From: Mesobacillus sp. AQ2
Lineage (GTDB): Bacteria; Bacillota; Bacilli; Bacillales; Cytobacillaceae
NCBI RefSeq assembly: GCF_030122805.1
Contig: NZ_CP126080.1
Span: forward strand, 2,609,001 to 2,673,000
Length of the DNA: 64,000 bases
Reading direction: 5' to 3'
Shown piece by piece: positions 1 to 64,000 of the stretch. A program made the position numbers and the translations under genes. Numbering within the stretch: position 1 is the first letter of the stretch; each line of letters begins with the position of its first letter. The notes under the pieces are model-generated. The model was not told the DNA's origin, searched no databases, and worked only from the letters and a program-made list of their open reading frames with translations.

Positions 1-354
1 ATTCAAAGACCAGGATATATTCCGTTCACGAATGTCTTCTGGAGATTTCTTAGGCCTGATTTTCACCGATTTCGGCTTCGTTTCCACTTTATTTTCAGAT
101 GAATTATGAACATTACTTGTGTGTTTAACCTGCTGTTTCGTTTTTACCGATTTAATACTATGTTGATCCGCACTTCTGACTGTTCTTACCTTCTCTTTCT
201 CCTGCTGTTCCCTGGCAAGCAAATCAATGAAATATTCATTATACGCTTCAGCGACGGTGTCATGTTCCTGTTCAGAAACATAACCTAGCTCCTTTAAATG
301 ATAGAGCTCATCACGGAAAATTCTCCGTCTTTCCTCTTTAGGAGTGAATTCCAT
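1..354 (-). CDS. N-terminus of an unidentified protein (runs off the left edge)
   Basis: An open frame of 118 codons starts at an ATG at 354 behind a good ribosome-binding site (GAGGGA, about 5 nt upstream) and is still open at base 1, so only the N-terminus is present. The visible part is soluble and charged: a helical start (MEFTPKEERRR), then a Lys/Gln/Ser-rich linker, then the motif RERNISWSLN at the edge. From memory, Bacillus proteins with a similar start continue into a large multi-pass membrane protein, but that part is outside the window. The function is unknown. Confidence 0.6.
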   Translation of the reverse strand, partial: MEFTPKEERRRIFRDELYHLKELGYVSEQEHDTVAEAYNEYFIDLLAREQQEKEKVRTVRSADQHSIKSVKTKQQVKHTSNVHNSSENKVETKPKSVKIRPKKSPEDIRERNISWSLN

Positions 355-568
355 TTTTATCCCTCTATTCCTGTATAATCCCAATCTGATCATTTAGTGT
401 AATTTTACACCATTAATAAAATAATTCAATATTTTATCAGGAATTTCCATACGTGTTTTTTCGACAAACTCTGTTCCATTCATGCCTAAATCCCTTTATA
501 ATAGCAAAGTGGTACAGGTTTAAAATAAATAATCACAAAAAATATTAAGAGATTTAGAGGTTAATAAG

Positions 569-928
569 ATGGCTGATTTTTTATGGGTAATTTATCTCGG
601 GTTTCTGGGGACAACGGCAATCTGGTTTTTAATTAAAGGAAAATACAAGAACAATATCACCAGACTTGACTTCATTGTTTCGATCATAACCTGGATGGGT
701 CTATTCGGATATGTAACTGAAACGGAAATGCTGGTAACGTTGGTGTGGAAAATGGTATTTATTCTTGGACTACTGTGGGATGTGGTATTCACCATTTTCT
801 TTGCTGAACGTTTTGCCGGTGATTTTGGCTTTGATGAAGATGAGGAATCAATGCCAGTGGCAGCGAGATTGGTTGGTTTGATTACTGTCGCACCATTATA
901 TTATGGAATTTTTCAATACGCTTTTTAA
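569..928 (+). CDS. Small integral membrane protein, unknown function
   Basis: This gene encodes 119 residues with about four hydrophobic segments: roughly residues 4-22, 35-52, 58-77 and 98-117. An acidic loop (FGFDEDEE) lies before the last one. The ATG follows an AGAGG ribosome-binding site, and a clear terminator follows the stop, so it is probably a single-gene unit. I do not recognise the family; it looks like the small uncharacterised membrane proteins common in Bacillaceae. No catalytic motif is visible. Confidence 0.7.
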   Translation: MADFLWVIYLGFLGTTAIWFLIKGKYKNNITRLDFIVSIITWMGLFGYVTETEMLVTLVWKMVFILGLLWDVVFTIFFAERFAGDFGFDEDEESMPVAARLVGLITVAPLYYGIFQYAF

Positions 929-950
929 AACGGCTTTGGCCGTTTTTTTG
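927..950 (+). terminator. Rho-independent terminator after the small membrane protein
   Basis: A short hairpin (ACGGC-ttt-GGCCGT type) is followed directly by a run of seven T on the plus strand. Confidence 0.8.
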
Positions 951-1045
951 TTTATCTAAAAATATTATCTCAACATAATAATGTTGTTTTCTAGAATAGC
1001 ATCGCCCTATTTTTATGGATTTTAAGCACTTTTTCACAACAGATT

Positions 1046-1067
1046 TACCTGGAATTATCACCAGGTA
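1046..1067. repeat. Small inverted repeat in a non-coding gap
   Basis: TACCTGG and CCAGGTA form perfect 7-bp arms around 8 nt. The gap from 951 to 1269 holds no recognisable gene; besides this dyad it contains only two leftward terminators. Confidence 0.4.
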
Positions 1068-1138
1068 CTAATAGCAACGGAAGTGTATTTCTGAGACGGA
1101 CACCGTTTGGATACTACGCCGATCGCAATCTGAGCAAT

Positions 1139-1172
1139 AAAAAAAAGATAAAACCAAATGGTTCTATCCTGT
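1139..1172 (-). terminator. Second leftward terminator, tandem to the one at 1232
   Basis: On the minus strand GATAgAACC-attt-GGTTtTATC is followed by eight T. It lies downstream of another leftward terminator, so it acts either as a back-up or for an unseen short transcript. Confidence 0.65.
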
Positions 1173-1231
1173 TATTGCGGACCACTGTATAAATTGCTTT
1201 TGCCTACGTCATTTCATTCTACTTGCATATT

Positions 1232-1263
1232 AAAAGACCAGCAGTTTCGATTACTGCTAGTCC
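1232..1263 (-). terminator. Terminator of the acetyltransferase/amidohydrolase pair
   Basis: On the minus strand GACtAGCAGT-aatcgaa-ACTGCTgGTC is followed by TTTTAAT, directly after the stop codon of the acetyltransferase. Confidence 0.75.
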
Positions 1264-1269
1264 TATACA

Positions 1270-1941
1270 TTATAGAGGCAGCAAGGACACTGTTTCTTTC
1301 CTCTTAAGCTGCTCCACCATCTTGATCCATTTCTCTGGCTTCTTTTCGAGTACAGAATAATAAGTCGTCAAGAAGTCTGTGATTAAAGCTGCCGGCAATT
1401 CAATGGTTTCCTCATCACCCGGCATGAAGCATAAATCCAACCCTTCTACAGCTTCTCCGTCATTTTCCCATGAAGGATGGACATAATCTAAATCCAATCG
1501 CTTATAACCCAGGTGCGAAAGTACTTCGCGTCTAACAAATGGGTCCATTGTTTTTACGCCGCCAAACTCGTGGTCTGTTTTACGATAAGGGTCATAAATT
1601 TCAGCAAACATCCCGAATAAGTCTACACCCTGCTCAGCTGCTAGGCTTTGCAGATCATCCATTCTTTTATTGGCTAGAAAGCGCCCAATGCTAAGGCCCG
1701 GTTTGCCGACAATCGTGAAGTCTGTCATTGCGATATTCCAATCCGGGTAATAGCGGTATTCAGTCACCCCCACGACTTCTTCTTCATGGAGGGCAACGAA
1801 AACACGGATTCCCGGGTCTTCAAGCGGTTCTTTCCACAGATCAAATTCCAAAACTTCCTCAGGAGGGAAAAACTCTTTCATTAAGTTATGGAGTTTGGCA
1901 AAAAGGGGATCTTCAATGCTGCTAACACGGATATACTCCAT
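1270..1941 (-). CDS. GNAT-family N-acetyltransferase partnered with a nitrilase-type hydrolase
   Basis: This is a 223-residue protein of the GNAT acyltransferase type, expected to move an acyl group from acyl-CoA to an amine. The N-terminal half has the GNAT pattern: beta strands around RVFVALHEEEVVGVTEYRYY (residues 46-65) and a later conserved helix-strand region. The acceptor is unknown. The ATG follows an AAGGAG site, and the gene lies 20 nt downstream of the carbon-nitrogen hydrolase, so the two are one operon. In B. subtilis YhcX I recall the two activities as one polypeptide, GNAT first and hydrolase second; here they are separate genes in the opposite order. The shared task is inferred from linkage. 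Confidence 0.8.
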   Translation of the reverse strand: MEYIRVSSIEDPLFAKLHNLMKEFFPPEEVLEFDLWKEPLEDPGIRVFVALHEEEVVGVTEYRYYPDWNIAMTDFTIVGKPGLSIGRFLANKRMDDLQSLAAEQGVDLFGMFAEIYDPYRKTDHEFGGVKTMDPFVRREVLSHLGYKRLDLDYVHPSWENDGEAVEGLDLCFMPGDEETIELPAALITDFLTTYYSVLEKKPEKWIKMVEQLKRKETVSLLPL

Positions 1942-1961
1942 CTAATATGCTCCTTCTCGAG

Positions 1962-2834
1962 TTAGATTTTTTCTGCTTCTTCCCAGTCTGGATAAAGATC
2001 TGTTCGACGGTCACGCCAAGTTGTCACAGCACCTCGCTCCCTTACTTCGTACAAAAGCTCGAGGTCAAGGTCTGCAGTAACGACCATATCATCATTCAGT
2101 TCTCCTTCTACCTGAAGACCTTTAGGAGGGAATGGGATATCATTTGGTGTGATGACTGCCGCCTGGCCAAAGTTGGCACGCATAAAATCGACCGTCGGCA
2201 ACGCACCGACTGTGCCGGTCAAAACTACATAAACTTGATTTTCGATCGCCCGTGCATGGCTTGTATAACGAACACGGTGGAAACCATGTCGGTCATCCGT
2301 GCAGGAAGGTACAAATATAACATCAGCACCTTTAGCTTTAGCCATTCTGACAATTTCCGGGAACTCAATATCATAGCAGGTCAAAAGAGCAATTCGCCCC
2401 TTTTCTGTATCAAATACCCTGAAATCCTCTCCCGCACTCATATTCCATTCATTCACTTCAGTTGGTGTGATATGGAGCTTTGCCTGTTCAACGATCCTTC
2501 CATCGGGATAAAACATATGTGCCACATTATATAATTTTCCTTCTCGCGCGATGACATGTGTTCCTCCGATGATATGCATGCCTGTTTCCAAAGCGAAATT
2601 CTGGAACAGGTTTAAGTATTGTTCAGTAAAACCAGGGAGTTCATTGATGGTCAGTCTTGTACCCTGTTCACTGCCGATTGATAACAATTGAGTAGTGAAG
2701 AACTCAGGAAACAATACAAACTCAGAACCATATTCCTGTGCTGTTTTAACATAATGCTCACATTGCTGAGCGAACTCTTCAAACGACCTGATCGTGTGAA
2801 GATGGTATTGGACTGCGGAAACCCTCATTTTCAT
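1962..2834 (-). CDS. Carbon-nitrogen hydrolase (nitrilase superfamily amidohydrolase)
   Basis: This 290-residue protein is a complete nitrilase-superfamily domain that hydrolyses a C-N bond of an amide or nitrile through a covalent thioester. The catalytic triad is visible: Glu44 (LFPEFF), Lys119 (AKLHIT) and Cys153 (LLTCYDIEFPE). A second conserved Glu sits seven residues after the Cys. The ATG at 2834 is set by AGGGGGA about 8 nt upstream; there is no signal peptide, so it acts in the cytoplasm. It resembles the C-terminal half of YhcX. The substrate is unknown. It is the first gene of a two-gene operon with the downstream acetyltransferase. Confidence 0.88.
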   Translation of the reverse strand: MKMRVSAVQYHLHTIRSFEEFAQQCEHYVKTAQEYGSEFVLFPEFFTTQLLSIGSEQGTRLTINELPGFTEQYLNLFQNFALETGMHIIGGTHVIAREGKLYNVAHMFYPDGRIVEQAKLHITPTEVNEWNMSAGEDFRVFDTEKGRIALLTCYDIEFPEIVRMAKAKGADVIFVPSCTDDRHGFHRVRYTSHARAIENQVYVVLTGTVGALPTVDFMRANFGQAAVITPNDIPFPPKGLQVEGELNDDMVVTADLDLELLYEVRERGAVTTWRDRRTDLYPDWEEAEKI

Positions 2835-2982
2835 CCATCATTCCCCCTGTATAATAAAGAAATAGCATCTTGAAATCAAAACTTCAGAAATACGAAAATC
2901 ATTATAGTACATTTTATTTTTTTTGGATATATTTTTGATTAAAAAAACCATATTAATATGAACAGATAAGAATTCATGAAAA

Positions 2983-3010
2983 AAAGAACGAGAGTGAACC
3001 CTCGTTCTTT
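2983..3010 (-). terminator. Terminator at the end of the dpp-ykf operon
   Basis: AAAGAACGAG and CTCGTTCTTT form a perfect 10-bp stem with an 8-nt loop. Seven T follow on the minus strand and a shorter T run follows on the plus strand. The 2835-3147 gap holds nothing else I can support. Confidence 0.85.
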
Positions 3011-3147
3011 TTCATTTCGAGAAAATTTTATTGGTAAAACCAAGCGGGACCATAATCATTGTATATCCGCTTGCACTTAATAATTCATACCCACCCCGCT
3101 TAATAGCAAGCTGCTAGCAATTTATATCTTTTTAATATCAATAGCTA

Positions 3148-3954
3148 TCAATAATTGGGGTTCCCTGTCGAAATTCCTGAAATATAGCTGTTTATCTGCT
3201 TTCCAACTTGCCGAATTATCGATTTTCCTGTCTCATTATCTTCCAGGCCATCGATCAGGACAGCGGCATATGCTCTTTTGTCTCCATAAGTGATAAAAGC
3301 ACAGTCATGCTCAATACCAGTCAATTCTCCAGTCTTATTTCCAATTTCCATTAAAGATTGATCCATATAAGCAGGCAGTTTTTCCTTAAATTGCTGCTGA
3401 AGGAGCAAAGCAGTGAATCGATCTCTTGATTGCTCCTTCAACCATTGGCCTTCAATAGCTTCTTTCAGGCAAAGTACAATATCCGCAGAAGTGGTGAAAT
3501 TATCGTTTCCGGCTTGGGCAGCTTTGAAATCTAGCATTCTTCGCTTCAGAATCGTGTTTTTCATCCCGATTTTTGAAATTGTCGAATTAATCGGGGCCAT
3601 TCCAATCAGGTCGATCACCAAATTCGTTGCTGAATTATCAGAAACGATTATCATAAGGGTCAACAGGTCATGAATGGTTATCTGCTGTGTGTTCATTGCT
3701 TGCAGGACCCCTGTATCTCCCACTTTGTCTTCTTGCCTGACACTTAGCAGCCTATCCGGCTGCAGAATTCCTTCCTCCAACTGCCTCAAAGCCTCAAATA
3801 AGATCGGCAGTTTTATCAGGCTCGCTGACCGGAAAACTTCGGTACTGTTAAACTCTATGATCCTATCTTCAATTTCTAAAAACAAACTCGCCTGGCCTTT
3901 CCCACTGGCGAGTTCTTTTACTAGTTGATCCTCTAATTCTTCAATGTGCATCAT
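3148..3954 (-). CDS. Serine hydrolase of the class A beta-lactamase fold, last gene of the dpp-ykf operon
   Basis: This 268-residue protein has the three signatures of the fold: Ser45-x-x-Lys48 (SASLIK), Ser105-Asp-Asn (VSDNSA) and Lys207-Thr-Gly (NKTGEL). The E-x-x-L-N loop carrying the deacylating Glu166 of true class A beta-lactamases is missing; the equivalent stretch reads RRMLDFKAAQAGNDN. No signal peptide is visible, so it is probably cytoplasmic. Both points argue for a peptidase or amidase rather than antibiotic resistance. It starts 9 nt after ykfD, with AGGTAAGGG as ribosome-binding site. Its place in a cell-wall-peptide operon suggests it acts on imported muropeptides (inference). 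The B. subtilis operon, as I recall it, ends at ykfD. Confidence 0.82.
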   Translation of the reverse strand: MMHIEELEDQLVKELASGKGQASLFLEIEDRIIEFNSTEVFRSASLIKLPILFEALRQLEEGILQPDRLLSVRQEDKVGDTGVLQAMNTQQITIHDLLTLMIIVSDNSATNLVIDLIGMAPINSTISKIGMKNTILKRRMLDFKAAQAGNDNFTTSADIVLCLKEAIEGQWLKEQSRDRFTALLLQQQFKEKLPAYMDQSLMEIGNKTGELTGIEHDCAFITYGDKRAYAAVLIDGLEDNETGKSIIRQVGKQINSYISGISTGNPNY

Positions 3955-3963
3955 ACCAAACCC

Positions 3964-4977
3964 TTACCTGATATTTACTAACATTTCCTTATTCCTATCG
4001 TTGGCTACATCTTCATTATATAGATGACAAGCTACAAAATGGTCCTTATCGATTTCTTGCCAGACCGGTTTCTTCTGGGCGCAGATTTCCATTGCGTGTT
4101 TGCATCTTGTCCTGAAAACACAACCGCTTGGCGGATTCATCGGACTAGGCAGTTCTCCCTCAAGAATGATGCGTTCTCTCTGGTCTTCGATATCAGGATC
4201 AGGTATTGGGATGGCCGATAATAATGCCTGGGTATATGGGTGAAGCGGTTTATTATACAGCTGGCTGCTTACGGTCAGCTCGACGATGTGGCCAAGATAC
4301 ATGACACCAATCCTGTTGCTTATTTGCTTTACCATAGAAAGGTCATGGGCGATGAATAAATATGTCAATCCTTTTTCCGCTTGCAGTCTTTTCAGCAGAT
4401 TCACTACTTGCGCCTGTACAGATACATCCAGTGCGGAAATCGGTTCATCAGCAATGATGAAATCCGGATCGAGCGCAAGTGCTCTTGCTATTCCTATCCT
4501 TTGACGCTGGCCGCCGCTGAACTCATGGGGATAACGATTTGCATGATCCCGATTCAGGCCAACATCCTCGAGCAGTTGATAGATGCGTTCAAGACGTTCC
4601 TTCTTATTTGGAAATAACCCATGGACTTCCATTGGTTCGGCAATGATTTCTTTGACTGTGGATCTCGGGTTCAAAGATGCGTAGGGATCCTGAAAAATCA
4701 TTTGCATCTGCTTATGAAATTTGAATTTCTCTTTTTCAGATAATGCATGGACATTTTTGCCGGTGAAAATGACTTCTCCATCTGTACGGTCATACAGGCC
4801 AATCATCGTCCTTCCGGCAGTGGATTTGCCACAGCCTGATTCTCCAACAAGCCCGAATGTCTCACCTTTAAAAATATCAAATGATATACCATCTACAGCT
4901 TTCAGTACTTCATTTTTACCCATTGTGAAATGCTTCTTTAAATCTTTGACACTTAATAGAACTTCATTTTTCATCAT
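3964..4977 (-). CDS. ykfD: YkfD, oligopeptide ABC transporter ATP-binding protein (OppF type)
   Basis: This 337-residue ABC ATPase would power peptide import together with DppD and the DppBC permease. Visible are Walker A GESGCGKST, the signature FSGGQRQRIGIARAL, Walker B DFIIADEP followed by SALD, and the Cys-rich C-terminal oligopeptide-transporter extension (CVFRTRCKHAMEIC). The start overlaps the ykfC stop by one base (TAATG), so translation is coupled. The position after ykfC matches B. subtilis ykfD. Confidence 0.9.
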   Translation of the reverse strand: MMKNEVLLSVKDLKKHFTMGKNEVLKAVDGISFDIFKGETFGLVGESGCGKSTAGRTMIGLYDRTDGEVIFTGKNVHALSEKEKFKFHKQMQMIFQDPYASLNPRSTVKEIIAEPMEVHGLFPNKKERLERIYQLLEDVGLNRDHANRYPHEFSGGQRQRIGIARALALDPDFIIADEPISALDVSVQAQVVNLLKRLQAEKGLTYLFIAHDLSMVKQISNRIGVMYLGHIVELTVSSQLYNKPLHPYTQALLSAIPIPDPDIEDQRERIILEGELPSPMNPPSGCVFRTRCKHAMEICAQKKPVWQEIDKDHFVACHLYNEDVANDRNKEMLVNIR

Positions 4978-5906
4978 TATGCCTCCGTATTCATCCAGTA
5001 GCGTCTAGCTGCACAGAGTTCTTTTTCATAGATTGTACCTTCGAGCCGAATGATTTCAATGTTCTTACCTGTATTGGGAGAATGAAGAAGTTTCCCATCT
5101 CCATAATAGATGCCTACATGATGAAGTTGTCCTTTTCCTTCCTCATATGCGAAAAAGAGTAAATCACCTGGCAAAATATCATGTATTTCTATTTTCACGC
5201 CGGCTGCTGCCTGTTCATGGGCATCCCTTGGAATAATGCAACCATTGGCCCGGCACATACTGTAGCTGAATCCAGAGCAATCATATCCATAGCTGCTCAT
5301 TCCTCCCCACAGATATGGCAGCCCAAGGAATTGCTCGCCCGCTGCAACGATTGCATCGCCATTCTTTTGCGGAATTTCTTTTTCAGATGGATGGACCTCA
5401 ACATCCTCTGTCCGCAAAATTCCGATTCCTGTTGGCGTCTTGACGCGGATGCGGTCGACGACATCCTCCACGACAGGCAGCATTGTCTGATAGCTTAATT
5501 CCATCAATTTTTCATTTTGCTCTGAGTAAAGCAAAGCTTTCCTGGAGGTTACCACAGCAACTTGGCCTTTCTTGATATACCAATCAGACTGTTGAATCAG
5601 CTGATCTTTTGGGATCCAGCCCGGATAACCTCTTTTGTCTTTGCCTGAAGGCTGGTCCGGGATAACGACATGGACCCAATCATCCTTTTCATCAATGATC
5701 AAAACTTCCTGGCCGAATAAAACCTGTGATTGAACGAGGTTATCATCACATAATTGCAGCCTCAGTTCATACGTGAGTTTTTCGAGCCATTCTTCCAAAT
5801 TAACGTTCCCTGATACAGCAGCTTCATCGATTTCCCTTGAAGAATCATAGGAAGTCCAAAGAGTTGCTACCGGTACATTGACGAGCCAAAAATTATTGCT
5901 TTCCAT
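4977..5906 (-). CDS. ykfC: YkfC, gamma-D-glutamyl-L-diamino acid endopeptidase (NlpC/P60)
   Basis: This 309-residue protein has SH3-like modules over roughly residues 1-175 and an NlpC/P60 cysteine peptidase domain from about 185. Catalytic residues are Cys210 (YDCSGFSY), His263 (LHHVGIYYG) and His275 (LLHSPN), with Asp209 before the Cys. All four fall exactly 28 residues before the corresponding residues I recall for the crystallised B. cereus YkfC (Asp237, Cys238, His291, His303). That protein has an N-terminal signal; this one has none, so it probably works on peptides inside the cell. It cleaves between D-Glu and the diamino acid of peptides with a free N-terminal L-Ala. It starts 3 nt after ykfB, behind GAAGGAGG. 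Confidence 0.93.
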   Translation of the reverse strand: MESNNFWLVNVPVATLWTSYDSSREIDEAAVSGNVNLEEWLEKLTYELRLQLCDDNLVQSQVLFGQEVLIIDEKDDWVHVVIPDQPSGKDKRGYPGWIPKDQLIQQSDWYIKKGQVAVVTSRKALLYSEQNEKLMELSYQTMLPVVEDVVDRIRVKTPTGIGILRTEDVEVHPSEKEIPQKNGDAIVAAGEQFLGLPYLWGGMSSYGYDCSGFSYSMCRANGCIIPRDAHEQAAAGVKIEIHDILPGDLLFFAYEEGKGQLHHVGIYYGDGKLLHSPNTGKNIEIIRLEGTIYEKELCAARRYWMNTEA

Positions 5907-5909
5907 TGA

Positions 5910-6998
5910 TCATTCCTCCTTCAAAAAGACTTGTTCAATCCCAAGGCCTGTTCGTACGGGAAGTGTTATTTTTCTGCCATTATACTTTATCCCGCCTGAA
6001 ATGGATTCTTTTGCAAGCATTAATGGTGCATCAAAATCAAAGCGAGTGATGTTCTTCTTGCTGGCGGCAAAATGGGCAGCAGCCGTGATACCGAGCTTGG
6101 TTTCGATCATACTGCCTACCATGCATTCGATCCCGGCTGTTTCAGCCAATTGGTTGATGATTTGAGCCTGATAAATTCCGCCTGATTTCATTAACTTTAT
6201 ATTAATCAGATCTGCACTTCTCCTTCTGATCACTTCAAATGCCTGTTTTGGTGAAAATACACTTTCATCGGCCATGATCAATGTATCAACCGAATCTGTG
6301 ACCTGTTTCAGGCCGTCGAGGTCCTCGGCTTTTACGGGTTGTTCTACCAGTTCGATGTCCAGACCCGCATCCTCCATGCTTCGAATTGCCCTGACTGCAT
6401 CCTTCGGTTTCCAACCCTGGTTCGCATCAAGACGGATTTTTATCTCTTTGCCGACCCTGTTGCGGATTTCTTTGATCCTCGCAATGTCTGTAGATATCTC
6501 GCCAATACCTACCTTAACCTTCAGGACATTGAACCCATTCTTCACGTATTCAACTGCATCGTCACCCATCTCTTCGGGACTATTCACGCTGACAGTAAAA
6601 TCTGTTTCGATTTCATTCCTGAAGCCGCCGAGAAGTTGATAGAGCGGAAGACCGCAATTTTGAGAGATGCAGTCGTACAATGCCATATCTACAGCTGCCT
6701 TCGCACTTGTGTTATTGACAAGGATTGTTTTTAACCCCTGAAAAATAGCTTCATAGCCAAGAAGATTTTGATTTATTAAGAAAGGGCGGATTACATCATT
6801 GATTCCTGCTTCAATGCCAGAAAGACTGTCTCCAGTAATCACCAAAGTCGGAGGTGCCTCACCCCAGCCAACAATCCCATTATCACATGTGATTTTAACA
6901 AAAGTCGCTTCAGCTACAGTAACTGTACGAAGAGCCGTTTTAAAAGGCTTATTCAGAGGGACTGCTGTGCGGAATGTCTCAATCTTTTCAATAATCAT
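5910..6998 (-). CDS. ykfB: YkfB, L-Ala-D/L-Glu epimerase (enolase superfamily)
   Basis: This 362-residue dipeptide epimerase converts L-Ala-D-Glu from peptidoglycan into L-Ala-L-Glu. With the ATG at 6998 the active-site residues fall at Lys160/Lys162 (LKVKVG), Asp191 (RLDANQGW), Glu219 (LVEQP), Asp244 (MADES) and Lys268 (INIKLMKSGG). These are the numbers I recall for B. subtilis YkfB, which supports this start. A GAAGGAG site lies at the right distance; the frame stays open upstream to 7106, but that extension overlaps the end of ykfA. It acts between YkfA/YkfC trimming and ordinary peptidases. Confidence 0.94.
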   Translation of the reverse strand: MIIEKIETFRTAVPLNKPFKTALRTVTVAEATFVKITCDNGIVGWGEAPPTLVITGDSLSGIEAGINDVIRPFLINQNLLGYEAIFQGLKTILVNNTSAKAAVDMALYDCISQNCGLPLYQLLGGFRNEIETDFTVSVNSPEEMGDDAVEYVKNGFNVLKVKVGIGEISTDIARIKEIRNRVGKEIKIRLDANQGWKPKDAVRAIRSMEDAGLDIELVEQPVKAEDLDGLKQVTDSVDTLIMADESVFSPKQAFEVIRRRSADLINIKLMKSGGIYQAQIINQLAETAGIECMVGSMIETKLGITAAAHFAASKKNITRFDFDAPLMLAKESISGGIKYNGRKITLPVRTGLGIEQVFLKEE

Positions 6999-7017
6999 AT
7001 CCTTGTCTCCTTCGGTA

Positions 7018-7938
7018 CTAGTTAATGCCACTCTCGACAAATAAATGTTTTGTTTCGGTGTCCATTCTGGCAGCCGCTCCCAACGGGACTCCAATATGCG
7101 GTGCACAGTGACCCATTTTGAATCCCTTTAGTGCAGGCCTGCCCGCGAGCTTAATGTAGTGTTCGATGACTTCATCCAAGGATAATGACAGGTCCCTTTC
7201 CTGAACACAATTATTGAAATCACCTAAAATAATTCCGGTTGCCTCCTGTAATTTCCCTGCCATATACAACTGATTAAGCATCCTATCAACAGCACGCGGT
7301 TCTTCATTAATGTCTTCAATCAACAGGATCTTGCCTTTTGTATCAATTTCAAATGGCGTCCCCATTGAACTTGATAGGAGTGATAGATTGCCGCCGACCA
7401 ACGGGCCTTCAGCTGCACCTCTTACCAGTTCTTCTATTTGCGAAAGATCAAGACCATATCGCAATTCTGCTGGCTGGAACAATTGCCGGAATGTCTCTTT
7501 GGATAGTGGATGGGCACCTTCTTTGCCAATATCCGAGGCAAGCATGGGACCATGAAATGTGATGAGGCCAGTCTTCTGCCGAATGGCTGTGTGTAAAAAT
7601 GTGATATCGCTGTAACCCCAGAATATCTTTGGATGTTTTTCAATTAGTTTATAGTCTATAGATGATGCGATTCGTGCGGTGCCATAACCACCTCCGGCAC
7701 AGATAATCGCATTAACCTCGTCATCAAGGAACATTTCATGTAAATCTTCCAACCTCGCATGATCATCGCCAGCAAGATAACCATATTCTTCGTATAATGA
7801 TTTACCTAATTTATAGTTCAAACCAAGCTCAGTAATAAAGGCTAAGCCTCGCTTCAAATTTTCTTTATTTGGCGGACTTGCTGGCGCGATGACTGCAACA
7901 GTATCACCTTTATTCAAACGGTTGGGCTTAATTGCCAT
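7018..7938 (-). CDS. ykfA: YkfA, LD-carboxypeptidase (peptidase family S66)
   Basis: This 306-residue serine peptidase of family S66 removes D-Ala from murein tetrapeptides at the L-D bond. The triad is Ser110 (FWGYSDIT), Glu208 (LLIEDINEEP) and His277 (MGHCAPH). The glycine-rich CAGGGYG stretch at 80-86 is also typical. I place the start at the ATG at 7938, nine nt after AAAGGGAG; an in-frame TTG at 7947 sits directly against that site. The protein has no signal peptide. It is separated from dppE by about 475 bp that hold a terminator and a repeat element, so ykfA may be transcribed partly on its own. Confidence 0.92.
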   Translation of the reverse strand: MAIKPNRLNKGDTVAVIAPASPPNKENLKRGLAFITELGLNYKLGKSLYEEYGYLAGDDHARLEDLHEMFLDDEVNAIICAGGGYGTARIASSIDYKLIEKHPKIFWGYSDITFLHTAIRQKTGLITFHGPMLASDIGKEGAHPLSKETFRQLFQPAELRYGLDLSQIEELVRGAAEGPLVGGNLSLLSSSMGTPFEIDTKGKILLIEDINEEPRAVDRMLNQLYMAGKLQEATGIILGDFNNCVQERDLSLSLDEVIEHYIKLAGRPALKGFKMGHCAPHIGVPLGAAARMDTETKHLFVESGIN

Positions 7939-8057
7939 GTCAATCAACTCCCTTTAGTCATTTTGGACAAGTTCATAAGATATATAATTCCATTAATATG
8001 GTAAAATCAAAATCTTTCCGTGAAAAAAGAATAGTATGTTATAGGATATTAATTAAT

Positions 8058-8355
8058 GGCTCTGTTAAAGCTAAATTCTAATTCTACTCCTGTTGATTGT
8101 AGTGGAAGGCGCGTAGACTCCTCCGAAAATGCTAACGCATTTCCATCTTGCGTGGGCAGGTTCGAAGAAGCTTATCAATGTCCCGCGGGCTTAGCTGGTC
8201 AGGTGAGACCCCGCAGGAGCAAAGCGACGAGGAGGCTCAGCGCCAGCCCCAAGGAAGAATTGCTTATGAAAAAGACGGCAGTTGGTCTTTTTCATATCTT
8301 CCAGCGGAAAGCGAAGCGCCTGGAACGAAAATCAACAGTCTTGTTTAACAGAGCC
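8058..8355. repeat. Dispersed GC-richer intergenic repeat with terminal inverted repeats
   Basis: A 298-bp element is bounded by GGCTCTGTTAAA (8058-8069) and its perfect complement TTTAACAGAGCC (8344-8355). A second, imperfect inner pair starts CTGTTGATT on the left and ends AATCAACAG on the right. The core (AGGTGAGACCCCGCAGGAG, GACGAGGAGGCTCA, AAGCGAAGCGCCTGGAACG) matches a sequence I remember as repeated between genes in many Bacillaceae. The flanks (TAATTAAT and TATTTTAT) agree at 6 of 8 bases, a weak hint of target duplication. It encodes no transposase, and short frames through it are not real genes. Confidence 0.75.
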
Positions 8356-8371
8356 TATTTTATGTACTATT

Positions 8372-8400
8372 AAAAAGAGGTGTTCCAAGACGAACACCCC
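8372..8400 (-). terminator. Terminator after dppE
   Basis: GGTGTTC and GAACACC form a stem on the minus strand, followed by TCTTTTTAAT. It sits just after the dppE stop and would reduce read-through into the ykf genes. Confidence 0.8.
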
Positions 8401-8413
8401 TTTCTTAGAATCA

Positions 8414-10036
8414 TTACTTCTTATCGGCCCACTTCAATTCCAGATATCCTACTGGGTGGCGCACAACACCAGTTACAGCTTCGTTTTGAAGATATACCTG
8501 ATTGTAAAAATGAACAGTGAAGATTGGAGCTTCTTCAAAAAGAATCTTTTCAGCTTCGTACATTAATTCAAAACGTTTCGTTTCATCAGATTCGTTCTTC
8601 GCTTTTTGAATCAATTCATCATACTTCGGATTTCCCCAGCCCGTACGGTTCATGGAGTGTCCAGTCTGGAAGTTTTCCAGGAAGTTGATTGGATCTGCAT
8701 AGTCAGCTAGGAATGAGCTTCGTGAAAGCTGGTGCTTCAGTGCTTTCTGGTCTTCTGCGAAAACATTCCATTCCATGTTCGCTAGCTTGACTTCCACTCC
8801 CAAATTTTCCTTGAACATTTGCTGCAATGCCTCTGCGATCTTTTTATGAGTATCGTCTGTGCTATAAGTCAGGGTAACGTCTGGAAGTTCAGAATATCCT
8901 TCTTCTTCCATACCCTTTTCTAGCAATGCTTTAGCTTCTTCAATGTCTGTCTTGTTAAAATCTCCATTTACTTCACGGAAATCTTTGCCTGATGGATCTT
9001 GGAATCCTGGAGATACAAAACCATAAGCTGCTTCTTCTTTGTTCTTTGTTACAAAATCAACAATTTTTTGCTGGTCCACAGCAAGTGCAAACGCTTTACG
9101 GATATTCACGTTTTGGAATGGTTCCTTCGTAACGTTGAAGCGGTAGAAGTAATCTCCTGCCTGGTCTTCAACCTGGACCTTTCCTTCTTTAAACAGCTTT
9201 TCGCTCAGTTCAGCAGGTACGTCTGAGACGTCAAGGTCCCCTGCCTGATACATTTGATATTCAGTATTTGTGTCATCAACAATCGCCCATTCAACACGGT
9301 CAAGTTTAACGTTTTCTGCATCCCAGTACTGGTCATTCTTTTCCATGACGAATTTCGTATCATGTTCCCAACTTGCCAGATTGAAAGGTCCATTGCCTAC
9401 AAATGACTCCGCTTCTGCGAACCATTTTGGATTTTCCTTCGCAACTTTTTCATTCACCGGGAAGAAAGCCGGGTTAGCAATTACACTAAGAAAGTATGCC
9501 TGTGGACTTGTCAAAGTAACTTCGAACGTCTTTTCGTCAACAGCCTTTACTTTGACATCTTCAGCAGGCCCCTTGCCACTGTTGAAATCTTCTCCGCCTT
9601 CGATAAAATAACCCAGGAATGCTGCAGATGAACCAGTCGCAGGATCAAGCAGACGTTTCCAGGCAAATACGAAATCATTTGCTGTTACATCATCACCATT
9701 AGACCATTTTGCATCTTTACGGATATGGAATGTGTATGTTTTTCCATCTTCAGATACATCCCACTTTTCTGCCGTCGCAGCTTCTGGCTGATGTTCTTTG
9801 CCAAGTCGTGTCAGGCCTTCCATCAGGTTGTTCAACGAATTCCATGATGCGGAATCGAAACCGATTGGCGGATCAAACGATGTAGGCTCCTGGCCGTTAT
9901 TCAGGTGAAGTACCTTTTCGCCGCCTTTTTCGCCACTGTCTTTTTCTGTTTCTTTGCCAGCTTCATTATTGGCGGTACATGCCGCCATCGTGAACACAAG
10001 CAATGCTGCCATTAACATTGTTAAGATCTTTTTCAC
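8414..10036 (-). CDS. dppE: DppE, peptide-binding lipoprotein of the dipeptide ABC transporter
   Basis: This 540-residue solute-binding protein of the OppA/DppE family (SBP_bac_5) captures peptides outside the membrane and delivers them to DppBC. It has a lipoprotein signal peptide, with lipobox TMAAC giving a lipidated Cys20, followed by a flexible Glu/Lys/Gly linker. The family motif WSNGDDVTANDFVFAWKRLL is present near residue 110. The start is a GTG at 10036, set by AAGGGGGAG. It lies 59 nt after dppD. B. subtilis DppE carries murein tripeptides and haem precursors as well as dipeptides; the same range here is an inference. Confidence 0.93.
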   Translation of the reverse strand: MKKILTMLMAALLVFTMAACTANNEAGKETEKDSGEKGGEKVLHLNNGQEPTSFDPPIGFDSASWNSLNNLMEGLTRLGKEHQPEAATAEKWDVSEDGKTYTFHIRKDAKWSNGDDVTANDFVFAWKRLLDPATGSSAAFLGYFIEGGEDFNSGKGPAEDVKVKAVDEKTFEVTLTSPQAYFLSVIANPAFFPVNEKVAKENPKWFAEAESFVGNGPFNLASWEHDTKFVMEKNDQYWDAENVKLDRVEWAIVDDTNTEYQMYQAGDLDVSDVPAELSEKLFKEGKVQVEDQAGDYFYRFNVTKEPFQNVNIRKAFALAVDQQKIVDFVTKNKEEAAYGFVSPGFQDPSGKDFREVNGDFNKTDIEEAKALLEKGMEEEGYSELPDVTLTYSTDDTHKKIAEALQQMFKENLGVEVKLANMEWNVFAEDQKALKHQLSRSSFLADYADPINFLENFQTGHSMNRTGWGNPKYDELIQKAKNESDETKRFELMYEAEKILFEEAPIFTVHFYNQVYLQNEAVTGVVRHPVGYLELKWADKK

Positions 10037-10095
10037 TTTGTCTCCCCCTTAAGTTGAACTTCTTTTATATCAAAAGGCAAAAGCCTGTTTGACCA

Positions 10096-11091
10096 TTATT
10101 TGTTTGCGAGCAGCTTTTGGGCACGCTCATCCTGAAGCCAGCAATCTACTGCATGGCTATCCGAAAGGCTGGTCTGATCAGGATATACTCTGTCACATAC
10201 TGACATCGCATATGGGCATCTTGCTGTGAACGGGCATCCCACAGGCGGAGAAAACAAATCTGGCGGTGTACCTCCAATTGGAATCAATTCCTCTCCTTCT
10301 ACATCCAAACGGGGTACAGAGTTCAATAACCCTTTAGTATACGGGTGCTGTGGATTATAGAAGATTTCTCTTCTGGTACCTGTTTCAACGATCTTGCCGG
10401 CATACATGACAGCAATCCGGTCAGCCACTTGAGCCACTACACCAAGATCATGGGTAATCAAGATAATTGATACGCCTGTCTTTTTCTGAATATCCCTGAA
10501 TAATTCCAGGATTTGCGCCTGGATGGTCACATCAAGTGCGGTTGTAGGCTCATCCGCAATCAAAACCTCTGGCTGACATACTAGCGCCATCGCGATAACG
10601 ATCCTTTGCCTCATGCCTCCACTGAATTGATGCGGGTATTGTTTTAACCGGACATGCGGACTGGGGATCCCGACAAGGGACAGCATATCAACCGCTACTT
10701 TTTTCGCCTGCTCTTTGGTCAGCTTCATATGCTGCAGGATTCCTTCAGTAAGCTGGTCGCCAATCGTCAAGGTTGGATTCAGTGCCGTCATCGGATCCTG
10801 GAAAATCATCGAAATATCCGATCCGCGTATTTTTCGCATTTCTGAATCTTTCAATTTTGACAGGTCTTTCCCTTTAAAAAGAATCGACCCTCCATCAAAC
10901 TTCCCTGGCGGTTCTGGGATCAGTCTCATGATGCTTTGCGAAGTTACGCTTTTACCGCATCCAGATTCTCCAACGATAGCCAGGGTTTCTCCCCTATGTA
11001 AATCAAAAGTGACACCGCGGACGGCTTTTACCTCGCCCCCATATGTCTTGAATGAAACATGAAGGTCATTTACTTCAAGTACTTTTTCCAT
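10096..11091 (-). CDS. dppD: DppD, dipeptide ABC transporter ATP-binding protein
   Basis: This 331-residue ABC ATPase drives peptide uptake. It shows Walker A GESGCGKS, the signature FSGGMRQRIVIAMAL, Walker B EVLIADEPTTALD, the switch His in LITHDLG, and the C-terminal oligopeptide-transporter extension with a Cys cluster (CPFTARCPYAMSVC) that I associate with an Fe-S site in some Dpp/Opp ATPases. It begins 5 nt after the dppC stop. Paired with YkfD it would form the usual heterodimer of this transporter class. Confidence 0.93.
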   Translation of the reverse strand: MEKVLEVNDLHVSFKTYGGEVKAVRGVTFDLHRGETLAIVGESGCGKSVTSQSIMRLIPEPPGKFDGGSILFKGKDLSKLKDSEMRKIRGSDISMIFQDPMTALNPTLTIGDQLTEGILQHMKLTKEQAKKVAVDMLSLVGIPSPHVRLKQYPHQFSGGMRQRIVIAMALVCQPEVLIADEPTTALDVTIQAQILELFRDIQKKTGVSIILITHDLGVVAQVADRIAVMYAGKIVETGTRREIFYNPQHPYTKGLLNSVPRLDVEGEELIPIGGTPPDLFSPPVGCPFTARCPYAMSVCDRVYPDQTSLSDSHAVDCWLQDERAQKLLANK

Positions 11092-11096
11092 GGTGC

Positions 11097-12053
11097 TTAC
11101 CTCCTTAGCTTCGGATCAAGTGCATCCTGAAGCCCATCACCTAACACATTAAACGAGAACATCGTCAAAGAGATGAAGAATGCCGGGAAAAACAGCCTCC
11201 ACCAATCACCCGATAATATGACCGGCAAAGCATCGCTGGCCATTGAACCCCAGCTCGCCAGCGGTGCCTGGATTCCAAGACCAAGGAAGCTAAGGAATGC
11301 TTCAGCAAAGATTGCCGATGGAACGGAAAGGGTGATTTGAACGATGATCGGTCCCATCGTATTGGGAAGAAGATTTTTGCGGATGATCCGCCCTGCTTTT
11401 GTACCGAATGTCTTAGACGCTAAAACGTATTCATAATTCTTGATTTGCAGGACCTGACCGCGGACAATCCTCGCCATTCCTATCCATCCTGTTATCGTCA
11501 AAGCAAATATGATCGTAGCCAGGCTTGGTCCCATCACAACGCTGATTAGAATCACCACCAGCAAATACGGCAGTCCATAAAGTACTTCAATGACCCTCAT
11601 CATGTAATGGTCTGTCCTGCCGCCCTTATAGCCAGCAATACCGCCATAGATGACGCCAATGACAAAATCAATCAAAGCCGCTGCGATGCCGACGAACAAG
11701 GATATTCGTGCCCCGTACCAAGTACGTGTGAATACATCGCGACCCAGCTCATCAGTACCAAACCAATGTTCACTGGATGGCGGGAGGTTCTGGTTGATTA
11801 AATCCTGATGGTCGACTGTATGTGGTGAAATGAGTGGCCCGAAAATAGCCATAAAGGTCAAACCTGATAAGCAAAACAATCCCATCATTGCCAGTTTATT
11901 TTTCAGGAGGCCTCTCCAGGCATCCTGCCAATACGAGAGACTGGGCCTGACAACAGCTTCTGCTTCTGAGTCACTCTTTTCTATAGGAACAAACCAGTCA
12001 TCGGGAATCGACGAATTTGTCTGATGTTCCTGATGTTTTCGCAGAGCCATCAT
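11097..12053 (-). CDS. dppC: DppC, dipeptide ABC transporter permease
   Basis: This 318-residue membrane permease has a soluble N-terminal tail of about 50 residues, a first membrane helix near 55-75 (MMGLFCLSGLTFMAIFGPLI), and four to five further helices carrying the binding-protein-dependent transport domain. The EAA loop is visible as EAFLSFLGLGIQAPLASWG. The extracytoplasmic GTDELGRDVFTRTWYGAR motif is typical of DppC/OppC. The ATG overlaps the dppB stop (ATGA), so translation is coupled. It pairs with DppB to form the channel. Confidence 0.93.
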   Translation of the reverse strand: MMALRKHQEHQTNSSIPDDWFVPIEKSDSEAEAVVRPSLSYWQDAWRGLLKNKLAMMGLFCLSGLTFMAIFGPLISPHTVDHQDLINQNLPPSSEHWFGTDELGRDVFTRTWYGARISLFVGIAAALIDFVIGVIYGGIAGYKGGRTDHYMMRVIEVLYGLPYLLVVILISVVMGPSLATIIFALTITGWIGMARIVRGQVLQIKNYEYVLASKTFGTKAGRIIRKNLLPNTMGPIIVQITLSVPSAIFAEAFLSFLGLGIQAPLASWGSMASDALPVILSGDWWRLFFPAFFISLTMFSFNVLGDGLQDALDPKLRR

Positions 12054-12982
12054 TTCCCCTCCTTTTTATGAAGTTTGATTCTCGGATCCAGGAATCCGTA
12101 TGCCAGGTCAACCAGGAAAAGCATCACGATCAGCACAGTACTGTAAAAAATCGTGGTTCCCATAATGACAGGATAGTCACGCTGGTTGATGCTCTCGACA
12201 AAGTACTTGCCCATGCCCGGAATCGCAAAGATTTTTTCGATTACGAAGGTACCTGTCAAAATGCTTGCCGCCAGGGATCCCAAAATGGTTACTACCGGAA
12301 GCAAAGCATTTTTCAACGCATGTTTGAACACAATTTTTACAGGGGAAAGCCCTTTTGCTTTCGCTGTCCTGATATAATCCTGTGTCAAAACCTCCAGCAT
12401 GCTCGCCCTCGTCAAACGGGCGATGATGGCCATTGGTCCGGTCGCAAGTGCCAATGTAGGCAGGATCATATGCTTCGGGCTGGTCCAAGTGGCGACGGGC
12501 AAGATTTGCCAGGTCACGGCAAGCTGCTGGATCAAAAGCGTGGCCATCACAAAGTTAGGGACGGAGATCCCGACCACCGCAATGGTCATTGCAAGATAAT
12601 CGATAATGCCGTTATGCCGCAGGGCTGCGATGATTCCCAACAGAATTCCTGAGAAGATTGCCACAATGAGCGTGACCATTCCCAGTTCAAACGAAACCGG
12701 AAATCCTCGGCCCAGCATTTCGTTCACGGTTTGGGAGGATTTTTTAATAGACGGTCCGAAATCGAAAGTAACAACTGACTTTAAATACAAGAAATATTGA
12801 ACATAAAGCGGTTCATCCAAATGGTAAAAACTTTCGAGGTTTTTTTGTACAGCCTCGCTTGTCGCCCGCTCCTCGTTAAAAGGCGAACCAGGTATAGTGT
12901 GCATCAAGAAAAAGGTCAGTGTAATGATGACCAATAAAGTCAACGCCATCGAGCCCAGCCGTTTGATTATGTATTGCAGCAT
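12050..12982 (-). CDS. dppB: DppB, dipeptide ABC transporter permease
   Basis: This 310-residue permease starts with the N-terminal signature of the DppB/OppB group (YIIKRLGSMALTLLVIITL), a first membrane helix, and about five further helices. The EAA-like loop reads YIRTAKAKGLSPVKIVFKH, and the C-terminal FLDPRIKL motif is typical. It overlaps dppC by 4 bp and lies 89 nt after dppA. Confidence 0.93.
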   Translation of the reverse strand: MLQYIIKRLGSMALTLLVIITLTFFLMHTIPGSPFNEERATSEAVQKNLESFYHLDEPLYVQYFLYLKSVVTFDFGPSIKKSSQTVNEMLGRGFPVSFELGMVTLIVAIFSGILLGIIAALRHNGIIDYLAMTIAVVGISVPNFVMATLLIQQLAVTWQILPVATWTSPKHMILPTLALATGPMAIIARLTRASMLEVLTQDYIRTAKAKGLSPVKIVFKHALKNALLPVVTILGSLAASILTGTFVIEKIFAIPGMGKYFVESINQRDYPVIMGTTIFYSTVLIVMLFLVDLAYGFLDPRIKLHKKEGK

Positions 12983-13071
12983 TAACTCACTTCCTTATCA
13001 TGTCTTCATGTCAGCAGATGTCTTTGACGGTCTTAATGAAAGCTCAGGCATCAAGATAGCTAAAACACTGC

Positions 13072-13896
13072 TTACGAAAAAGTTGTTCTCATGGCTAACT
13101 CTGTCATCACAAGCATAGCTTGATAGGCTTCTAGAATATCCTTTGCCTGAAAACGGACAATGGTCGTTCCCACTTCTATTTCCGTTCCCGGCATCAGATT
13201 AGCCCACTCTGCCTGCCCATAGTTAGCGAATTGGATTCTCAGGACCGGATTATCCGGCGGAGTAAGCGGTTTCACTTTGTCGCTGTTTTTAATAGCTTGT
13301 TCTGTCTTCTCGGCAATAAGTTCCCCAGCTTTGATAGGTGTTAACGATTTTGCCGCAGATCTCGAAATTGACTCCTTAACAACCGCAGTGGTGATATTTG
13401 GAATCAATGCTTCTGCTTCTCTTGCTGCTCCATCATCTCCAGCCACCATGATAACTGGTACCCCAAAATAACCTGCTACATATGCATTAAATCCGAGTTC
13501 CCCAATTTGAACATCGTTGATCCACATATTGCGGACACCAAATATCATGGAATGCGACATTACGCCACTCATTGAAGCTCTGGCATGATAGCCGACAAAC
13601 ACTGCTCCTTTAAAACTGTCATCCAATCCCTGGACCATCGAGAAGGGCTTCACATCACCGGTTATCAACTGGGTATCAGGGTGAAGATCTTCAATCAGCA
13701 GATTATTCATTTTAGAATGGCTGTCATTGACGATGACTTCCTCACATCCGGTTTCAAAAGCCTTAGTGATCACATAGTTCGCTTCCTGGGTCATGATTTT
13801 CCGGCTACGTTCGTAATTATGTTTAGATGAATCCACATGGGTATGGTCTACCAATCCGGTGATCCCTTCCATGTCCACTGATATGTACAATTTCAT
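13072..13896 (-). CDS. dppA: DppA, D-aminopeptidase (family M55), first gene of the operon
   Basis: This 274-residue zinc peptidase removes N-terminal D-amino acids from small peptides such as D-Ala-D-Ala. With the ATG at 13896 the metal ligands are Asp8, Glu10, His60, His104 and Glu133, exactly the positions I recall for B. subtilis DppA, which is also 274 residues long. An in-frame TTG two codons upstream is therefore not used. The protein has no signal peptide and forms a cytoplasmic ring in the known homologue. It heads the operon behind a promoter overlapped by a candidate CodY site. Confidence 0.95.
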   Translation of the reverse strand: MKLYISVDMEGITGLVDHTHVDSSKHNYERSRKIMTQEANYVITKAFETGCEEVIVNDSHSKMNNLLIEDLHPDTQLITGDVKPFSMVQGLDDSFKGAVFVGYHARASMSGVMSHSMIFGVRNMWINDVQIGELGFNAYVAGYFGVPVIMVAGDDGAAREAEALIPNITTAVVKESISRSAAKSLTPIKAGELIAEKTEQAIKNSDKVKPLTPPDNPVLRIQFANYGQAEWANLMPGTEIEVGTTIVRFQAKDILEAYQAMLVMTELAMRTTFS

Positions 13897-13922
13897 TTTC
13901 AACCAACTTTCTATAAATAAAT

Positions 13923-13937
13923 AATTATCTTAAAATT
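13923..13937. promoter_or_regulatory. Candidate CodY box on the dppA promoter
   Basis: AATTATCTTAAAATT differs from the CodY consensus AATTTTCWGAAAATT at 2 of 15 positions and overlaps the downstream edge of the -10 box. B. subtilis dpp is a classical CodY target, so repression in rich medium is expected. A weaker match (4 mismatches) lies at 13978-13992. Confidence 0.7.
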
Positions 13938-13963
13938 ATAAATAATAAATCTACCAACCGCAA
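13935..13963 (-). promoter_or_regulatory. SigA-type promoter of the dpp-ykf operon
   Basis: Read on the minus strand, TTGCGG (13963-13958) is followed after 17 bp by a perfect TATAAT (13940-13935), about 40 bp before the dppA start. Confidence 0.7.
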
Positions 13964-14164
13964 CCTTTTCTCCTATAAATTTCTGCAATTACTAAGAAAT
14001 AGGAGTATTGTCACTAAAAGTAAATATGGGTAAAAAACTATTTGTGCAATAATAATTTTTGGGTGTCTAGTTTATTTAATCTGGATAGAAACTGAATAGT
14101 TAATTAATATTTTATGATGCATGTGAATACGAAACAGCTTTTTCAAGATAATGGTATTCAGGAA

Positions 14165-14192
14165 TAAAAAGGAGCGCCAGAAATGGCACTCC
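14165..14192 (-). terminator. Terminator of the Nudix gene
   Basis: GGAGtGCCA-tttc-TGGCgCTCC on the minus strand is followed by five T. It touches the stop codon of the gene. Confidence 0.85.
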
Positions 14193-14821
14193 TAATCTCT
14201 AATATTTTCTTGTTCCATCAGTTCAAGGAAATGAGTCAGTACCCGTGCTGTCAATCCCCAGATCACCTTGCCATTCACCCTATAAAAATATTCATCCATT
14301 GATCTGGTCTGCCAGTTGTAATTCTCTCCACCGATAATCAAGTCAAACGGAAATCCATCCTCTGGTTCGACCTGGAAATTAATTTTATATGTAGCCGGCT
14401 GATTCTTTTTGAAAAATGCCAGGGGAACAGTGAAGACCTCACCTACCTCGGCTTCACTCGGCTTGATTGACTCTGGGTTATTTATCGTTCCAACAAACGG
14501 GTAGATGATGGTACCAAAAGCTGACACCATAAAATCCAATGGAATCATATTTGTGATCTCACTCTCTTTAATACCCAGTTCCTCTGACGTTTCCCTTGCA
14601 GCAGCTACTCTTGGTTCCTCTCCCTTTTCAATCCTGCCGCCGGGAAAACAAACCTCGCCAGGCTGCCTTCTAAGTGTAAGTGCCCGTACTTCAAACAAGA
14701 TATGAACCTCATTATTGACCTCCACCAACGGCAGCAGCACAGCAAATTTCATAAATTGTTCATGTCCCAATATTGAGGGTGTACGCCCCAATAAAGCTTC
14801 TGATATTTGTTGAATTTTCAT
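14192..14821 (-). CDS. Nudix hydrolase, probable CoA pyrophosphatase
   Basis: This 209-residue protein has a full Nudix box in which Glu-rich residues bind Mg2+: GGRIEKGEEPRVAAARE followed by TSEELGI. Directly before it, LTLRRQPGEVCFPGG resembles the extra motif of CoA-cleaving Nudix enzymes (NudL/PCD1 group). It would hydrolyse CoA or acyl-CoA to phosphopantetheine and 3',5'-ADP. It is a single gene between the dpp promoter region and a tandem-repeat array. The CoA specificity rests on that motif alone; another NDP-X substrate is possible. Confidence 0.85.
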   Translation of the reverse strand: MKIQQISEALLGRTPSILGHEQFMKFAVLLPLVEVNNEVHILFEVRALTLRRQPGEVCFPGGRIEKGEEPRVAAARETSEELGIKESEITNMIPLDFMVSAFGTIIYPFVGTINNPESIKPSEAEVGEVFTVPLAFFKKNQPATYKINFQVEPEDGFPFDLIIGGENYNWQTRSMDEYFYRVNGKVIWGLTARVLTHFLELMEQENIRD

Positions 14822-15060
14822 TATTGGACATCCACTCTCCCCGTATAAGTATATGTCTTTATTGTATTATGAAAAACCATTGAAAATAAAGGAAACGGCT
14901 CTTGATATTTTACAGAGTAAAAATAATCTAAGAAGAGTTTTTAAAAATCCTGAGTAAACAAGGTTGTTGCCAAAAATCACTTAAAACTATTTCATCCGAT
15001 ACACATTTATCCTTATTGGCGAATCCAATATCCTTAATCAAAATGTTTCCATTGATAAAA
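14822..15060. other. Non-coding stretch leading into the 52-bp array
   Basis: AT-rich sequence with no gene. It includes the short promoter region of the Nudix gene and decayed repeat-like fragments, for example TTATTGGCGAATCCAATA near 15013, that look like the worn edge of the adjacent array. Confidence 0.5.
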
Positions 15061-15975
15061 TCATTTAATAGAAAATAAAGCGCAAAAAGCTTCATTGGTG
15101 ATTTGAATCTTTATATACCGGATAAACATGTCACTAATAAGATCTATTGGTGACTCTAATCTTAACATAATGGAAAAAAAGGTCTCCAAACAAGCTCCAT
15201 TGGCGACATAAAACTCCACTTACTGGAAAAACAGGGGCACCAATAACCTTTATTGGTAACTCGAATCTCCATTTACTGGTAAAACAAGTCACCAATAACC
15301 TCCATTGGTGACCGAAATCTCCACTTACTGGAAAACCAGGTCACCAATAACCTCTATTGGTAACTCAAATCTCCACTTACTGGGAAAACTAGTCACCAAT
15401 AACCTCCATTGGCGACTCTAATCTCCACTTACTGGAAAATCAAGTCACCAATATCCCTCATTGGCGACTCCAATCTCCACTTACTGGAAAATCAAGTCAC
15501 CAATAACCTCCATTGGTAACTCAAATCTTCACTTACTGGAAAATCAGGTCACCAATAACCTCTATTGGCAACTCAAATCTCCACTTACTGGGAAAACTAG
15601 TCACCAATAACCTCCATTGGCGACTCTAATCTCCACTTACTGGTAAAACAGATCACCAATAATCTCCATTGGCGACTCTAATCTCCACTTACTGGAAAAT
15701 CAAGTCACCAATATCCCTCATTGGCGACTCCAATCTCCACTTACTGGAAAATCAAGTCACCAATAACCTCTATTGGTAACTCAAATCTCCACTTACTGGG
15801 AAAACTAGTCACCAATAACCTCCATTGGCGACTCTAATCTCCACTTACTGGTAAAACAGATCACCAATAATCTCCATTGGCGACTCTAATCTCCACTTAC
15901 TGGAAAATCAAGTCACCAATATCCCTCATTGGCGACTCCAATCTCCACTTACTGGAAAATCAAGTCACCAATAAG
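15061..15975. repeat. Tandem array 1: about 17 units of 52 bp with an internal dyad
   Basis: The ATTGG element recurs at 15094, 15146, 15199, 15252, 15304, 15356, 15408 and then every 52 bp to 15928. Each unit carries CACCAAT, a 7-nt centre and ATTGG; in the best copies this is a 9-bp dyad (GTCACCAAT...ATTGGTGAC). The unit continues with ATCTCCACTTACTGGAAAA. Units to the left are divergent, those to the right nearly identical. The variant TGGGAAAACTAG recurs at 15381, 15589 and 15797, exactly 208 bp (4 units) apart, a higher-order repeat. The period is not a multiple of 3 and no long frame exists, so it is non-coding. Confidence 0.95.
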
Positions 15976-16011
15976 ATGTCTATTATACAAACCACTGGTT
16001 CCGCCTCTAGC

Positions 16012-16044
16012 AAAGCAAAAGACAGCGACAAATTTGCCGCTGCC
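16012..16044 (-). terminator. Probable terminator of the 48-residue membrane protein gene
   Basis: On the minus strand GGCAGCG and CGCTGTC flank an AAATTT-containing loop and are followed by TTTTGCTTT. Confidence 0.55.
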
Positions 16045-16057
16045 CTTAATTCGATAA

Positions 16058-16204
16058 TCAACCTGTTGATCGTCCTTTGATTGCTTTGTATGCAATCAAT
16101 ATGATGCCAATTACGAGGAGGATGTGGATAATTCCGCCGGCTACCTTAAAAACCAGCCCCAGCACCCAGAGTACCAGCAATATTGCTGCAATTGTCCATA
16201 ACAT
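16058..16204 (-). CDS. Small membrane protein of the lmo0937 type
   Basis: This is a 48-residue, almost wholly hydrophobic protein starting MLWTIAAILLVLWVLG and ending in a short basic tail (YKAIKGRSTG). It has two membrane helices with a central Lys/Gly turn (FKVAGGIIHILL). This is the pattern of the widespread lmo0937/DUF5670 family, often linked to stress response and of unknown role. The ATG at 16204 follows AAGGAG by about 10 nt. It sits alone between array 1 and the HAD phosphatase. Confidence 0.85.
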   Translation of the reverse strand: MLWTIAAILLVLWVLGLVFKVAGGIIHILLVIGIILIAYKAIKGRSTG

Positions 16205-16365
16205 TGGCAAACATCTCCTTCCCTGTTGTTGTCTTGGTTAAAGTTTACCCTTTTGAAATTTTTATTAAACAAGCTGCCCTCTAACTGGAGACATGATAAA
16301 TATTTGATAACATATGTGTCGTTGTGTAAAACTTAAACTATTCATTCATGACAGGAGAAATTCAC

Positions 16366-17154
16366 ATGGGACCATACAAGATTTTATTTTTGGATATAGA
16401 CGGAACAATCTTAACGCCTGATGACACGATTGAGAATTCTACAAGGGCAGCTATTAAGGAAATGAAAAAACAAAATATTGAGGTGGTATTGGCTACAGGA
16501 CGCCCGCTCCACGAAATATCGGATCTTGCAGAGGAACTTCAGATTACCTCTTTTATCGGATATAACGGTGCGCTCGGCATATATGAAGGAGAAACCATTT
16601 TTGCAGAACCTATGAAATCTGAGGATGTAAGATACATCCTGGACATTGCCGATGATAATGATCATGAGGTGGTCTGTTATTCGAATTCAAAAAATTACTT
16701 TACCAGCCTAGAGCCGGATGCGGTCCAAGCCTTTCAAAAACATTTTCATTTGCGCCAGAATGATATTTTTACTGAGGATGCCATTGAAGATGTTCTTGGA
16801 ATGACAATCATCACAGCGGGAAACAAAGATTACTCCCTTTACCAGTTCAATGATGGAATCCATTTATCCCAAGTGAACGTTGAGGGCATGCAACACTGTT
16901 TCGATGTCATTCGCGATCAAGTTAATAAGGGAATTGGCGTGGAATTTCTTTTGAAAAAGCTTGGTATAAAACGTGAGGAATCGATTGCTTTTGGAGATGG
17001 TATGAATGATAAGGAAATGGTGGCCTTTGCAGGAGAAGGATTTGCGATGGGCAATGCACACCCTGATTTGTTTCAGCATGCCAAACATAAAACCACTTCT
17101 GTCACCAATTCAGGAATATATAACGGATTAAAGTCACTTGGGTTAATCGAATAA
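16366..17154 (+). CDS. Cof-type HAD-superfamily phosphatase
   Basis: This 262-residue protein has all HAD motifs: nucleophile Asp10 and acid Asp12 (FLDIDGT), motif II VVLATGRP, and motif IV GDGMNDKEM. The large C2 cap between them is typical of Cof-like sugar-phosphate or nucleotide phosphatases. I choose the ATG at 16366 because AGGAG lies 8 nt before it; the earlier in-frame ATG at 16348 overlaps that site. It resembles B. subtilis YkrA-type proteins. The substrate cannot be told from sequence. Confidence 0.88.
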   Translation: MGPYKILFLDIDGTILTPDDTIENSTRAAIKEMKKQNIEVVLATGRPLHEISDLAEELQITSFIGYNGALGIYEGETIFAEPMKSEDVRYILDIADDNDHEVVCYSNSKNYFTSLEPDAVQAFQKHFHLRQNDIFTEDAIEDVLGMTIITAGNKDYSLYQFNDGIHLSQVNVEGMQHCFDVIRDQVNKGIGVEFLLKKLGIKREESIAFGDGMNDKEMVAFAGEGFAMGNAHPDLFQHAKHKTTSVTNSGIYNGLKSLGLIE

Positions 17155-17182
17155 TAGCCACAAATACAGACCCGCAATATAA

Positions 17183-17214
17183 AAAAGGAACCTCAAGTTA
17201 GAGGCTCCTTTTGT
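17183..17214. terminator. Bidirectional terminator between the HAD and FNT genes
   Basis: AAAGGAaCCTC-aagtta-GAGGcTCCTTTT works in both directions, with A6 on the left and T4 on the right. It serves the convergent genes. Confidence 0.8.
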
Positions 17215-18051
17215 TTACCTTATCGCCCTTTTCTTCGCGCTTGCTTTTGAAAATTCATTTTCGGGCTGTTCAGCTTGCCTTTTAATGGTATCTTTATAGC
17301 TCATCCAATAAATCAAAGCCACAAACACACCACCGCCTACTGCGTTGCCCAAGTATACTGGCACAAAGTTGGTGAAGTATTCACCCCAACTATAATAACC
17401 CGCAAAAATTGCTGCCGGAATCACGAACATGTTTGCAACAACGTGCTGGAATCCAATGGCAACGAAGCCCATAATCGGGAACCAGATTGCTAATACCTTC
17501 CCGGTCATGTCGGAAGCACCATATGAAAGCCAAACCGCCAGACCAACAAGCCAGTTACAGCCAATTCCTGAAATAAATGCCGCCCAAAAACCAGCATCCA
17601 GTTTTGCCCCTGCCACAGAGACTGTTTTTTCAAGATAAGGACCAGTCTCCGTCAAACCTACAATATGGCCAAAAAAATAGGCTACAAATAGAGCACCTAC
17701 AAAATTGCTTAAAGTGATCCAAAACCAATTTTTCAATAGCATCTTCATTTTTACCTTCTTAGCGAGACTGGCCATCGAAATGGCTGTCATATTCCCCGTA
17801 AGCAGTTCTCCTCCAGCAAGAAGGATCAAAATCAGTCCTAGGGGAAAAACCGAGGCACCTAGGAATGTTCCGAATGTCCCCCACTCATGCGGCAGGTTTG
17901 CGATCACCCTGATGTCCAAAAGATAGCCAATAGCGATAAACGCTCCTCCGAGAAAACCCAAAATAAGCATATTCTTCACGGGCATTGCAGCCTTATATGT
18001 GCCAGAGTCAATAGTCACTTGTGCGATTTCATGGGGTTTACGAAATGCCAA
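17215..18051 (-). CDS. Formate/nitrite transporter (FNT) family channel
   Basis: This 278-residue membrane protein has the six helices of the FNT fold, which assembles as a pentameric channel for formate, nitrite or similar monovalent anions. The family features are visible: GGELLTGNM after helix 2, GIGCNWLVGLAVW in helix 4 and the central-pore histidine in GFQHVVANMF. The C-terminus is a charged cytoplasmic tail. Translation starts at a TTG at 18051 behind AGGAGG. There is no formate or nitrite enzyme next to it, so the physiological anion is open; YwcJ/YrhG of B. subtilis are the nearest named types I recall. Confidence 0.9.
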   Translation of the reverse strand: MAFRKPHEIAQVTIDSGTYKAAMPVKNMLILGFLGGAFIAIGYLLDIRVIANLPHEWGTFGTFLGASVFPLGLILILLAGGELLTGNMTAISMASLAKKVKMKMLLKNWFWITLSNFVGALFVAYFFGHIVGLTETGPYLEKTVSVAGAKLDAGFWAAFISGIGCNWLVGLAVWLSYGASDMTGKVLAIWFPIMGFVAIGFQHVVANMFVIPAAIFAGYYSWGEYFTNFVPVYLGNAVGGGVFVALIYWMSYKDTIKRQAEQPENEFSKASAKKRAIR

Positions 18052-18159
18052 TTTTATTCCTCCTGTCGTTTAGATGCATTATTTCCTTTTGATAATTGAA
18101 CATTTCTTTAATGAATTAATTCCCCTTTGTCCAACAAAAAAACGGTGTTTCATTATGTT

Positions 18160-18188
18160 TTGACATTTTTTATAAATAAACATATCAT
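18160..18188 (+). promoter_or_regulatory. SigA-type promoter of the padR-MFS operon
   Basis: TTGACA (18160-18165), a 17-bp spacer and TATCAT (18183-18188) lie 47 bp before the regulator start. Confidence 0.75.
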
Positions 18189-18209
18189 ATTGATATATCA
18201 AAATGATAT
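18182..18209. promoter_or_regulatory. Twin dyads, candidate PadR operator
   Basis: Two copies of ATATCA-N3-TGATAT, centred 13 bp apart (18182-18196 and 18195-18209), cover the -10 box and the probable transcription start. PadR regulators commonly repress their own operon through such dyads. Confidence 0.65.
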
Positions 18210-18234
18210 ATATAATCATAAAGGAGTGCTGAAC

Positions 18235-18837
18235 ATGTCAATTGAACATTCCATCCTTGCAGTCATCAGCTTCCGTCCAAGCACCGGCTACGACATTAAA
18301 TCCGAATTTGAGCATAAAGCAGCGGGTCTATTCTGGGGCATGAGTTACGGCAGTCTTTATCCCAAACTTAAAAAGCTTGAAGAAGAGGGATTCATCACCA
18401 CCATTGAATCAGAGACTGGAGGGCGAAAGAAAAAACTCTATGAGCTGACCGGTAAAGGCTGGTTTGAATTGGAAAGCTGGCTTGCCAGAAGACCTGAACC
18501 ACCAGCTATTAAGGATGAGTTATTCATGAAGATGGCTGCCTGGCATAACCAAATGGATATTACAATCCTGGCCGAACATCTAAAAGAAAGAGCAAAGGAG
18601 TCACAGGAAATCCTGAATTTCGTCAAAGAATGGAAACAAAATAATACTTCATATATTAACGGTGTCGGAATGCTTTCAATGAGATATGCCGAGTTAAAAC
18701 TTGAGGCTGAGCTTACTTGGATAAAAGAATCGCTCTTCTTCATCGAGAATGATGAGCTGCCTGAAGGCCAGGATCCGAAGAAGCTTGGCGAAAAACAAAT
18801 AGAACGAAGAAAAAAAGCGCTGAAAAACGGCCATTAG
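18235..18837 (+). CDS. PadR-family transcriptional regulator
   Basis: This 200-residue protein has an N-terminal winged helix of the PadR type: HSILAVISFRPSTGYDIKSEF, recognition helix region YGSLYPKLKKLEEEGFI, and wing GGRKKKLYELTGKG. The C-terminal half is the helical dimerisation domain of the Vir/PadR_C type. The ATG at 18235 follows AAGGAGTG. It is followed after 11 nt by an MFS efflux gene, so it most likely represses that pump and itself and is released by a toxic ligand (inference from family and layout). Confidence 0.9.
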   Translation: MSIEHSILAVISFRPSTGYDIKSEFEHKAAGLFWGMSYGSLYPKLKKLEEEGFITTIESETGGRKKKLYELTGKGWFELESWLARRPEPPAIKDELFMKMAAWHNQMDITILAEHLKERAKESQEILNFVKEWKQNNTSYINGVGMLSMRYAELKLEAELTWIKESLFFIENDELPEGQDPKKLGEKQIERRKKALKNGH

Positions 18838-18848
18838 GAGGATGGAAT

Positions 18849-20090
18849 ATGGAGGCAGGTATCTTTAAACCGTTGAAGAACAAAGCTTATCGTTCGCTTT
18901 TTGGTGCACAGGTGTTTTCTGATTTGGGGAATTGGCTGGATTTTATTGCGATACAGGTAATCGTTGCATACCATTGGGGACTGGGCGAAGCAGCAATCGC
19001 TTCAGTAATCATCGTCATGGGAATTCCCTGGGTTCTCATCGGCCCGCTAGCCAGTGTATTTGTTGACAGACTTCCCCAGAAGACATTGATGATCACTTGC
19101 TTATTACTTAGAATCCTGTTTGTTGCTGGTATGTTTTTCGCGCCGAATCTTTATGTACTCCTCCTGTTTGTATTTCTTAAGGCAACGGTCGCCGCACTCT
19201 ATGATCCTGCTAGACAAAGTGCGATCAGGCATATCGTTCCTGAAGATGAATTGCCGGAAGCTGTGACTTTAAGCCAGCTTTCAGTCAATACCATGAAAAT
19301 CATCGGCCCGGCCCTGGGCGGTGGATTGATCGCGCTTTTCGGGGTAAGAAGCCCCTTTATCTTTGAAGCGGCAGGCTTTCTGATTGCGGTTGCGATTTTG
19401 ATGGCCCTGCCAACAATCGAAACAGAAGCTTCCATAAAGAAACAACATCAAACTTCTTATTTGGAAGACCTCACAGAAGGCATAAGACACATCTTCACTG
19501 CCAGGATACTAAAGGCAGCAATCATCCTTTCCTCCATTGCCTTCTTCATTATTTTTCTCTATGATGGTTTGTTTGTCTTTGTCGCACAAAATCTTGGGTT
19601 TGCTGGAGAGGAATTCGGTTTGCTGGTAAGTTCTGTTGGTTTCGGCAGCGTAGTCGGAGCCCTTCTCCTCGGACGATTTACAAGCTGGAAAAATAAGCCC
19701 ATCCACCTGATGGCTTCAGCTTCTGTCATGAGCGGCATTCTCATTCTTCTTATCGGAGTTGGTGTGTATGGTGTTTTCGAGCTTCCGAAAATATTATGGA
19801 TGGCTGGTGCCTTCCTGCTTGGGATCCTTGCTTCTGCTGAAGGTGTTCCATATGGATATGTACTGCAATCAGAAACACCCAAGAATATCATGGGCAGGGT
19901 TTCTTCTGCAGCCGCATCCTTACAGACATTCTCGATGTTAGTAGCTCCTGCTGCAGGTGCCTTGTTAGCTAAATGCATTGGTGTTTCAGGGGTGCTCGTC
20001 GGTGCTGGCATTTCTACCTTTTTCCTCGGTACCTTTGCTTTAGCCTTCCTTTTAAGAAAAACCGCTGAAACAAGAAGTATTGGAGCCTAA
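18849..20090 (+). CDS. MFS transporter, probable drug efflux
   Basis: This 413-residue protein has 10-12 membrane helices of the major facilitator superfamily. It belongs to the group annotated as macrolide-efflux-like (MFS_3): the N-terminus FRSLFGAQVFSDLGNW-type helix 1 is visible, and VFVDRLPQKTLMI after helix 2 is the conserved cytoplasmic loop. It forms an operon with the PadR regulator just upstream, the usual arrangement for inducible export of toxic compounds. The substrate is unknown. Confidence 0.88.
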   Translation: MEAGIFKPLKNKAYRSLFGAQVFSDLGNWLDFIAIQVIVAYHWGLGEAAIASVIIVMGIPWVLIGPLASVFVDRLPQKTLMITCLLLRILFVAGMFFAPNLYVLLLFVFLKATVAALYDPARQSAIRHIVPEDELPEAVTLSQLSVNTMKIIGPALGGGLIALFGVRSPFIFEAAGFLIAVAILMALPTIETEASIKKQHQTSYLEDLTEGIRHIFTARILKAAIILSSIAFFIIFLYDGLFVFVAQNLGFAGEEFGLLVSSVGFGSVVGALLLGRFTSWKNKPIHLMASASVMSGILILLIGVGVYGVFELPKILWMAGAFLLGILASAEGVPYGYVLQSETPKNIMGRVSSAAASLQTFSMLVAPAAGALLAKCIGVSGVLVGAGISTFFLGTFALAFLLRKTAETRSIGA

Positions 20091-20094
20091 AACA

Positions 20095-20130
20095 AACGAA
20101 GCCGTTGTCGGTCAGGACAACGGCTGTTTG
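20095..20130. terminator. Bidirectional terminator between the MFS and aspartase genes
   Basis: GCCGTTGTC (20101-20109) and GACAACGGC (20116-20124) form a strong 9-bp stem; T-rich tails are present but modest on both sides. Confidence 0.7.
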
Positions 20131-20133
20131 CAA

Positions 20134-21558
20134 TCAATCTTTATTCAGCAACTCTTCACCGGCTATCCCGGGATTCGTCATTTCATAAGGATTCAGGATC
20201 AAATCCAGTTCTTCCTCTGTCAGTACATCATATGCCAGACATAGCTCTCTTACCGATTTACCGGTGAGGATGGCTTCCCTGGCTATTCGTGATACCGCTT
20301 CATACCCGAGATGCGGATTTACAGCGGTTATAATGCCAACGCTTCTTTCCACATCTTTTTCCAGCTTTTCCTTATTTGCTTCGATTCCAACAAGACAATG
20401 ATCTGTAAACACCTTAAAACCATTGTTCATGATACTGATTGATTGAATAAGGTTGAAAACGAGAACAGGTTCCATGACATTAAGCTCAAGCTGGCCTGCT
20501 TCCGAAGCAAGGCAGATGGTATGGTCATTCCCAATGACCTGGAATGCGACCTGGTTGATGACCTCTGGCATGACCGGGTTCACTTTTCCAGGCATGATAG
20601 AAGAACCTGGCTGCCTTGATGGCAAGAAGATCTCATTAAAACCGACCCTTGGTCCAGAAGCCATCAAGCGTAAATCATTGGCAATTTTGGACATATTCAT
20701 CATACAAACCTTTAATGCCGCTGATACCGTTGTATATGCGTCTGTATTCTGAGTGGCATCGACTAGATGGTCTGCATTCTTCAATGGATATCCGCTGATC
20801 TCAGAAAGGTGACGGACAACATTCTTGATGTACTTTGGATTGGCATTAAGGCCTGTTCCAACTGCTGTAGCCCCCATGTTAACTTCGAATAAGTGGCCGC
20901 GGGTATGCTTGATTCTTTCAATATCTCGCTCAACGACTCGGGTATAGGCTTCAAATTCCTGACCGAGGCGAATTGGCACAGCATCCTGCAGATGAGTCCT
21001 GCCCATCTTGATTACTCCATCAAATTCTCTTGATTTCTGAGAAAAAACATCGCGCATGATATTCATCGTATCTAAAAGCTTGTCCAGCAGCGACAGCACG
21101 GATAAATGGATTGCTGTAGGAAAAGCATCATTCGTCGATTGAGCCATGTTCACATGAGAGTTCGGGCTAAGGGTAAAATAATCACCCTTATTCTCCCCCA
21201 GCAATTCCAATGCACGGTTCGCAATGACCTCATTCGTATTCATATTGATAGAGGTTCCTGCTCCACCCTGAATCGGATCAACGATGAATTGATCATGCCA
21301 CTGACCCTGGATAATTTCATCAGCCGCCTTTACGATCACCTCACCAAGTCCGCCATACAGTCTTCCTGTTTCCATATTTGCTAATGCCGCTGCTTTTTTT
21401 ACCATGGCCATTGCCTTAATTAATTCACTATGTATTCTGTACCCGGTAATCGGGAAATTTTCTACTGCTCTTAATGTCTGGATGCCATAATATGCATCTG
21501 CCAATACTTCCTTTGTTCCAAGGAAGTCTTTTTCTATCCTGACTTTTACTTCAGTCAT
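20134..21558 (-). CDS. aspA: Aspartate ammonia-lyase (aspartase)
   Basis: This 474-residue enzyme interconverts L-aspartate with fumarate and ammonia. The fumarase/aspartase signature GSSIMPGKVNPVMPE, carrying the catalytic Ser in a flexible loop, is present near residue 315. Also present are the substrate-binding segments GGAGTSINMNTNEV and SPNSHVNMAQSTNDAFPT. The length fits aspartases. The B. subtilis counterpart is called ansB and lies beside an asparaginase gene; here the gene stands alone. The ATG follows GGAGGGG. Confidence 0.94.
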   Translation of the reverse strand: MTEVKVRIEKDFLGTKEVLADAYYGIQTLRAVENFPITGYRIHSELIKAMAMVKKAAALANMETGRLYGGLGEVIVKAADEIIQGQWHDQFIVDPIQGGAGTSINMNTNEVIANRALELLGENKGDYFTLSPNSHVNMAQSTNDAFPTAIHLSVLSLLDKLLDTMNIMRDVFSQKSREFDGVIKMGRTHLQDAVPIRLGQEFEAYTRVVERDIERIKHTRGHLFEVNMGATAVGTGLNANPKYIKNVVRHLSEISGYPLKNADHLVDATQNTDAYTTVSAALKVCMMNMSKIANDLRLMASGPRVGFNEIFLPSRQPGSSIMPGKVNPVMPEVINQVAFQVIGNDHTICLASEAGQLELNVMEPVLVFNLIQSISIMNNGFKVFTDHCLVGIEANKEKLEKDVERSVGIITAVNPHLGYEAVSRIAREAILTGKSVRELCLAYDVLTEEELDLILNPYEMTNPGIAGEELLNKD

Positions 21559-21812
21559 TTCCTACCCCTCCAAAAAGCTTCAGATTTAGATTAAGTATTG
21601 AGGGCAATCAATTTCCGACAATTTTTTTATCCCTCAGCCTAGTTATTGGGCTTACATGACTATTGTAAATCAAAATCATAAATTCATCACGACAAATCAA
21701 ACTTTTTTCTTGGGAATCGATTGCAAACTCTGTACCTTTATTGGTTGTTATGCAGAAATCCCACTAGTTTTGATAGCTTTTGTCATCATGCAGGAAAACA
21801 GGAATACATTTG

Positions 21813-21854
21813 CTGAATTGTAATAGGACACTGATTTTTCATAATACAATTCAG
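21813..21854. promoter_or_regulatory. Perfect 10-bp inverted repeat just before the MerR-like gene
   Basis: CTGAATTGTA (21813-21822) and TACAATTCAG (21845-21854) are separated by 22 nt, and the right arm runs into the ribosome-binding site. It could be a binding site for the MerR-like protein itself, or an RNA hairpin that limits translation. Confidence 0.55.
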
Positions 21855-21866
21855 AAAGGAATGGGC

Positions 21867-23171
21867 ATGATGACTGACACTCAATTCATGAAGGCATATA
21901 CAATTAAAGAGGTGTCCAAGAAAATTAATGTTCCGTCTGGAACCATCAGACAATGGGAAAAGGACCTGTCCGGCCTGCTTGTTGTTCCCAGAACGAAGCA
22001 GGGAGCAAGATTCTATACGGATGTTGAAATAGATCAACTGATGAAAATAAAACAGATGCGGGATAAAAATCTCAGCAAAGATATGATTAGGGACCTTCTG
22101 CAGCATCATATGGAGACAAACCATTTTCCCGACCAGGAATACAATCCTCACAGCCTGACAATTAAGCCTGAATCGCCTGGCACTTCCCTTTCTGACAGCC
22201 AGGATGAATATAGCGATTTCATGAAGGCAATGGAGCAATATAAAGATTCTTTGATTGAAGAAGTCAAGGCAGAGATCAGAAATGGTATTAGAAAAGAAGT
22301 CATTGAAGAGGTAAAAAAGGAAATTTCCAAAGGAACTCTCACTACAGTTAAATCCCTGTCGGATTCGATTTATAAAACCGGTGAAAGAACCAATGAGCAT
22401 ATAACGGTGCTTTCAGAAACAGTGAACCGGACTTCAGAAGAGAATTCCAAACAGCTCGGAACCATTTCTTCCGAGCTTACGAATGTTTCGAAAGGGACCT
22501 CCGAAATTAATACTAATCTCGAGAAGGTTTCAAAGGGTACTTCCGAAATGTTCACCAAATTATCGGAGCGGGTTACCAAAGCTTCTCATGGTACCACTGA
22601 AAAAATTACCCAGTTATCTGAAACTATCCAGAAAAGCTCAAAAGGTACAAGTGAAAAAATCTCTAAACTGACTGAGAGTGTTGCGAAGGTTTCAAAGGGT
22701 ACTTCTGAAAAAATAAATGCACTTACCGGAAGCCTTACGAATGTTTCAAAAGGCACCTCCGAACGAATTGCGACGCTTACGTCCAATATGACAAAAACGT
22801 ATAAAGGAACGAATGAGAAGATCTTAAAATTAGCAAGTACGGTTGATCAGCTATCTTCTGGCACCAACAAGGATATATCCAATCTTGCCAAGCGTCTGAA
22901 CGAAACGACCGAAACGGTCTCTGAGGAATTCAAGATTCTTGCTGATTATGTTTCCAACAGTCGGGAAACTACAAATCAGGAGTTGGCCAATCTGAATCAA
23001 GTCATCAACCAAGAACGCGAATATTTGGTCCGTACCCTGCAGAGCGAACGGGAAGAATTAAGACAGGAAATCAAACAGCGCGATGAAATGTTCAAAGATA
23101 TGGTTGACAGTTTCAGGGAAACAGCCGCTTCAAAACAGGCAAAAAGAAACTGGTGGAAGGTTTGGAAATAG
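21867..23171 (+). CDS. MerR-type HTH protein with a long 18-residue-repeat coiled coil
   Basis: This 434-residue protein starts with a MerR-like winged helix (AYTIKEVSKKINVPSGTIRQWE, residues about 10-75). After a linker, residues about 160-350 form a long coiled coil. Within it, 18-residue units beginning [V/S/T]SKGTSEKI..L repeat six to seven times, for example SSKGTSEKISKLTESVAK. The end, REELRQEIKQRDEMFKDM through NWWKVWK, resembles the DUF3967 tail of phage and plasmid MerR-like proteins. The HTH plus coil plan recalls RacA, which anchors chromosome origins, but that is only an analogy. The start follows AGAAAGGA; ATG codons at 21867 and 21870 are both possible. Confidence 0.8.
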   Translation: MMTDTQFMKAYTIKEVSKKINVPSGTIRQWEKDLSGLLVVPRTKQGARFYTDVEIDQLMKIKQMRDKNLSKDMIRDLLQHHMETNHFPDQEYNPHSLTIKPESPGTSLSDSQDEYSDFMKAMEQYKDSLIEEVKAEIRNGIRKEVIEEVKKEISKGTLTTVKSLSDSIYKTGERTNEHITVLSETVNRTSEENSKQLGTISSELTNVSKGTSEINTNLEKVSKGTSEMFTKLSERVTKASHGTTEKITQLSETIQKSSKGTSEKISKLTESVAKVSKGTSEKINALTGSLTNVSKGTSERIATLTSNMTKTYKGTNEKILKLASTVDQLSSGTNKDISNLAKRLNETTETVSEEFKILADYVSNSRETTNQELANLNQVINQEREYLVRTLQSEREELRQEIKQRDEMFKDMVDSFRETAASKQAKRNWWKVWK

Positions 23172-23276
23172 AATCAGCATATAACCAGGCAATTTGTAAA
23201 TAATAGTTACACTAGAACAGGATTCAAGCAAAAGAATATCGTACAGCAAATGCAAATGAATCTGGAGGGAAAACTA

Positions 23277-24161
23277 GTGGGCCGTATGAATCGCTGGCTG
23301 GGAACTATTGCGTTGGTCATTTTTTTACCGTGGAATCTGTCTCCACAAGCAGCCAGTTCCTCAATTAATGGAATGGAAGATATCAATATCTCACACCGTG
23401 GTGCTTCTGGTCATGCGCCTGAACACACTTTCCCATCTTATGAATTAGGAAAGGCAATGAATGGAGATTACATTGAGATCGATCTGCAAATGACCAGGGA
23501 CGGTGAATTGATTGCCCTGCATGATGAAACGATTGACCGGATTACAGGCAAGACTGGACTGGTTAAAAACTTAACACTGGAAGAAATCAAGGGTCTTGAT
23601 GCAGGCAGCTGGTTCAATGAAGCTTTTCCCGATAAAGCGAAAACTGAATTCAAGGGGCTTAAGATCCCGACGCTTAGGGAAATCCTTGAAAAATTCGGCT
23701 CTGATTCGAAATTTTTTATCGAAACAAAATCACCGGATGTCTATCCCGAAATGGAACAAAAGTTGATTGATCTTCTGAATGAGTATCAACTGATTGGTGC
23801 AGAAAATAAAGCTGGCAATGTGATCATCCAGTCATTCAGTTCTGCAAGTTTACGGAAAATCCATGCAATCGATGAATCGATTCCATTAATCCAATTACTT
23901 TCCTATTATGCTCCAGCTACTATAACGGATAGTGAAATCGGGAATTTGCAAGAATATGCTGTAGGAGTTGGGATGCATTACACTGCTGCCAATCCTGCGT
24001 ATATAAAAAAGATTTCTGATTCTGGATTACTGATTTTTCCTTATACAGTCAATGAAAAGGAAGATATGGAAATGCTTCTTGATTGGGGCGTAAACGGGAT
24101 GTTCACTAATTATCCTGACCGCCTGTACGAAGTCTACCGGGAGAAAATCAAGAAACGTTGA
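23277..24161 (+). CDS. Secreted glycerophosphodiester phosphodiesterase
   Basis: This 294-residue protein has a signal peptide (basic MNRW start, hydrophobic core, PQAASS cleavage region) and then a GDPD TIM barrel. Catalytic and metal residues are visible: His in ISHRGASGHAPEHT, Glu/Asp in YIEIDLQMTRDG and His-Asp in IALHDETID. It would hydrolyse glycerophosphodiesters from phospholipid or teichoic-acid turnover to glycerol-3-phosphate and an alcohol. I choose a GTG at 23277 because GGAGGG lies 8 nt before it; an ATG at 23286 is the alternative. It resembles GlpQ/YqiK of B. subtilis. Confidence 0.88.
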   Translation: MGRMNRWLGTIALVIFLPWNLSPQAASSSINGMEDINISHRGASGHAPEHTFPSYELGKAMNGDYIEIDLQMTRDGELIALHDETIDRITGKTGLVKNLTLEEIKGLDAGSWFNEAFPDKAKTEFKGLKIPTLREILEKFGSDSKFFIETKSPDVYPEMEQKLIDLLNEYQLIGAENKAGNVIIQSFSSASLRKIHAIDESIPLIQLLSYYAPATITDSEIGNLQEYAVGVGMHYTAANPAYIKKISDSGLLIFPYTVNEKEDMEMLLDWGVNGMFTNYPDRLYEVYREKIKKR

Positions 24162-24178
24162 AAATTAAAATGCTTTAG

Positions 24179-24206
24179 AAAAAGCTGCCAAAGGGCAGCT
24201 TTTTTA
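24179..24206 (+). terminator. Terminator after the phosphodiesterase gene
   Basis: AAAAAGCTGCC-aaa-GGCAGCTTTTTT is an ideal terminator and also works toward the convergent gene. Confidence 0.9.
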
Positions 24207-24209
24207 ATC

Positions 24210-24839
24210 CTAATACAATCTATTCCTATACCCATCTTCTAATCTATCTTTTATTTCGGCCGCAGTCGTGCCGGGCAATTTGGAATGAGCAGCAAGTATT
24301 TCAGCCCCTGATGGCAGTGTGGAAGGATCTGCCCAGCTTTCGGGAACCCATAATCCAGAACGTCTTAATGCTTTTCCGCACTGTATGAAACATTCTTCTA
24401 CCTCTATTTCTATACCTAACAGTGGATTTTTCCCTCCTGCTGCCATCCTTCCCAGCAATTCAGGATCAAGTGTAAGGCTTGCCCTGCCATTGACTCTTAA
24501 TGTTTCCGACATACCTGGGATAAGGAATAATAAGCCAACTTGTGGATTCGATAAAATATTTTTCAGCGAGTCCATTCTTTTGTTTCCGGGACGGTCTGGT
24601 ATCACAATCCTATTTTTATCGAGAATCAGCACAAACCCTGGAGTATCTCCTCTGGGAGAGGCATCACTGCAGCCGTCTTTATCCGAAGTGGAAAGAATTA
24701 AAAAGGGTGATTTTGATATGTAGTTGCGGCAATGCTCATCCACATAAGAAATGACCTTGCGCTTTGCCAGTTCACTTGGTTCCCCGAATCGTTCTCTTAA
24801 TTCATCAAAGCTTTTGATCGTATGATCCAATTCCCTCAT
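24210..24839 (-). CDS. FMN-dependent PPOX-type flavoprotein
   Basis: This 209-residue protein belongs to the pyridoxamine-5'-phosphate-oxidase-like split-barrel group, specifically the MSMEG_1061-type subfamily as I recall it. Typical segments are PFLILSTSDKDGCSDASPRGDTPGF, VIPDRPGNKRMDSLKNIL and VGLLFLIPGMSETLRVNGRA, which build the flavin site. The enzymatic reaction of this subfamily is not established. The ATG is tight against GGGGGA, so a TTG at codon 4 is an alternative start. It forms a convergent pair with the phosphodiesterase. Confidence 0.82.
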   Translation of the reverse strand: MRELDHTIKSFDELRERFGEPSELAKRKVISYVDEHCRNYISKSPFLILSTSDKDGCSDASPRGDTPGFVLILDKNRIVIPDRPGNKRMDSLKNILSNPQVGLLFLIPGMSETLRVNGRASLTLDPELLGRMAAGGKNPLLGIEIEVEECFIQCGKALRRSGLWVPESWADPSTLPSGAEILAAHSKLPGTTAAEIKDRLEDGYRNRLY

Positions 24840-25067
24840 TCCCCCGTTTTCTGTTTATGTAAATCCTTACCACTTTAATCATCATATTATAACGAATTGT
24901 TTTAAACTCATCCTAAGAATGTTCATAAAACACTTTGGTTAAGCATTACTTTACCACAGCAACTAATCTCCCGCCTTTTTCTTCTCAAATTTGAACCAGT
25001 ATATGGATTCTAATGAAATTAGAAGGGTATATTAATTAACATCTTAAATAGAGTTGGAGGTACAAAT

Positions 25068-25433
25068 ATGAACAATGCTGTTAACCAATTTCTTGAAAAA
25101 GCAAGAAACACTTTAAACCAAGCGTATAGCAATGCAAAGGAGACTTTTTATTCCATCACCTCTACACCATCAGCTACGGTACAGCAGATTGCAAATTATG
25201 TGATGAATCATCCTGACAGTAAAGTGACCACGAAACACTATTTGGGGATTACTTTGTCATTCTATGAGCTTGCGCAAGGACAAATGAAGTATTATTTAGA
25301 AACAAATGGGCCTAAGATTCTACAGTTAGATGTTCATTCAAACTTTCACAGTGTCGTTGCTTATCGTTCCTACCGGGATCAACTATCATTAAATACCCCC
25401 GTCAAATTCCCGAATTTGAATCAAAGTCAATGA
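25068..25433 (+). CDS. Hypothetical protein of 121 residues
   Basis: I do not recognise this protein. It starts at an ATG with a good GGAGG site, has an amphipathic N-terminal helix (NNAVNQFLEKARNTLNQAYSNAK), Ser/Thr-rich segments and no membrane helix or signal peptide. It stands alone at the left border of an AT-rich accessory stretch. The ribosome-binding site and codon pattern suggest a real gene. Confidence 0.6.
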   Translation: MNNAVNQFLEKARNTLNQAYSNAKETFYSITSTPSATVQQIANYVMNHPDSKVTTKHYLGITLSFYELAQGQMKYYLETNGPKILQLDVHSNFHSVVAYRSYRDQLSLNTPVKFPNLNQSQ

Positions 25434-25771
25434 ACGAAAAGAAAGTACCTTTCCACTTTTTTAACGACTTCTGTTCTAAACGGCAAAAGCTAATTAAAAG
25501 GAGATTTGGCAAGAAAAATGCTTGGGGTAGTGAATCTCCAAGCATTTCACTAATTATTTTTCTGGCATAAGTACCCGTTACTTTAAGTAGTTTTTTACAC
25601 AATTGTTCTGATATTCATTTAGAAAATATACGTGCTTGTTAACAGTCCAACCAACTATTTACGACTTCTTCAAAATCTCATTTATGGTGGTGACAATTTC
25701 GTTGTGGATTAACTGTATGGAAGTCAAGACTTGAGGATCTCTTTAATTTTACAATATGATTTAAGTTTTTC
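25434..25771. other. Non-coding AT-rich gap
   Basis: No gene is supported here. The only clear element is the leftward terminator hairpin at 25517-25546; the rest is AT-rich and featureless. Confidence 0.5.
25517..25546 (-). terminator. Leftward terminator downstream of the alpha/beta hydrolase
   Basis: AATGCTTGG and CCAAGCATT form a perfect 9-bp stem and TTTTTC follows on the minus strand. It lies 226 bp after the hydrolase stop. Confidence 0.65.
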
Positions 25772-26503
25772 TTAAAATAACTGGCCCATTTGCTTAATAA
25801 AAGGTTTTAAGACTTCACCTAATTCTTTCTTCTTGTTTAGCCAAATATAATGTTCTGCTCCTTCAATTTCGATATATCTAGAATTAGGAATAAGATTTGA
25901 GATTTGTTCAATTGACCAAGAAGGGCGAATATCATTTTCGGCATAAATAAAAAGTGAAGGTAAGTCAATCTGTGAGATTTCTTTTAACAATAATGGTTTC
26001 TTTATAAATTCTCTCCAAGAATCAATAAGAGAACGGTGAACAATATTATTAGCCTCATACTCAAAATCCGGTTTCAATTCATCAATTTCTACTTTGTTTC
26101 GATTATAAGTATCTTTCCAATCCCTATCATTTTGGATTCCAGTTCCTGAAATTGAAACATAGCCTATTACGGATTTGGGATACAAAAGCGAATAAGCCAA
26201 CCCTAAATCAGCCCCCCAGGAATGTCCAATTACTACCCAACTTTGATGGCCGTACTCTTCCCGAATGTTTTCAATGTCTTGAAGACAAGCTTCTAAATCG
26301 TACCCATTTCCATCATAATTTGATCGACCACATCCTTTAGGATCAAACATAATAACTTCACAGATATCATCAATAAGATTTGATATAGAATCTAAATAGT
26401 TACAAGAGCCAGGTCCACCGCTGATTAAAATAACCGGAACTCCCTGCCCTCTTTTATCTGTCCAAAGATTGCCATTTTCCACCTTAATGTACTTTTCAAC
26501 CAA
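25772..26503 (-). CDS. Alpha/beta-fold hydrolase (prolyl-aminopeptidase-like)
   Basis: This protein of about 243 residues has an alpha/beta hydrolase fold. The oxyanion motif SGGPGSCNYL, nucleophile elbow IGHSWGADL, acid in YAENDIRPSW and catalytic His in GAEHYIW are all present. The GGPG motif puts it near the S33 prolyl aminopeptidase group, but the substrate is unknown. Two starts are possible: a GTG at 26512 lying against the AAGGGTGA site, or a TTG at 26503 about 6 nt after it; I prefer the TTG. It is the first of several AT-rich genes that look like accessory DNA. Confidence 0.83.
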   Translation of the reverse strand: MVEKYIKVENGNLWTDKRGQGVPVILISGGPGSCNYLDSISNLIDDICEVIMFDPKGCGRSNYDGNGYDLEACLQDIENIREEYGHQSWVVIGHSWGADLGLAYSLLYPKSVIGYVSISGTGIQNDRDWKDTYNRNKVEIDELKPDFEYEANNIVHRSLIDSWREFIKKPLLLKEISQIDLPSLFIYAENDIRPSWSIEQISNLIPNSRYIEIEGAEHYIWLNKKKELGEVLKPFIKQMGQLF

Positions 26504-26640
26504 TAATATCACCCTTGAAATAAAGTTTTAATGCTGATATTCTTCCTAAATACACCAATCTTCTTCCACTAAATTGCTTCGTTTTTTTAAAAGTTTTTTC
26601 AAACCCTATTTATCTTTCCTAATCGATGCGCCTGTCAGTA

Positions 26641-27147
26641 TCATATTGGAGAAACAATCTGCTTCGATATCCCTGTCTGATGCTTGATTTTAAACTGGGG
26701 GCTTGTAATATATTCAATGTAATTTACCTCCCCTTTAAACTGCAGATAAGCTTGAGAGCGAGTTCGAATAGCGGGATGTGTAACCATTTCTAAAACTTGA
26801 TCTTTCGCTACCCAGCGGCAATCAGTGGTTTCTTCAGAAACAGCTAATTGACCACCAATAGGATGACATACGAAATCAAAAATAACTTGAGTAGGAACAT
26901 CAGTTTCACCATCGTACCATTTAAAAGTACCCGTATTTGAATAGACACCAACTAAGTGGCTAACCGTCGTGCTAATTCCACTTTCTTCTTTGATTTCACG
27001 AACCAAAGCGTCCATGAGATTTTCTCCGGCTTCCACTTGTCCTCCAGGATAAACCCAACCACCGTCACGAGTTTTTACTAAAAGAATATTTCCTTCCGAA
27101 TCTTCAACAAATCCACCAGCAGATACAATATGTGTAGGAAAGAACAT
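26641..27147 (-). CDS. Nudix hydrolase
   Basis: This 168-residue protein carries a complete Nudix box, GGQVEAGENLMDALVRE followed by IKEESGI, preceded by the usual DGGWVYPG segment. It would hydrolyse a nucleoside diphosphate linked to another group; the substrate is not predictable. The C-terminal part (about 130-168) is outside the Nudix core and unremarkable. It lies between the hydrolase and the phospholipase-C-like gene, each apparently transcribed alone. Confidence 0.85.
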   Translation of the reverse strand: MFFPTHIVSAGGFVEDSEGNILLVKTRDGGWVYPGGQVEAGENLMDALVREIKEESGISTTVSHLVGVYSNTGTFKWYDGETDVPTQVIFDFVCHPIGGQLAVSEETTDCRWVAKDQVLEMVTHPAIRTRSQAYLQFKGEVNYIEYITSPQFKIKHQTGISKQIVSPI

Positions 27148-27277
27148 ATTCCAACCCCCTTTTTATTCGGAATTTTCCGTTTATTTATTGCGTATGCAGT
27201 ATCCATATTCCTTGATCGTTTTTAATTAGAAAGAACTCAAAATGTGTAGGCAGTTTCACCATGAGTCTACGCATCTA

Positions 27278-27910
27278 TTAGTTTCTGACTTGTTTTGTAA
27301 GGTGTGGTTTAATAATTTGTACCGCATGATCAACTGAAGTCTCTATATAACCGATAATTTGATTAAAAGTAAAAACATTAAGTTTTTCATTTAGAAGTTC
27401 CTTATCGTACACCATATCTCCTAATACATAAGGAACTAATTTTTCAACTTCTATCGAAGTAACCTCATCTAAATCTTGGGTTAGATGATAATGACTAAAT
27501 AACTTTCTCAATTCATCTGAAAAACCATAGTGTTCTAATAACTTTCCATTTAGTAATCGGAAATCATTATGGTATAACTTGTATAATCCATCATCAGCAT
27601 CCATTCTGTTCTTTAACCAAGACAGGTTAAAACCTCTTAACCATATATCATCAGCAATTAAATGTGCACAGTACCCCAATATATAAGCGTTTTCTACTTG
27701 GGAACTATATTTATGTAAAAATCCTTTATAATCAACGCTTCTTGAATAATCTTGCACTTCACCTATGAAGAAATGTGATAAGTTTTTTTCCTCGTATGTA
27801 AAAACTGCGTCTGGAGCAATGCTGCCAAGCAAAAATGATGTTTTGTCCTCGATCGATAAAGCCTCTGCAATTTTTTTACCAATAATTGAGTGCATTATTC
27901 TTGAACCCAA
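27278..27910 (-). CDS. Zinc-dependent phospholipase-C-like hydrolase
   Basis: With a TTG start at 27910 this is a 210-residue protein beginning GSRIMHSIIGKKIAEAL. It has metal-ligand-like residues in LLGSIAPDAVF, KNLSHFF and GYCAHLIADDIW, the pattern of the zinc-dependent phospholipase C family in Bacillus. GGGGAG stands about 7 nt before the TTG. The frame is open a further 48 codons upstream, but that part contains a transcription terminator (28015-28045) and is not coding. The activity is inferred from family resemblance. Confidence 0.75.
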   Translation of the reverse strand: MGSRIMHSIIGKKIAEALSIEDKTSFLLGSIAPDAVFTYEEKNLSHFFIGEVQDYSRSVDYKGFLHKYSSQVENAYILGYCAHLIADDIWLRGFNLSWLKNRMDADDGLYKLYHNDFRLLNGKLLEHYGFSDELRKLFSHYHLTQDLDEVTSIEVEKLVPYVLGDMVYDKELLNEKLNVFTFNQIIGYIETSVDHAVQIIKPHLTKQVRN

Positions 27911-28014
27911 AATACTCTCCCCTTTTTTCACTTCTGATCTATTTAATTCAAGAAGACATTTTATAACCCTATGTTTTCCAGCTTCTTCTTTAACTAAATT
28001 GCGCCATTTGTTCA

Positions 28015-28045
28015 ATAAGGAAAAAAAGAAGGAAGCTATTCCTTC
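28015..28045 (-). terminator. Terminator between the small membrane protein and the PLC-like gene
   Basis: AAGAAGGAA and TTCCTTCTT form a 9-bp stem with a 4-nt loop, followed by a T run on the minus strand. It ends the transcript of the gene at 28080-28328. Confidence 0.8.
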
Positions 28046-28079
28046 TTGAATCAACCCACCTTATACTGTCCGTACAGTT

Positions 28080-28328
28080 CTATCTCCTCCAAGTAAAAAA
28101 GAAGACATACAGCATTCCCATCAGTAGATAATTGCTAATAAAAGAAGGCATAAGCACCTTAATTAACCATATATCAGATCCATTGGTGAGTATTGACAGA
28201 AAGGTAGAAAAACTAAAATATACTAATACGTATACAATAATCCCCTTATTGCCCATTCCAATTTTATTTTTAATAAGATTACCAATATATAATGATATAT
28301 AGAAAAATTGACTAATTTGTTTATTCAT
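28080..28328 (-). CDS. Small membrane protein, unknown function
   Basis: This 82-residue protein has two or three hydrophobic stretches (residues about 8-20, 30-48 and 57-78), a basic N-terminus and a C-terminal TWRR. The ATG is preceded by AGGAG at 6 nt, and a strong terminator follows, so it looks like a real single-gene unit. I do not recognise it. Confidence 0.6.
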   Translation of the reverse strand: MNKQISQFFYISLYIGNLIKNKIGMGNKGIIVYVLVYFSFSTFLSILTNGSDIWLIKVLMPSFISNYLLMGMLYVFFFTWRR

Positions 28329-28611
28329 CCTTTTCTCCTATTCCTGGTTCATTTTGTACTTTAATCCAAAAGATAATAAATTAGCCTATCCTAAGACAAA
28401 AACTTATAATAAACTAACTGCCCCATGCACATAGGAATACAACAAAAAAGGTACCATCTTCCTTTTAGATCAAATAAATTTCATATTACGTGAGTTTCCA
28501 TTAGTACACGTATGGGTATGCTGCTACGTTTAAGAAATAATAAGGAGGTATTACAGCTAAATGCATTATTATACTTAAGCCACCAAACAATCGTACGATG
28601 GCGGTGCTTAA

Positions 28612-29016
28612 CTAATCCGAATAAGAACCTCCTGGTAAAGATACTAAATCAAACCCTTTGTCTCCACTTAACTGCCACCCTTCAAAATAATTACTGTCAT
28701 GGAACAATTCAAGAATAACATCACCCTCAAATTCCACAACTAAATCAGATATTTCATCAAAATGAAGGATTTTAACTATTCCTTTTTCCATTAGTATCTT
28801 TTCAATCTTTTTATGAGAGTATCTTTCAGGTGAGTGGATACAGTCTGAATACCCAATGGCAATTTCTTTCTTAACATGCAGCCTCCAAGGACATTCAACT
28901 ATTAATCTGCCTGATTCAAAAATCATTACTAAAGGTAGATTCTTATCCACCCTTACCTCTATTACTTTCTGGCCTATAAAAAAATTGAAGTCAATATTAC
29001 TTAATTTTCTATACAT
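28612..29016 (-). CDS. DUF6188-like hypothetical protein
   Basis: This 134-residue soluble protein has alternating short beta strands (VIEVRVDKNLPLVMIFESG and RLIVECPWRL) and the segment NYFEGWQLSG near the end, which recalls the DUF6188 family. Such proteins occur as orphan or immunity-like genes in Bacillus, but no function is known. A plausible AGGGA site precedes the ATG. The base composition is AT-rich like its neighbours. Confidence 0.6.
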   Translation of the reverse strand: MYRKLSNIDFNFFIGQKVIEVRVDKNLPLVMIFESGRLIVECPWRLHVKKEIAIGYSDCIHSPERYSHKKIEKILMEKGIVKILHFDEISDLVVEFEGDVILELFHDSNYFEGWQLSGDKGFDLVSLPGGSYSD

Positions 29017-29249
29017 TTTCGTCCCTACTTTATATAGAAATCATTTAATCAGAGTTCTTTTACGAAAAACTTAAAGCTGCTATAAGAGAGCTTTTTTAAA
29101 ACAAAGCGACATTCTATTCTTAAGTATTCTTTACCGAAAAAGAAATCCCTCTTAGGATATCTAGGTTAGCGTTCTTATTAAGTTATATTCTCTTATAAAT
29201 AGAGTTACTGATTTTGGCAATAGATTTTTCTAATTATATCAAATTAAGC

Positions 29250-30258
29250 CTATTTCTGTCCGGAAAGCACGTCTCGATCGTCTGCCATCGGGGGTTCCTC
29301 CAACCAGGAGTTTTTAATCATGATATTCGCACCGTCCTCAGCATATAATGCGATTTCGGGGATCAGTGATGCATACTGTATTCCAATATCTTTTCGCGGA
29401 CTTGCCGCCATTGCTGCACCATAATTACCGATTCCAGCTGCTATCATCGCCGAAACATGAAACATAATCAGCTTATCCGAGAAAATTTGTGTTGTCGTAT
29501 CTGTTACTGCCGAGTCCCAGAACATCGGAGCTGGTATATCATTCTGCTTAAGAATATCACTGAATAAATCTCCATGCTTATGGGCGATTTTCTTTCCTCG
29601 TTGTAAGTATCCCTTTACTTCTTTATCTTGAGCTACCTGGATGAAACCCATAATCAAGGCCTTGCCTATTTGATTTGTCTGTATATTCAAGAATAAATGT
29701 GAAATTTCTATAGAAGTCAATGCTCGCCTTCTATTTTTCAATCCAGAAAGAAATTTTTGTTTTTCCACAAATTCTGCTTTATCCGGAACCGATATAAATG
29801 GAGGCCTTATGTAAGTACCCTGTTCAAGCATCAATTCCCTGGTCTTATCCTGCAGCTGGATTGCCGATTTTAATACGCTTTTATGCAGGAGGATAACATC
29901 AGGCCGTGTACCGAGACCGATTGCCGCTGCGTTTGCAGCCATGCCAAGAATGGACATATACCTAAGATACATCATCACAAACGTATCAGAAAAGAGCCTT
30001 GGGGGAATGGACATTCACGTCTTTTGCTGTAAAACCGACCGGATAGGGAAATCCTTCTCCATCGAAAATCTCCTGTCCAAGAGAAATGTTTTTTCGTGAA
30101 GCATTTAGGGCAAATTCGACGATTTCTTTTACTCTGTTATCTTCGGTTTTATTCAAAAAATAGCTTAATACACAGATTGAAACCGTATCGTTTATATACT
30201 GTGTCCAAAGACTGGACATTTCTGCAGCTGTTAAGTCGATTTTCGTCTTATCTTCCAT
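29250..30258 (-). pseudogene. DUF3231 gene interrupted by a one-base frameshift
   Basis: The start (90 codons from the ATG at 30258, good GGGGTGAG site) and the rest (29250 to about 30000) lie in different frames but make one DUF3231 protein of about 335 residues. The joint is at a run of five G on the plus strand (30001-30005). Reading four instead of five restores DVNVHSP-RLFSDTF, the expected family sequence. DUF3231 proteins consist of two ferritin-like helical halves; B. subtilis examples are spore or stress associated, as I recall. Either the gene is broken, the run is a slippage site, or the base is a sequencing error. Confidence 0.8.
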
Positions 30259-30398
30259 CTTCTCACCCCGATACTTCGATGATATAATTATTATTTCTGA
30301 TTCAGTTTTTTTTATTTATTACATAACTAATTTAGATAAAAATCTTTATAGTGAAAAAAACCGAGTCCATATGAAATAAATAGTAAAATGGACTTAAG

Positions 30399-31955
30399 AT
30401 GTCCCATATAGGAGTGAGCACTCTGATTGAACTTCTTTTTATAATCCTAATCTCCGGCGGGTTAGCTGGATTAGCGAATATCATTAGATTCCATGTAAGC
30501 GCTTGGTTGAATCGACTTATCCTGGTCCTCGCCTCTCTGTTGCTTGTCGAAATTTCTGGTTTGCTTTTTGGAACAAACCATTTAATATGGATGGTTCTCT
30601 TTTTTATTGCATTATCAGGATCCTCCTTCAACCTGATAGGCGGATTAACTGCCGCTGGATTAAGCACCTCCCTTGTTTTCTTTCAGGCTGAAGTTTTCCC
30701 GATACTCCTTATCCCGGTGTATTTTGCAATTGGTTCAGCAGCAGGTTATGTTTCACAACAAATCGATAAAAAGGGAACCAATCATCAGTTGTGGACAAAT
30801 ATGCTCATGAATCAATCAAAGCATTTACAAGTGTTCCGTGAAGTAAGTACGACCATGCAGCGAACTCTTCAGCAGGATATGCTATTGAAAGTAATCCTGA
30901 CTTCGGTTACTGCGGGTCATGGACTAGGCTTCAATCGGGCAATGATTTTCTTGTCATCACATGAAACAAATTCTTTAAAAGGAGTAGTCGGTGTAGGGCC
31001 GATGGATGTAAAAAAAGGCTATGAAGTTTGGGAGAAGATATCGGAAGACAAATTGAAGCTGCGCGACTTGATTGAACATAATTTCGACAGCAACTTCACT
31101 GATCCTGAATTGAATTCAATACTTCGGTCACTGGATATTCCGCTTGATGGCCAAAATGTCTTTAGCCAATCATTAACACGACAACAGCCGGTGATCGTGA
31201 AGGAGATCGATGAAACCGATTCCTCCCAGGCACTGATTAACAGCCTGTTCCAAACGGATGAATTTGCGGTCATCCCCTTGATTAATCAGGGGAAAAATAT
31301 CGGAATCCTTTTGATAGACAATATTGTTAACAAGCGTCCGATTACATTGATAGATACTGAGAATATTCTGCCGCTTGCCAACCAGGCGGCCATCGCGCTT
31401 GACCATGCCAGACTTTATCAACAGATTGAAGAAATGGCCTTGAGAGATGGACTTACGGGGCTCCTAAACCAGCGCGCATTCCAGACTATTCTTGATGATT
31501 ACTTTCCAGATGATGCAAAAGGTCCCGGGCCTTTGTCATTGATTATTTTCGATATTGACTATTTCAAGGTTTTTAATGATAAGAATGGACACCTCCTTGG
31601 TAATGAGGTGTTGATGAAACTTGCACGTGTCATAGAGAATTCATTAAGAGCTGGTGATTTCTCCTTCAGGTTTGGCGGTGAGGAATTTGTTGTGCTTTTA
31701 CCGGGAACACCTCTGCCAAAAGCAGAAGTAATGGCGGAAACCATTCGAAAAAATGTAGAAGCAGCAAGCTTTCCCGGCGAGGAAACCCAACCACATGGCA
31801 TTTTAACTGTAAGCATTGGAATAGCATGTACAGATCACCCTGCCATCACGAGTAAAAATGAACTCATTGAGGCAGCCGATCAAGCACTTTATAAAGCAAA
31901 AAGATCTGGAAAAAATACGGTGGTCACATTTAAGGAGTTCGTTTGCATTGATTGA
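30399..31955 (+). CDS. Membrane-bound GAF-GGDEF diguanylate cyclase
   Basis: This 518-residue protein has four to five N-terminal membrane helices (about 8-120), a coiled linker, a GAF domain (about 145-335) and a C-terminal GGDEF domain (about 345-515). The active-site motif is FGGEEF, and the product-inhibition I-site RAGD lies exactly five residues before it. FDIDYFKVFND binds the metal. It therefore makes c-di-GMP from two GTP. No EAL domain is present. The start is uncertain: AGGAG lies 8 nt before an in-frame CTG at 30423, while the ATG at 30399 has no clear site. The next gene overlaps its stop by 8 nt. Confidence 0.9.
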   Translation: MSHIGVSTLIELLFIILISGGLAGLANIIRFHVSAWLNRLILVLASLLLVEISGLLFGTNHLIWMVLFFIALSGSSFNLIGGLTAAGLSTSLVFFQAEVFPILLIPVYFAIGSAAGYVSQQIDKKGTNHQLWTNMLMNQSKHLQVFREVSTTMQRTLQQDMLLKVILTSVTAGHGLGFNRAMIFLSSHETNSLKGVVGVGPMDVKKGYEVWEKISEDKLKLRDLIEHNFDSNFTDPELNSILRSLDIPLDGQNVFSQSLTRQQPVIVKEIDETDSSQALINSLFQTDEFAVIPLINQGKNIGILLIDNIVNKRPITLIDTENILPLANQAAIALDHARLYQQIEEMALRDGLTGLLNQRAFQTILDDYFPDDAKGPGPLSLIIFDIDYFKVFNDKNGHLLGNEVLMKLARVIENSLRAGDFSFRFGGEEFVVLLPGTPLPKAEVMAETIRKNVEAASFPGEETQPHGILTVSIGIACTDHPAITSKNELIEAADQALYKAKRSGKNTVVTFKEFVCID

Positions 31956-32436
31956 ACTGACATTTATTATCGCAGCATTGGTCTTCGTTTTGACATCTAT
32001 AATGACAAGCAGGCCGATGTATACCCTTTCGATGAAGAATTACTCGAAGCGGGTCACATCCCAATATGCTATCAGAATAGCTGATTTACATTACTCTTAT
32101 GACCAGATGATCTATTTCATTTCACTTCCTACTACTCTTCCCTATATAAAAGCGGCGGTGAAAGAGGACTTGATCATCGAACAGGATTACTCATCCTTTT
32201 TTTATCCTGAGTTAAAGGGAATAAAAATATCTTTGGACCATGAAGGAGAAAAACTATATCTCGCATATTTGCCAATCGGAAATTTCCGGCTTCCCCATTT
32301 AGATAAGCTTCAGCAAGAAGGCAGTATTGATGAAGAGGCTTATTTAAAAATTAGTACCACAAAGCTGCTCCACCCTGACACCCTGCAAGAGGTTCGGGAT
32401 GAGGTGTTCAAGCAGCTGCAAGTAGGCCGTTATTAA
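31948..32436 (+). CDS. Membrane-anchored hypothetical protein translationally coupled to the cyclase
   Basis: This protein of about 162 residues starts at a TTG at 31948, 10 nt after AAGGAG, and overlaps the end of the cyclase gene by 8 nt (TTGATTGA). It has one N-terminal membrane helix (IELTFIIAALVFVLTSIM) followed by a soluble domain of about 135 residues. I do not recognise the domain. Coupling to a diguanylate cyclase suggests it is a partner or sensor of that enzyme (inference). The terminator after it closes the two-gene operon. Confidence 0.7.
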   Translation: MIELTFIIAALVFVLTSIMTSRPMYTLSMKNYSKRVTSQYAIRIADLHYSYDQMIYFISLPTTLPYIKAAVKEDLIIEQDYSSFFYPELKGIKISLDHEGEKLYLAYLPIGNFRLPHLDKLQQEGSIDEEAYLKISTTKLLHPDTLQEVRDEVFKQLQVGRY

Positions 32437-32487
32437 GGAGCCAAAGGTCAAAGAACACCTCACTGTTAAATGCATATCTAATAAAAA

Positions 32488-32528
32488 CGGAAAGAGCCGG
32501 TTTTAATTAATTGCCGGCTCTTTTAATT
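32488..32528 (+). terminator. Terminator of the cyclase operon
   Basis: AAAGAGCCGG and CCGGCTCTTT flank a 13-nt AT-rich loop and T-rich sequence follows. Confidence 0.85.
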
Positions 32529-32716
32529 CTTTTAGTGAATCTTTATCTGGGCTTTCCAATCAACGATAAATCCATTTTTTCAGCAGTGCAGCCCAAAAAA
32601 CCATCAACAAATGGATGGAATTATTGACCAATACATGGCGCAAATTCTTCATTGCAATCCCCGTCTTCAAAACATACAAATCCATGTTAAGCATGAATAT
32701 TCAGCTGGTGAACGAT

Positions 32717-32743
32717 AAAAAGCCCTAGGCACCTCGGGCTTTT
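32717..32743 (-). terminator. Terminator of the HTH/F1-beta-like gene
   Basis: AAAAGCCC and GGGCTTTT form the stem, with T-rich sequence on both sides. Confidence 0.75.
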
Positions 32744-32756
32744 CTCAATTATCTGA

Positions 32757-33806
32757 TCAAGATTCGATTTTACCAATAAATTGGAGGTCTTCTGCATTAA
32801 ACTCACTTGGAGAGCTTTCAAGAATTTTTTTCACGTCAGATAAAGTTTCTTTTAATCCTACTGTTACACCTTTTTTCCCAGTATAAGGTTCGGCAACATA
32901 AAAGGGCTGAGTCAAATAGGCCTCCAGTTTTTCACCTTGCTTGTAGACTTGAAGTTCGGATTCCGGCAGACGGCCGACACCGTGAACCGTAACGATCGAA
33001 CGCAACTCCCGATATCGGCGGAGTAATTTTTGTGCTTTTTGCTGTACGCCATGGTGAACGGGGTCTAGATAAGAACCCTCAAGGATGGAAGATGTAGAGT
33101 AGATAGGATTTACGGCCGGATATTTATGTCTTGCAGCCAAATCAGCATCGAATTGCCACAAAGTATCGAGCGGTCCATATGGAAGATCATCATCCACTGC
33201 TTCTCCTTTTAAATCGAGCAAGAATGTTGTTACTTCTGTCATGTCTTTATCATCAAGCATTTCTTGCAGGGTGTACATCTCTCCTGATAAAACATATGCA
33301 CGATCAGCTGTAAGTACAAATTTCTTGTCAACCCCTGCAGAAATCATCATGTTAAAAGTCTCTTCTATACTATTAGCCACAAAGTCAACATCATCAAGGA
33401 TGTCGTTCATTTCAGGATGGTTGTCCTTTGGATTGAGAAGAATGGTCTTATACTCTTCCATTTTTAATCTGTGCAGCATTTCAGCCAATACTACTAATTG
33501 GCCCATACCCGGCCGTGCGACCAGGCCAACTGTCCCGCCTTTTGCAATTGGAGCAAATAAGTCTAAGATTTTAATACCAGTTTCGATCATTTCCACACTC
33601 TCCCCTCTTAAAATAAGTTCATCCAGGGAGCAGCCAGCAAGCTCCGCCAGTGCCACAATTGTACGTACCTCCGCCCTGCCAACGGGAATTTTACCCGTAG
33701 ATAGGTTTGAAACAGTAGCAGGTCTTAGTCCGACAGATTTTGCTGCGGTAGTAAGATTAGGTACTCGCTTCCTCAGTAAAGCCACATTCAATCTAAGTTT
33801 TTCCAT
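32757..33806 (-). CDS. HTH protein fused to a degenerate F1-ATPase beta-subunit-like domain
   Basis: This 349-residue protein has two parts. Residues about 8-65 are an XRE/LacI-like helix-turn-helix (LTTAAKSVGLRPATVSNLSTGKI). Residues about 72-349 align by eye with the nucleotide-binding and C-terminal regions of AtpD: ETGIKILDLFAPIAKGG, PAVNPIYSTSSIL, LLRRYRELRSIV, QPFYVAEPYTG and GLKETLSDVKKIL. The P-loop is damaged: GGAGVGKT becomes ARPGMGQL, losing the catalytic Lys and Thr, and the GERTREGND segment is missing. It probably binds DNA and may sense nucleotides without hydrolysing them (inference). The ATG at 33806 follows AAGGAGGAGG; an upstream in-frame extension is discarded. Confidence 0.82.
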   Translation of the reverse strand: MEKLRLNVALLRKRVPNLTTAAKSVGLRPATVSNLSTGKIPVGRAEVRTIVALAELAGCSLDELILRGESVEMIETGIKILDLFAPIAKGGTVGLVARPGMGQLVVLAEMLHRLKMEEYKTILLNPKDNHPEMNDILDDVDFVANSIEETFNMMISAGVDKKFVLTADRAYVLSGEMYTLQEMLDDKDMTEVTTFLLDLKGEAVDDDLPYGPLDTLWQFDADLAARHKYPAVNPIYSTSSILEGSYLDPVHHGVQQKAQKLLRRYRELRSIVTVHGVGRLPESELQVYKQGEKLEAYLTQPFYVAEPYTGKKGVTVGLKETLSDVKKILESSPSEFNAEDLQFIGKIES

Positions 33807-33819
33807 CGCTTCCTCCTCC

Positions 33820-33880
33820 TTACTTTTAATAGTAATCATTTTTACTCTATAAAGCAACGATCACTTACTCTCTAAAGTAA
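33820..33880. promoter_or_regulatory. Two identical-plan dyads upstream of the HTH/F1-beta gene, candidate operator
   Basis: TTACT-N6-AGTAA occurs at 33820-33835 and again at 33865-33880, 45 bp apart. The nearer one ends just before the ribosome-binding site. This spacing and symmetry suit autoregulation by the encoded HTH protein. Confidence 0.6.
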
Positions 33881-34012
33881 TTTTTTTACTCATTAACTTT
33901 TCGTGTGCATAAAAGGCAGTTCACCTAAATAAATTAAATGCTTATCGATTTGTGTAACTGTACTCAACATCAAGCTATTTTCACTAGAGTTACTTTCACA
34001 GAAGTCTTATGA

Positions 34013-34037
34013 GTTTGTCCTCCCTTTAAACGGGTAT
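34013..34037 (+). promoter_or_regulatory. SigB-type general stress promoter
   Basis: GTTTGT (34013-34018), a 13-bp spacer and GGGTAT (34032-34037) match the SigB pattern GTTTAA-N12-15-GGGTAT, with two mismatches in the -35 and a perfect -10. It lies 34 bp before the CsbD-type gene. Confidence 0.75.
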
Positions 34038-34071
34038 AAAAGAATATACACAATTAAAGGAGGCCAAAACA

Positions 34072-34266
34072 ATGAATGACGAACAAACAAAAGGCGCTTT
34101 CGATCAGGTAAAAGGTGAAGCCAAGAAGCAATTTGGCAAGGTGACCAACAATGAATCCATGGAAGCGGAAGGCCGTCTTGATAAAGGAAAAGGCAAATTG
34201 AAAGAAACCGCCGGGGATTTAAAAGAGGACGTATCACGCGCATTTAACGATTCTTCAAGAGATTAA
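34072..34266 (+). CDS. CsbD-family stress protein
   Basis: This 64-residue, highly charged protein matches the CsbD family throughout: DQVKGEAKKQFGKVTNNES and then GKGKLKETAGDLKEDV. CsbD of B. subtilis is a SigB-controlled general stress protein of unknown biochemical role. The upstream SigB-like promoter and AAAGGAGG site fit that. It is a single gene between its promoter and a terminator. Confidence 0.93.
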   Translation: MNDEQTKGAFDQVKGEAKKQFGKVTNNESMEAEGRLDKGKGKLKETAGDLKEDVSRAFNDSSRD

Positions 34267-34286
34267 TAGCTATAAATAAGAAAAAA

Positions 34287-34315
34287 TGCCTTCGCAACGA
34301 GCGAAGGCGTTTTCT
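34287..34315. terminator. Terminator between csbD-type gene and pssA
   Basis: GCCTTCGC-aacga-GCGAAGGC is followed by GTTTTC on the plus strand and T-rich sequence on the minus strand. Confidence 0.8.
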
Positions 34316-34322
34316 TGTTGTT

Positions 34323-35018
34323 CTACTCAACATTATTCTTATTTTTACCCTTTACAAACCGGTATGCAAGATAGGCTATATATAACGGTGTTGCAAAATA
34401 AATCAAATATGGGAATTGTCCATACGTCCCTTTCCATATGACAAATAACAAAGACCCAAGAAAAATGGTAACAATGGTACCGTATTTTGGAAGCGGAACT
34501 TCTTTAAAGCTAGGAATCCTCACCCTGCTGACCATCAGGAAGCTGAGAGCTGTAAAGACAACCGTCGTAACGATATTAGGAATCAAGTGCCCGAATAGGG
34601 TAAGGATGGCCATGATTCCGCCTGCAGCAGTGATTGGAACGCCAATAAAGTAATTAAGTGATGATTTATCCGTGCTGATGTTGAACCTCGCCAGGCGATA
34701 AGCTCCAAAAAGCGGAAATAGTCCGGCAACCATTAGACCCCATATCCCAAATTGGTAGAAATATGTATAATACACCAGGAATGACGGCGCTACACCGAAG
34801 GTAACGATGTCCGCAAGTGAGTCAAGCTCCTTGCCAAGCTGGCTATCCGCCTTCAGCATCCTCGCAAGTCTTCCATCCATGCTATCGAGCATCATGCCGA
34901 TTAATATTAAAATGGCCGCATTGTTAAATTGACCATTAGCCGCAAATCCAATCGAAAGAAAACCACAATACAGATTCCCCAGTGTGAACATATTGGGAAT
35001 CATCTTTGTAAACCGCAT
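34323..35018 (-). CDS. pssA: CDP-diacylglycerol--serine O-phosphatidyltransferase
   Basis: This 231-residue membrane enzyme makes phosphatidylserine from CDP-diacylglycerol and serine, the first step toward phosphatidylethanolamine. The CDP-alcohol phosphotransferase motif is complete: DGRLARMLKADSQLG followed by KELDSLAD, with its Asp residues binding metal and CDP. About six to seven membrane helices follow the N-terminal MIPNMFTLGN. B. subtilis pssA sits with ybfM and psd; here neither neighbour is in view. The gene is single. Confidence 0.93.
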   Translation of the reverse strand: MRFTKMIPNMFTLGNLYCGFLSIGFAANGQFNNAAILILIGMMLDSMDGRLARMLKADSQLGKELDSLADIVTFGVAPSFLVYYTYFYQFGIWGLMVAGLFPLFGAYRLARFNISTDKSSLNYFIGVPITAAGGIMAILTLFGHLIPNIVTTVVFTALSFLMVSRVRIPSFKEVPLPKYGTIVTIFLGSLLFVIWKGTYGQFPYLIYFATPLYIAYLAYRFVKGKNKNNVE

Positions 35019-35272
35019 CAGTTGTCATCACTCTCCGAACATAATCTAATTCTGCATATGCCTATTTTTACCCTGGCAGCCTAGCAAACATGTTTATTTT
35101 TTCATTTAATCGCCGAAAATATAGTTTAACTATATCATTAATTCTCATCCTGAGTAGAATATAATCATAAAAATTCCTAAAAGATTTTGTAAGAAATGTT
35201 ATGGATGGCCTCTGTAAAAAATGCTTTAAAAATGTTTCTTCTAATTGTATACTTATCTGGGGTTGGTGAATT

Positions 35273-35743
35273 ATGATCAACAAATATATGCGCAGGATCA
35301 AATTTCTTCTTATAAAATTATTAAGAATAAAGGAAAACGCACACAATGTTTCAATAGGATTTACCATGGGTTTTTTAATCCATTTCATACCATCTTTTGG
35401 GATGGGACCCATCCTGTCTACCGTAAGTGCTAAGGTGTTCAAGGGTAATGCTATGGCAGGTTTCATAAGCGGCGTAGCTCTAATCTGGCTGTTTCCATTT
35501 TTGTTTTATCTGAATGTAGTCGTGGGTGAGACTGTCATTCCAGGTGGGAACTTTCATTCTCCAGTTGGTATGACATTACATGGAATGGAAGCAGGAATGC
35601 ATTTAGGTGCCGTTTTCTTCATTGGCATGATTATTAATATCCTTCTCTTCGGTTTGATTGTCTATTATGTCGTTTATACCATCATGAGAAAGTACCGATT
35701 AAACTTCCTGAATATAGTAAAAAAATGGGATATAAAAAAATAA
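35273..35743 (+). CDS. DUF2062 membrane protein
   Basis: This 156-residue membrane protein has the DUF2062 pattern: a basic N-terminus, NAHNVSIGFTMGFLIHFIPSFGMGPIL, then hydrophobic segments near 62-82, 107-135 and a basic C-terminus. The family is uncharacterised; in proteobacteria it is often fused or adjacent to glycosyltransferase genes. It stands alone here, ending at a bidirectional terminator. Confidence 0.85.
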   Translation: MINKYMRRIKFLLIKLLRIKENAHNVSIGFTMGFLIHFIPSFGMGPILSTVSAKVFKGNAMAGFISGVALIWLFPFLFYLNVVVGETVIPGGNFHSPVGMTLHGMEAGMHLGAVFFIGMIINILLFGLIVYYVVYTIMRKYRLNFLNIVKKWDIKK

Positions 35744-35785
35744 GGAGCAAGAAAATTCTTAAGATTTTTCTGCTCCTTATTTTTT
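35742..35785. terminator. Bidirectional terminator between the DUF2062 and VOC genes
   Basis: AAGGAGCA and TGCTCCTT close a long stem whose centre is also largely paired; a T run follows to the right. Confidence 0.85.
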
Positions 35786-35787
35786 AT

Positions 35788-36138
35788 TTATATGACTTCC
35801 AGGAATTCGATTAATTCTCGTTCAAGGCCTGGGTAAAATACAGTCCTCCAATTCCCCACAATATAAGGACCCTCTATAGGTATGATATTTCGACTACGAA
35901 ATTCCTTTATAACAGAATTCAGATGATCCACCTCAAAGCAAAGATGCATAGACACTCCACTTTCCGATACGGGCACGTTTCCAATAAGTTCAATCTTGAA
36001 GCCATCCTTTTCCAAGAAGAAAATATCCTCTCCCCCAAATCGGAGTCCTCCATTTTCTTTAAACCCGAAAATTTTCTCATAAAAGGCTTTCGCAGCCTGT
36101 AAATCACTCACTTCAATCCCTAAATGATGGAACCTCAT
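35788..36138 (-). CDS. VOC-family (glyoxalase/bleomycin-resistance fold) protein
   Basis: This 116-residue protein has the paired beta-alpha-beta-beta-beta modules of the vicinal-oxygen-chelate fold: start FHHLGIEVSDLQAAKAFYE, second module VSMHLCFEVDHLNSVIKEF, and end ELIEFLEV. Candidate metal ligands are His5, Glu52, His67 and Glu114. The reaction cannot be told; members range from glyoxalase I to dioxygenases and drug-binding proteins. The ATG follows GGGGGA. Confidence 0.85.
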   Translation of the reverse strand: MRFHHLGIEVSDLQAAKAFYEKIFGFKENGGLRFGGEDIFFLEKDGFKIELIGNVPVSESGVSMHLCFEVDHLNSVIKEFRSRNIIPIEGPYIVGNWRTVFYPGLERELIEFLEVI

Positions 36139-36202
36139 TATTCCCCCGCTCTCCTTTCAAGTGACTTATGATCAAAAACTAACAGTGTCATCTTAAACTC
36201 GG

Positions 36203-37240
36203 TTAAATAATCAGATTGATATCACCGAATTCGTGCCATAAATAATTGTTTTTAATTGCGGCAGCATAAGCTTCAAATAGGCCATTCTCATTAATGAATG
36301 CTGTCAGCATATCCAAATGGCTGGCCTTCGGTTCATGAAATCCCGTAATGATCCCGTCCACGAGCTGTAATTGATATTCAGAGTCAACGTAAAGATTGGT
36401 CCAACCATTCAGGGTTGATTCAGCAGCTGCGGTTTCAAGCGCCCTAACTACGGTCGTTCCCCCGGCGATAATCTTCCTTCCCCCTGCTTTCGCTTTGAGT
36501 ATTTCATCCATTGCTTCCTGGTTTATTGAGTATTCTTCATAAAGATCTTCCGGCGAATGAGGATTCAGGTCATCAAGCAAATAACCAAGCCCGGTATGAA
36601 GTTGAAGATACACTAGCTTTATCCCTTTTCCCTGGAGCTTCATTAACATTTCCCAGGTGAACGCCCTGCCTGCTGATGGCATTTCTATTGACCCTGGCTG
36701 GCTTGCGAAAACAGTCTGGTAATAATCAAGCTCCCACGGAACTTCGATATACTCGTATCTTACTGGGTATCCTACTGAATAGATTGCATCATAAAACTTT
36801 TCTCCTTGAAGAGTGAATTGCATAATTTTTAATGGGGATTTCAAGACTTCCCCAATAACCTCAGCTTCTAATTTTTCCGATATTTTAAAACAGTCCCCTG
36901 TTTTTACATTCTGCTGTGTAGCCAGGACTTCCCAAACGGCTCCAGCCCTTTTTCTGGCTAGTCTTAATTCAATGTCAGTTCCAATTACCTTCCCGTCGCG
37001 CATCCAATCTGCCTTCAGGGCAGCCGGTATGGTTCTGCTGTTATTCAATACAAGTACATCTCCTGGGTTCAAGTAATTTTCGAGGCGAATAAAATGATCG
37101 TGACCAACACGGCCAGTTTCCCTGTCTAAAACCATCATCCTGACCTGATCGCGGCGAAGTCCCCGCCTTTCCGGCGGATGGGAAGCATTAAGGTAATCTG
37201 GCAGGAAGAAATCATATGTTGCAGTTGTTTTTGTCTGCAT
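36203..37240 (-). CDS. QueA-family paralogue (SAM:tRNA ribosyltransferase-isomerase-like)
   Basis: This 345-residue protein belongs to the QueA family, which uses S-adenosylmethionine to turn preQ1 in tRNA into epoxyqueuosine. Family segments are present: LNPGDVLVLNNSRTIPA, SIEMPSAGRAFT, HTGLGYLLDDL and IIAGGTTVVRALETAA. The N-terminus (YDFFLPDYLNASHPPERRG) departs from classic QueA (ELIAQHPxxxRDxSRL), so I treat it as a paralogue. It overlaps the upstream SDR gene by 29 nt but has its own AGAGGG site, so the two are co-transcribed. The link to the queC-E genes 13 kb away is only functional. Confidence 0.85.
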   Translation of the reverse strand: MQTKTTATYDFFLPDYLNASHPPERRGLRRDQVRMMVLDRETGRVGHDHFIRLENYLNPGDVLVLNNSRTIPAALKADWMRDGKVIGTDIELRLARKRAGAVWEVLATQQNVKTGDCFKISEKLEAEVIGEVLKSPLKIMQFTLQGEKFYDAIYSVGYPVRYEYIEVPWELDYYQTVFASQPGSIEMPSAGRAFTWEMLMKLQGKGIKLVYLQLHTGLGYLLDDLNPHSPEDLYEEYSINQEAMDEILKAKAGGRKIIAGGTTVVRALETAAAESTLNGWTNLYVDSEYQLQLVDGIITGFHEPKASHLDMLTAFINENGLFEAYAAAIKNNYLWHEFGDINLII

Positions 37241-37964
37241 TATAATCCCTCTTTTTAAATGCCTGAGCCTCTAATCTCTGGCCATTGACCCCTTTTGAGG
37301 CATCTGAGGCAAGATAAAGGAAGACATCAGCGACCTCATTTGGATCTGCTAACTCATAATCGCAATCTGGAACCGCCAGTGCATGCATCGCGGTGTCCAT
37401 TTCTCCAGGGTCGACCATATTGACTCTTATATTTGTCGATTTTAGTTCATCTGCCCATGTCCCGGTCATACCTTCGACGGCAAATTTTGAGATTCCATAT
37501 GCTCCCCAGCCGGCATATCCAACATGACCTGCTTCTGATGTTACATTTATAACAGACCCCTCATTATTCACCAGCATGGAAGGCAGGACCCTTCGCGTGA
37601 CCAAAAAGGGACTGATGCTGTTAACCTTGAGCACCTCGGTGAAATCCTCCTCGGGAAAATCGAGTAAAAGAGGCATGGGGCTAGGTCCCAGAATGGAGGC
37701 GTTATTGATTAACACATCGATTCGTCCATATGCTTCAAGTGTGAGAGCGACGAATTTCTCTGCGTCCCTGGGAATCGATATGTCAGCCGTAACGGCAAGC
37801 ACTTCGACTCCATAACTTACCGCTTCCTCCCTGACCCTGTACAACTCCTCTGTCCTTCGGGCACAGACTGCCAGTTTCGCTCCCTCTTTCGCAAACCTTA
37901 ACGTCAATGCTCTTCCAAGTCCCTGCGTGACACCAGTAATCATCACCACTTTGTTTTTTACCAT
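37212..37964 (-). CDS. Short-chain dehydrogenase/reductase
   Basis: This 250-residue SDR has the Rossmann TGVTQGLGRAL NAD(P)-binding motif, NNAS, the catalytic Ser in INVTSEAGHVG, and YGISK with Tyr and Lys. The ATG at 37964 follows AAGGAGG; codons upstream in frame are not used. Its stop lies inside the QueA-paralogue gene. The substrate is unknown. Confidence 0.88.
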   Translation of the reverse strand: MVKNKVVMITGVTQGLGRALTLRFAKEGAKLAVCARRTEELYRVREEAVSYGVEVLAVTADISIPRDAEKFVALTLEAYGRIDVLINNASILGPSPMPLLLDFPEEDFTEVLKVNSISPFLVTRRVLPSMLVNNEGSVINVTSEAGHVGYAGWGAYGISKFAVEGMTGTWADELKSTNIRVNMVDPGEMDTAMHALAVPDCDYELADPNEVADVFLYLASDASKGVNGQRLEAQAFKKRDYNADKNNCNI

Positions 37965-38083
37965 AGTCAATCCTCCTTGTGATTTCTTTCTTGTCTTTAT
38001 CATAAGATTTCCAAGAAAATGAATCCTCGTAGAGAAGCTTGAAATGTACTACGACTTTAGTCTGAACTTTCAAAGTAGAACCC

Positions 38084-38111
38084 AAAAAAGGCTGCACAAT
38101 GGCAGCCTTTT
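38084..38111. terminator. Terminator after malL
   Basis: AAAAAAGGCTGC-acaatg-GCAGCCTTTT; the T6 tail is on the minus strand, after malL. Confidence 0.85.
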
Positions 38112-38129
38112 CAGATTACATATTAATTA

Positions 38130-39812
38130 TTAAAGTTCCAGAAGGTATACTATCGCTTCATATTGTCTCAAGGGAATTGAAGAAACGTATTCAGGTGCTG
38201 GCTCGTAATTTGACACTAGAACATCGCTTTTCTTATCCTGGAGGTCTGCTGGTAATGTGAAGCTTTGTTCCTCACCGGTAAAATTCAATATAACAAGGAG
38301 CTTTTGCGAGCCCAACGTCCTCGTATATACATATATGTTTTCATCTTCCGGAAGCAGAATATCATAGCGGCCATGGACAATAATCTGCTGCTCTTTCCTT
38401 AACTGAATCAGCTTCCGATAATAGTGGTAGATGGAATTTTCATCAGCGACTGCCTGCCTGGCATTAATCTGTGGATAATTTGGATTTACCTGAATCCAAG
38501 GCGTTCCTGTTGTAAAACCGCCATGCTCGCTATCGTCCCACTGGAAAGGTGTACGCGCATTGTCACGCCCTTTCACATATATGGATTCCATAACTTTTGC
38601 TGGAACTTCCCCCTGCTGATTGACCTTCTCATCGTACATATTCAGGGTCTCAATATCCTTATAATCATCGATCGAGTCAAAGCGGACGTTGGTCATCCCG
38701 ATTTCCTCTCCCTGATAAACATACGGTGTTCCTTTCAGCATATGCAGGAAGGTGGCCAGCATCTTCGCCGATTCCACTCTGTATTGCTTGTCATTCCCAA
38801 ATCTTGAAACCATCCGCGGCTGGTCATGATTATTCAAATACAAGCTGTTCCAACCAATATCCTCAAGGCCCATTTGCCATTTAGTAAAGTTTTTCTTTAA
38901 ATCAGTAAGCTGTAAGGGTTTGAGATCCCACTTTCCACCTGGGCCGGAATCCAGGTCAACATGCTCAAACTGAAAAACCATATTGACTTCGTTCCTGGAT
39001 TCATCAGTGTAAAGCTTGGCTTGCTCCACATTGACACCAGGCATTTCGCCAACAGTCATTACATCATAATCAGCAAGTGCTTCTCTATGCATTTCCTGAA
39101 GATAATCATGGATTCTCGGTCCATTCATGAAATATCTGCTTCCGGATACATATTTTTTTCCTTCAGGATTTGGAGCGTCAGGGAGTCCATCTACTTTTGA
39201 AATGAAATTGATGACATCCATCCTGAATCCATCGATCCCTTTATCCAGCCAGAATCTCATCATGTCATATACTTCCTGGCGAAGCTTAGGGTTTTCCCAA
39301 TTTAGATCAGGCTGTTTTTTACTGAAGATATGCAAGTAATACTCTTCAGTATTTTCATCGTACTGCCATGCAGAGCCGCTGAAAGTGGATTTCCAGTTAT
39401 TCGGTTCCTTGCCATCTTTCCCCGGTCTCCAAATATAATAATCACGATAAGGGTTATCCTTCGATCTTTTCGACTCCATAAACCAATGATGTTCATCAGA
39501 GCTATGGTTTACAACCAGGTCCATGATCAGTTTAAGTCCTCTATCATGCATTTCTTTAAGGAGAAGTTCCCAGTCCTTCATTGTCCCAAAGTCATCCATG
39601 ATATTTTGGTAATCACTGATATCATATCCGTTATCATCATTAGGAGATTTATATACAGGAGATAACCAGACTACGTCTATACCCAATTCTTTTAAATAAT
39701 CAAGCTTAGAAATAATGCCAGGGATGTCGCCAATGCCATCACCATTGGAATCCTTGAAACTCCGGGGATATATTTGGTATATGACAGATTCTTTCCACCA
39801 ATGTTTTTTCAT
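38130..39812 (-). CDS. malL: Oligo-1,6-glucosidase / alpha-glucosidase (GH13)
   Basis: This 560-residue GH13 enzyme cleaves alpha-1,6 (and often alpha-1,4) glucosidic bonds of isomaltose- or maltose-type oligosaccharides. Catalytic residues are visible: the Asp nucleophile in GFRMDVINF, the Glu acid in VGEMPG and the transition-state Asp in NNHDQPR; region I is LVVNHSSDEH. There is no signal peptide, so it acts on imported sugars. The ATG at 39812 follows AGGAG by 8 nt. It lies 41 bp after a LacI-type regulator gene, and a palindromic operator sits between them. Confidence 0.92.
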   Translation of the reverse strand: MKKHWWKESVIYQIYPRSFKDSNGDGIGDIPGIISKLDYLKELGIDVVWLSPVYKSPNDDNGYDISDYQNIMDDFGTMKDWELLLKEMHDRGLKLIMDLVVNHSSDEHHWFMESKRSKDNPYRDYYIWRPGKDGKEPNNWKSTFSGSAWQYDENTEEYYLHIFSKKQPDLNWENPKLRQEVYDMMRFWLDKGIDGFRMDVINFISKVDGLPDAPNPEGKKYVSGSRYFMNGPRIHDYLQEMHREALADYDVMTVGEMPGVNVEQAKLYTDESRNEVNMVFQFEHVDLDSGPGGKWDLKPLQLTDLKKNFTKWQMGLEDIGWNSLYLNNHDQPRMVSRFGNDKQYRVESAKMLATFLHMLKGTPYVYQGEEIGMTNVRFDSIDDYKDIETLNMYDEKVNQQGEVPAKVMESIYVKGRDNARTPFQWDDSEHGGFTTGTPWIQVNPNYPQINARQAVADENSIYHYYRKLIQLRKEQQIIVHGRYDILLPEDENIYVYTRTLGSQKLLVILNFTGEEQSFTLPADLQDKKSDVLVSNYEPAPEYVSSIPLRQYEAIVYLLEL

Positions 39813-39837
39813 GCAAGTCACTCCTAAGTAATCTTAA

Positions 39838-39849
39838 GTAAACGTTTAC
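39838..39849. promoter_or_regulatory. LacI/GalR-type operator before malL
   Basis: GTAAACGTTTAC is a perfect palindrome with the central CG typical of LacI-family sites. The same core stands upstream of the regulator gene. Confidence 0.75.
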
Positions 39850-39853
39850 GTTT

Positions 39854-40894
39854 TTAATTTTGATGCTCATATAACATCCCTCGCCTCATCGAAAGCCTTT
39901 TTACACTATCCCGTTCGACCACAGAATGCGGCATGATTCTGCTTTCGACAATTGTGCCCTCGGCCATCATCGTAAAAAGCATTTCTGCAGCAACCCGTCC
40001 CATTTGTTCCAACGGCTGAGCTACTGTCGTCAATGGCGGTATTGCCATTTCTGCAACCGGGAGATTATCGTAACCGATGATTGAAAGTTCATCTGGTATT
40101 TTAATTCCGGCTTTATGTGCCGAAGATATCGCGCCTAGAGCTAGCTCATCGCTTGCAGCAAATATTGCTGTTAAATCTGGTGATTGTTCCAGGAGTTTCG
40201 GAAAATGAATATAACCATCCTTAAATGAAAATCCCGGTGAATGGATGATACTCTCTTCTATTATGGCGAGCCCATTATAAGCCATAGCCTGTTTAAATCC
40301 ATCTACTCTTGTCTGGCCGGCTATCGGATCCTGAGTGTTTCCGCCAATCATTCCAATTTTACTGTGCCCCATTTTTACCAGATAATCAGTTGCAGTAAAT
40401 GCTGCATGTTTATCATCTACTTTTACGAAGGGCAAAGGGTATTGGTAGGATTCGGTTGAAACAAGTACAACAGGCACCTTCATCGACTTGAGTTGCTTGT
40501 AATATTCCTCAGTCATCTTTTCACTGACGAACAGGATACCATCTACCCTCTTCTCTGCTAAGAGCTGTAAATACTTCATGGTTCGCTTTCCTTGTGAGGC
40601 TGTATTGCAGACGATCACACTTGAGCCCAGATCATGAACCGCTTCTTCGACTCCACGCAGGATATTTGAAGAGAATTGACTGGAAACCTCCGGAAATAGG
40701 ATTCCTACAGTATTGGATTTATTGCTGACCAATCCACGGGCGATTGCATTCGGCTGATATCCAAGTTCTTTGATGGCTCGCAGCACTTTTTCTTCGGTTT
40801 CTTTTGAGAAGCCACTCAGTCCATTAAGAACTCTTGATACAGTGGCGGTAGAGACTTTCGCTTGTTTTGCTACATCTTTTATTGTATGACTCAT
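39854..40894 (-). CDS. LacI-family transcriptional regulator of the alpha-glucosidase gene
   Basis: This 346-residue regulator has an N-terminal LacI helix-turn-helix (TIKDVAKQAKVSTATVSRVLNG) with the hinge helix NAIARGLVS, followed by the periplasmic-binding-like sugar domain. Operators with an identical core lie just before the gene and between it and malL. It therefore most likely represses itself and malL and responds to a maltose- or isomaltose-type sugar (inference). No sugar transporter is adjacent. Confidence 0.9.
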   Translation of the reverse strand: MSHTIKDVAKQAKVSTATVSRVLNGLSGFSKETEEKVLRAIKELGYQPNAIARGLVSNKSNTVGILFPEVSSQFSSNILRGVEEAVHDLGSSVIVCNTASQGKRTMKYLQLLAEKRVDGILFVSEKMTEEYYKQLKSMKVPVVLVSTESYQYPLPFVKVDDKHAAFTATDYLVKMGHSKIGMIGGNTQDPIAGQTRVDGFKQAMAYNGLAIIEESIIHSPGFSFKDGYIHFPKLLEQSPDLTAIFAASDELALGAISSAHKAGIKIPDELSIIGYDNLPVAEMAIPPLTTVAQPLEQMGRVAAEMLFTMMAEGTIVESRIMPHSVVERDSVKRLSMRRGMLYEHQN

Positions 40895-40911
40895 TAACCA
40901 TCAAACCCTTT

Positions 40912-40927
40912 ACGTAAACGTTTACGT
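40912..40927. promoter_or_regulatory. Operator upstream of the LacI-type gene
   Basis: ACGTAAACGTTTACGT is a perfect 16-bp palindrome, sharing its 12-bp core with the site before malL. Confidence 0.8.
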
Positions 40928-40979
40928 TCTAAATTAATCATAATATGGTTTCAATCTTATATCAACTATTTCTTATAAA

Positions 40980-41013
40980 AGAGAAACCTGAAGGCTCTGA
41001 CCTTCAGGTTTCT
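40980..41013 (-). terminator. Terminator of the 51-residue protein gene
   Basis: GAAACCTGAAGG and CCTTCAGGTTTC form a perfect 12-bp stem. TCTTTTAT follows on the minus strand. Confidence 0.85.
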
Positions 41014-41021
41014 TTCCCGGA

Positions 41022-41177
41022 TTACTTTTGCTTTTTTTTGCTATCTTCTGCAGGTTGGGTTCCAGCATTTTCAGTAATACCGGTAAGGATTTCCCGGTTA
41101 TATTTACTGCGGTCTTCTCCCATACCAGGCAATGAATTTGCCATTGGCAGTTGTTCCAGTTCTTTTCCTCTTGGCAT
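41022..41177 (-). CDS. Small hydrophilic protein of 51 residues
   Basis: This short gene starts MPRGKELEQLPMANSLPGMG and ends in a Lys-rich tail (DSKKKQK). An AGGGGTG site precedes the ATG at 41177 and a strong terminator follows the stop, so it is a well-formed transcription unit. It is polar, without a membrane helix. It recalls the small acid-soluble spore proteins of Bacillus in size and composition, but I cannot match it to a named one. Confidence 0.65.
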   Translation of the reverse strand: MPRGKELEQLPMANSLPGMGEDRSKYNREILTGITENAGTQPAEDSKKKQK

Positions 41178-41295
41178 TTAAACACCCCTGCCCTTAATGT
41201 TCCTCATCTTATTGTTACTAACCAAATAATTTAAGCAGGTATTTCAAGTGATTTGTTGAATTAATTATCATGATAATATTGTTAGGTGGTAATTT

Positions 41296-41838
41296 ATGAA
41301 GATTGGGTTATTACGTCATTTTAAAGTGACATTAGGCTATCCTGCAAAGTTTGTGACTTCCCAGGAGCTGCTGTCATGGCAGCAAGAGTATAATGAATCA
41401 AGTATCGAGGAAGTAGGAATCGATCATCAAGGTCAAAAATGGGGTAATTGTTATTCCAGTGATTTACCAAGGGCAAAAACCACTGCATATAAGGCTTATG
41501 ATGGAGATATTATTTTTCTGGAGGAACTTAGAGAAATCTCGATATATCCAGTCATTCCCTCTGATTTACGGCTTCCTCTTTGGCTTCACGTATCCTTAAT
41601 AAGGATTGCGTGGTTTTTTGGACATAAATCTCAGAGGGAAAGTAAACAGGAAGTCATTGCAAGGATTAACAAGGTTTTGGATCAGGCAATGGAACTTGGC
41701 GAAGATGTTTTGATTGTTGGGCATGGTGGAATCATGATGTTTTTGAGAAAAGAAATGCTAAAAAGAGGTTTTAAAGGCCCCAAATTCAACAAGCCTGAAA
41801 ATGCCCTAGTCTATATTTTTGACAACCAGACGCGATAA
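41296..41838 (+). CDS. Histidine-phosphatase-family protein
   Basis: This 180-residue protein starts with a phosphohistidine motif, GLLRHFK (RHF in place of the usual RHG), has the second Arg in SDLPRAKTTA, the acid in EELREI and the second His in LIVGHGGIMMFL. These are the four catalytic elements of the histidine phosphatase (phosphoglycerate-mutase-like) superfamily. The substrate is unknown. It ends at a compact terminator. Confidence 0.85.
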   Translation: MKIGLLRHFKVTLGYPAKFVTSQELLSWQQEYNESSIEEVGIDHQGQKWGNCYSSDLPRAKTTAYKAYDGDIIFLEELREISIYPVIPSDLRLPLWLHVSLIRIAWFFGHKSQRESKQEVIARINKVLDQAMELGEDVLIVGHGGIMMFLRKEMLKRGFKGPKFNKPENALVYIFDNQTR

Positions 41839-41855
41839 TTAGGCGTCTTTTTTTA
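41828..41855 (+). terminator. Terminator overlapping the end of the phosphatase gene
   Basis: AGACGC-gataattag-GCGTCT followed by seven T; the stop codon lies in the loop. Confidence 0.85.
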
Positions 41856-41928
41856 TGAATGCGCATGAATGAACCGGCTCTGTAATGGAAAAAGTAACGA
41901 CGAGCCAGTTATATGAGGAGGTACGGAA

Positions 41929-42048
41929 ATGGAGAACACACACGAATTTGTCCAAAAATTGCATGATAAGCAGCGAAAAGATGAACAGAATAGAAAGCGC
42001 CAGGGAAAAGAAAACCCGAGTGACAAGCTTCCTAACAAACAACATTAA
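41929..42048 (+). CDS. DUF4023-type small protein
   Basis: This 39-residue, charged protein (MENTHEFVQKLHDKQRKDEQ start, ENPSDKLPNKQH end) matches the DUF4023 pattern in Bacillus, which I recall ending in SDKLPNKQH. The ATG follows GAGGAGG by about 7 nt, and a terminator follows the stop. The function is unknown. Confidence 0.85.
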   Translation: MENTHEFVQKLHDKQRKDEQNRKRQGKENPSDKLPNKQH

Positions 42049-42069
42049 AGATACTTGCATCACATTTTA

Positions 42070-42099
42070 AAAATAGACCGCTTAAAAGCGGTCTATTTT
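42070..42099. terminator. Bidirectional terminator between the DUF4023 gene and the helicase gene
   Basis: AATAGACCGC-ttaaaa-GCGGTCTATT with A-rich left and T-rich right flanks. Confidence 0.85.
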
Positions 42100-42103
42100 C
42101 ATG

Positions 42104-43660
42104 TTATCTTTTTCGGCGGTTTCTGGAACTGCTCTTGAGACCCACTCGGTCTGTCGATGAACTGGAGTTGGTTCTGTTCCTGCTATCCCTTTTAGGCTTT
42201 TCTCCTATGTTGCTCCTTGTCCGTCCGTTTCTTGATGGATTTTCAGCCTGTCCACCTCTTTTTTCGTCTGGACGGTTTTTTCCTGATCCCTGGCTATCTG
42301 GTTTCCTTCTTTGTTCCAGTCTTGACGATGGCTGTTCCCTTTCTGTGCGTTGTTGACCTTCCATGCGTGAGGGACGATTGCCATTGCGGGAGGCTGATTT
42401 TTTATCGGCTATTTTTTCGCCTCGATGATCTCTTTCAGGTTTACTGTTACCCCTTCGTCTCAAGCTTGAATTCCTTCCTTTATAGTCGCCAGCTTTATGC
42501 GTTTTCGAGACTCTCTTATCTCCTGATTGATCTTCATCTCTTTTGGCATTCCCCATATTTTTTTTTTCGATCCTGATGTTGAGTTCCAATTCAATTTGTT
42601 CCAATAATGATCGATCTTTGGCTGTATAAAAGGTTAGCGCGAGTCCTTCATTGCCTGCTCTTCCTGTCCTTCCGATCCGATGGATATAACTTTCGGTATC
42701 AAGGGGAATGTCATAATTGAAAACATGGGTGACACCTTCTACATCAAGTCCCCTTGCAGCTACATCGGTGGCAATAAGGTACTGAATCTTCGCTTCACGG
42801 AATTTCTTCATTACCTGCTCCCTTTTCGCCTGGGACAGGTCACCGTGCAGCTCATCACAATTGAAATGATTTGCTTTTAACACATCGTTCAGCTTGCTTA
42901 CTCTTCTTTTCGTCCGGCAAAAAATCACCGCGAGAAATGGCTGATAGGATCTTAAAGATTCAATCAAATCACCTTGCTTGGACCGATCCGTTGAACTGAT
43001 GGCCATTTGTTTGATATTTTTTAGCGGAGCCTGGGTTTTCTCAACCTGGATGTACTCAGGCTGGAACATATGTTGTTTAGCCAGCCTTTTGATCTCATCA
43101 GGCATTGTCGCTGAAAATAGCAATGTTTGTCTTGTTTTTGGCGTCTGCTTGATGATTTCTTCAACCTCATTCAAGAAACCGATATGAAGCATTTGATCCG
43201 CTTCATCAAGTACAAGAAACGCGGCTTTGGAAAAATCGACAGTCTCCCTGCGGATATGGTCAAGCAATCTCCCTGGAGTACCGATGACAATATGGATGTT
43301 TTTCTTTAGTTTTTTCAGCTGCGCTTCTACATCCTGTCCGCCATATACAGCAAGAACATTCATTCCTTCTATATCATCCGTCAGCTTTTTGATTTCATGG
43401 GTAATCTGTAAAGCAAGCTCTCTCGTAGGTGTAACAATCAATGCCTGTATATTCGGATTATGAATATCGATTTTTTCTATAATGGGCAGCACAAAAGCGA
43501 AAGTCTTGCCGGTACCTGTCTGAGACTGAGCAATCACATCCTTGCCATCCAGCAATAATGGTATTGCTTTTTCCTGAATTGAAGTAGGCTCAGAAATCCC
43601 ATTCCGATTTAATGTGTCTGCAATATATTCTGATATACCTAATGATTTAAAATGATTCAA
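42104..43660 (-). CDS. DEAD-box ATP-dependent RNA helicase
   Basis: This 518-residue helicase unwinds RNA duplexes in ribosome assembly, decay or cold adaptation. Motifs are in order: Q motif (PTSIQEKAI), I SQTGTGKT, Ia [32 protein letters not shown] and [10 protein letters not shown]. From about residue 375 the tail is unstructured, basic and rich in Arg, Ser, Asn and Gly, as in CshA-type enzymes, and probably binds RNA. B. subtilis has CshA, CshB, DeaD and YfmL; I cannot say which is the orthologue. It starts with TTG behind AGGGA. Confidence 0.92.
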
Positions 43661-43874
43661 TATAAATCCCTGCTTTCTTTATTCGGCTGGATGAACCCAA
43701 CCACCCTTCTCATTATTGCTGTTTATGTTAGAAAATATCAAGGTTATATTGCAAATGATTTTTCAGATTCACCTGAGTTGTCAAGCTTCTACTATTGGGT
43801 AAAATAATAATATGTGGATTTTAGATATTGCCTGTGGTACGATTTACTAATTGAAGAATAGGAAGTGATTATAA

Positions 43875-44249
43875 GTGATTAAAATTGAACTGCCAGCACC
43901 AGATGTAGTCATCACACGAAGCAAGCAATTAGGAGAAAAAGTTGAAGCTGTGATCAGCAGTGAATATGGTTTTACTGATTACCACCGGATCCCAAGGGAT
44001 AAAGGCGGAATCATCATGTTCTTTGACGCTGACGATGAATTGATGTTCGTAGGAAAAGCACGTAAGCTTAGACCTCGTGTAAAAAAACATTTCGAGGATA
44101 ATGTCTCCCCAATTAAAAACCATCGTCATGAAGTGAACAAAATTGCAGTCATAACTGTGGTAGATCCAATCGACAGAGAAATTTATGAAACCTATGCTAT
44201 TAACGTACTTAAAGCCAAGTATAATATCGATAAGGTATTTTATAAATAA
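43875..44249 (+). CDS. GIY-YIG-like nuclease-domain protein
   Basis: This 124-residue protein carries a GIY-YIG-like core: GGIIMFFDADDELMFVGKARKLRPRV, the form of the UvrC N-terminal domain, where Lys and Arg follow the second tyrosine position. The tyrosines appear here as Ile-Met-Phe and Phe-Val-Gly, so activity is doubtful. A late Glu in DREIYETYAINVLK fits the metal-binding Glu. It is close to small proteins annotated as excision-repair endonucleases in Bacillus. It starts with GTG behind AGGAAGTG. Confidence 0.75.
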   Translation: MIKIELPAPDVVITRSKQLGEKVEAVISSEYGFTDYHRIPRDKGGIIMFFDADDELMFVGKARKLRPRVKKHFEDNVSPIKNHRHEVNKIAVITVVDPIDREIYETYAINVLKAKYNIDKVFYK

Positions 44250-44278
44250 GAAGAGCCTGCATGCAGGCTCTTCTTATT
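44249..44278. terminator. Bidirectional terminator between the GIY-YIG-like gene and desR
   Basis: AAGAAGAGCCTGC-at-GCAGGCTCTTCTT is a nearly perfect 13-bp stem with A/T tails. Confidence 0.85.
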
Positions 44279-44876
44279 ACTTAAACCAGCCTTTTTCCTT
44301 TGACTGGGTAATGGCTTCTATCCTGTTTGTAACCTGAAGTTTATCCAGGATTGTGGAAATATAGTTTCTGACCGTGCCTGTTGTAATGCTGAGCTGTCCG
44401 GCAATTTCCTTTGTGTTTTTGCCATCGGCCACAAGTTCAAGGACCTCCATCTCACGTTCGGTCAGCGGATTTTCCTCACTGTATACATCATCCATGAGTT
44501 CAGGGGCAAACACTCGTCTTCCTCCCATCACACTCCGGATTGTGCTCGCCAGTTCCTCTGAAGGACTATCCTTCAATAAATACCCGCTGACACCTGCTTT
44601 CAACGCTCGCTGAAAATACCCGGATCGGGCAAACGTGGTTAAAATGATGATCTTGCAGCCCAGCCCTTTCAATTCTTCCGCCGCTTCAAGTCCGGTTTTT
44701 CCAGGCATTTCAATGTCCATCACACATACATCCGGTTTTATCTCTTTGGCCAGTGCAACTGCTTCCTCCCCGTTGCTCGCTTTGCCAACGACTTCCATAT
44801 CATCTTCAAGACTCAGCAGAGACCCCAATGCCCCCAATAGCATGCGCTGGTCCTCGGCAATGACAATACGTATCAT
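44277..44876 (-). CDS. desR: DesR, response regulator of the membrane-fluidity system
   Basis: This 199-residue NarL-type response regulator has a receiver domain with phospho-acceptor Asp54 (PDVCVMDIEMPG), the position known for B. subtilis DesR, and a C-terminal LuxR helix-turn-helix (LTEREMEVLELVADGKNTKEIA). When phosphorylated by DesK it should activate the desaturase gene. It overlaps desK by 4 bp (ATGA). The gene order des-desK-desR matches B. subtilis. Confidence 0.93.
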   Translation of the reverse strand: MIRIVIAEDQRMLLGALGSLLSLEDDMEVVGKASNGEEAVALAKEIKPDVCVMDIEMPGKTGLEAAEELKGLGCKIIILTTFARSGYFQRALKAGVSGYLLKDSPSEELASTIRSVMGGRRVFAPELMDDVYSEENPLTEREMEVLELVADGKNTKEIAGQLSITTGTVRNYISTILDKLQVTNRIEAITQSKEKGWFK

Positions 44877-46012
44877 AGCTGGTCCTCCCTATCGGTTTGC
44901 TTCAATACTTTAGGTATTTTAATTTTAAGATTCGTACCGTTATCTGAAAGAATATCAAGTGTGCCATTCACAAATTCCAGTCGTTCCCTCATGCCCTGTA
45001 GCCCGCTGCCCTTGTAGAGGTCCTCTTCCGTAATATTGCCGACTCCATTATCGCTCACTACAGCAGCAAGTTCATTTTCTGTTTGCCGAATGGAAACGCT
45101 GCATTCTGTTGCTGAACTATGTTTAACAACATTCGTAACTGCTTCTTTAAGGCACATGCTTAGGATATTTTCAGAAAGCAAAGATACGTTGTTGAGATTA
45201 AAATCTTCTTCATTTCCGACAAACTTGATTTCCGCTGCTTTTAAAATCTGTTTGATGTGGATGAGCTCGTCACGGACGCGGATCCCTCTCATTTCTGCCA
45301 CCATTTTTCTTACTTCATTCAGGGCAGTCCTTGCCGTCTGCTGAACATCCTTTAATTCCTCTTTTGCCAATTCGGCATCTTTATTGATCAATTTGCGGGC
45401 TAAATCACTTTTCAATCCGATTAATGACAACTTTTGGCCAAGAGTATCATGTAAATCCCTGGCGATCCTTTGACGCTCTTCAAGCTTAACAAGTTCCGAA
45501 ATTCGCTTATTTGCATCCTCAAGCTTTTCTTCGAGCTCTCCTCTTTCATTTTTGTTATGAATGCTGAAAGGAAGCAGAATCACACTGATCCACACAATCA
45601 CAATGATAGGAAGCTGTTTTATAAAGAACTCTTCCTGGAGGACGATTTCAAAATTGATGACAATCGATGTCCCTACCAGGTGAATGAAATATAAAACTAG
45701 AAACGGAATACGGTCTTTTATATTCCCAATAAAATAAACAATAAAAAATGCAAAATAAACATAGCTGAAAAGACTTGCAGATGCAATGGAAATACCGATC
45801 AGGATACACGTCCATAGGTATACTGTCCATCCTCTTGAGACAAATGCGAGCCAGTATACGAGAAAAAACAGCAGAGTCAGGATGATTCCTGCCGCTTTCC
45901 CAGCCATAGTTGGCATCTGCCAAATGAAGTAAAAGGGAAGAATACCGAGTATAGTCCATATGTATGGGGAAATTCCTGTACTTCTAAGTGAATTGAAATA
46001 CCTTTTAAACAT
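44873..46012 (-). CDS. desK: DesK, membrane thermosensor histidine kinase
   Basis: This 379-residue kinase has five N-terminal membrane helices (about 18-150), a coiled-coil linker, the HisKA_3 dimerisation helix with His188 (ARDLHDTLGQ) and an ATPase domain (LKEAVTNVVKHSSA, VVSDNGVGN). His188 is the number known for B. subtilis DesK. On membrane ordering by cold it switches from phosphatase to kinase and phosphorylates DesR. It lies 122 bp after des and overlaps desR. Confidence 0.93.
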   Translation of the reverse strand: MFKRYFNSLRSTGISPYIWTILGILPFYFIWQMPTMAGKAAGIILTLLFFLVYWLAFVSRGWTVYLWTCILIGISIASASLFSYVYFAFFIVYFIGNIKDRIPFLVLYFIHLVGTSIVINFEIVLQEEFFIKQLPIIVIVWISVILLPFSIHNKNERGELEEKLEDANKRISELVKLEERQRIARDLHDTLGQKLSLIGLKSDLARKLINKDAELAKEELKDVQQTARTALNEVRKMVAEMRGIRVRDELIHIKQILKAAEIKFVGNEEDFNLNNVSLLSENILSMCLKEAVTNVVKHSSATECSVSIRQTENELAAVVSDNGVGNITEEDLYKGSGLQGMRERLEFVNGTLDILSDNGTNLKIKIPKVLKQTDREDQL

Positions 46013-46134
46013 ATAAAAACCTCTGCTTTATGATTGCTGATTCTATTCTATCATAATGGAAATGGATATAATTACAAAAAATTACTCCCCTGATTCAAGA
46101 TGCCTTTATACATCCAGAATTAGGGGAGCGAGTT

Positions 46135-47178
46135 TTATAGTTCCGGTTTTGTCTGAGTCGTCAACTTATTGCTTTGCTGCAATGCTTTCATTTCCCTGAA
46201 GCTAATGAATTGCTTCTTTCGTTCGTCCCAAAGACGGAAACGCAAGGAAGTCAGGCTGGTTGAAATTGTGATGGTCGGCACATTCTGCAATGGCTTCGTA
46301 TTATTATGAACTTCTTCAAGCTTATAGTTCGGGACTCTAGGGCTTAAGTGGTGAACGTGGTGGTAGCCAATATTTCCAGTGATCCACTGCAATACTTTTG
46401 GCAGCTTGTAGTATGAGCTTCCTTCCACGGCAGCTTTTACATACTCCCAGTCTTTATCCTCTTCAAAATAAGAATCTTCGAATGTATGCTGTACATAGAA
46501 CAGCCAGATGCCAAACATCCCGGCAATGAAGAATATCGGCCCTTCTACCATTAAGAATGCCTTCCAGCCAATTGCCCAAATCAGGAGGCCAGAAATTCCA
46601 AAAATCAAAACATTTGTCAAATAAGTGTTAAGGCGCTCCTTCGTTCTGGCACCTTTGCGGTTAAAACGGTTCTTGAATAAAACGATGTAAATTGGCCCCA
46701 ATACAAACATTACGAATGGATTGCGGTACAATCTGTACGCAAGCTTCTGCCACGCAGGAGCAGCCATATATTCATCGACTGTCAGCACCCAGATGTCGCC
46801 AGTTCCGCGTTTGTCCAAATTGCTGCTGGTTGCATGGTGGACAGCATGGTCATGGCCCCATTGGCTATAGGGAAACAAAGTCAGTACTCCGGTGAGGGTT
46901 CCGACAACTTTGTTCGCAGTACGGTTTTTGAAGAACGAATGATGCGTGCAGTCATGGAAGATGATGAAGATCCTGACCATGAAACCAGCAGCAGCAGCCG
47001 CAAGCACAAGTGTCAATCCATAGGAAATCGACAGACTTTGATAGGCAAAATACCATAATGCCAAAAATGGAATGACAGTGTTGACTATTTGAATAATACT
47101 CATTTTAGTGTTTGAATTTTCATAAGGGGCGACCTGTTTTCTAAGTTCTTTTGCGTTGTTAGTTGTCATCTTGTTCAA
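46135..47178 (-). CDS. des: Fatty-acid desaturase (acyl-lipid, Des type)
   Basis: This 347-residue di-iron membrane desaturase introduces a double bond into phospholipid acyl chains (delta-5 in B. subtilis). The three histidine boxes are HDCTHHSF (75-82), HDHAVHH (109-115) and HHVHH near residue 275. Four to six membrane helices surround them. Translation probably starts at a TTG at 47178, close behind AAGGGG; an ATG at 47169 is possible. It is the first gene of des-desK-desR and has a DesR-type site upstream. Confidence 0.93.
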   Translation of the reverse strand: MNKMTTNNAKELRKQVAPYENSNTKMSIIQIVNTVIPFLALWYFAYQSLSISYGLTLVLAAAAAGFMVRIFIIFHDCTHHSFFKNRTANKVVGTLTGVLTLFPYSQWGHDHAVHHATSSNLDKRGTGDIWVLTVDEYMAAPAWQKLAYRLYRNPFVMFVLGPIYIVLFKNRFNRKGARTKERLNTYLTNVLIFGISGLLIWAIGWKAFLMVEGPIFFIAGMFGIWLFYVQHTFEDSYFEEDKDWEYVKAAVEGSSYYKLPKVLQWITGNIGYHHVHHLSPRVPNYKLEEVHNNTKPLQNVPTITISTSLTSLRFRLWDERKKQFISFREMKALQQSNKLTTQTKPEL

Positions 47179-47210
47179 TAATTCCCCTTTCGGATTTCTT
47201 AGTTAATTAA

Positions 47211-47239
47211 ATTATAAATAAGGGAAATGGTTTTGTGCA
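47211..47239 (-). promoter_or_regulatory. Promoter of des with a weak -35
   Basis: On the minus strand TGCACA, 17 bp, then a perfect TATAAT. The poor -35 fits an activator-dependent promoter. Confidence 0.65.
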
Positions 47240-47247
47240 GTAGCAGG

Positions 47248-47276
47248 TGTCATGTATGACATATGATAAATGTCAT
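47248..47276. promoter_or_regulatory. Candidate DesR-P binding site
   Basis: TGTCAT-gt-ATGACA (47248-47261) and a third half-site ATGTCAT (47270-47276) lie directly upstream of the des -35, where DesR binds in B. subtilis. Confidence 0.65.
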
Positions 47277-47362
47277 GTTTCGTTTTGTTTTTACAATAAA
47301 AAGGTTGGAATATCAAGGATTTATGATTATTATCTGGTACTAACATTTACTAATAATTTTTT

Positions 47363-47653
47363 CTATGTAGTTGGTTTATTCCGCTTTTGATCTCTTATCG
47401 AATATTCCTTCACCCAGCCAAAACTTGTTCGATCATTTCCGGTGCCATCAATCATTTCTGTCAAAGTTGGCGGATACGGATTTACCCTTATATGTTTAAC
47501 CAAATTTTCAAATGTGAAATTATATTTCAAAGAATCACAAATAGACATCCAATCTATAATTGTTTCGCTCTTAACTGTCACTACCGGATAAATATATTCG
47601 ATTAAAGCCAATAGTTTTAAACTCTCTTCCTTCGTCACTGTTTTCTTCACCAT
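47363..47653 (-). CDS. Phage-type replicative helicase loader/inhibitor-like protein (G39P-like)
   Basis: This 96-residue protein has the pattern of the N-terminal domain of SPP1 G39P-type helicase loaders: KEESLKLLALIEYIYP, a Trp in IIDWMSICDSL, and ENLVKHIRVNPYPPTLTEM. In phages such proteins bind DnaB-type helicase. Here it is alone, with no other phage gene nearby, so it may be a remnant or a domesticated gene. The ribosome-binding site is poor, and a GTG at 47638 is an alternative start. Confidence 0.6.
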   Translation of the reverse strand: MVKKTVTKEESLKLLALIEYIYPVVTVKSETIIDWMSICDSLKYNFTFENLVKHIRVNPYPPTLTEMIDGTGNDRTSFGWVKEYSIRDQKRNKPTT

Positions 47654-47765
47654 CCTTCAAACCCACAGTAATTCATTTTTTCCATGCTGGCCGTAAAGAT
47701 ACATAGCAACTTGAGCTTTATCAATGTAGAATGAGATAAAAAGCTGTCCTGGCGGGTGAGAAAAT

Positions 47766-48593
47766 ATGAAGCATGCAATTATTACGGGTTCCTCAAGCGG
47801 ATTTGGAAAATTGATCGCAATTGAACTGGCCAAATCAGGCTATCATGTGACTGCCACAATGAGGAATCTAAAAAAGAAAGATCATTTGTTGGAGCTTGCA
47901 GCGGCTGAAAAAGTGACAGATCAGATTCAATTATTTCAGTTGGATGTTACGATTGATGAATCAATCCAAGAATTCAAGAGGTTCGTGCATTCACTGGATT
48001 CAGTAGATCTGCTAGTCAATAATGCCGGCTATGCACAAGGTGGCTTTTCAGAAGAACTTGAGGTGGACACATATCGAAAACAATTTGAAACGAATTTTTT
48101 TGGAGTGATTGCTGTCACTCAGGCCGTCCTCCCTTTTATGCGTCAGCAAAGGTATGGAAAAATCATAAATATGAGCAGCATCAGCGGAAGGTTTGGATTC
48201 CCAGGCCTGTCTGCCTACGCAGCATCGAAACATGCTCTGGAGGGATACAGTGAAAGCTTAAGGCTGGAGTTAAAGCCTTTTGGAATCGATGTAATTTTGA
48301 TTGAACCTGGTTCCTTTAAAACGGATATATGGAAAAGCATTGAAGCAGTTCCAATGCATGACCAATCACCATATGAATCCTCTATGGAAGCGATTATGAA
48401 AGAACTAAAAACCGCTGATGCCAGTTATGGGAATCCTCAGGATGTTGCCAGGCTTGTTTCTGGAATTGCATCCGTAAACTCCCCGCAATTGAGATATCCA
48501 ATTGGTAAAGGCATCAAGAATACCTTGTTTTTAAAAAATCTTCTTCCGTGGAAAATGATTGAAAAAATCGTTATTAAAAAATTGAATATGTAA
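47766..48593 (+). CDS. Short-chain dehydrogenase/reductase
   Basis: This 275-residue classical SDR has TGSSSGFGK (NAD(P) binding), NNAGYA, the catalytic Ser in INMSSISGRFG and YAASK with Tyr and Lys, then the PGSFKTDIW loop. The C-terminal part is longer than in minimal SDRs, as in retinol-dehydrogenase-like or fatty-aldehyde types. The substrate is unknown. It is a single gene ending at a shared terminator. Confidence 0.9.
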   Translation: MKHAIITGSSSGFGKLIAIELAKSGYHVTATMRNLKKKDHLLELAAAEKVTDQIQLFQLDVTIDESIQEFKRFVHSLDSVDLLVNNAGYAQGGFSEELEVDTYRKQFETNFFGVIAVTQAVLPFMRQQRYGKIINMSSISGRFGFPGLSAYAASKHALEGYSESLRLELKPFGIDVILIEPGSFKTDIWKSIEAVPMHDQSPYESSMEAIMKELKTADASYGNPQDVARLVSGIASVNSPQLRYPIGKGIKNTLFLKNLLPWKMIEKIVIKKLNM

Positions 48594-48616
48594 TCCTCCC
48601 AGCAGATTCTTTTCAT

Positions 48617-48653
48617 AAAAAAGGTGCCCGATCAATAGATTGGACACCTTTTC
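48617..48653. terminator. Bidirectional terminator between the SDR gene and the que operon
   Basis: AAGGTGcCC and GGaCACCTT form the stem, with A6 on the left and TTTTCTC on the right. Confidence 0.8.
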
Positions 48654-48654
48654 T

Positions 48655-49194
48655 CTAGTTAGACATTGCTTTATTGTTGAAAATATGATTGATTGGATTA
48701 AGCAGCATGGCACCGATTCCCTGAATGATGGTTTTTACGATGACCTGGCCTAAAATCGCAGCAGGGACGGCTTCCCATGGCAGGAAGTTTGCTCCTAAAG
48801 GACTCAATCCTAGCACGACGAATATGATTGAGTCCAACAGTCCGCCAACCAATCCGCTATAGAAGATTCTCCAGCTCATTGGCAGTTTTAGCCTCGTATA
48901 AATTTCAGTATCGGTCGTCTCAGCAACAGCAAAGCTCAAAGCCGAAGCGAATACAATCCAAAGAGTGTCACCAAGAATCGAAGAAACAATTGCTGATAAT
49001 ACAAGAGCCAAGCCAATGAACATGTATGTTTTCGCTCGGCCATACTTATTTTGGACAAGGTCACGGAAAATGAATGTGGCTCCTATCAATAATGTACCCA
49101 TCGGCACAATGAACATACCAAACTGAAGTGGTGCAAGTGCCGCTGTAATCACGTTGGCAGTTATAATTGAAATCAAGTATAAAAAGATTCTCAT
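48655..49194 (-). CDS. VUT-family membrane transporter, probable queuosine-precursor importer
   Basis: This 179-residue membrane protein with five to six helices resembles the VUT/YhhQ family: FIFRDLVQNKYGRAKTYMF and SWRIFYSGLVGGLLDSIIFVVLG carry the typical charged and Gly-rich segments. YhhQ of E. coli imports preQ0 and preQ1. Being the last gene of the que operon under a preQ1 riboswitch strongly supports precursor uptake (inference). It starts 20 nt after queE behind AGGAGG. Confidence 0.82.
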   Translation of the reverse strand: MRIFLYLISIITANVITAALAPLQFGMFIVPMGTLLIGATFIFRDLVQNKYGRAKTYMFIGLALVLSAIVSSILGDTLWIVFASALSFAVAETTDTEIYTRLKLPMSWRIFYSGLVGGLLDSIIFVVLGLSPLGANFLPWEAVPAAILGQVIVKTIIQGIGAMLLNPINHIFNNKAMSN

Positions 49195-49213
49195 AATCTT
49201 ACCTCCTGTTTAT

Positions 49214-49942
49214 TTAAACCCCTCTTTTATTTCCCCAAATATACACATGAAGCTGCGGCAGAACTCTTACATTCTTCATTTCATTATCATTCATCACTTT
49301 GTCAATCAGCCATTCATACTTATCGACCAATGAAACCGCAAGCTCCTGGCGGTTTTCGGTAACAATATCATCATTCCCTACCTGCAGATAAAAAGATAGT
49401 GCTGGATATCGTGTATGCACCATTTTAGCGTAATCATAATCAATGTCATCAAAAATTACGACCTTCAGGCTTACATTTTGTAATGCGCCTTTTTCAGCCA
49501 AACGATCTACAATTTTATCCAGGACATAAAAATCAGTTTTCATCCCTGAACTAGGCGGTTTTGGCGACAGGGTCAGCGCTTGAATATCCAGGAACCAATC
49601 CTGCCATTTGCTGCCCTGGGTTTCCAGGCATATATTAATATTTTTTTCCTTTAGCAAATTAACAAGACTCGACAAGTTTTTCAGTAACGCTGGATTACCT
49701 CCTGAAATCGTAACATATGAGAACCCATCTCCACCTAGTGTTGTGAGCTCATTCCAAACTTCTATTGCATCCATTTGCCTGATTAAATCATTTCCGGACC
49801 CATCCCAAGTAAATGCTGAATCACACCAGGCACATGAATAGTCGCACCCTGCGGTACGTACAAACATTGTTTTTTGGCCTACTACCATTCCCTCACCCTG
49901 GATGGTCGGCCCAAAAATCTCCATAACGGGAATCTTACTCAA
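49214..49942 (-). CDS. queE: QueE, 7-carboxy-7-deazaguanine synthase
   Basis: This 242-residue radical-SAM enzyme converts carboxytetrahydropterin to 7-carboxy-7-deazaguanine. The Fe-S cysteines are Cys33, Cys37 and Cys40 (GCDYSCAWC, the C-x3-C-x2-C radical-SAM pattern), preceded by the family start IFGPTIQGEG. SGGNPAL follows as the SAM-binding glycine motif. It starts with TTG and overlaps the queD stop by 8 nt, so it is coupled. Confidence 0.95.
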   Translation of the reverse strand: MSKIPVMEIFGPTIQGEGMVVGQKTMFVRTAGCDYSCAWCDSAFTWDGSGNDLIRQMDAIEVWNELTTLGGDGFSYVTISGGNPALLKNLSSLVNLLKEKNINICLETQGSKWQDWFLDIQALTLSPKPPSSGMKTDFYVLDKIVDRLAEKGALQNVSLKVVIFDDIDYDYAKMVHTRYPALSFYLQVGNDDIVTENRQELAVSLVDKYEWLIDKVMNDNEMKNVRVLPQLHVYIWGNKRGV

Positions 49943-50414
49943 TCTTCATCCACTCCCGTCTTGCTACTGCATAGCTTGTAGGAGTTTCATAGAGTCTGAC
50001 GAATTCAACCCTAGCTCCGTCATACAAGTGCTTTCTGTTTGCCAGAGCATTTGCCATTTGTTCATAAATCCAGACAACCATATTTTCAGCCGTCGTATTC
50101 ATCGGCGGCAAGGTTTCATTCAAATATCTGTGGTCAAGGTATAGTTCTATTTCTGTCTTCCAAATATCCTTTATGTCACCAAAATCAATCATTAGACCGC
50201 GGGCATCAACAAAACCACTCAGACCGAAGATGACTCTATACGTATGTCCGTGCAGATTTTTGCATTTCCCATCATATTCATGAAGATGATGGGCGGCATC
50301 AAAGGTAAATTCCTTGCTGACAAGGACACGTTTTGAGTGATATTTTAACTGTCCTCTTTTTATATCTTCATCTATTTTTTGAAGCTGGTCGACAATTCGG
50401 AAATCGCACATCAT
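49935..50414 (-). CDS. queD: QueD, 6-carboxy-5,6,7,8-tetrahydropterin synthase
   Basis: This 159-residue enzyme of the 6-pyruvoyl-tetrahydropterin synthase family makes the pterin precursor of preQ0. The zinc histidines are in [22 protein letters not shown], which also includes the catalytic Cys, and a Glu/His pair follows in LYETPTSYA. The start overlaps the queC stop (ATGA type). It acts between GTP cyclohydrolase and QueE. Confidence 0.95.
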
Positions 50415-51067
50415 GACTCAGCTCCTTCCAGGAACTCATCCAGTCCTTTCTTCCGCAGCCTGCAGGCAGGGCATACCCCGCATCCATCGGCGATGATCCC
50501 GTTATAGCAAGTCAATGTCTTTGTCCTGACAAATTCCATTGCGCCAAGATCATCGGCCAGCTTCCATGTTTCCGCCTTATTCAGCCACATTAAAGGTGTA
50601 TGGATGACAAAGTTATCATCCATTGAAAGATTAAGGGTAACATTCATTGATTTTATAAAAACATCCCGGCAATCAGGGTAGCCGCTGAAGTCCGTTTCAC
50701 AAACACCTGTTACGATGTGTTTTGCGTTGATTTGACTCGCAAGAACACCAGCAAATGATAAAAACAATAAGTTCCTACCTGGAACAAACGTGGACGGCAA
50801 CTCCCCGTCCTCTCCATCTTTCACTTCAATTTCGTTCCGGGTCAATGCGTTTGGCGCTAATTGGTTCAGCAGTCCCATATCGAGGATATGATGCTTGATT
50901 CCAAGTTCACTTGCAATGTCCTTCGCACAGTCAATTTCTGTCCTGTGACGCTGGTTGTAATCAAATGTCACTAATTCAACCTCTTTAAATTCTTTTAAAG
51001 CCCAAAACAGGCATGTTGTACTATCCTGCCCGCCACTGAAAACGACAACAGCTTTCTCGTTTTTCAT
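50411..51067 (-). CDS. queC: QueC, 7-cyano-7-deazaguanine (preQ0) synthase
   Basis: This 218-residue enzyme converts 7-carboxy-7-deazaguanine to preQ0 with ATP and ammonia. The PP-loop SGGQDSTTC is at residues 11-19 and the zinc cysteines are in the C-terminal [18 protein letters not shown]. The ATG at 51067 follows AGGAG by 8 nt; codons upstream in frame belong to the riboswitch leader and are not coding. It is the first gene of queC-queD-queE-transporter. Confidence 0.95.
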
Positions 51068-51087
51068 AAAAAATTCTCCTTTACAAC

Positions 51088-51122
51088 GAAAAAACAGCAC
51101 CACTAAGACAGCAGTACTGTTT
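51088..51122 (-). terminator. Riboswitch-controlled terminator before queC
   Basis: On the leftward transcript AACAGTACTGCT pairs with AGTGGTGCTGTT, followed by six T. The start of this stem follows directly on the aptamer, so preQ1 binding should favour termination. Confidence 0.8.
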
Positions 51123-51162
51123 TCCCTTAGTTTTTTTGAGAGGGTAGCTAGAACCTCTTCCG
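51123..51162 (-). ncRNA. PreQ1-I riboswitch aptamer
   Basis: Read leftward, AGAGGTTCTAGCTACCCTCT is followed by an A-rich stretch and ACTAAGG, the class I preQ1 aptamer: a GAGAGG/CCTCTC P1 stem, the conserved loop TTCTAGCTA and an A-rich tail that makes the H-type pseudoknot. It controls the que operon. Confidence 0.92.
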
Positions 51163-51236
51163 TATAGACGGAATATGTAATTTTGACTTATTCATTTTAT
51201 CATACATTTTATAAAAGGAAAGCTAAATTTATACCG

Positions 51237-51620
51237 TCATTTTTTTGTTTTCACCAGGTGCTCTTGCCTGAATCGGAGAGCTGACCACTTTGAGTCTATG
51301 GAGACATTGCTTACAGCTCTATAATCAGATAGTTCGCTTACGATCGCAAAAAGAGAGTCGCGGTTGATGTCTGCTTTAACCTTTGAACTCTTCTTCGGGA
51401 ATGCAATCCAGAAAACTGCATCTTCCTTTAAAGCTTCCAGCGCCTTTGGCAGCCACGCCCTGACTTCGTCACTATTATTCACGAACAAAAGTAAGAAATT
51501 ATTTTTATCACTCTGCTGTTCACCTTCCACCCCTAAGCGGAATCCATCTGGTGCATTCAATACCAATGTATTGCCTTCTTTAAATCGCAGCTTTTTAACT
51601 ATTTCATCCATAAAGAACAT
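51237..51620 (-). CDS. DUF3052-type protein
   Basis: This 127-residue protein follows the DUF3052 pattern: GNTLVLNAPDGFRLGV, LPKALEALKEDAVFWIAFPKKSSKVK, DINRDSL and SIDSKWSALRFR near the end. The fold recalls a small methyltransferase-like domain without an SAM site. No function is known. The ribosome-binding site is weak, so an internal start is possible. Confidence 0.75.
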   Translation of the reverse strand: MFFMDEIVKKLRFKEGNTLVLNAPDGFRLGVEGEQQSDKNNFLLLFVNNSDEVRAWLPKALEALKEDAVFWIAFPKKSSKVKADINRDSLFAIVSELSDYRAVSNVSIDSKWSALRFRQEHLVKTKK

Positions 51621-51750
51621 TCTTTCAGTTTAAACTATTCATTTTATTTATTAAAAATTACAACGGGTTAAGAACAAACGACTAGCACCATTCTAATTGT
51701 TAGCACCTCCTCTCCGTACATGAATAAAGTGAATGTAGAGGTGATGAATC

Positions 51751-52167
51751 TTGCCGGAGTGGATTGTGATTTTTTATCCAATAAATTTTTTATCAGCTTA
51801 TATTCTATATATCTATTTGTACAATCGTAGAATGTATATCGATTTACACCTGGGCAGGAATATAACGATGGTGGCCGCCGCCGGATTAGCGCTGGGAACG
51901 GGGCTGATTTTTATCAACTTATATCCTTTACACTTCCTGGAGGCCGCGTTGCTTTCCGTGATTATTGGAGGTTTATCAGGTATTCTATTTGGAAATCTAT
52001 TTAACTTCAAAACAATATTGACTGGATATCTAATTGGTTTAATCATGGGATTCACGGCACCGATGGCAGGAACTGCCGCTTCTGAAGGGATTTGGTACCT
52101 TCTCACGATTGAGATCATTATCATCAGCTGTTTTTGCATAGCTGCCTTCACAATTTACAAAGCTTAA
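51751..52167 (+). CDS. Membrane protein of unknown function
   Basis: This 138-residue protein starts with TTG (GAGGTGAT 5 nt before it) and has four hydrophobic segments (about 5-24, 38-58, 64-84 and 87-134, the last probably two helices) with Gly-rich turns (IIGGLSGILFGNLF). I do not recognise the family. It ends just before the second tandem array. Confidence 0.65.
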   Translation: MPEWIVIFYPINFLSAYILYIYLYNRRMYIDLHLGRNITMVAAAGLALGTGLIFINLYPLHFLEAALLSVIIGGLSGILFGNLFNFKTILTGYLIGLIMGFTAPMAGTAASEGIWYLLTIEIIIISCFCIAAFTIYKA

Positions 52168-52199
52168 ATTCCATTTGAAAAGCTTATTTTAAAACAACG

Positions 52200-53286
52200 A
52201 CGTGGTTTTGACAGCTTTTCGCTCGCGACCATCTAACCTGTCAAAATAACGATGGATTCTTGACAACTTTTCGCTCTACACCATCTAACCTGTCAAAATA
52301 TCGATGGATTTTCGACAGCTTTTCTCTCTACACCTCACAACCTGTCAAAATTACGACGGATTTTTGACAGCTTTTTGCTCTATACCTATAAACCTGTCAA
52401 AATAGCGCCGGGTTCTTGACAGCTTTTCTCTCTACACCATATAACCTGTCAAAATAACGATGGATTCTTGACAGCTTTTTGCTCTATACCATATAACCTG
52501 TCAAAATAACGATGTATTCTTGACAGCTTTTCGCTCTACACCTCACAACCTGTCAAAATTACGACGGATTTTTGACAGCTTTTCGCTCTACACCTCACAA
52601 CCTGTCAAAATTACGACGGATTTTTGACAGCTTTTTGCTCTATACCTATAAACCTGTCAAAATAACGATGGATTCTTGACAGCTTTTTGACCTATACCTA
52701 TAAACCTGTCAAAATAACGATGGATTCTTGACAACTTTTCGCTCTACACCATCTAACCTGTCAAAATATCGATGGATTTTTGACAGCTTTTCGCTCTACA
52801 CCTCACAACCTGTCAAAATTACGACGGATTTTTGACAGCTTTTTGCTCTTACCTATAAACCTGTCAAAATAGCGCCGGGTTCTTGACAGCTTTTCTCTCT
52901 ACACCATATAACCTGTCAAAATAACGATGGATTCTTGACAGCTTTTTGCTCTATACCTATAAACCTGTCAAAATAACGATGGATTCTTGACAACTTTTCG
53001 CTCTACACCATCTAACCTGTCAAAAAATCGATGGATTTTTGACAGCTTTTCACACTACTCCTTCAAACCTGTCAAAATTACGACGGATTTTTGACAGCTT
53101 TTTGCTCTACAACTATAAACCTGTCAAAATAACGACGGGTTTTTGACAGCTTTTCACACTACTCCTTCAAACCTGTCAAAATAACGATGGATTTTTGACA
53201 ACTTTTCTCTCTACACCATCCAACCTGTCAAAATAACGACGGGTTTTTGACAGCTTTTCACACTACTCCTTCAAACCTGTCAAGAT
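52200..53286. repeat. Tandem array 2: 21 units of 52 bp with TTGACAG/CTGTCAA dyads
   Basis: Units start (TTGAC or TCGAC) at 52208, 52260, 52312, 52364 and so on, every 52 bp to 53247; one step (52832 to 52883) is 51. Each unit reads TTGACAGCTTTT, a variable centre, CCTGTCAAAAT, then [A/T]ACGA[T/C]GGATT. Arms TTGACAG and CTGTCAA lie at unit positions 1-7 and 31-37. Variants recur in blocks: units 2-6 match units 11-15 in order, 9 units (about 468 bp) apart. In units 4, 9, 10, 15 and 18 TTGACA is followed after 17 bp by TATAAA. The array is non-coding. Confidence 0.95.
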
Positions 53287-53339
53287 TCAAAAAGGCTGAG
53301 AATAAGCAATCTAAATCAGTCAATAATATGGCTGCTTTT

Positions 53340-54054
53340 TCATCTAATTGAAAAACCATCAAATAATCTGCCACCGTATTCTTCTAATATTTCCTCCGCC
53401 AATTTTATGATCATTTGCTTGTTTCCGGTTTTGTAATATATTTCGAACGATCCAATAAATCTTTCAGTAAATTCAGGGTCAAATCTTATTAATTCCCTCA
53501 CTACCCATTTTGACTTGCCGATCCACCGTTTGTTGGTCCTTAAAATAAATTCTTGAAGTTGGTCAGCCAAACCATTGGCAATGAAGAGTTCTTCTGCCTT
53601 ATTATTTGTCCCGATGAAATCATCCAGAGTATCGGTGATGAAATATCTCTTGAACTCGATCTCTTTCAGCGTCCATTCGGCAGGACCTTCTTCAATGATA
53701 CTTTTCGCTTCATCGATTATTTCAGCCAGTAATTCATTATTTCTGATGACCACTCCCTCAGCAACCATTCTGGGCAAACTGGGCCTCGCCCTGCTAATAT
53801 CGTTTTGAAAAAACTCTCTGCAGGTGTGCAGATTATGTACAAATACTTCAATTGGCCACCCATATGCGACCAATGACTCTCTGTATGCTGAGGGAATATC
53901 TTTTATAAAGACCACCATATCCAAATCGGAGGTTTCGGTTGCTTCCCCCCCTGGTTACACTCCCGGCCAGAAGCGCTGCGTCACAGTCAGGAAACAGGTC
54001 ATCTATGAATTTCTTGGCTGTGGCAAGTGGAGATAGTCCTCTTTTCCCTTTCAT
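53340..54054 (-). pseudogene. Nucleotidyltransferase gene with a frameshift in a seven-G tract
   Basis: The N-terminal part (ATG at 54054, strong GAGGGGGG site) and the remainder to 53340 lie in two frames that together form one nucleotidyltransferase of about 237 residues. Reading six instead of seven G at 53945-53951 (C on the plus strand) restores LAGSVTRGEATETSDLDMVV, the G-S and D-x-D catalytic motif. The C-terminal half is helical, as in aminoglycoside- or kanamycin-nucleotidyltransferase-like proteins. It is either a broken gene, a slippage site or a sequencing error. Confidence 0.8.
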
Positions 54055-54194
54055 GCAAATCCCCCCTCGAAAATAATGTATAAAGGTATTATTATCCAAT
54101 ATTGAGTATTTGTCGATGTAGCATGGATGTTTTAATTGCTAACCTGAGTGGTATCTTACAATATACGAATAGTGGGATCAGGAGGATTTTACTT

Positions 54195-54704
54195 ATGACC
54201 GTTTCATTAAAAAAATGGATATTGCCTGCTGGATTAGCAGTTATGTTGATCTCTGGATGCAGCAATGATGAAGCTGAACAGGGAGCAAAACAATTAGAAG
54301 AAGAAACAAAAAATGCCGCGAAAGCAACCGAGGAAAAGTCAAAAGAAGTCGTTGATAAAGTAAAAGAAGAAACACCGGGAATCATCCAGAACATGAAGGA
54401 TACCTACAAGGAAGGTGAACAGGAAGTAAAGGATAACACCCTGCAGTCCGGAGATACGGCCACAGTCCAAAAAGATGCCTATCTTGCACTTTCAGCAGAA
54501 GCTTATGATGAACTTTATAAATTGATTGAATTGAATGATGTAGAAGGAGTGGACAAGATCGTAAAAGATCAAGATGTCAAGGAAATCAAGCAGGGAAGTG
54601 AAGCGGAAATAGTGGAAAGAGACCTCCGGCGAACAAAGGTGAAAATGAAGGATTCGGGCGAAGAAGGCTTTTTGCCGACAAATTTGCTTGAACCTGTGAA
54701 ATAA
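54195..54704 (+). CDS. Lipoprotein with helical stalk and SH3-like end
   Basis: This 169-residue protein has a lipoprotein signal (basic start SLKKW, lipobox LISGC), then a Glu/Lys-rich helix (about residues 25-80) and a compact domain of about 85 residues that looks SH3-like, ending EEGFLPTNLLEPVK. It should sit on the outer face of the membrane. The ATG at 54195 follows AGGAGG. The function is unknown; such proteins are often cell-wall or stress related. Confidence 0.75.
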   Translation: MTVSLKKWILPAGLAVMLISGCSNDEAEQGAKQLEEETKNAAKATEEKSKEVVDKVKEETPGIIQNMKDTYKEGEQEVKDNTLQSGDTATVQKDAYLALSAEAYDELYKLIELNDVEGVDKIVKDQDVKEIKQGSEAEIVERDLRRTKVKMKDSGEEGFLPTNLLEPVK

Positions 54705-54711
54705 TCAAATT

Positions 54712-54742
54712 TAAGACCCTGAGGGTGATCAGGGTCTTTTTC
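54712..54742. terminator. Terminator between the lipoprotein and thioesterase genes
   Basis: AAGACCCTG and CAGGGTCTT around an 8-nt loop, with TTTC on the right and T-rich sequence on the left strand. Confidence 0.85.
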
Positions 54743-54747
54743 ACGCA

Positions 54748-55230
54748 TTATTTTTCTAAAAAAGTATCAGGCATGACAACAGCCACTACTTCCCCTTTAG
54801 CACATAATGTTTCTCCAGCATATACTTCTGTTTCTACGCGATATTTCTTTGGATGAATCTCGCGGACGGTTCCTATTGCTTTCAATTCGATTCCATTAGG
54901 TGTTGGCTTCAGGAAATCGACATGAAGCGATGCTGTTACAAACCTTGGAGGCTCTGCCCCATTACCTGGTTCGTTACCATTTTTCCGATGCAGGTAGAGG
55001 GCAGCTGAACCAGTGCCATGGCAATCCACCAGCGAACCAATCAAACCGCCATATACGAAACCTGGTAATGCCATATGTTCTTTTTTGGGTTTGTATATTG
55101 TTATTGTCTTTTCACCGTTCCAACCTGTACGGAAATGATGGCCGTGTTCATTCATCCTTCCGCAGCCATAACACCAGGCAAAATCCTCTGGGTAATCATC
55201 CTGTATTGCATTCATCACTTTCTCTTCCAA
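54748..55230 (-). CDS. PaaI-type hotdog thioesterase
   Basis: This 160-residue protein has the hotdog-fold thioesterase pattern: WCYGCGRMNEHGHHF near the N-terminus (the CxGCG..N..G motif), then PGFVYGGLIGSLVDCHGTGSAALYL, the central helix with the catalytic Asp, and FVTASLHVDFLKPTP. It would hydrolyse an acyl-CoA thioester. It starts with TTG behind GGGAGG. The substrate is unknown. Confidence 0.85.
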   Translation of the reverse strand: MEEKVMNAIQDDYPEDFAWCYGCGRMNEHGHHFRTGWNGEKTITIYKPKKEHMALPGFVYGGLIGSLVDCHGTGSAALYLHRKNGNEPGNGAEPPRFVTASLHVDFLKPTPNGIELKAIGTVREIHPKKYRVETEVYAGETLCAKGEVVAVVMPDTFLEK

Positions 55231-55340
55231 TTTGTTTCCTCCCTTATCAATCCTTATTCAGTAATAATTTCTCTATTCACGGTTAAATCCCTTTAAAAAG
55301 CAGGATTTTGCTAATTTCTTTCATTTCTTTAAAACTTGCT

Positions 55341-55940
55341 TTAAGGGTTCAATCTGTACACTAAAAATCTTTCATTCAGGTTGGGATCCGGTAATTCATA
55401 TTCAAATACCAGTGCAAATGGTGTCTGCGACTCCAAATAAAAAATATAATCTTCCGATGGAAAATAAAGAATCAAGTCGATTTGCCTCGGTTCCCTTTCA
55501 AAAGATAACAGGATATTCTTAACTACCTTCATCATAATCTGCACTGTAAAAGGATTAAAAAAGTAAAATTTATTTTCATCAAGGGAAATTTCATAATCCT
55601 CTGCCAAAATGCAGTGAAAATGGATGGCATCCGCTCTGTTACGATGATTCTTCAAATAGTTAAGTTTATTTTCAAGTGCTTCCGAATAGAAGATCTCATT
55701 CATTTCAATTCCAGTGACAGTTGAATTGAAACGATAATTAAGATAAAAATTCAAACGCCCTTTACCACACCCAAAGTCAACTATTTGATCATGTCGACTA
55801 AGTTCATACTCTTGAAAAAATAACTCAAGTGCCTCGTATGGAGTAGGTTCATAACGATGATAATGCAAGGATGTCATGAATCCTTTCTGTTGGCCCGTGG
55901 TTCCAACATTCAGCAATCTATCAAACTGTTGCTCATTCAT
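55341..55940 (-). CDS. SAM-dependent methyltransferase
   Basis: This 199-residue class I methyltransferase has motif I QIVDFGCGKGRLNFYL, the acidic loop VTGIEMNEIF and the catalytic-face motif FFNPF, which resembles the NPPF/NPPY motif of N-methyltransferases. The acceptor is unknown. I choose the ATG at 55940, 9 nt after GGAG; in-frame TTG and ATG codons closer to that site are less likely. Confidence 0.83.
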   Translation of the reverse strand: MNEQQFDRLLNVGTTGQQKGFMTSLHYHRYEPTPYEALELFFQEYELSRHDQIVDFGCGKGRLNFYLNYRFNSTVTGIEMNEIFYSEALENKLNYLKNHRNRADAIHFHCILAEDYEISLDENKFYFFNPFTVQIMMKVVKNILLSFEREPRQIDLILYFPSEDYIFYLESQTPFALVFEYELPDPNLNERFLVYRLNP

Positions 55941-56150
55941 CAGCATGTTCTCCAATCATAATAGGGATACAGGTTTCTTGAACAAGTCGCAGGATATTGT
56001 ATTTTATCCATGAGCCTGGATCTATATATAACAGCTCTTTCATTTCCCTGTCTCTTTAGGTAAAATTATCGTATTGTTCAGCTACCTACATTTTAACTTA
56101 TAGGTCTTGAAGAAACATAACTTTTCTATATATATAGCAGGGGGCAGCGA

Positions 56151-57496
56151 ATGTATTCTAAAAAGGAAGCAGTAAATCGAGCCGTGGTTGTTGGGAACGG
56201 GATCGCAGGCAGCTGGCTGCCAGAGTGCTATCGGAGTTTTTTGACGAAGTCATTGTAATAGAAAAAGACAAGGATCATAAGGATGCCTCTGCCAGGAACG
56301 GTATCCCGCAGGGGAAACAGGGCCATGTTTTGTTAAAAAGTGGAGAAGAAATATTAGAGGAGCTTTTCCCTGGCCTTATAAAGGAATTGTCTCAAAAAGG
56401 GGCGACACTTTCAGATTTTGCTGGCGATCTTTCATGGTCCCATCACGGAAGACATAAGGTCAGGTTTGATTCAAAAGTATTCATTAGCCAGCAAAGCCGC
56501 CCTTTGCTGGAGTTAAGCATCCAGAAAAGACTTGAAACAATGCCAAATATCGTTTTCCACTACTCATGTAAGGTTCAAAATCTTTTATACCGAAACAATG
56601 AGGTTGATAGCGTTGTAACCAAAGAACAGAACGGAAATGTAACAGAAATCCCTGCAGATTTAATTATCGACGCATCAGGTGCAGCAGCCCTCCATACTAA
56701 ATGGCTAAAAGATTCTCACTTTTACATGCCAGCTAAAACAGAAATCAAAGTGGATTTATTTTATGCCAGCATGGTATACCAGAAGCTTTCTCCTTTAACA
56801 AGGGATTGGCATAGTCTCCTCTCCTATCCAAGTCCCCCATCGCTTAACCGCGGGGGCACAATTTCACCTTTAGAAGAAAACCATATGCTTGTAACCCTGA
56901 TTGGCTATGGGGAGAAGGATGTTCCAACTAACAGAGACTCTTTTCTGCAATATTCTAAGAAACTTGATCATCCAGATTTTTTTCAAGCAATAAAAGCTGG
57001 TCTACCGCTATCTGACACTGTTCAAGTCTATCGATTTCCCTCTATGAGGCGGTTTCATTTCGAAAGAAAAAATCACTTACCTTCGGGATTATTGGTTATT
57101 GGGGATGCCTTTTGCCGTGTAGATCCTGTTTTCGCACAGGGAATGAGTCTTGCTGCAATGGAAGCTAAAGCATTAAAAACACTTTTATCAAAAGGGCTGT
57201 CAAAAAAAGACCTAACAAAGAAGTTCCATAGAAAGGTAAGCAGGATTGTCGATATGCCATGGCTGACTGCCTTAACAGAAGATTTTCGTTTTAGCACAAC
57301 GAGCGGCCCAAAACCTGCTGGTCTCAATTTATTACAATGGTTTGTTAAAAAGGTCTCCCTGGCTTGTTCCCATGATGAAAAAGTTTACGCTCAGTTTATC
57401 ACGGTGCTGCACCTTAAATCTCACCCTGTCAGCCTGGTCAAACTGAGCCTGCTCGCTAGGATTTTCCGCCCAACAATTTTGAAAACCCGACGATAA
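56151..57496 (+). pseudogene. FAD-dependent oxidoreductase with a frameshift near its start
   Basis: The frame from the ATG at 56151 (GGGGG site) gives AVVVGNGIAG, the FAD-binding GxGxxG motif, and then shifts near 56208. The rest, from about 56213 to 57496, continues in the next frame as ARVLSEFFDEVIVIEKD. One missing base joins them into a protein of about 448 residues. The FAD-binding GD motif (LLVIGDAFCRVDPVFAQGMS) is intact. It resembles FAD monooxygenases of the halogenase/geranylgeranyl-reductase group. Without a search I cannot tell mutation from sequencing error. Confidence 0.78.
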
Positions 57497-57710
57497 ACTT
57501 GATTGGGGTTTTGATTGTTTTAAAGATTTTTGCATGACTTAAAAAAACACAAATAAAATAGATAAAACACAAATTTTAAAAAAATAGAAGGATTTCCCAA
57601 GCTGAAAATGTCCATTTTTGTCGCGATATGTGTTAGGCTTTAGATTAAGAAAGAATTTTGGGCTATCCGACTTTTCTTAGTCACCCCTCTTTTAGGAAGG
57701 AGTGCTAGAA

Positions 57711-58043
57711 ATGGAGAAAATAAGTGTTTTTATGGATGATTACCGCCGACCGCCAGAGGGTTATATTTTGGCCGAAACGATTGATGAATGTCTGTACCTT
57801 CTTCATAATTACGATATCGACCATCTTTCACTCGACCATGACCTTACAAATCATGTAAGGAATGGATTAATGCTCGTGAAAATAATGATTACTAAACAAC
57901 TTTACGCTGAAAGAATCACCATCCACTCCGCTAACCATACCGGAGGAAAGGCAATGTTCAACAGTTTTAAACAAGCTCAGAAAGACAGCTTGATGCCCAA
58001 CACCATCAATATTTATTTACGCCCCCTGCCCCTGCATTACTAA
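57711..58043 (+). CDS. Cyclic-phosphate-processing receiver-like (cREC) domain protein
   Basis: This 110-residue protein has a receiver-like fold: ISVFMDDYRRPPEGY, then LSLDHDLTNHVRNGL, then ITIHSANHTGGKAMF. The DD and DHD acidic pairs and SANHTGG are typical of the cREC family, proposed in genomic studies to act on cyclic phosphates. It has no output domain. The ATG at 57711 follows GGAG by 8 nt. The 200 bp upstream hold no recognised regulatory element. Confidence 0.75.
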   Translation: MEKISVFMDDYRRPPEGYILAETIDECLYLLHNYDIDHLSLDHDLTNHVRNGLMLVKIMITKQLYAERITIHSANHTGGKAMFNSFKQAQKDSLMPNTINIYLRPLPLHY

Positions 58044-58228
58044 TGCATATCACTTGACTCTACAAATCCATTCCCTAAGTGCAGATGTCCACAATCCCCT
58101 TGCTTACAATTAATTCAGCCACTTTTGATTTAATGGACGCTCTTTTCATTAATAGATTCCTTTTCTGAATAATGATCCAGTAATATTAATTATTTCTGGT
58201 TGAACTTAATACTCATTATCAAAAAAGA

Positions 58229-58262
58229 TTAAAAGAGCAATGGATCACATTGCTCTTTCTTG
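58229..58262. terminator. Bidirectional terminator before the DUF454 gene
   Basis: AAAGAGCAATG and CATTGCTCTTT form an 11-bp stem with a 5-nt loop and A/T tails. Confidence 0.85.
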
Positions 58263-58335
58263 TATTATTGATATTAAATTTTTGTAAAATACGAGTCTCG
58301 GGCAAAAGCTTAATTCCCCTCTGGTTTGGCAGCCT

Positions 58336-58704
58336 TTAAAGAGTATCGAATGATAGGATATAAGCACTTACTGTTACAGCTATAATAATTAGACCAGCTG
58401 CAAGCCAAAAATAGAAATCGACTATTAACAATGTTGCAGCTATCGATATCCACATAAGACTGATGCTTAAAATTTTGTTCTTCAGCGTGATTCCGTTTTT
58501 CTCACGGAAATCCTTTATATACCCGCCCAGCCATTTATTCCGGATTAATTTTTTGTACAGTTCATCGGACGCTTTGAAATAACAAGCTGCCCCTAACAAG
58601 ATTAGCGGGGTAGTAGGCAAAAGAGGAACCACGATCCCAATCACTCCTAATATGATTGAGAGCGATCCAATGATGATCAATATAACTTTTACTGCGATGT
58701 TCAT
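58336..58704 (-). CDS. DUF454 (YbaN-type) membrane protein
   Basis: This 122-residue protein matches DUF454: GVIGIVVPLLPTTPLILLGAACYFKASD, then KWLGGYIKDFREKNGITLKNK, then two more helices. In all it has about four membrane helices. The family is uncharacterised. The ATG follows AAGGAGG. The hypothetical gene at 58730 lies directly upstream, so the two may be co-transcribed. Confidence 0.88.
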   Translation of the reverse strand: MNIAVKVILIIIGSLSIILGVIGIVVPLLPTTPLILLGAACYFKASDELYKKLIRNKWLGGYIKDFREKNGITLKNKILSISLMWISIAATLLIVDFYFWLAAGLIIIAVTVSAYILSFDTL

Positions 58705-58729
58705 CGTTCATCCTCCTTGCGGTACTTCG

Positions 58730-59125
58730 CTAATCAAACTGGCTTACAGGAATGCCAGCCTCTATGTAACTCCTGATTAACTTCCAGCCGAAATCATAAG
58801 TGAATGTTTGAAAGAAAAGATTACAAGTATCCATCTTTTTTCCGTCAATAACCAGTTTCGCAATGATTACTGCCATTATTTCTTGCTCCCTGAGCTGAAT
58901 CCTCTTTACTTCTGCTAAATCCCATACTGCGCCGTTGCTTTTGACAAAATTGAAACCATGCTCCCATCCTCGAATGGATTCATCAAATCCAAAATCATGA
59001 ATTTTCCCCTGTGTTACTTCTCTTGCCTGGTATTCCCTTGAAATCATCGATTTAAATTGAGTTAAAGAAGACTTCTTCCATTCTTTCAGATATTCTTCAA
59101 AAAAGCGATTAAATGACTTTTCCAA
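58730..59125 (-). CDS. Hypothetical protein upstream of the DUF454 gene
   Basis: This protein of about 131 residues has a helical N-terminus (EKSFNRFFEEYLKEWKKSS), then RGWEHGFNFVKSNGAVW and beta-rich segments (IQLREQEIMAVIIAKLVIDGKK, NLFFQTFTYDFGWKLI). The shape suggests an NTF2-like or similar small alpha+beta fold, but I do not recognise it. I prefer a TTG start at 59125, about 7 nt after AGGGGGC; an earlier start at 59155 is possible. Confidence 0.55.
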   Translation of the reverse strand: MEKSFNRFFEEYLKEWKKSSLTQFKSMISREYQAREVTQGKIHDFGFDESIRGWEHGFNFVKSNGAVWDLAEVKRIQLREQEIMAVIIAKLVIDGKKMDTCNLFFQTFTYDFGWKLIRSYIEAGIPVSQFD

Positions 59126-59192
59126 TTTCCCTGCCCCCTTAAAGCACATTGACAAAATTATCCTATACCATTCTGTTTAATTCAATAACAAA

Positions 59193-59221
59193 ATATAAAA
59201 AGCTGCTCCATAGGAACAGCT
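59193..59221 (-). terminator. Terminator of the 90-residue protein gene
   Basis: AAGCTGtTCC and GGAgCAGCTT on the minus strand, followed by TTTATATT. Confidence 0.7.
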
Positions 59222-59224
59222 TGA

Positions 59225-59497
59225 TTATTTAAGAGTAATAGAATGTCTGGTGTAAAAATGACTGTACCGATAGAAAAATTCCACGAGTGCCTCTTGTCCC
59301 TGTACGGTAAAGGAATAACTAGTTCTGGTCGGCTCTTCCTTTTTTTTATAATCAATGCCCTGCTCGGCCGCAAATTCTTCTAAATAGGATTCCAGCTCTT
59401 TTTTCTTGATTGTATTCGGTGTATCCGAAAGAGTCGTCTTTTTTGCTGAAATAAAGTTTTCAATACATGAAATTAAATCTCTATTGCTGATAGTCAT
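59225..59497 (-). CDS. Hypothetical protein of 90 residues
   Basis: This small soluble protein starts MTISNRDLISCIENF and has a Lys/Glu-rich middle and a beta-rich C-terminal half (TSYSFTVQGQEALVEFFYRY). An AAAGGATGA site lies about 11 nt before the ATG. I do not recognise it. It is flanked by terminators on both sides, which supports a separate transcription unit. Confidence 0.6.
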   Translation of the reverse strand: MTISNRDLISCIENFISAKKTTLSDTPNTIKKKELESYLEEFAAEQGIDYKKKEEPTRTSYSFTVQGQEALVEFFYRYSHFYTRHSITLK

Positions 59498-59550
59498 TAT
59501 GTTGTAAAATCATCCTTTACAGTAGTTATTTAATCCAATATATGACAATA

Positions 59551-59591
59551 AAAAAAGCCAGAAAAGGATTAATCAGATTAATCCTTTTCTG
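59551..59591 (-). terminator. Terminator downstream of the DUF2294 gene
   Basis: AGAAAAGGATTAAT and ATTAATCCTTTTCT form a perfect 14-bp stem, followed by GGCTTTTTTT on the minus strand. Confidence 0.85.
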
Positions 59592-59754
59592 ACTTATGTT
59601 CTGGTTCTATGCCCATTCATTACAATCAGAAGTCATTTTATTTGATTTTTTGAATAAAACTTACAAAATGTTTTTAAGTAAGATTAAGAGTCTTAATCAT
59701 TACCCTAATAAGTATAGTAACATCTTATCTATTTTTATTCAAGTTCATCTTTAA

Positions 59755-60438
59755 TTAAGGCTTCAAAATGAATAAAGTATAGCTTTTATCCTGTTCGAAA
59801 TTCCAGTCCACAAAATAATCGGTGATCCTGGCATTAAGATATTTTTCATAGGAATCCCGATGATTTTTAATGACCTTCTTTTCAAGATTTAGCTTTGCAA
59901 TTTTCAAGGTTTCCGAAAAGCCTAGTTGGATGAATTCTTTTTCCAGACTGATGAGGATACCGTGCCGAACAATGATCAAAGTACGCTCATTTAACAACTT
60001 GCAATGAGTTTCTTTTGGGGCCTTTTGTATTTCCATACTGAGTTTGACAGTTTCGTTTTCGATTAAGTCTTTATTATCAAAGCATCCAAAGTTATAAGGG
60101 CGGTCATTTTTAAAAATAAACAGGAACATTCCTGATTTGGCTTCAAGATTCCAATCATAATAAAACTCTTTTATTTCATCTTTCGTATTCATCTCGATGT
60201 ATGACTTAATTTGTTCTTCAAGTGTTTCCATCATTAAGTCTCTTGTTTTTTGCACATAGACACTCTGTTTATTTGAAATAAGTGTGTTTTCCATTGGGGA
60301 TAAGAAATTGGTGATATAAATTGAAACAAACGGGCTTGAAATCGTGCAAAAAACATTGCCTGGACCACGCCCAAAGTTTTCCCGCAACAAACGTCCAATA
60401 TATCCACTGATTTCTTTTTCTAATTCAGCAAAATCCAT
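59755..60438 (-). CDS. Protein with two DUF2294 domains
   Basis: This 227-residue protein consists of two similar halves (about 1-115 and 120-227). Each ends in an aligned segment: IKEFYYDWNLEAKSGMFLFIF and ITDYFVDWNFEQDKSYTLFIL. This is the DUF2294 plan, named for Na-translocating decarboxylase-associated proteins but of unknown function. The N-terminal RGPGNVFCTISSPFV is typical. The ATG follows GAGGT. Confidence 0.8.
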   Translation of the reverse strand: MDFAELEKEISGYIGRLLRENFGRGPGNVFCTISSPFVSIYITNFLSPMENTLISNKQSVYVQKTRDLMMETLEEQIKSYIEMNTKDEIKEFYYDWNLEAKSGMFLFIFKNDRPYNFGCFDNKDLIENETVKLSMEIQKAPKETHCKLLNERTLIIVRHGILISLEKEFIQLGFSETLKIAKLNLEKKVIKNHRDSYEKYLNARITDYFVDWNFEQDKSYTLFILKP

Positions 60439-60626
60439 AATCTACCTCACAATGCAATATACTCCTCCTTGTTTTTTCCCTCTTTAAGGAGCAATAAAAC
60501 CATTTATGAATCGTATTTAAATTTAGGATTTATCCCTTGAATTATGTATCATTTAATTAGTGTTCATCGTTATATTTATGATTTGTATTGGGAATAGTAC
60601 TTCTTGAATGAAAGGGGGCGGAATCT

Positions 60627-60925
60627 TGGAAAGCAATCATAATACCATCAAAATGACAGCAGCCGATTTATCCTTCATATGGGCCACGACTTAAGCGACA
60701 CTACGTCAATATGTGTCCTGCATTATTTTTTGCAGAACATTGAAGATCCAGAAATCAAAATATTGGTGGAGCATGCACTGGAACTTTCACAACAGCATGT
60801 CGCTAAATTCAAAGAGATGTTCATCAATGAAAACATTTCTGTTACGCATGGGTTTACAGAACAGGATGTCAATCTGAAATCAGAAAGACAGTTCTCTGAT
60901 ATCTTTCATCTGAAATACTTGAACT
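60627..60925 (+). pseudogene. Truncated and frameshifted DUF3231 remnant
   Basis: The TTG at 60627 opens MTAADLSFIW-type DUF3231 sequence and runs into a stop. The frame starting about 60683 continues with DTTSICVLHYFLQNIEDPEIK, homologous to the start of the DUF3231 gene at 29-30 kb. Similarity ends near FSDIFHLKYLNY, so about two thirds of the gene is missing. A short minus-strand frame with an SOS box overlaps its end. Confidence 0.7.
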
Positions 60926-61005
60926 ACCCGCCACTTAACTGCTCTTTCGAACCGTTTGAAGTGGGGGATGTTTGGGAAAATACGAAACTTAAACGCCTTT
61001 TTCAC
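60880..61005 (-). CDS. Doubtful 41-residue reading frame behind a LexA-type box
   Basis: A GTG at 61005, with AAGGTGAG about 10 nt upstream, opens 41 codons (MKKAFKFRIFPNIPHFKRF start). The product is basic and aromatic-rich. It lies antisense to the end of the DUF3231 remnant, so the frame may be accidental. Support comes only from the promoter and LexA-type box just upstream. I do not recognise it. Confidence 0.25.
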   Translation of the reverse strand: MKKAFKFRIFPNIPHFKRFERAVKWRVVQVFQMKDIRELSF

Positions 61006-61031
61006 TAGCACTAAACTCACCTTGCCCAACA

Positions 61032-61052
61032 GGAACATATGTTCCAATTATA
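61032..61052 (-). promoter_or_regulatory. LexA (DinR)-type SOS box beside a -10 element
   Basis: GGAACATATGTTCC (61032-61045) matches the Bacillus LexA consensus CGAACRNRYGTTYC at 13 of 14 positions. A perfect leftward TATAAT (61052-61047) abuts it; no good -35 is visible. Confidence 0.6.
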
Positions 61053-61173
61053 TCATGCCAGTTAGTGCTTTGGCTCTCGCCAACCGACATTCATCTCCCC
61101 TTATCTCAAGGCTAAATGAACTTCTCTCGATTGAAGAGGGAGTCTGCTGTCTTATAATGATAAAAATAATGCA

Positions 61174-61195
61174 CTCAACGCTTGAGTGCATTAAT
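61174..61195 (-). terminator. Second leftward hairpin downstream of lctP
   Basis: AATGCACTCAA and TTGAGTGCATT form an 11-bp stem around a short loop, followed by ATTTTTAT on the minus strand. Confidence 0.6.
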
Positions 61196-61247
61196 CCTTG
61201 GTTATTCCCTTTTTTTCCTGATGGAGACACTTTTGTTAAAACTATCC

Positions 61248-61284
61248 TAAAAAGGGTCTCCGTTACCTTGATGGAGACCCTTTC
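61248..61284 (-). terminator. Terminator of the lactate permease gene
   Basis: AAAGGGTCTCC and GGAGACCCTTT form an 11-bp stem; five T follow on the minus strand. Confidence 0.9.
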
Positions 61285-61291
61285 TAAAGTT

Positions 61292-63076
61292 CTACTGTTT
61301 AACCACTGGCTGTGTCTCCTGCAATAAGAGACCAGATCTTCTGTTATTAGTAGCAATGATGTATACCGCGGCAACGGCGATGGCTACGGCAATATAGGAA
61401 CCGAGGTTGAATATTCCTTTTTGTGAGTACCAGACAATTGAGTAGCCAACCGATCCGGTAAGCAATGCGTAATATGTGAATGGGAAGAGAGTTTTCCTGA
61501 TGACAGCGCCTTCTTTTCCTACCAGGCCAACGACCGCGGATGCAGCTACCACATTATGCACACATATCATGTTTCCAGCTGCGCCTCCAACTGCCTGGAG
61601 AGCAACGATCCAGGTAGGATCGACACCGATGTTTGATCCTACGTTATACTGGAATAAAGAGAACATCATATTGCTGACCGTGTTGCTGCCGGCGATAAAC
61701 GCGCCCATACCTCCAATGAAGGTTGAGAACAGCGGCCAATTATCTCCTGCCAGGGCAGCCACCCCATTTGCAAGTTCAATCGGCATCTTATCAAATCCCG
61801 CAGCCCCGCCACCGGTGTTCAGGAAAACCTGAACCATTGGCACGGTAAAAATAAGTGCAGTTGAAGCAGAAATCATCGTTTTGCCGGACTGGAACCATGC
61901 TTTTTTGTATGCGCTTGCATTCATTCCATGCAGGAAATAGGTAATCAGGGAGACGATGATGAAAATGGTTCCCGGCAAGTACAACGGCTGAAAGCTGGAT
62001 GTAATTCCTGAGCCGAATATGTCTTCAAATGATACGGTCCATGCTTTAAACCACCCTGCTATCGGAAGGGAATTGAGCCTTGTCAGGATCAATAGCACAC
62101 CAACGAGAACATAAGGTGTCCATGCACGAAACATGCTCATGCTGCCGCTTTTATGGGTAACATCCTTGATTTCAAGATTGCCGATCCATTCAGCATCCCA
62201 CTTTGATTTTTCTTCAAAATCCCATTCTTCTTCTTTCGATGGCATCAGGAATCCTTTTTTAGCGGCAAAAATGACAATCACCAATCCAACCAGGCCGCCA
62301 ATCATTGAAGGGAACTCTGGTCCTAGGATGTTCACGACAATTATATATGGAATCGTCATCGCAAACGAAGCGAACAGTGCAAATTTCCAGACTTTGATTC
62401 CTTCCGAGAACGATTTGTTTTTCCCGAAATACCTTGTCATCAGGGCAACAACAAACAATGGTACCAGGGTTCCTGCAATCATATGCAGCAGAGCAACCTT
62501 TACAGCAATGAGATCCACGAGGCCAAGGAAATCACTCGTGATGCTTGAGTCTGCGGATAATCCTGTAAAAACGCCTACAAGCATCGGAGTCCCAACTGCA
62601 CCAAACGAGACTGGGGTACTCTGGATGACCATACCGGCCACTACCGCCGCCATAGCCGGAAATCCCAGTCCGACCAGTAAAGGTACAGCCACCGCTGCTG
62701 GAGTGCCGAATCCTGCGGAGCCTTCAATGAACGAGCCAAACAGCCAGGCAATAATGATAACCTGTATCCTTCTGTCCGCTGAAATATCGGTGAATCCCTG
62801 GCGGATTGTTTTTATCCCGCCGCTTTCCTGTAAAGTGTTCAACAGCAAGATCGCTCCAAAAATAATGTAAAGAAGAGTTCCTGCTACAATCAACCCATGA
62901 ACTGAGGCAGCACCAACATTGGCACCAGGCACTTTCCATACGAACAAGGCAAGGCCTATGGCCACCAAATATGAAATTGGCATCGCCTTGCTTGCTGGCC
63001 ATCTTAGTCCGACCAGAAAAATACCTACCGCAAGAATCGGCAGCAAGGATAAAAACGCTAACAATCCAGTACTCAC
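61292..63076 (-). CDS. lctP: L-lactate permease (LctP/LldP family)
   Basis: This 594-residue membrane protein with about 13-14 helices is an L-lactate (and glycolate) proton symporter of the LctP family. Typical segments are [56 protein letters not shown] and [24 protein letters not shown]. It starts with GTG behind AAGGGAG. No lactate-oxidation genes (lutABC) are in view. An IclR-type regulator gene lies upstream on the same strand, and palindromic sites stand at the promoter. Confidence 0.93.
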
Positions 63077-63125
63077 AAAACACCATCTCCCTTTTGTTTG
63101 ATAATAAAAAACAATGAATTTTATT

Positions 63126-63142
63126 GTTGCGAATCACGCAAC
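63126..63142. promoter_or_regulatory. Third dyad in the lctP leader
   Basis: GTTGCG-aatca-CGCAAC, 6-bp perfect arms, lies between the palindromes and the lctP start. It could be a leader hairpin or another protein site. Confidence 0.45.
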
Positions 63143-63145
63143 ATT

Positions 63146-63177
63146 GTTATATAACTATAAGATTCATGTTATATAAC
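63146..63177. promoter_or_regulatory. Two palindromic operators downstream of the lctP promoter
   Basis: GTTATATAAC, itself a perfect palindrome, occurs at 63146-63155 and 63168-63177, 22 bp apart. The position just after the -10 fits a repressor, perhaps the IclR-type protein encoded next door. Confidence 0.65.
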
Positions 63178-63188
63178 ACCTATTTCTT

Positions 63189-63218
63189 ATTATACAAACA
63201 ATCCAGTCCGAATTTCAA
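63189..63218 (-). promoter_or_regulatory. SigA-type promoter of lctP
   Basis: On the minus strand TTGAAA, 18 bp, then TATAAT, about 115 bp before the lctP start. Confidence 0.7.
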
Positions 63219-63421
63219 CAATTTTAAGAAAATTTAGATTATTATATTAATAAAAGGATTTTTTTGCCTTTATAAATTAACAGGTCTCAATTGCATATAA
63301 AGCTGGGAAACAGATGTTTTTGTCAAAGATTAAATATTTTTTGAAGTTAAATGGTATGGATGATTTTTCAAAAGAACAGCAGGTTAAATGCGGGTTGGGT
63401 TTTATATCTAAAAAAAACAAA

Positions 63422-63455
63422 AAAATTTGCCCGATATAACATCGAACAAATTTTT
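63422..63455 (-). terminator. Terminator of the IclR-type gene
   Basis: AATTTG, CGAT and their complements form an interrupted stem followed by seven T on the minus strand. The gap from here to lctP holds only regulatory sites. Confidence 0.75.
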
Positions 63456-63464
63456 TGACTCTTC

Positions 63465-64000
63465 TTAATTAAGTTGATTTGGTTTTGAGTAGCCAAGTCG
63501 TGAAGAAATCCTCAGCCCCACATTGACCATCTTCTTTTTCAGCTGCTCAAGTCTTTCCTCGGTCATCCGGATTGATGGTCCTGAAATACTGACAGCAGCA
63601 ACAACTTTTCCAAGATGGTCGAAAATAGGGACGGCAATACAGGTGATTCCACTTTCATTCTCTTCAAGGTCAAGAGCATATCCCGCTTTTTTTACCCGGA
63701 TCAACTCCTCGAACAAGACATTTTTTTCAGTAATGGTCTTATCTGTGTGTATTGGCAGGCCTTTACGGTCAATGATTTCCTGGACGATGGCAGTTGGCTG
63801 ATAAGCAAGAATCGCTTTTCCTACGGATGTACAGTGCATAGGAGCACGCTTTCCAACCTTTGAATGCATCCTTAATGTCTCAGTTCCTTCCAGTTTCTCA
63901 ATATAAACGACCTCTCCCTGATCATATACGACAAGATGGATGACTTCATTAGTCTCATTCTCCAGCTCCTGGAGGAATGGTCTAGCTTCTGCTCTCAAAT
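63465..64000 (-). CDS. IclR-family transcriptional regulator (N-terminus beyond the right edge)
   Basis: At least 178 codons of the effector-binding domain are present: VIHLVVYDQGEVVYIEKLEG, MHCTSVGKAILAY, GYALDLEENESGITCIAVPIFDH and VVAAVSISGPSIRM, all typical of IclR proteins. The N-terminal winged helix lies outside the window and the frame is open at 64000. The gene precedes lctP on the same strand with its own terminator between, so it may control lactate uptake through the palindromes at the lctP promoter (inference). Confidence 0.88.
   Translation of the reverse strand, partial: LRAEARPFLQELENETNEVIHLVVYDQGEVVYIEKLEGTETLRMHSKVGKRAPMHCTSVGKAILAYQPTAIVQEIIDRKGLPIHTDKTITEKNVLFEELIRVKKAGYALDLEENESGITCIAVPIFDHLGKVVAAVSISGPSIRMTEERLEQLKKKMVNVGLRISSRLGYSKPNQLN

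Follow-up and report, generated by a model that had tools for sequence, protein, structure and literature searches.

Relatives of the catalytic subunits of rotary ATPases serve flagellar and type III export as well as gliding in Mycoplasma. We know of no such relative that has been turned into a DNA-binding regulator. In the type 3 beta-like subunit of Mycoplasma, a change of the Walker A lysine is reported to abolish function (PMC12994834). Among repressors, NrdR joins a Zn-ribbon to an ATP-cone and binds best when paired boxes lie whole helical turns apart (PMC12051234).

The locus described here was found in a 64,000-nucleotide stretch of the Mesobacillus sp. AQ2 chromosome (NZ_CP126080.1, positions 2,609,001 to 2,673,000), hereafter called the window. 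It encodes protein P0001, whose start was picked from AGGAGGAGG just 5' of it and from the conserved N-terminus of the family. Features of the gene are as follows (window positions).

32757..33806, minus strand: coding sequence of the HTH/pseudo-F1-beta protein P0001, 349 aa (ATG start, stop included)
33603..33806, minus strand: HTH domain, residues 1-68, CylR2/Xre-like (profile and predicted-fold comparison, conservation of the HTH segment)
32760..33602, minus strand: F1-beta-like RecA core and C-terminal helical domain, residues 69-349 (profile, fold match)
33495..33518, minus strand: Walker A in degenerate form, residues 97-104 (ARPGMGQL, with Gln for Lys and Leu for Thr)
33303..33305, minus strand: retained Walker B Asp, residue 168 (Asp in 187/187)
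33120..33122, minus strand: aromatic of the adenine pocket kept at residue 229, matching F1-beta Tyr345 (Tyr/Phe/Trp in 187/187)
32880..32903, minus strand: further part of the adenine pocket kept at residues 302-309, matching F1-beta Phe418 to Thr425 (family alignment)

A first-pass annotation had read the gene as an HTH domain fused to a degenerate F1-ATPase beta-like domain that follows AtpD to its end, and that observation was confirmed. A predicted N-terminal XRE/C1-like HTH is joined to the RecA-like core and C-terminal helical domain of AtpD type; the N-terminal beta-barrel of AtpD is absent and the HTH occupies its position. In the predicted structure the match to F1-beta begins at residue 69 and extends to the C-terminus. 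The HTH fold, accompanied by flanking strands, was predicted to be nearest to CylR2 (TM 0.72-0.78; Foldseek E 0.02). In profile searches the F1-beta part scored 124.9 bits against the atpD equivalog (TIGR01039), below its cut-off of 462.85, and the HTH matches stayed under the Pfam cut-offs (HTH_26, 16.2 bits versus 22). The VIA rows for P0001 were mostly F1-beta, the top row being G1-ATPase 9io5, tied with true beta chains; other folds may match as well. Across 68 loci, the HTH was the most conserved of four segments (mean 0.83 for residues 1-68 versus 0.63, 0.77 and 0.65).

With a probability of roughly 0.75, we consider P0001 to be a one-component transcriptional repressor whose sensor is a catalytically dead F1-beta domain, which autoregulates its own gene and has an amidase gene as a second target in some lineages.

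Residue conservation was determined in a family set of 189 sequences, made up of 121 proteins and 68 loci and containing some near-duplicates and fragments. At the Walker A lysine position, 187 of the 188 sequences that have a residue there carry Gln and one carries Lys; the threonine position is Leu in 175, and a P-loop glycine is replaced by Arg (residue 98) in 186 of 188. P0001 itself reads GMGQLV where the GxxxxGKT of AtpD is expected. In an alignment with 12 AtpD sequences, no counterpart of the GERTREGND segment was found in the family, and DELSEED is lost as well by comparison with AtpD. Both the exchange of Lys-Thr for Gln-Leu and the missing catalytic segment had been noted on first inspection of the single sequence.

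The adenine pocket, in contrast to the phosphate pocket, is kept. In F1-beta, Tyr345 and Phe424 hold the adenine ring, and Ala421 and Thr425 belong to the same pocket. F1-beta residue numbers are given at the positions of the family alignment presumed to correspond to them. Besides the aromatic at the Tyr345 position, the family has Pro at Pro346 (187 sequences), Phe at Phe418 (184), Ala at Ala421 (187), Phe or Tyr at Phe424 (182) and Thr or Ser at Thr425 (185). A docking study (PMC5608556) names V165, F166, P346 and F418 as lining the adenine-binding pocket and places a docked compound between Tyr345 and Phe424. Such a pattern of conservation would be expected if the family domain had kept its ability to bind an adenine moiety and lost the ordinary mode of triphosphate binding; from this we infer an adenine-containing ligand as the likeliest signal. 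P0001 could instead be, as the first-pass annotation suggested, a true ATP/ADP energy sensor that binds ATP through its altered P-loop, as the retained pocket and Walker B Asp would allow. The loss of the phosphate-holding Lys and Thr in nearly all members, together with that of the Glu-containing segment GERTREGND, argues against ordinary ATP binding, and such a sensor is rather unlikely.

P0001 matched 816 proteins at E≤1e-3 among 7997 candidates scored. Of these, 120 were listed, with lengths of 347-366 aa and identities of 63-97%; many of the 120 bear the name ATPase subunit beta in their source records, which the present reading would correct. Forty-eight family loci lie in named genomes, mostly of Bacillaceae and Paenibacillaceae, with one record titled Clostridium. 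In a sample of 398 Bacilli genomes, 19 carried the gene (E≤5.6e-73), the remaining listed matches being at 1.4e-24 or weaker, as expected of AtpD; in a phylum-wide sample it was present in three of 398 genomes (E≤1e-50), one of them outside Bacilli. The family is widespread but patchy. Given the nearly invariant Gln and the presence in 19 of 398 Bacilli genomes, the gene is no passing pseudogene. A quick tree, built from a short search and with 22 of 59 inner branches weak, shows Halobacillus, Evansella and Thalassobacillus each as coherent groups but places a Paenibacillus clade next to Mesobacillus, a position suggestive of some transfer. The first-pass annotation knew of no characterised member, and no description of this HTH/pseudo-F1-beta family was found in searches of open-licence papers.

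Several other settings for the gene were considered and rejected: (i) a general conserved gene cluster, since the neighbours of the 68 loci change by genus save for an amidase gene; (ii) a phage gene or mobile element, as a close-relative search gave no relative in viral contigs, the 19 matching phage records were all below 60% identity with alignments starting at residue 57 or beyond, as expected of AtpD, and just one of the 30 plasmid records listed out of 108, an 897-kb Paenibacillus replicon, holds a family member; (iii) anti-phage defence, with no PADLOC match. Some copies deserve mention. A 93% identical gene in a Mesobacillus neighbourhood stands in a record titled Chryseobacterium sp. 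ISL-80 (L005, JAGGQZ010000020.1), whose label is probably wrong. Decayed copies were seen in L097 (without the HTH, and with stop codons before the beta-like part) and L051 (broken into several ORFs), and G280:C23:19086-19463 is a second, truncated copy with an internal TAG, the full copy being on another contig.

Upstream of the family genes a 16-bp palindrome, TTACTTTWTAAAGTAA, is repeated. In 58 upstream regions (65 minus seven near-duplicates; three loci without recognisable start were left out), TTAC-N8-GTAA occurred 71 times versus 0.2 expected from 20 mononucleotide shuffles, and TTAC/GTAA at spacers of 4-7 and 9-12 occurred 0 to 3 times. A position weight matrix (PWM), grown from a seed picked by eye, marked 154 sites in 54 of the 58 loci, 38 of which had at least three. 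Neighbouring sites were spaced at exactly 22 bp in 59 of 100 steps and at 21-24 bp in 87. Upstream of the P0001 gene the following elements were predicted.

33820..33835, no strand: operator 1, TTACTTTTAATAGTAA (PWM 17.8 of 20.8), over the likely -10 and touching the ribosome site
33842..33857, no strand: operator 2, TTACTCTATAAAGCAA (PWM 19.3 of 20.8), over the likely -35
33865..33880, no strand: operator 3, TTACTCTCTAAAGTAA (PWM 19.3 of 20.8)
33829..33857, minus strand: likely promoter, TTGCTT (33857-33852), 17 bp, TACTAT (33834-33829), read by eye and conserved in the 24-array alignment

In the 24 aligned arrays, TTGC and TACT stand at -35/-10 spacing within the two proximal sites in nearly all rows. 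The -35 and -10 of the P0001 promoter are weak by consensus, and a consensus promoter scan did not call them. Four loci (L012, L022, L051, L085) have no site just upstream of the family gene; the amidase gene comes first there, and a site or array precedes it. In a fifth amidase-first locus, L020, the array lies before the amidase gene and one stray site inside it. Elsewhere in the window (40922-40937), a weak operator-like site of 12.0 bits, a chance-level score, lies 28 bp before a LacI-type gene.

Judged from this arrangement, HTH dimers would sit on the same side of the DNA at TTACTTTWTAAAGTAA palindromes spaced by about 22 bp (two helical turns), and dimers so bound would cover the -35 and -10 of the gene's own promoter and shut it off. 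The direction of control is not readable from sequence, and some loci have additional sites further upstream, as an activator or a protein of mixed action might use. On the likely -35 and -10, though these hexamers were read by eye, a protein bound to the two proximal sites would block RNA polymerase, so that activation appears improbable. The repressor might also act as a ring: an F1-like homohexamer would present six HTHs as three dimers to three operators at 22-bp intervals, and an adenine-type ligand bound in the dead catalytic pockets would open or close the ring on the DNA. This is a speculative extension with little chance of being right; if true, the motor's former conformational change would now operate a gene switch.

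Model R2 was built from 46 rows, two of which, from L088, are offset by 5 bases. Further targets were sought with a single-site model in 24 carrier genomes; 150 candidates were scored per genome, so targets may be missed. Among the 50 single-site loci read, 16 were a family gene's own array, one was an amidase array and 33 were others, of which 22 had the site inside an ORF, nine outside ORFs and two no site of at least 11 bits near the match. Paired sites among those nine were seen only in L206/L259. This best promoter-like extra case, from Fictibacillus sp. BK138, has two sites with a 22-bp step ahead of a Peptidase_M3 gene; they (L259:2007-2044) lie about 45-65 bp before the gene, possibly a second regulon member. 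Six single operator-like sites outside ORFs (L251:1494, L253:1485, L231:1502, L246:1480, L239:1449, L252:1575) score 13.7-18.5 bits about 50-160 bp before an ORF, each in a single genome, and may be due to chance. The same perhaps holds for a high-scoring site (19.6 bits), a single case, where a MutH-like gene begins beside a C5 cytosine methylase gene (L260:1863, genome G277). A perfect single operator of the Mesobacillus sp. AQ2 genome (G000:C1:3133938) was dropped as it lies inside an ORF. In most genomes searched, Mesobacillus sp. AQ2 included, the self-target alone is convincing. In that genome the atp genes, one for AtpD included, form a separate cluster to which the P0001 gene does not belong; regulation of the atp operon was discarded, the gap before its first ORF having no operator of at least 8 bits.

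The neighbour that recurs across genera is an acetamidase/formamidase-like gene, whose product matches FmdA_AmdA (PF03069) above the Pfam cut-off but below the NCBIfam formamidase cut-off. It lies within three genes of the family gene, on the same strand and before or after it, in nine of 68 loci from several genera (eight distinct loci, because L043 and L091 are identical). The two genes overlap in L043 and are about 10-75 bp apart in L049, L044 and L020. In a selection of 41 carrier genomes (G086 and G412 are apparently one), a close amidase (E<1e-90) was present in 16 distinct carriers; in ten of these it lies under an operator or behind the family gene, in six, Mesobacillus sp. AQ2 among them, neither, and the amidase gene of that genome has no operator upstream. 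With amidase promoters kept out of PWM training, an operator of 15.2-18.9 bits was found within 280 bp upstream of the amidase gene in seven of 17 carrier loci (16 distinct), and for each of the seven 0 or 1 of 1000 Markov shuffles scored as high. Two of these amidase genes are unlinked to the family gene (L106, Bacillus sinesaloumensis, 18.0 bits; L107, Pseudalkalibacillus caeni, 17.7 bits); about 3.6 sites of at least 17 bits are expected by chance per 4.8 Mb at 58% A+T. Four of the other ten rows (L104, L105, L109, L110) have the amidase as second gene without a site of its own. Close amidases occur in 29 non-carriers; the 25 of these that were tested all scored 6.2 or less in the 280 bp, although farther upstream, at about 380 bp, one of them (L153) has a site of 14.5 bits. 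Co-occurrence is partial, a close amidase (E≤1e-50) being present in five of 19 carriers versus 29 of 379 non-carriers.

These operators at amidase genes, and their absence from the gap before the atp operon, also speak against a role in which P0001 would act on the F1 motor as a decoy or regulator, its beta-like part binding F1 subunits and its HTH serving autoregulation only. A fold that follows F1-beta to the C-terminus and a self-array that is the sole convincing target in most genomes would suit such a role; as the N-terminal barrel is lost along with DELSEED and the catalytic segment, it is nevertheless quite improbable.

The link between array and family gene was assessed with a sequence-only model (R1) built from 23 of 31 arrays and the window. 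In the search of 398 Bacilli genomes, 13 candidates were scored per genome, which gives a ranking rather than a census. At E≤5e-5, matches were obtained in 13 genomes, all of them carriers, each directly upstream of the family gene. At E≤4.8e-4 they extended to 16 of 19 carriers versus three of 379 non-carriers (G249, G268, G362), and at E≤0.01 to 36 genomes, i.e. the 16 carriers and 20 non-carriers. Eleven of the 16 matched carriers had fed R1 (nine via their own loci, G000 via the window, and G086 via L043, apparently the same assembly); G196, G286, G144, G019 and G369 were outside its training. The three carriers missed are G338, which is amidase-first, and G313 and G339, in which the HTH-encoding end of the gene is missing (in G339 the gene lies at a contig end).

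That the array is the operator of another regulator, with family gene and amidase as mere targets and the HTH doing something else or nothing, is very improbable: binding by P0001 is a prediction from sequence and three non-carriers have array matches, but the matches track the family gene across genomes, all 25 non-carrier amidases lack the operator within 280 bp, and the HTH is the most conserved segment. The first-pass suggestion of a possible transcription factor gains support from the predicted operators at the gene's own promoter, from the array matches, which are concentrated in carriers, and from the predicted operators at carrier amidase promoters. As a repressor, P0001 would control the amidase gene in some lineages through the same operators, whether clustered or unlinked. 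Its F1-beta part probably binds an adenine-containing ligand and would then change shape or oligomeric state, by which DNA binding would be released or tightened. A defined operator, a candidate partner gene and harmless hosts make ligand and mechanism directly testable.

Compared with the F1-ATPase beta subunit (AtpD, TIGR01039), P0001 lacks the beta-barrel, the Walker A Lys and Thr, GERTREGND and DELSEED, and it carries an HTH and is encoded outside the atp operon. Like Xre/Cro-C1 repressors such as CylR2 and those of lambda and P22, it has palindromic predicted sites on its own promoter, and by prediction it may have their HTH fold with flanking strands; its sequence match to them is weak, and its sensor would be a relic of F1-beta. 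The FmdA_AmdA acetamidase/formamidase is a candidate target of P0001, not its relative. New here is the conserved array of predicted operators upstream of the family gene. By analogy, P0001 would resemble NrdR as a repressor with whole-turn box spacing and a nucleotide-sensing domain, although the domains are unrelated. Mycoplasma MMOB1670/G1-ATPase and the type 3 F1-like X0 (PMC12994834) are rotary-ATPase beta paralogues with a new job, as proposed for P0001, but they are multi-subunit ATPases.
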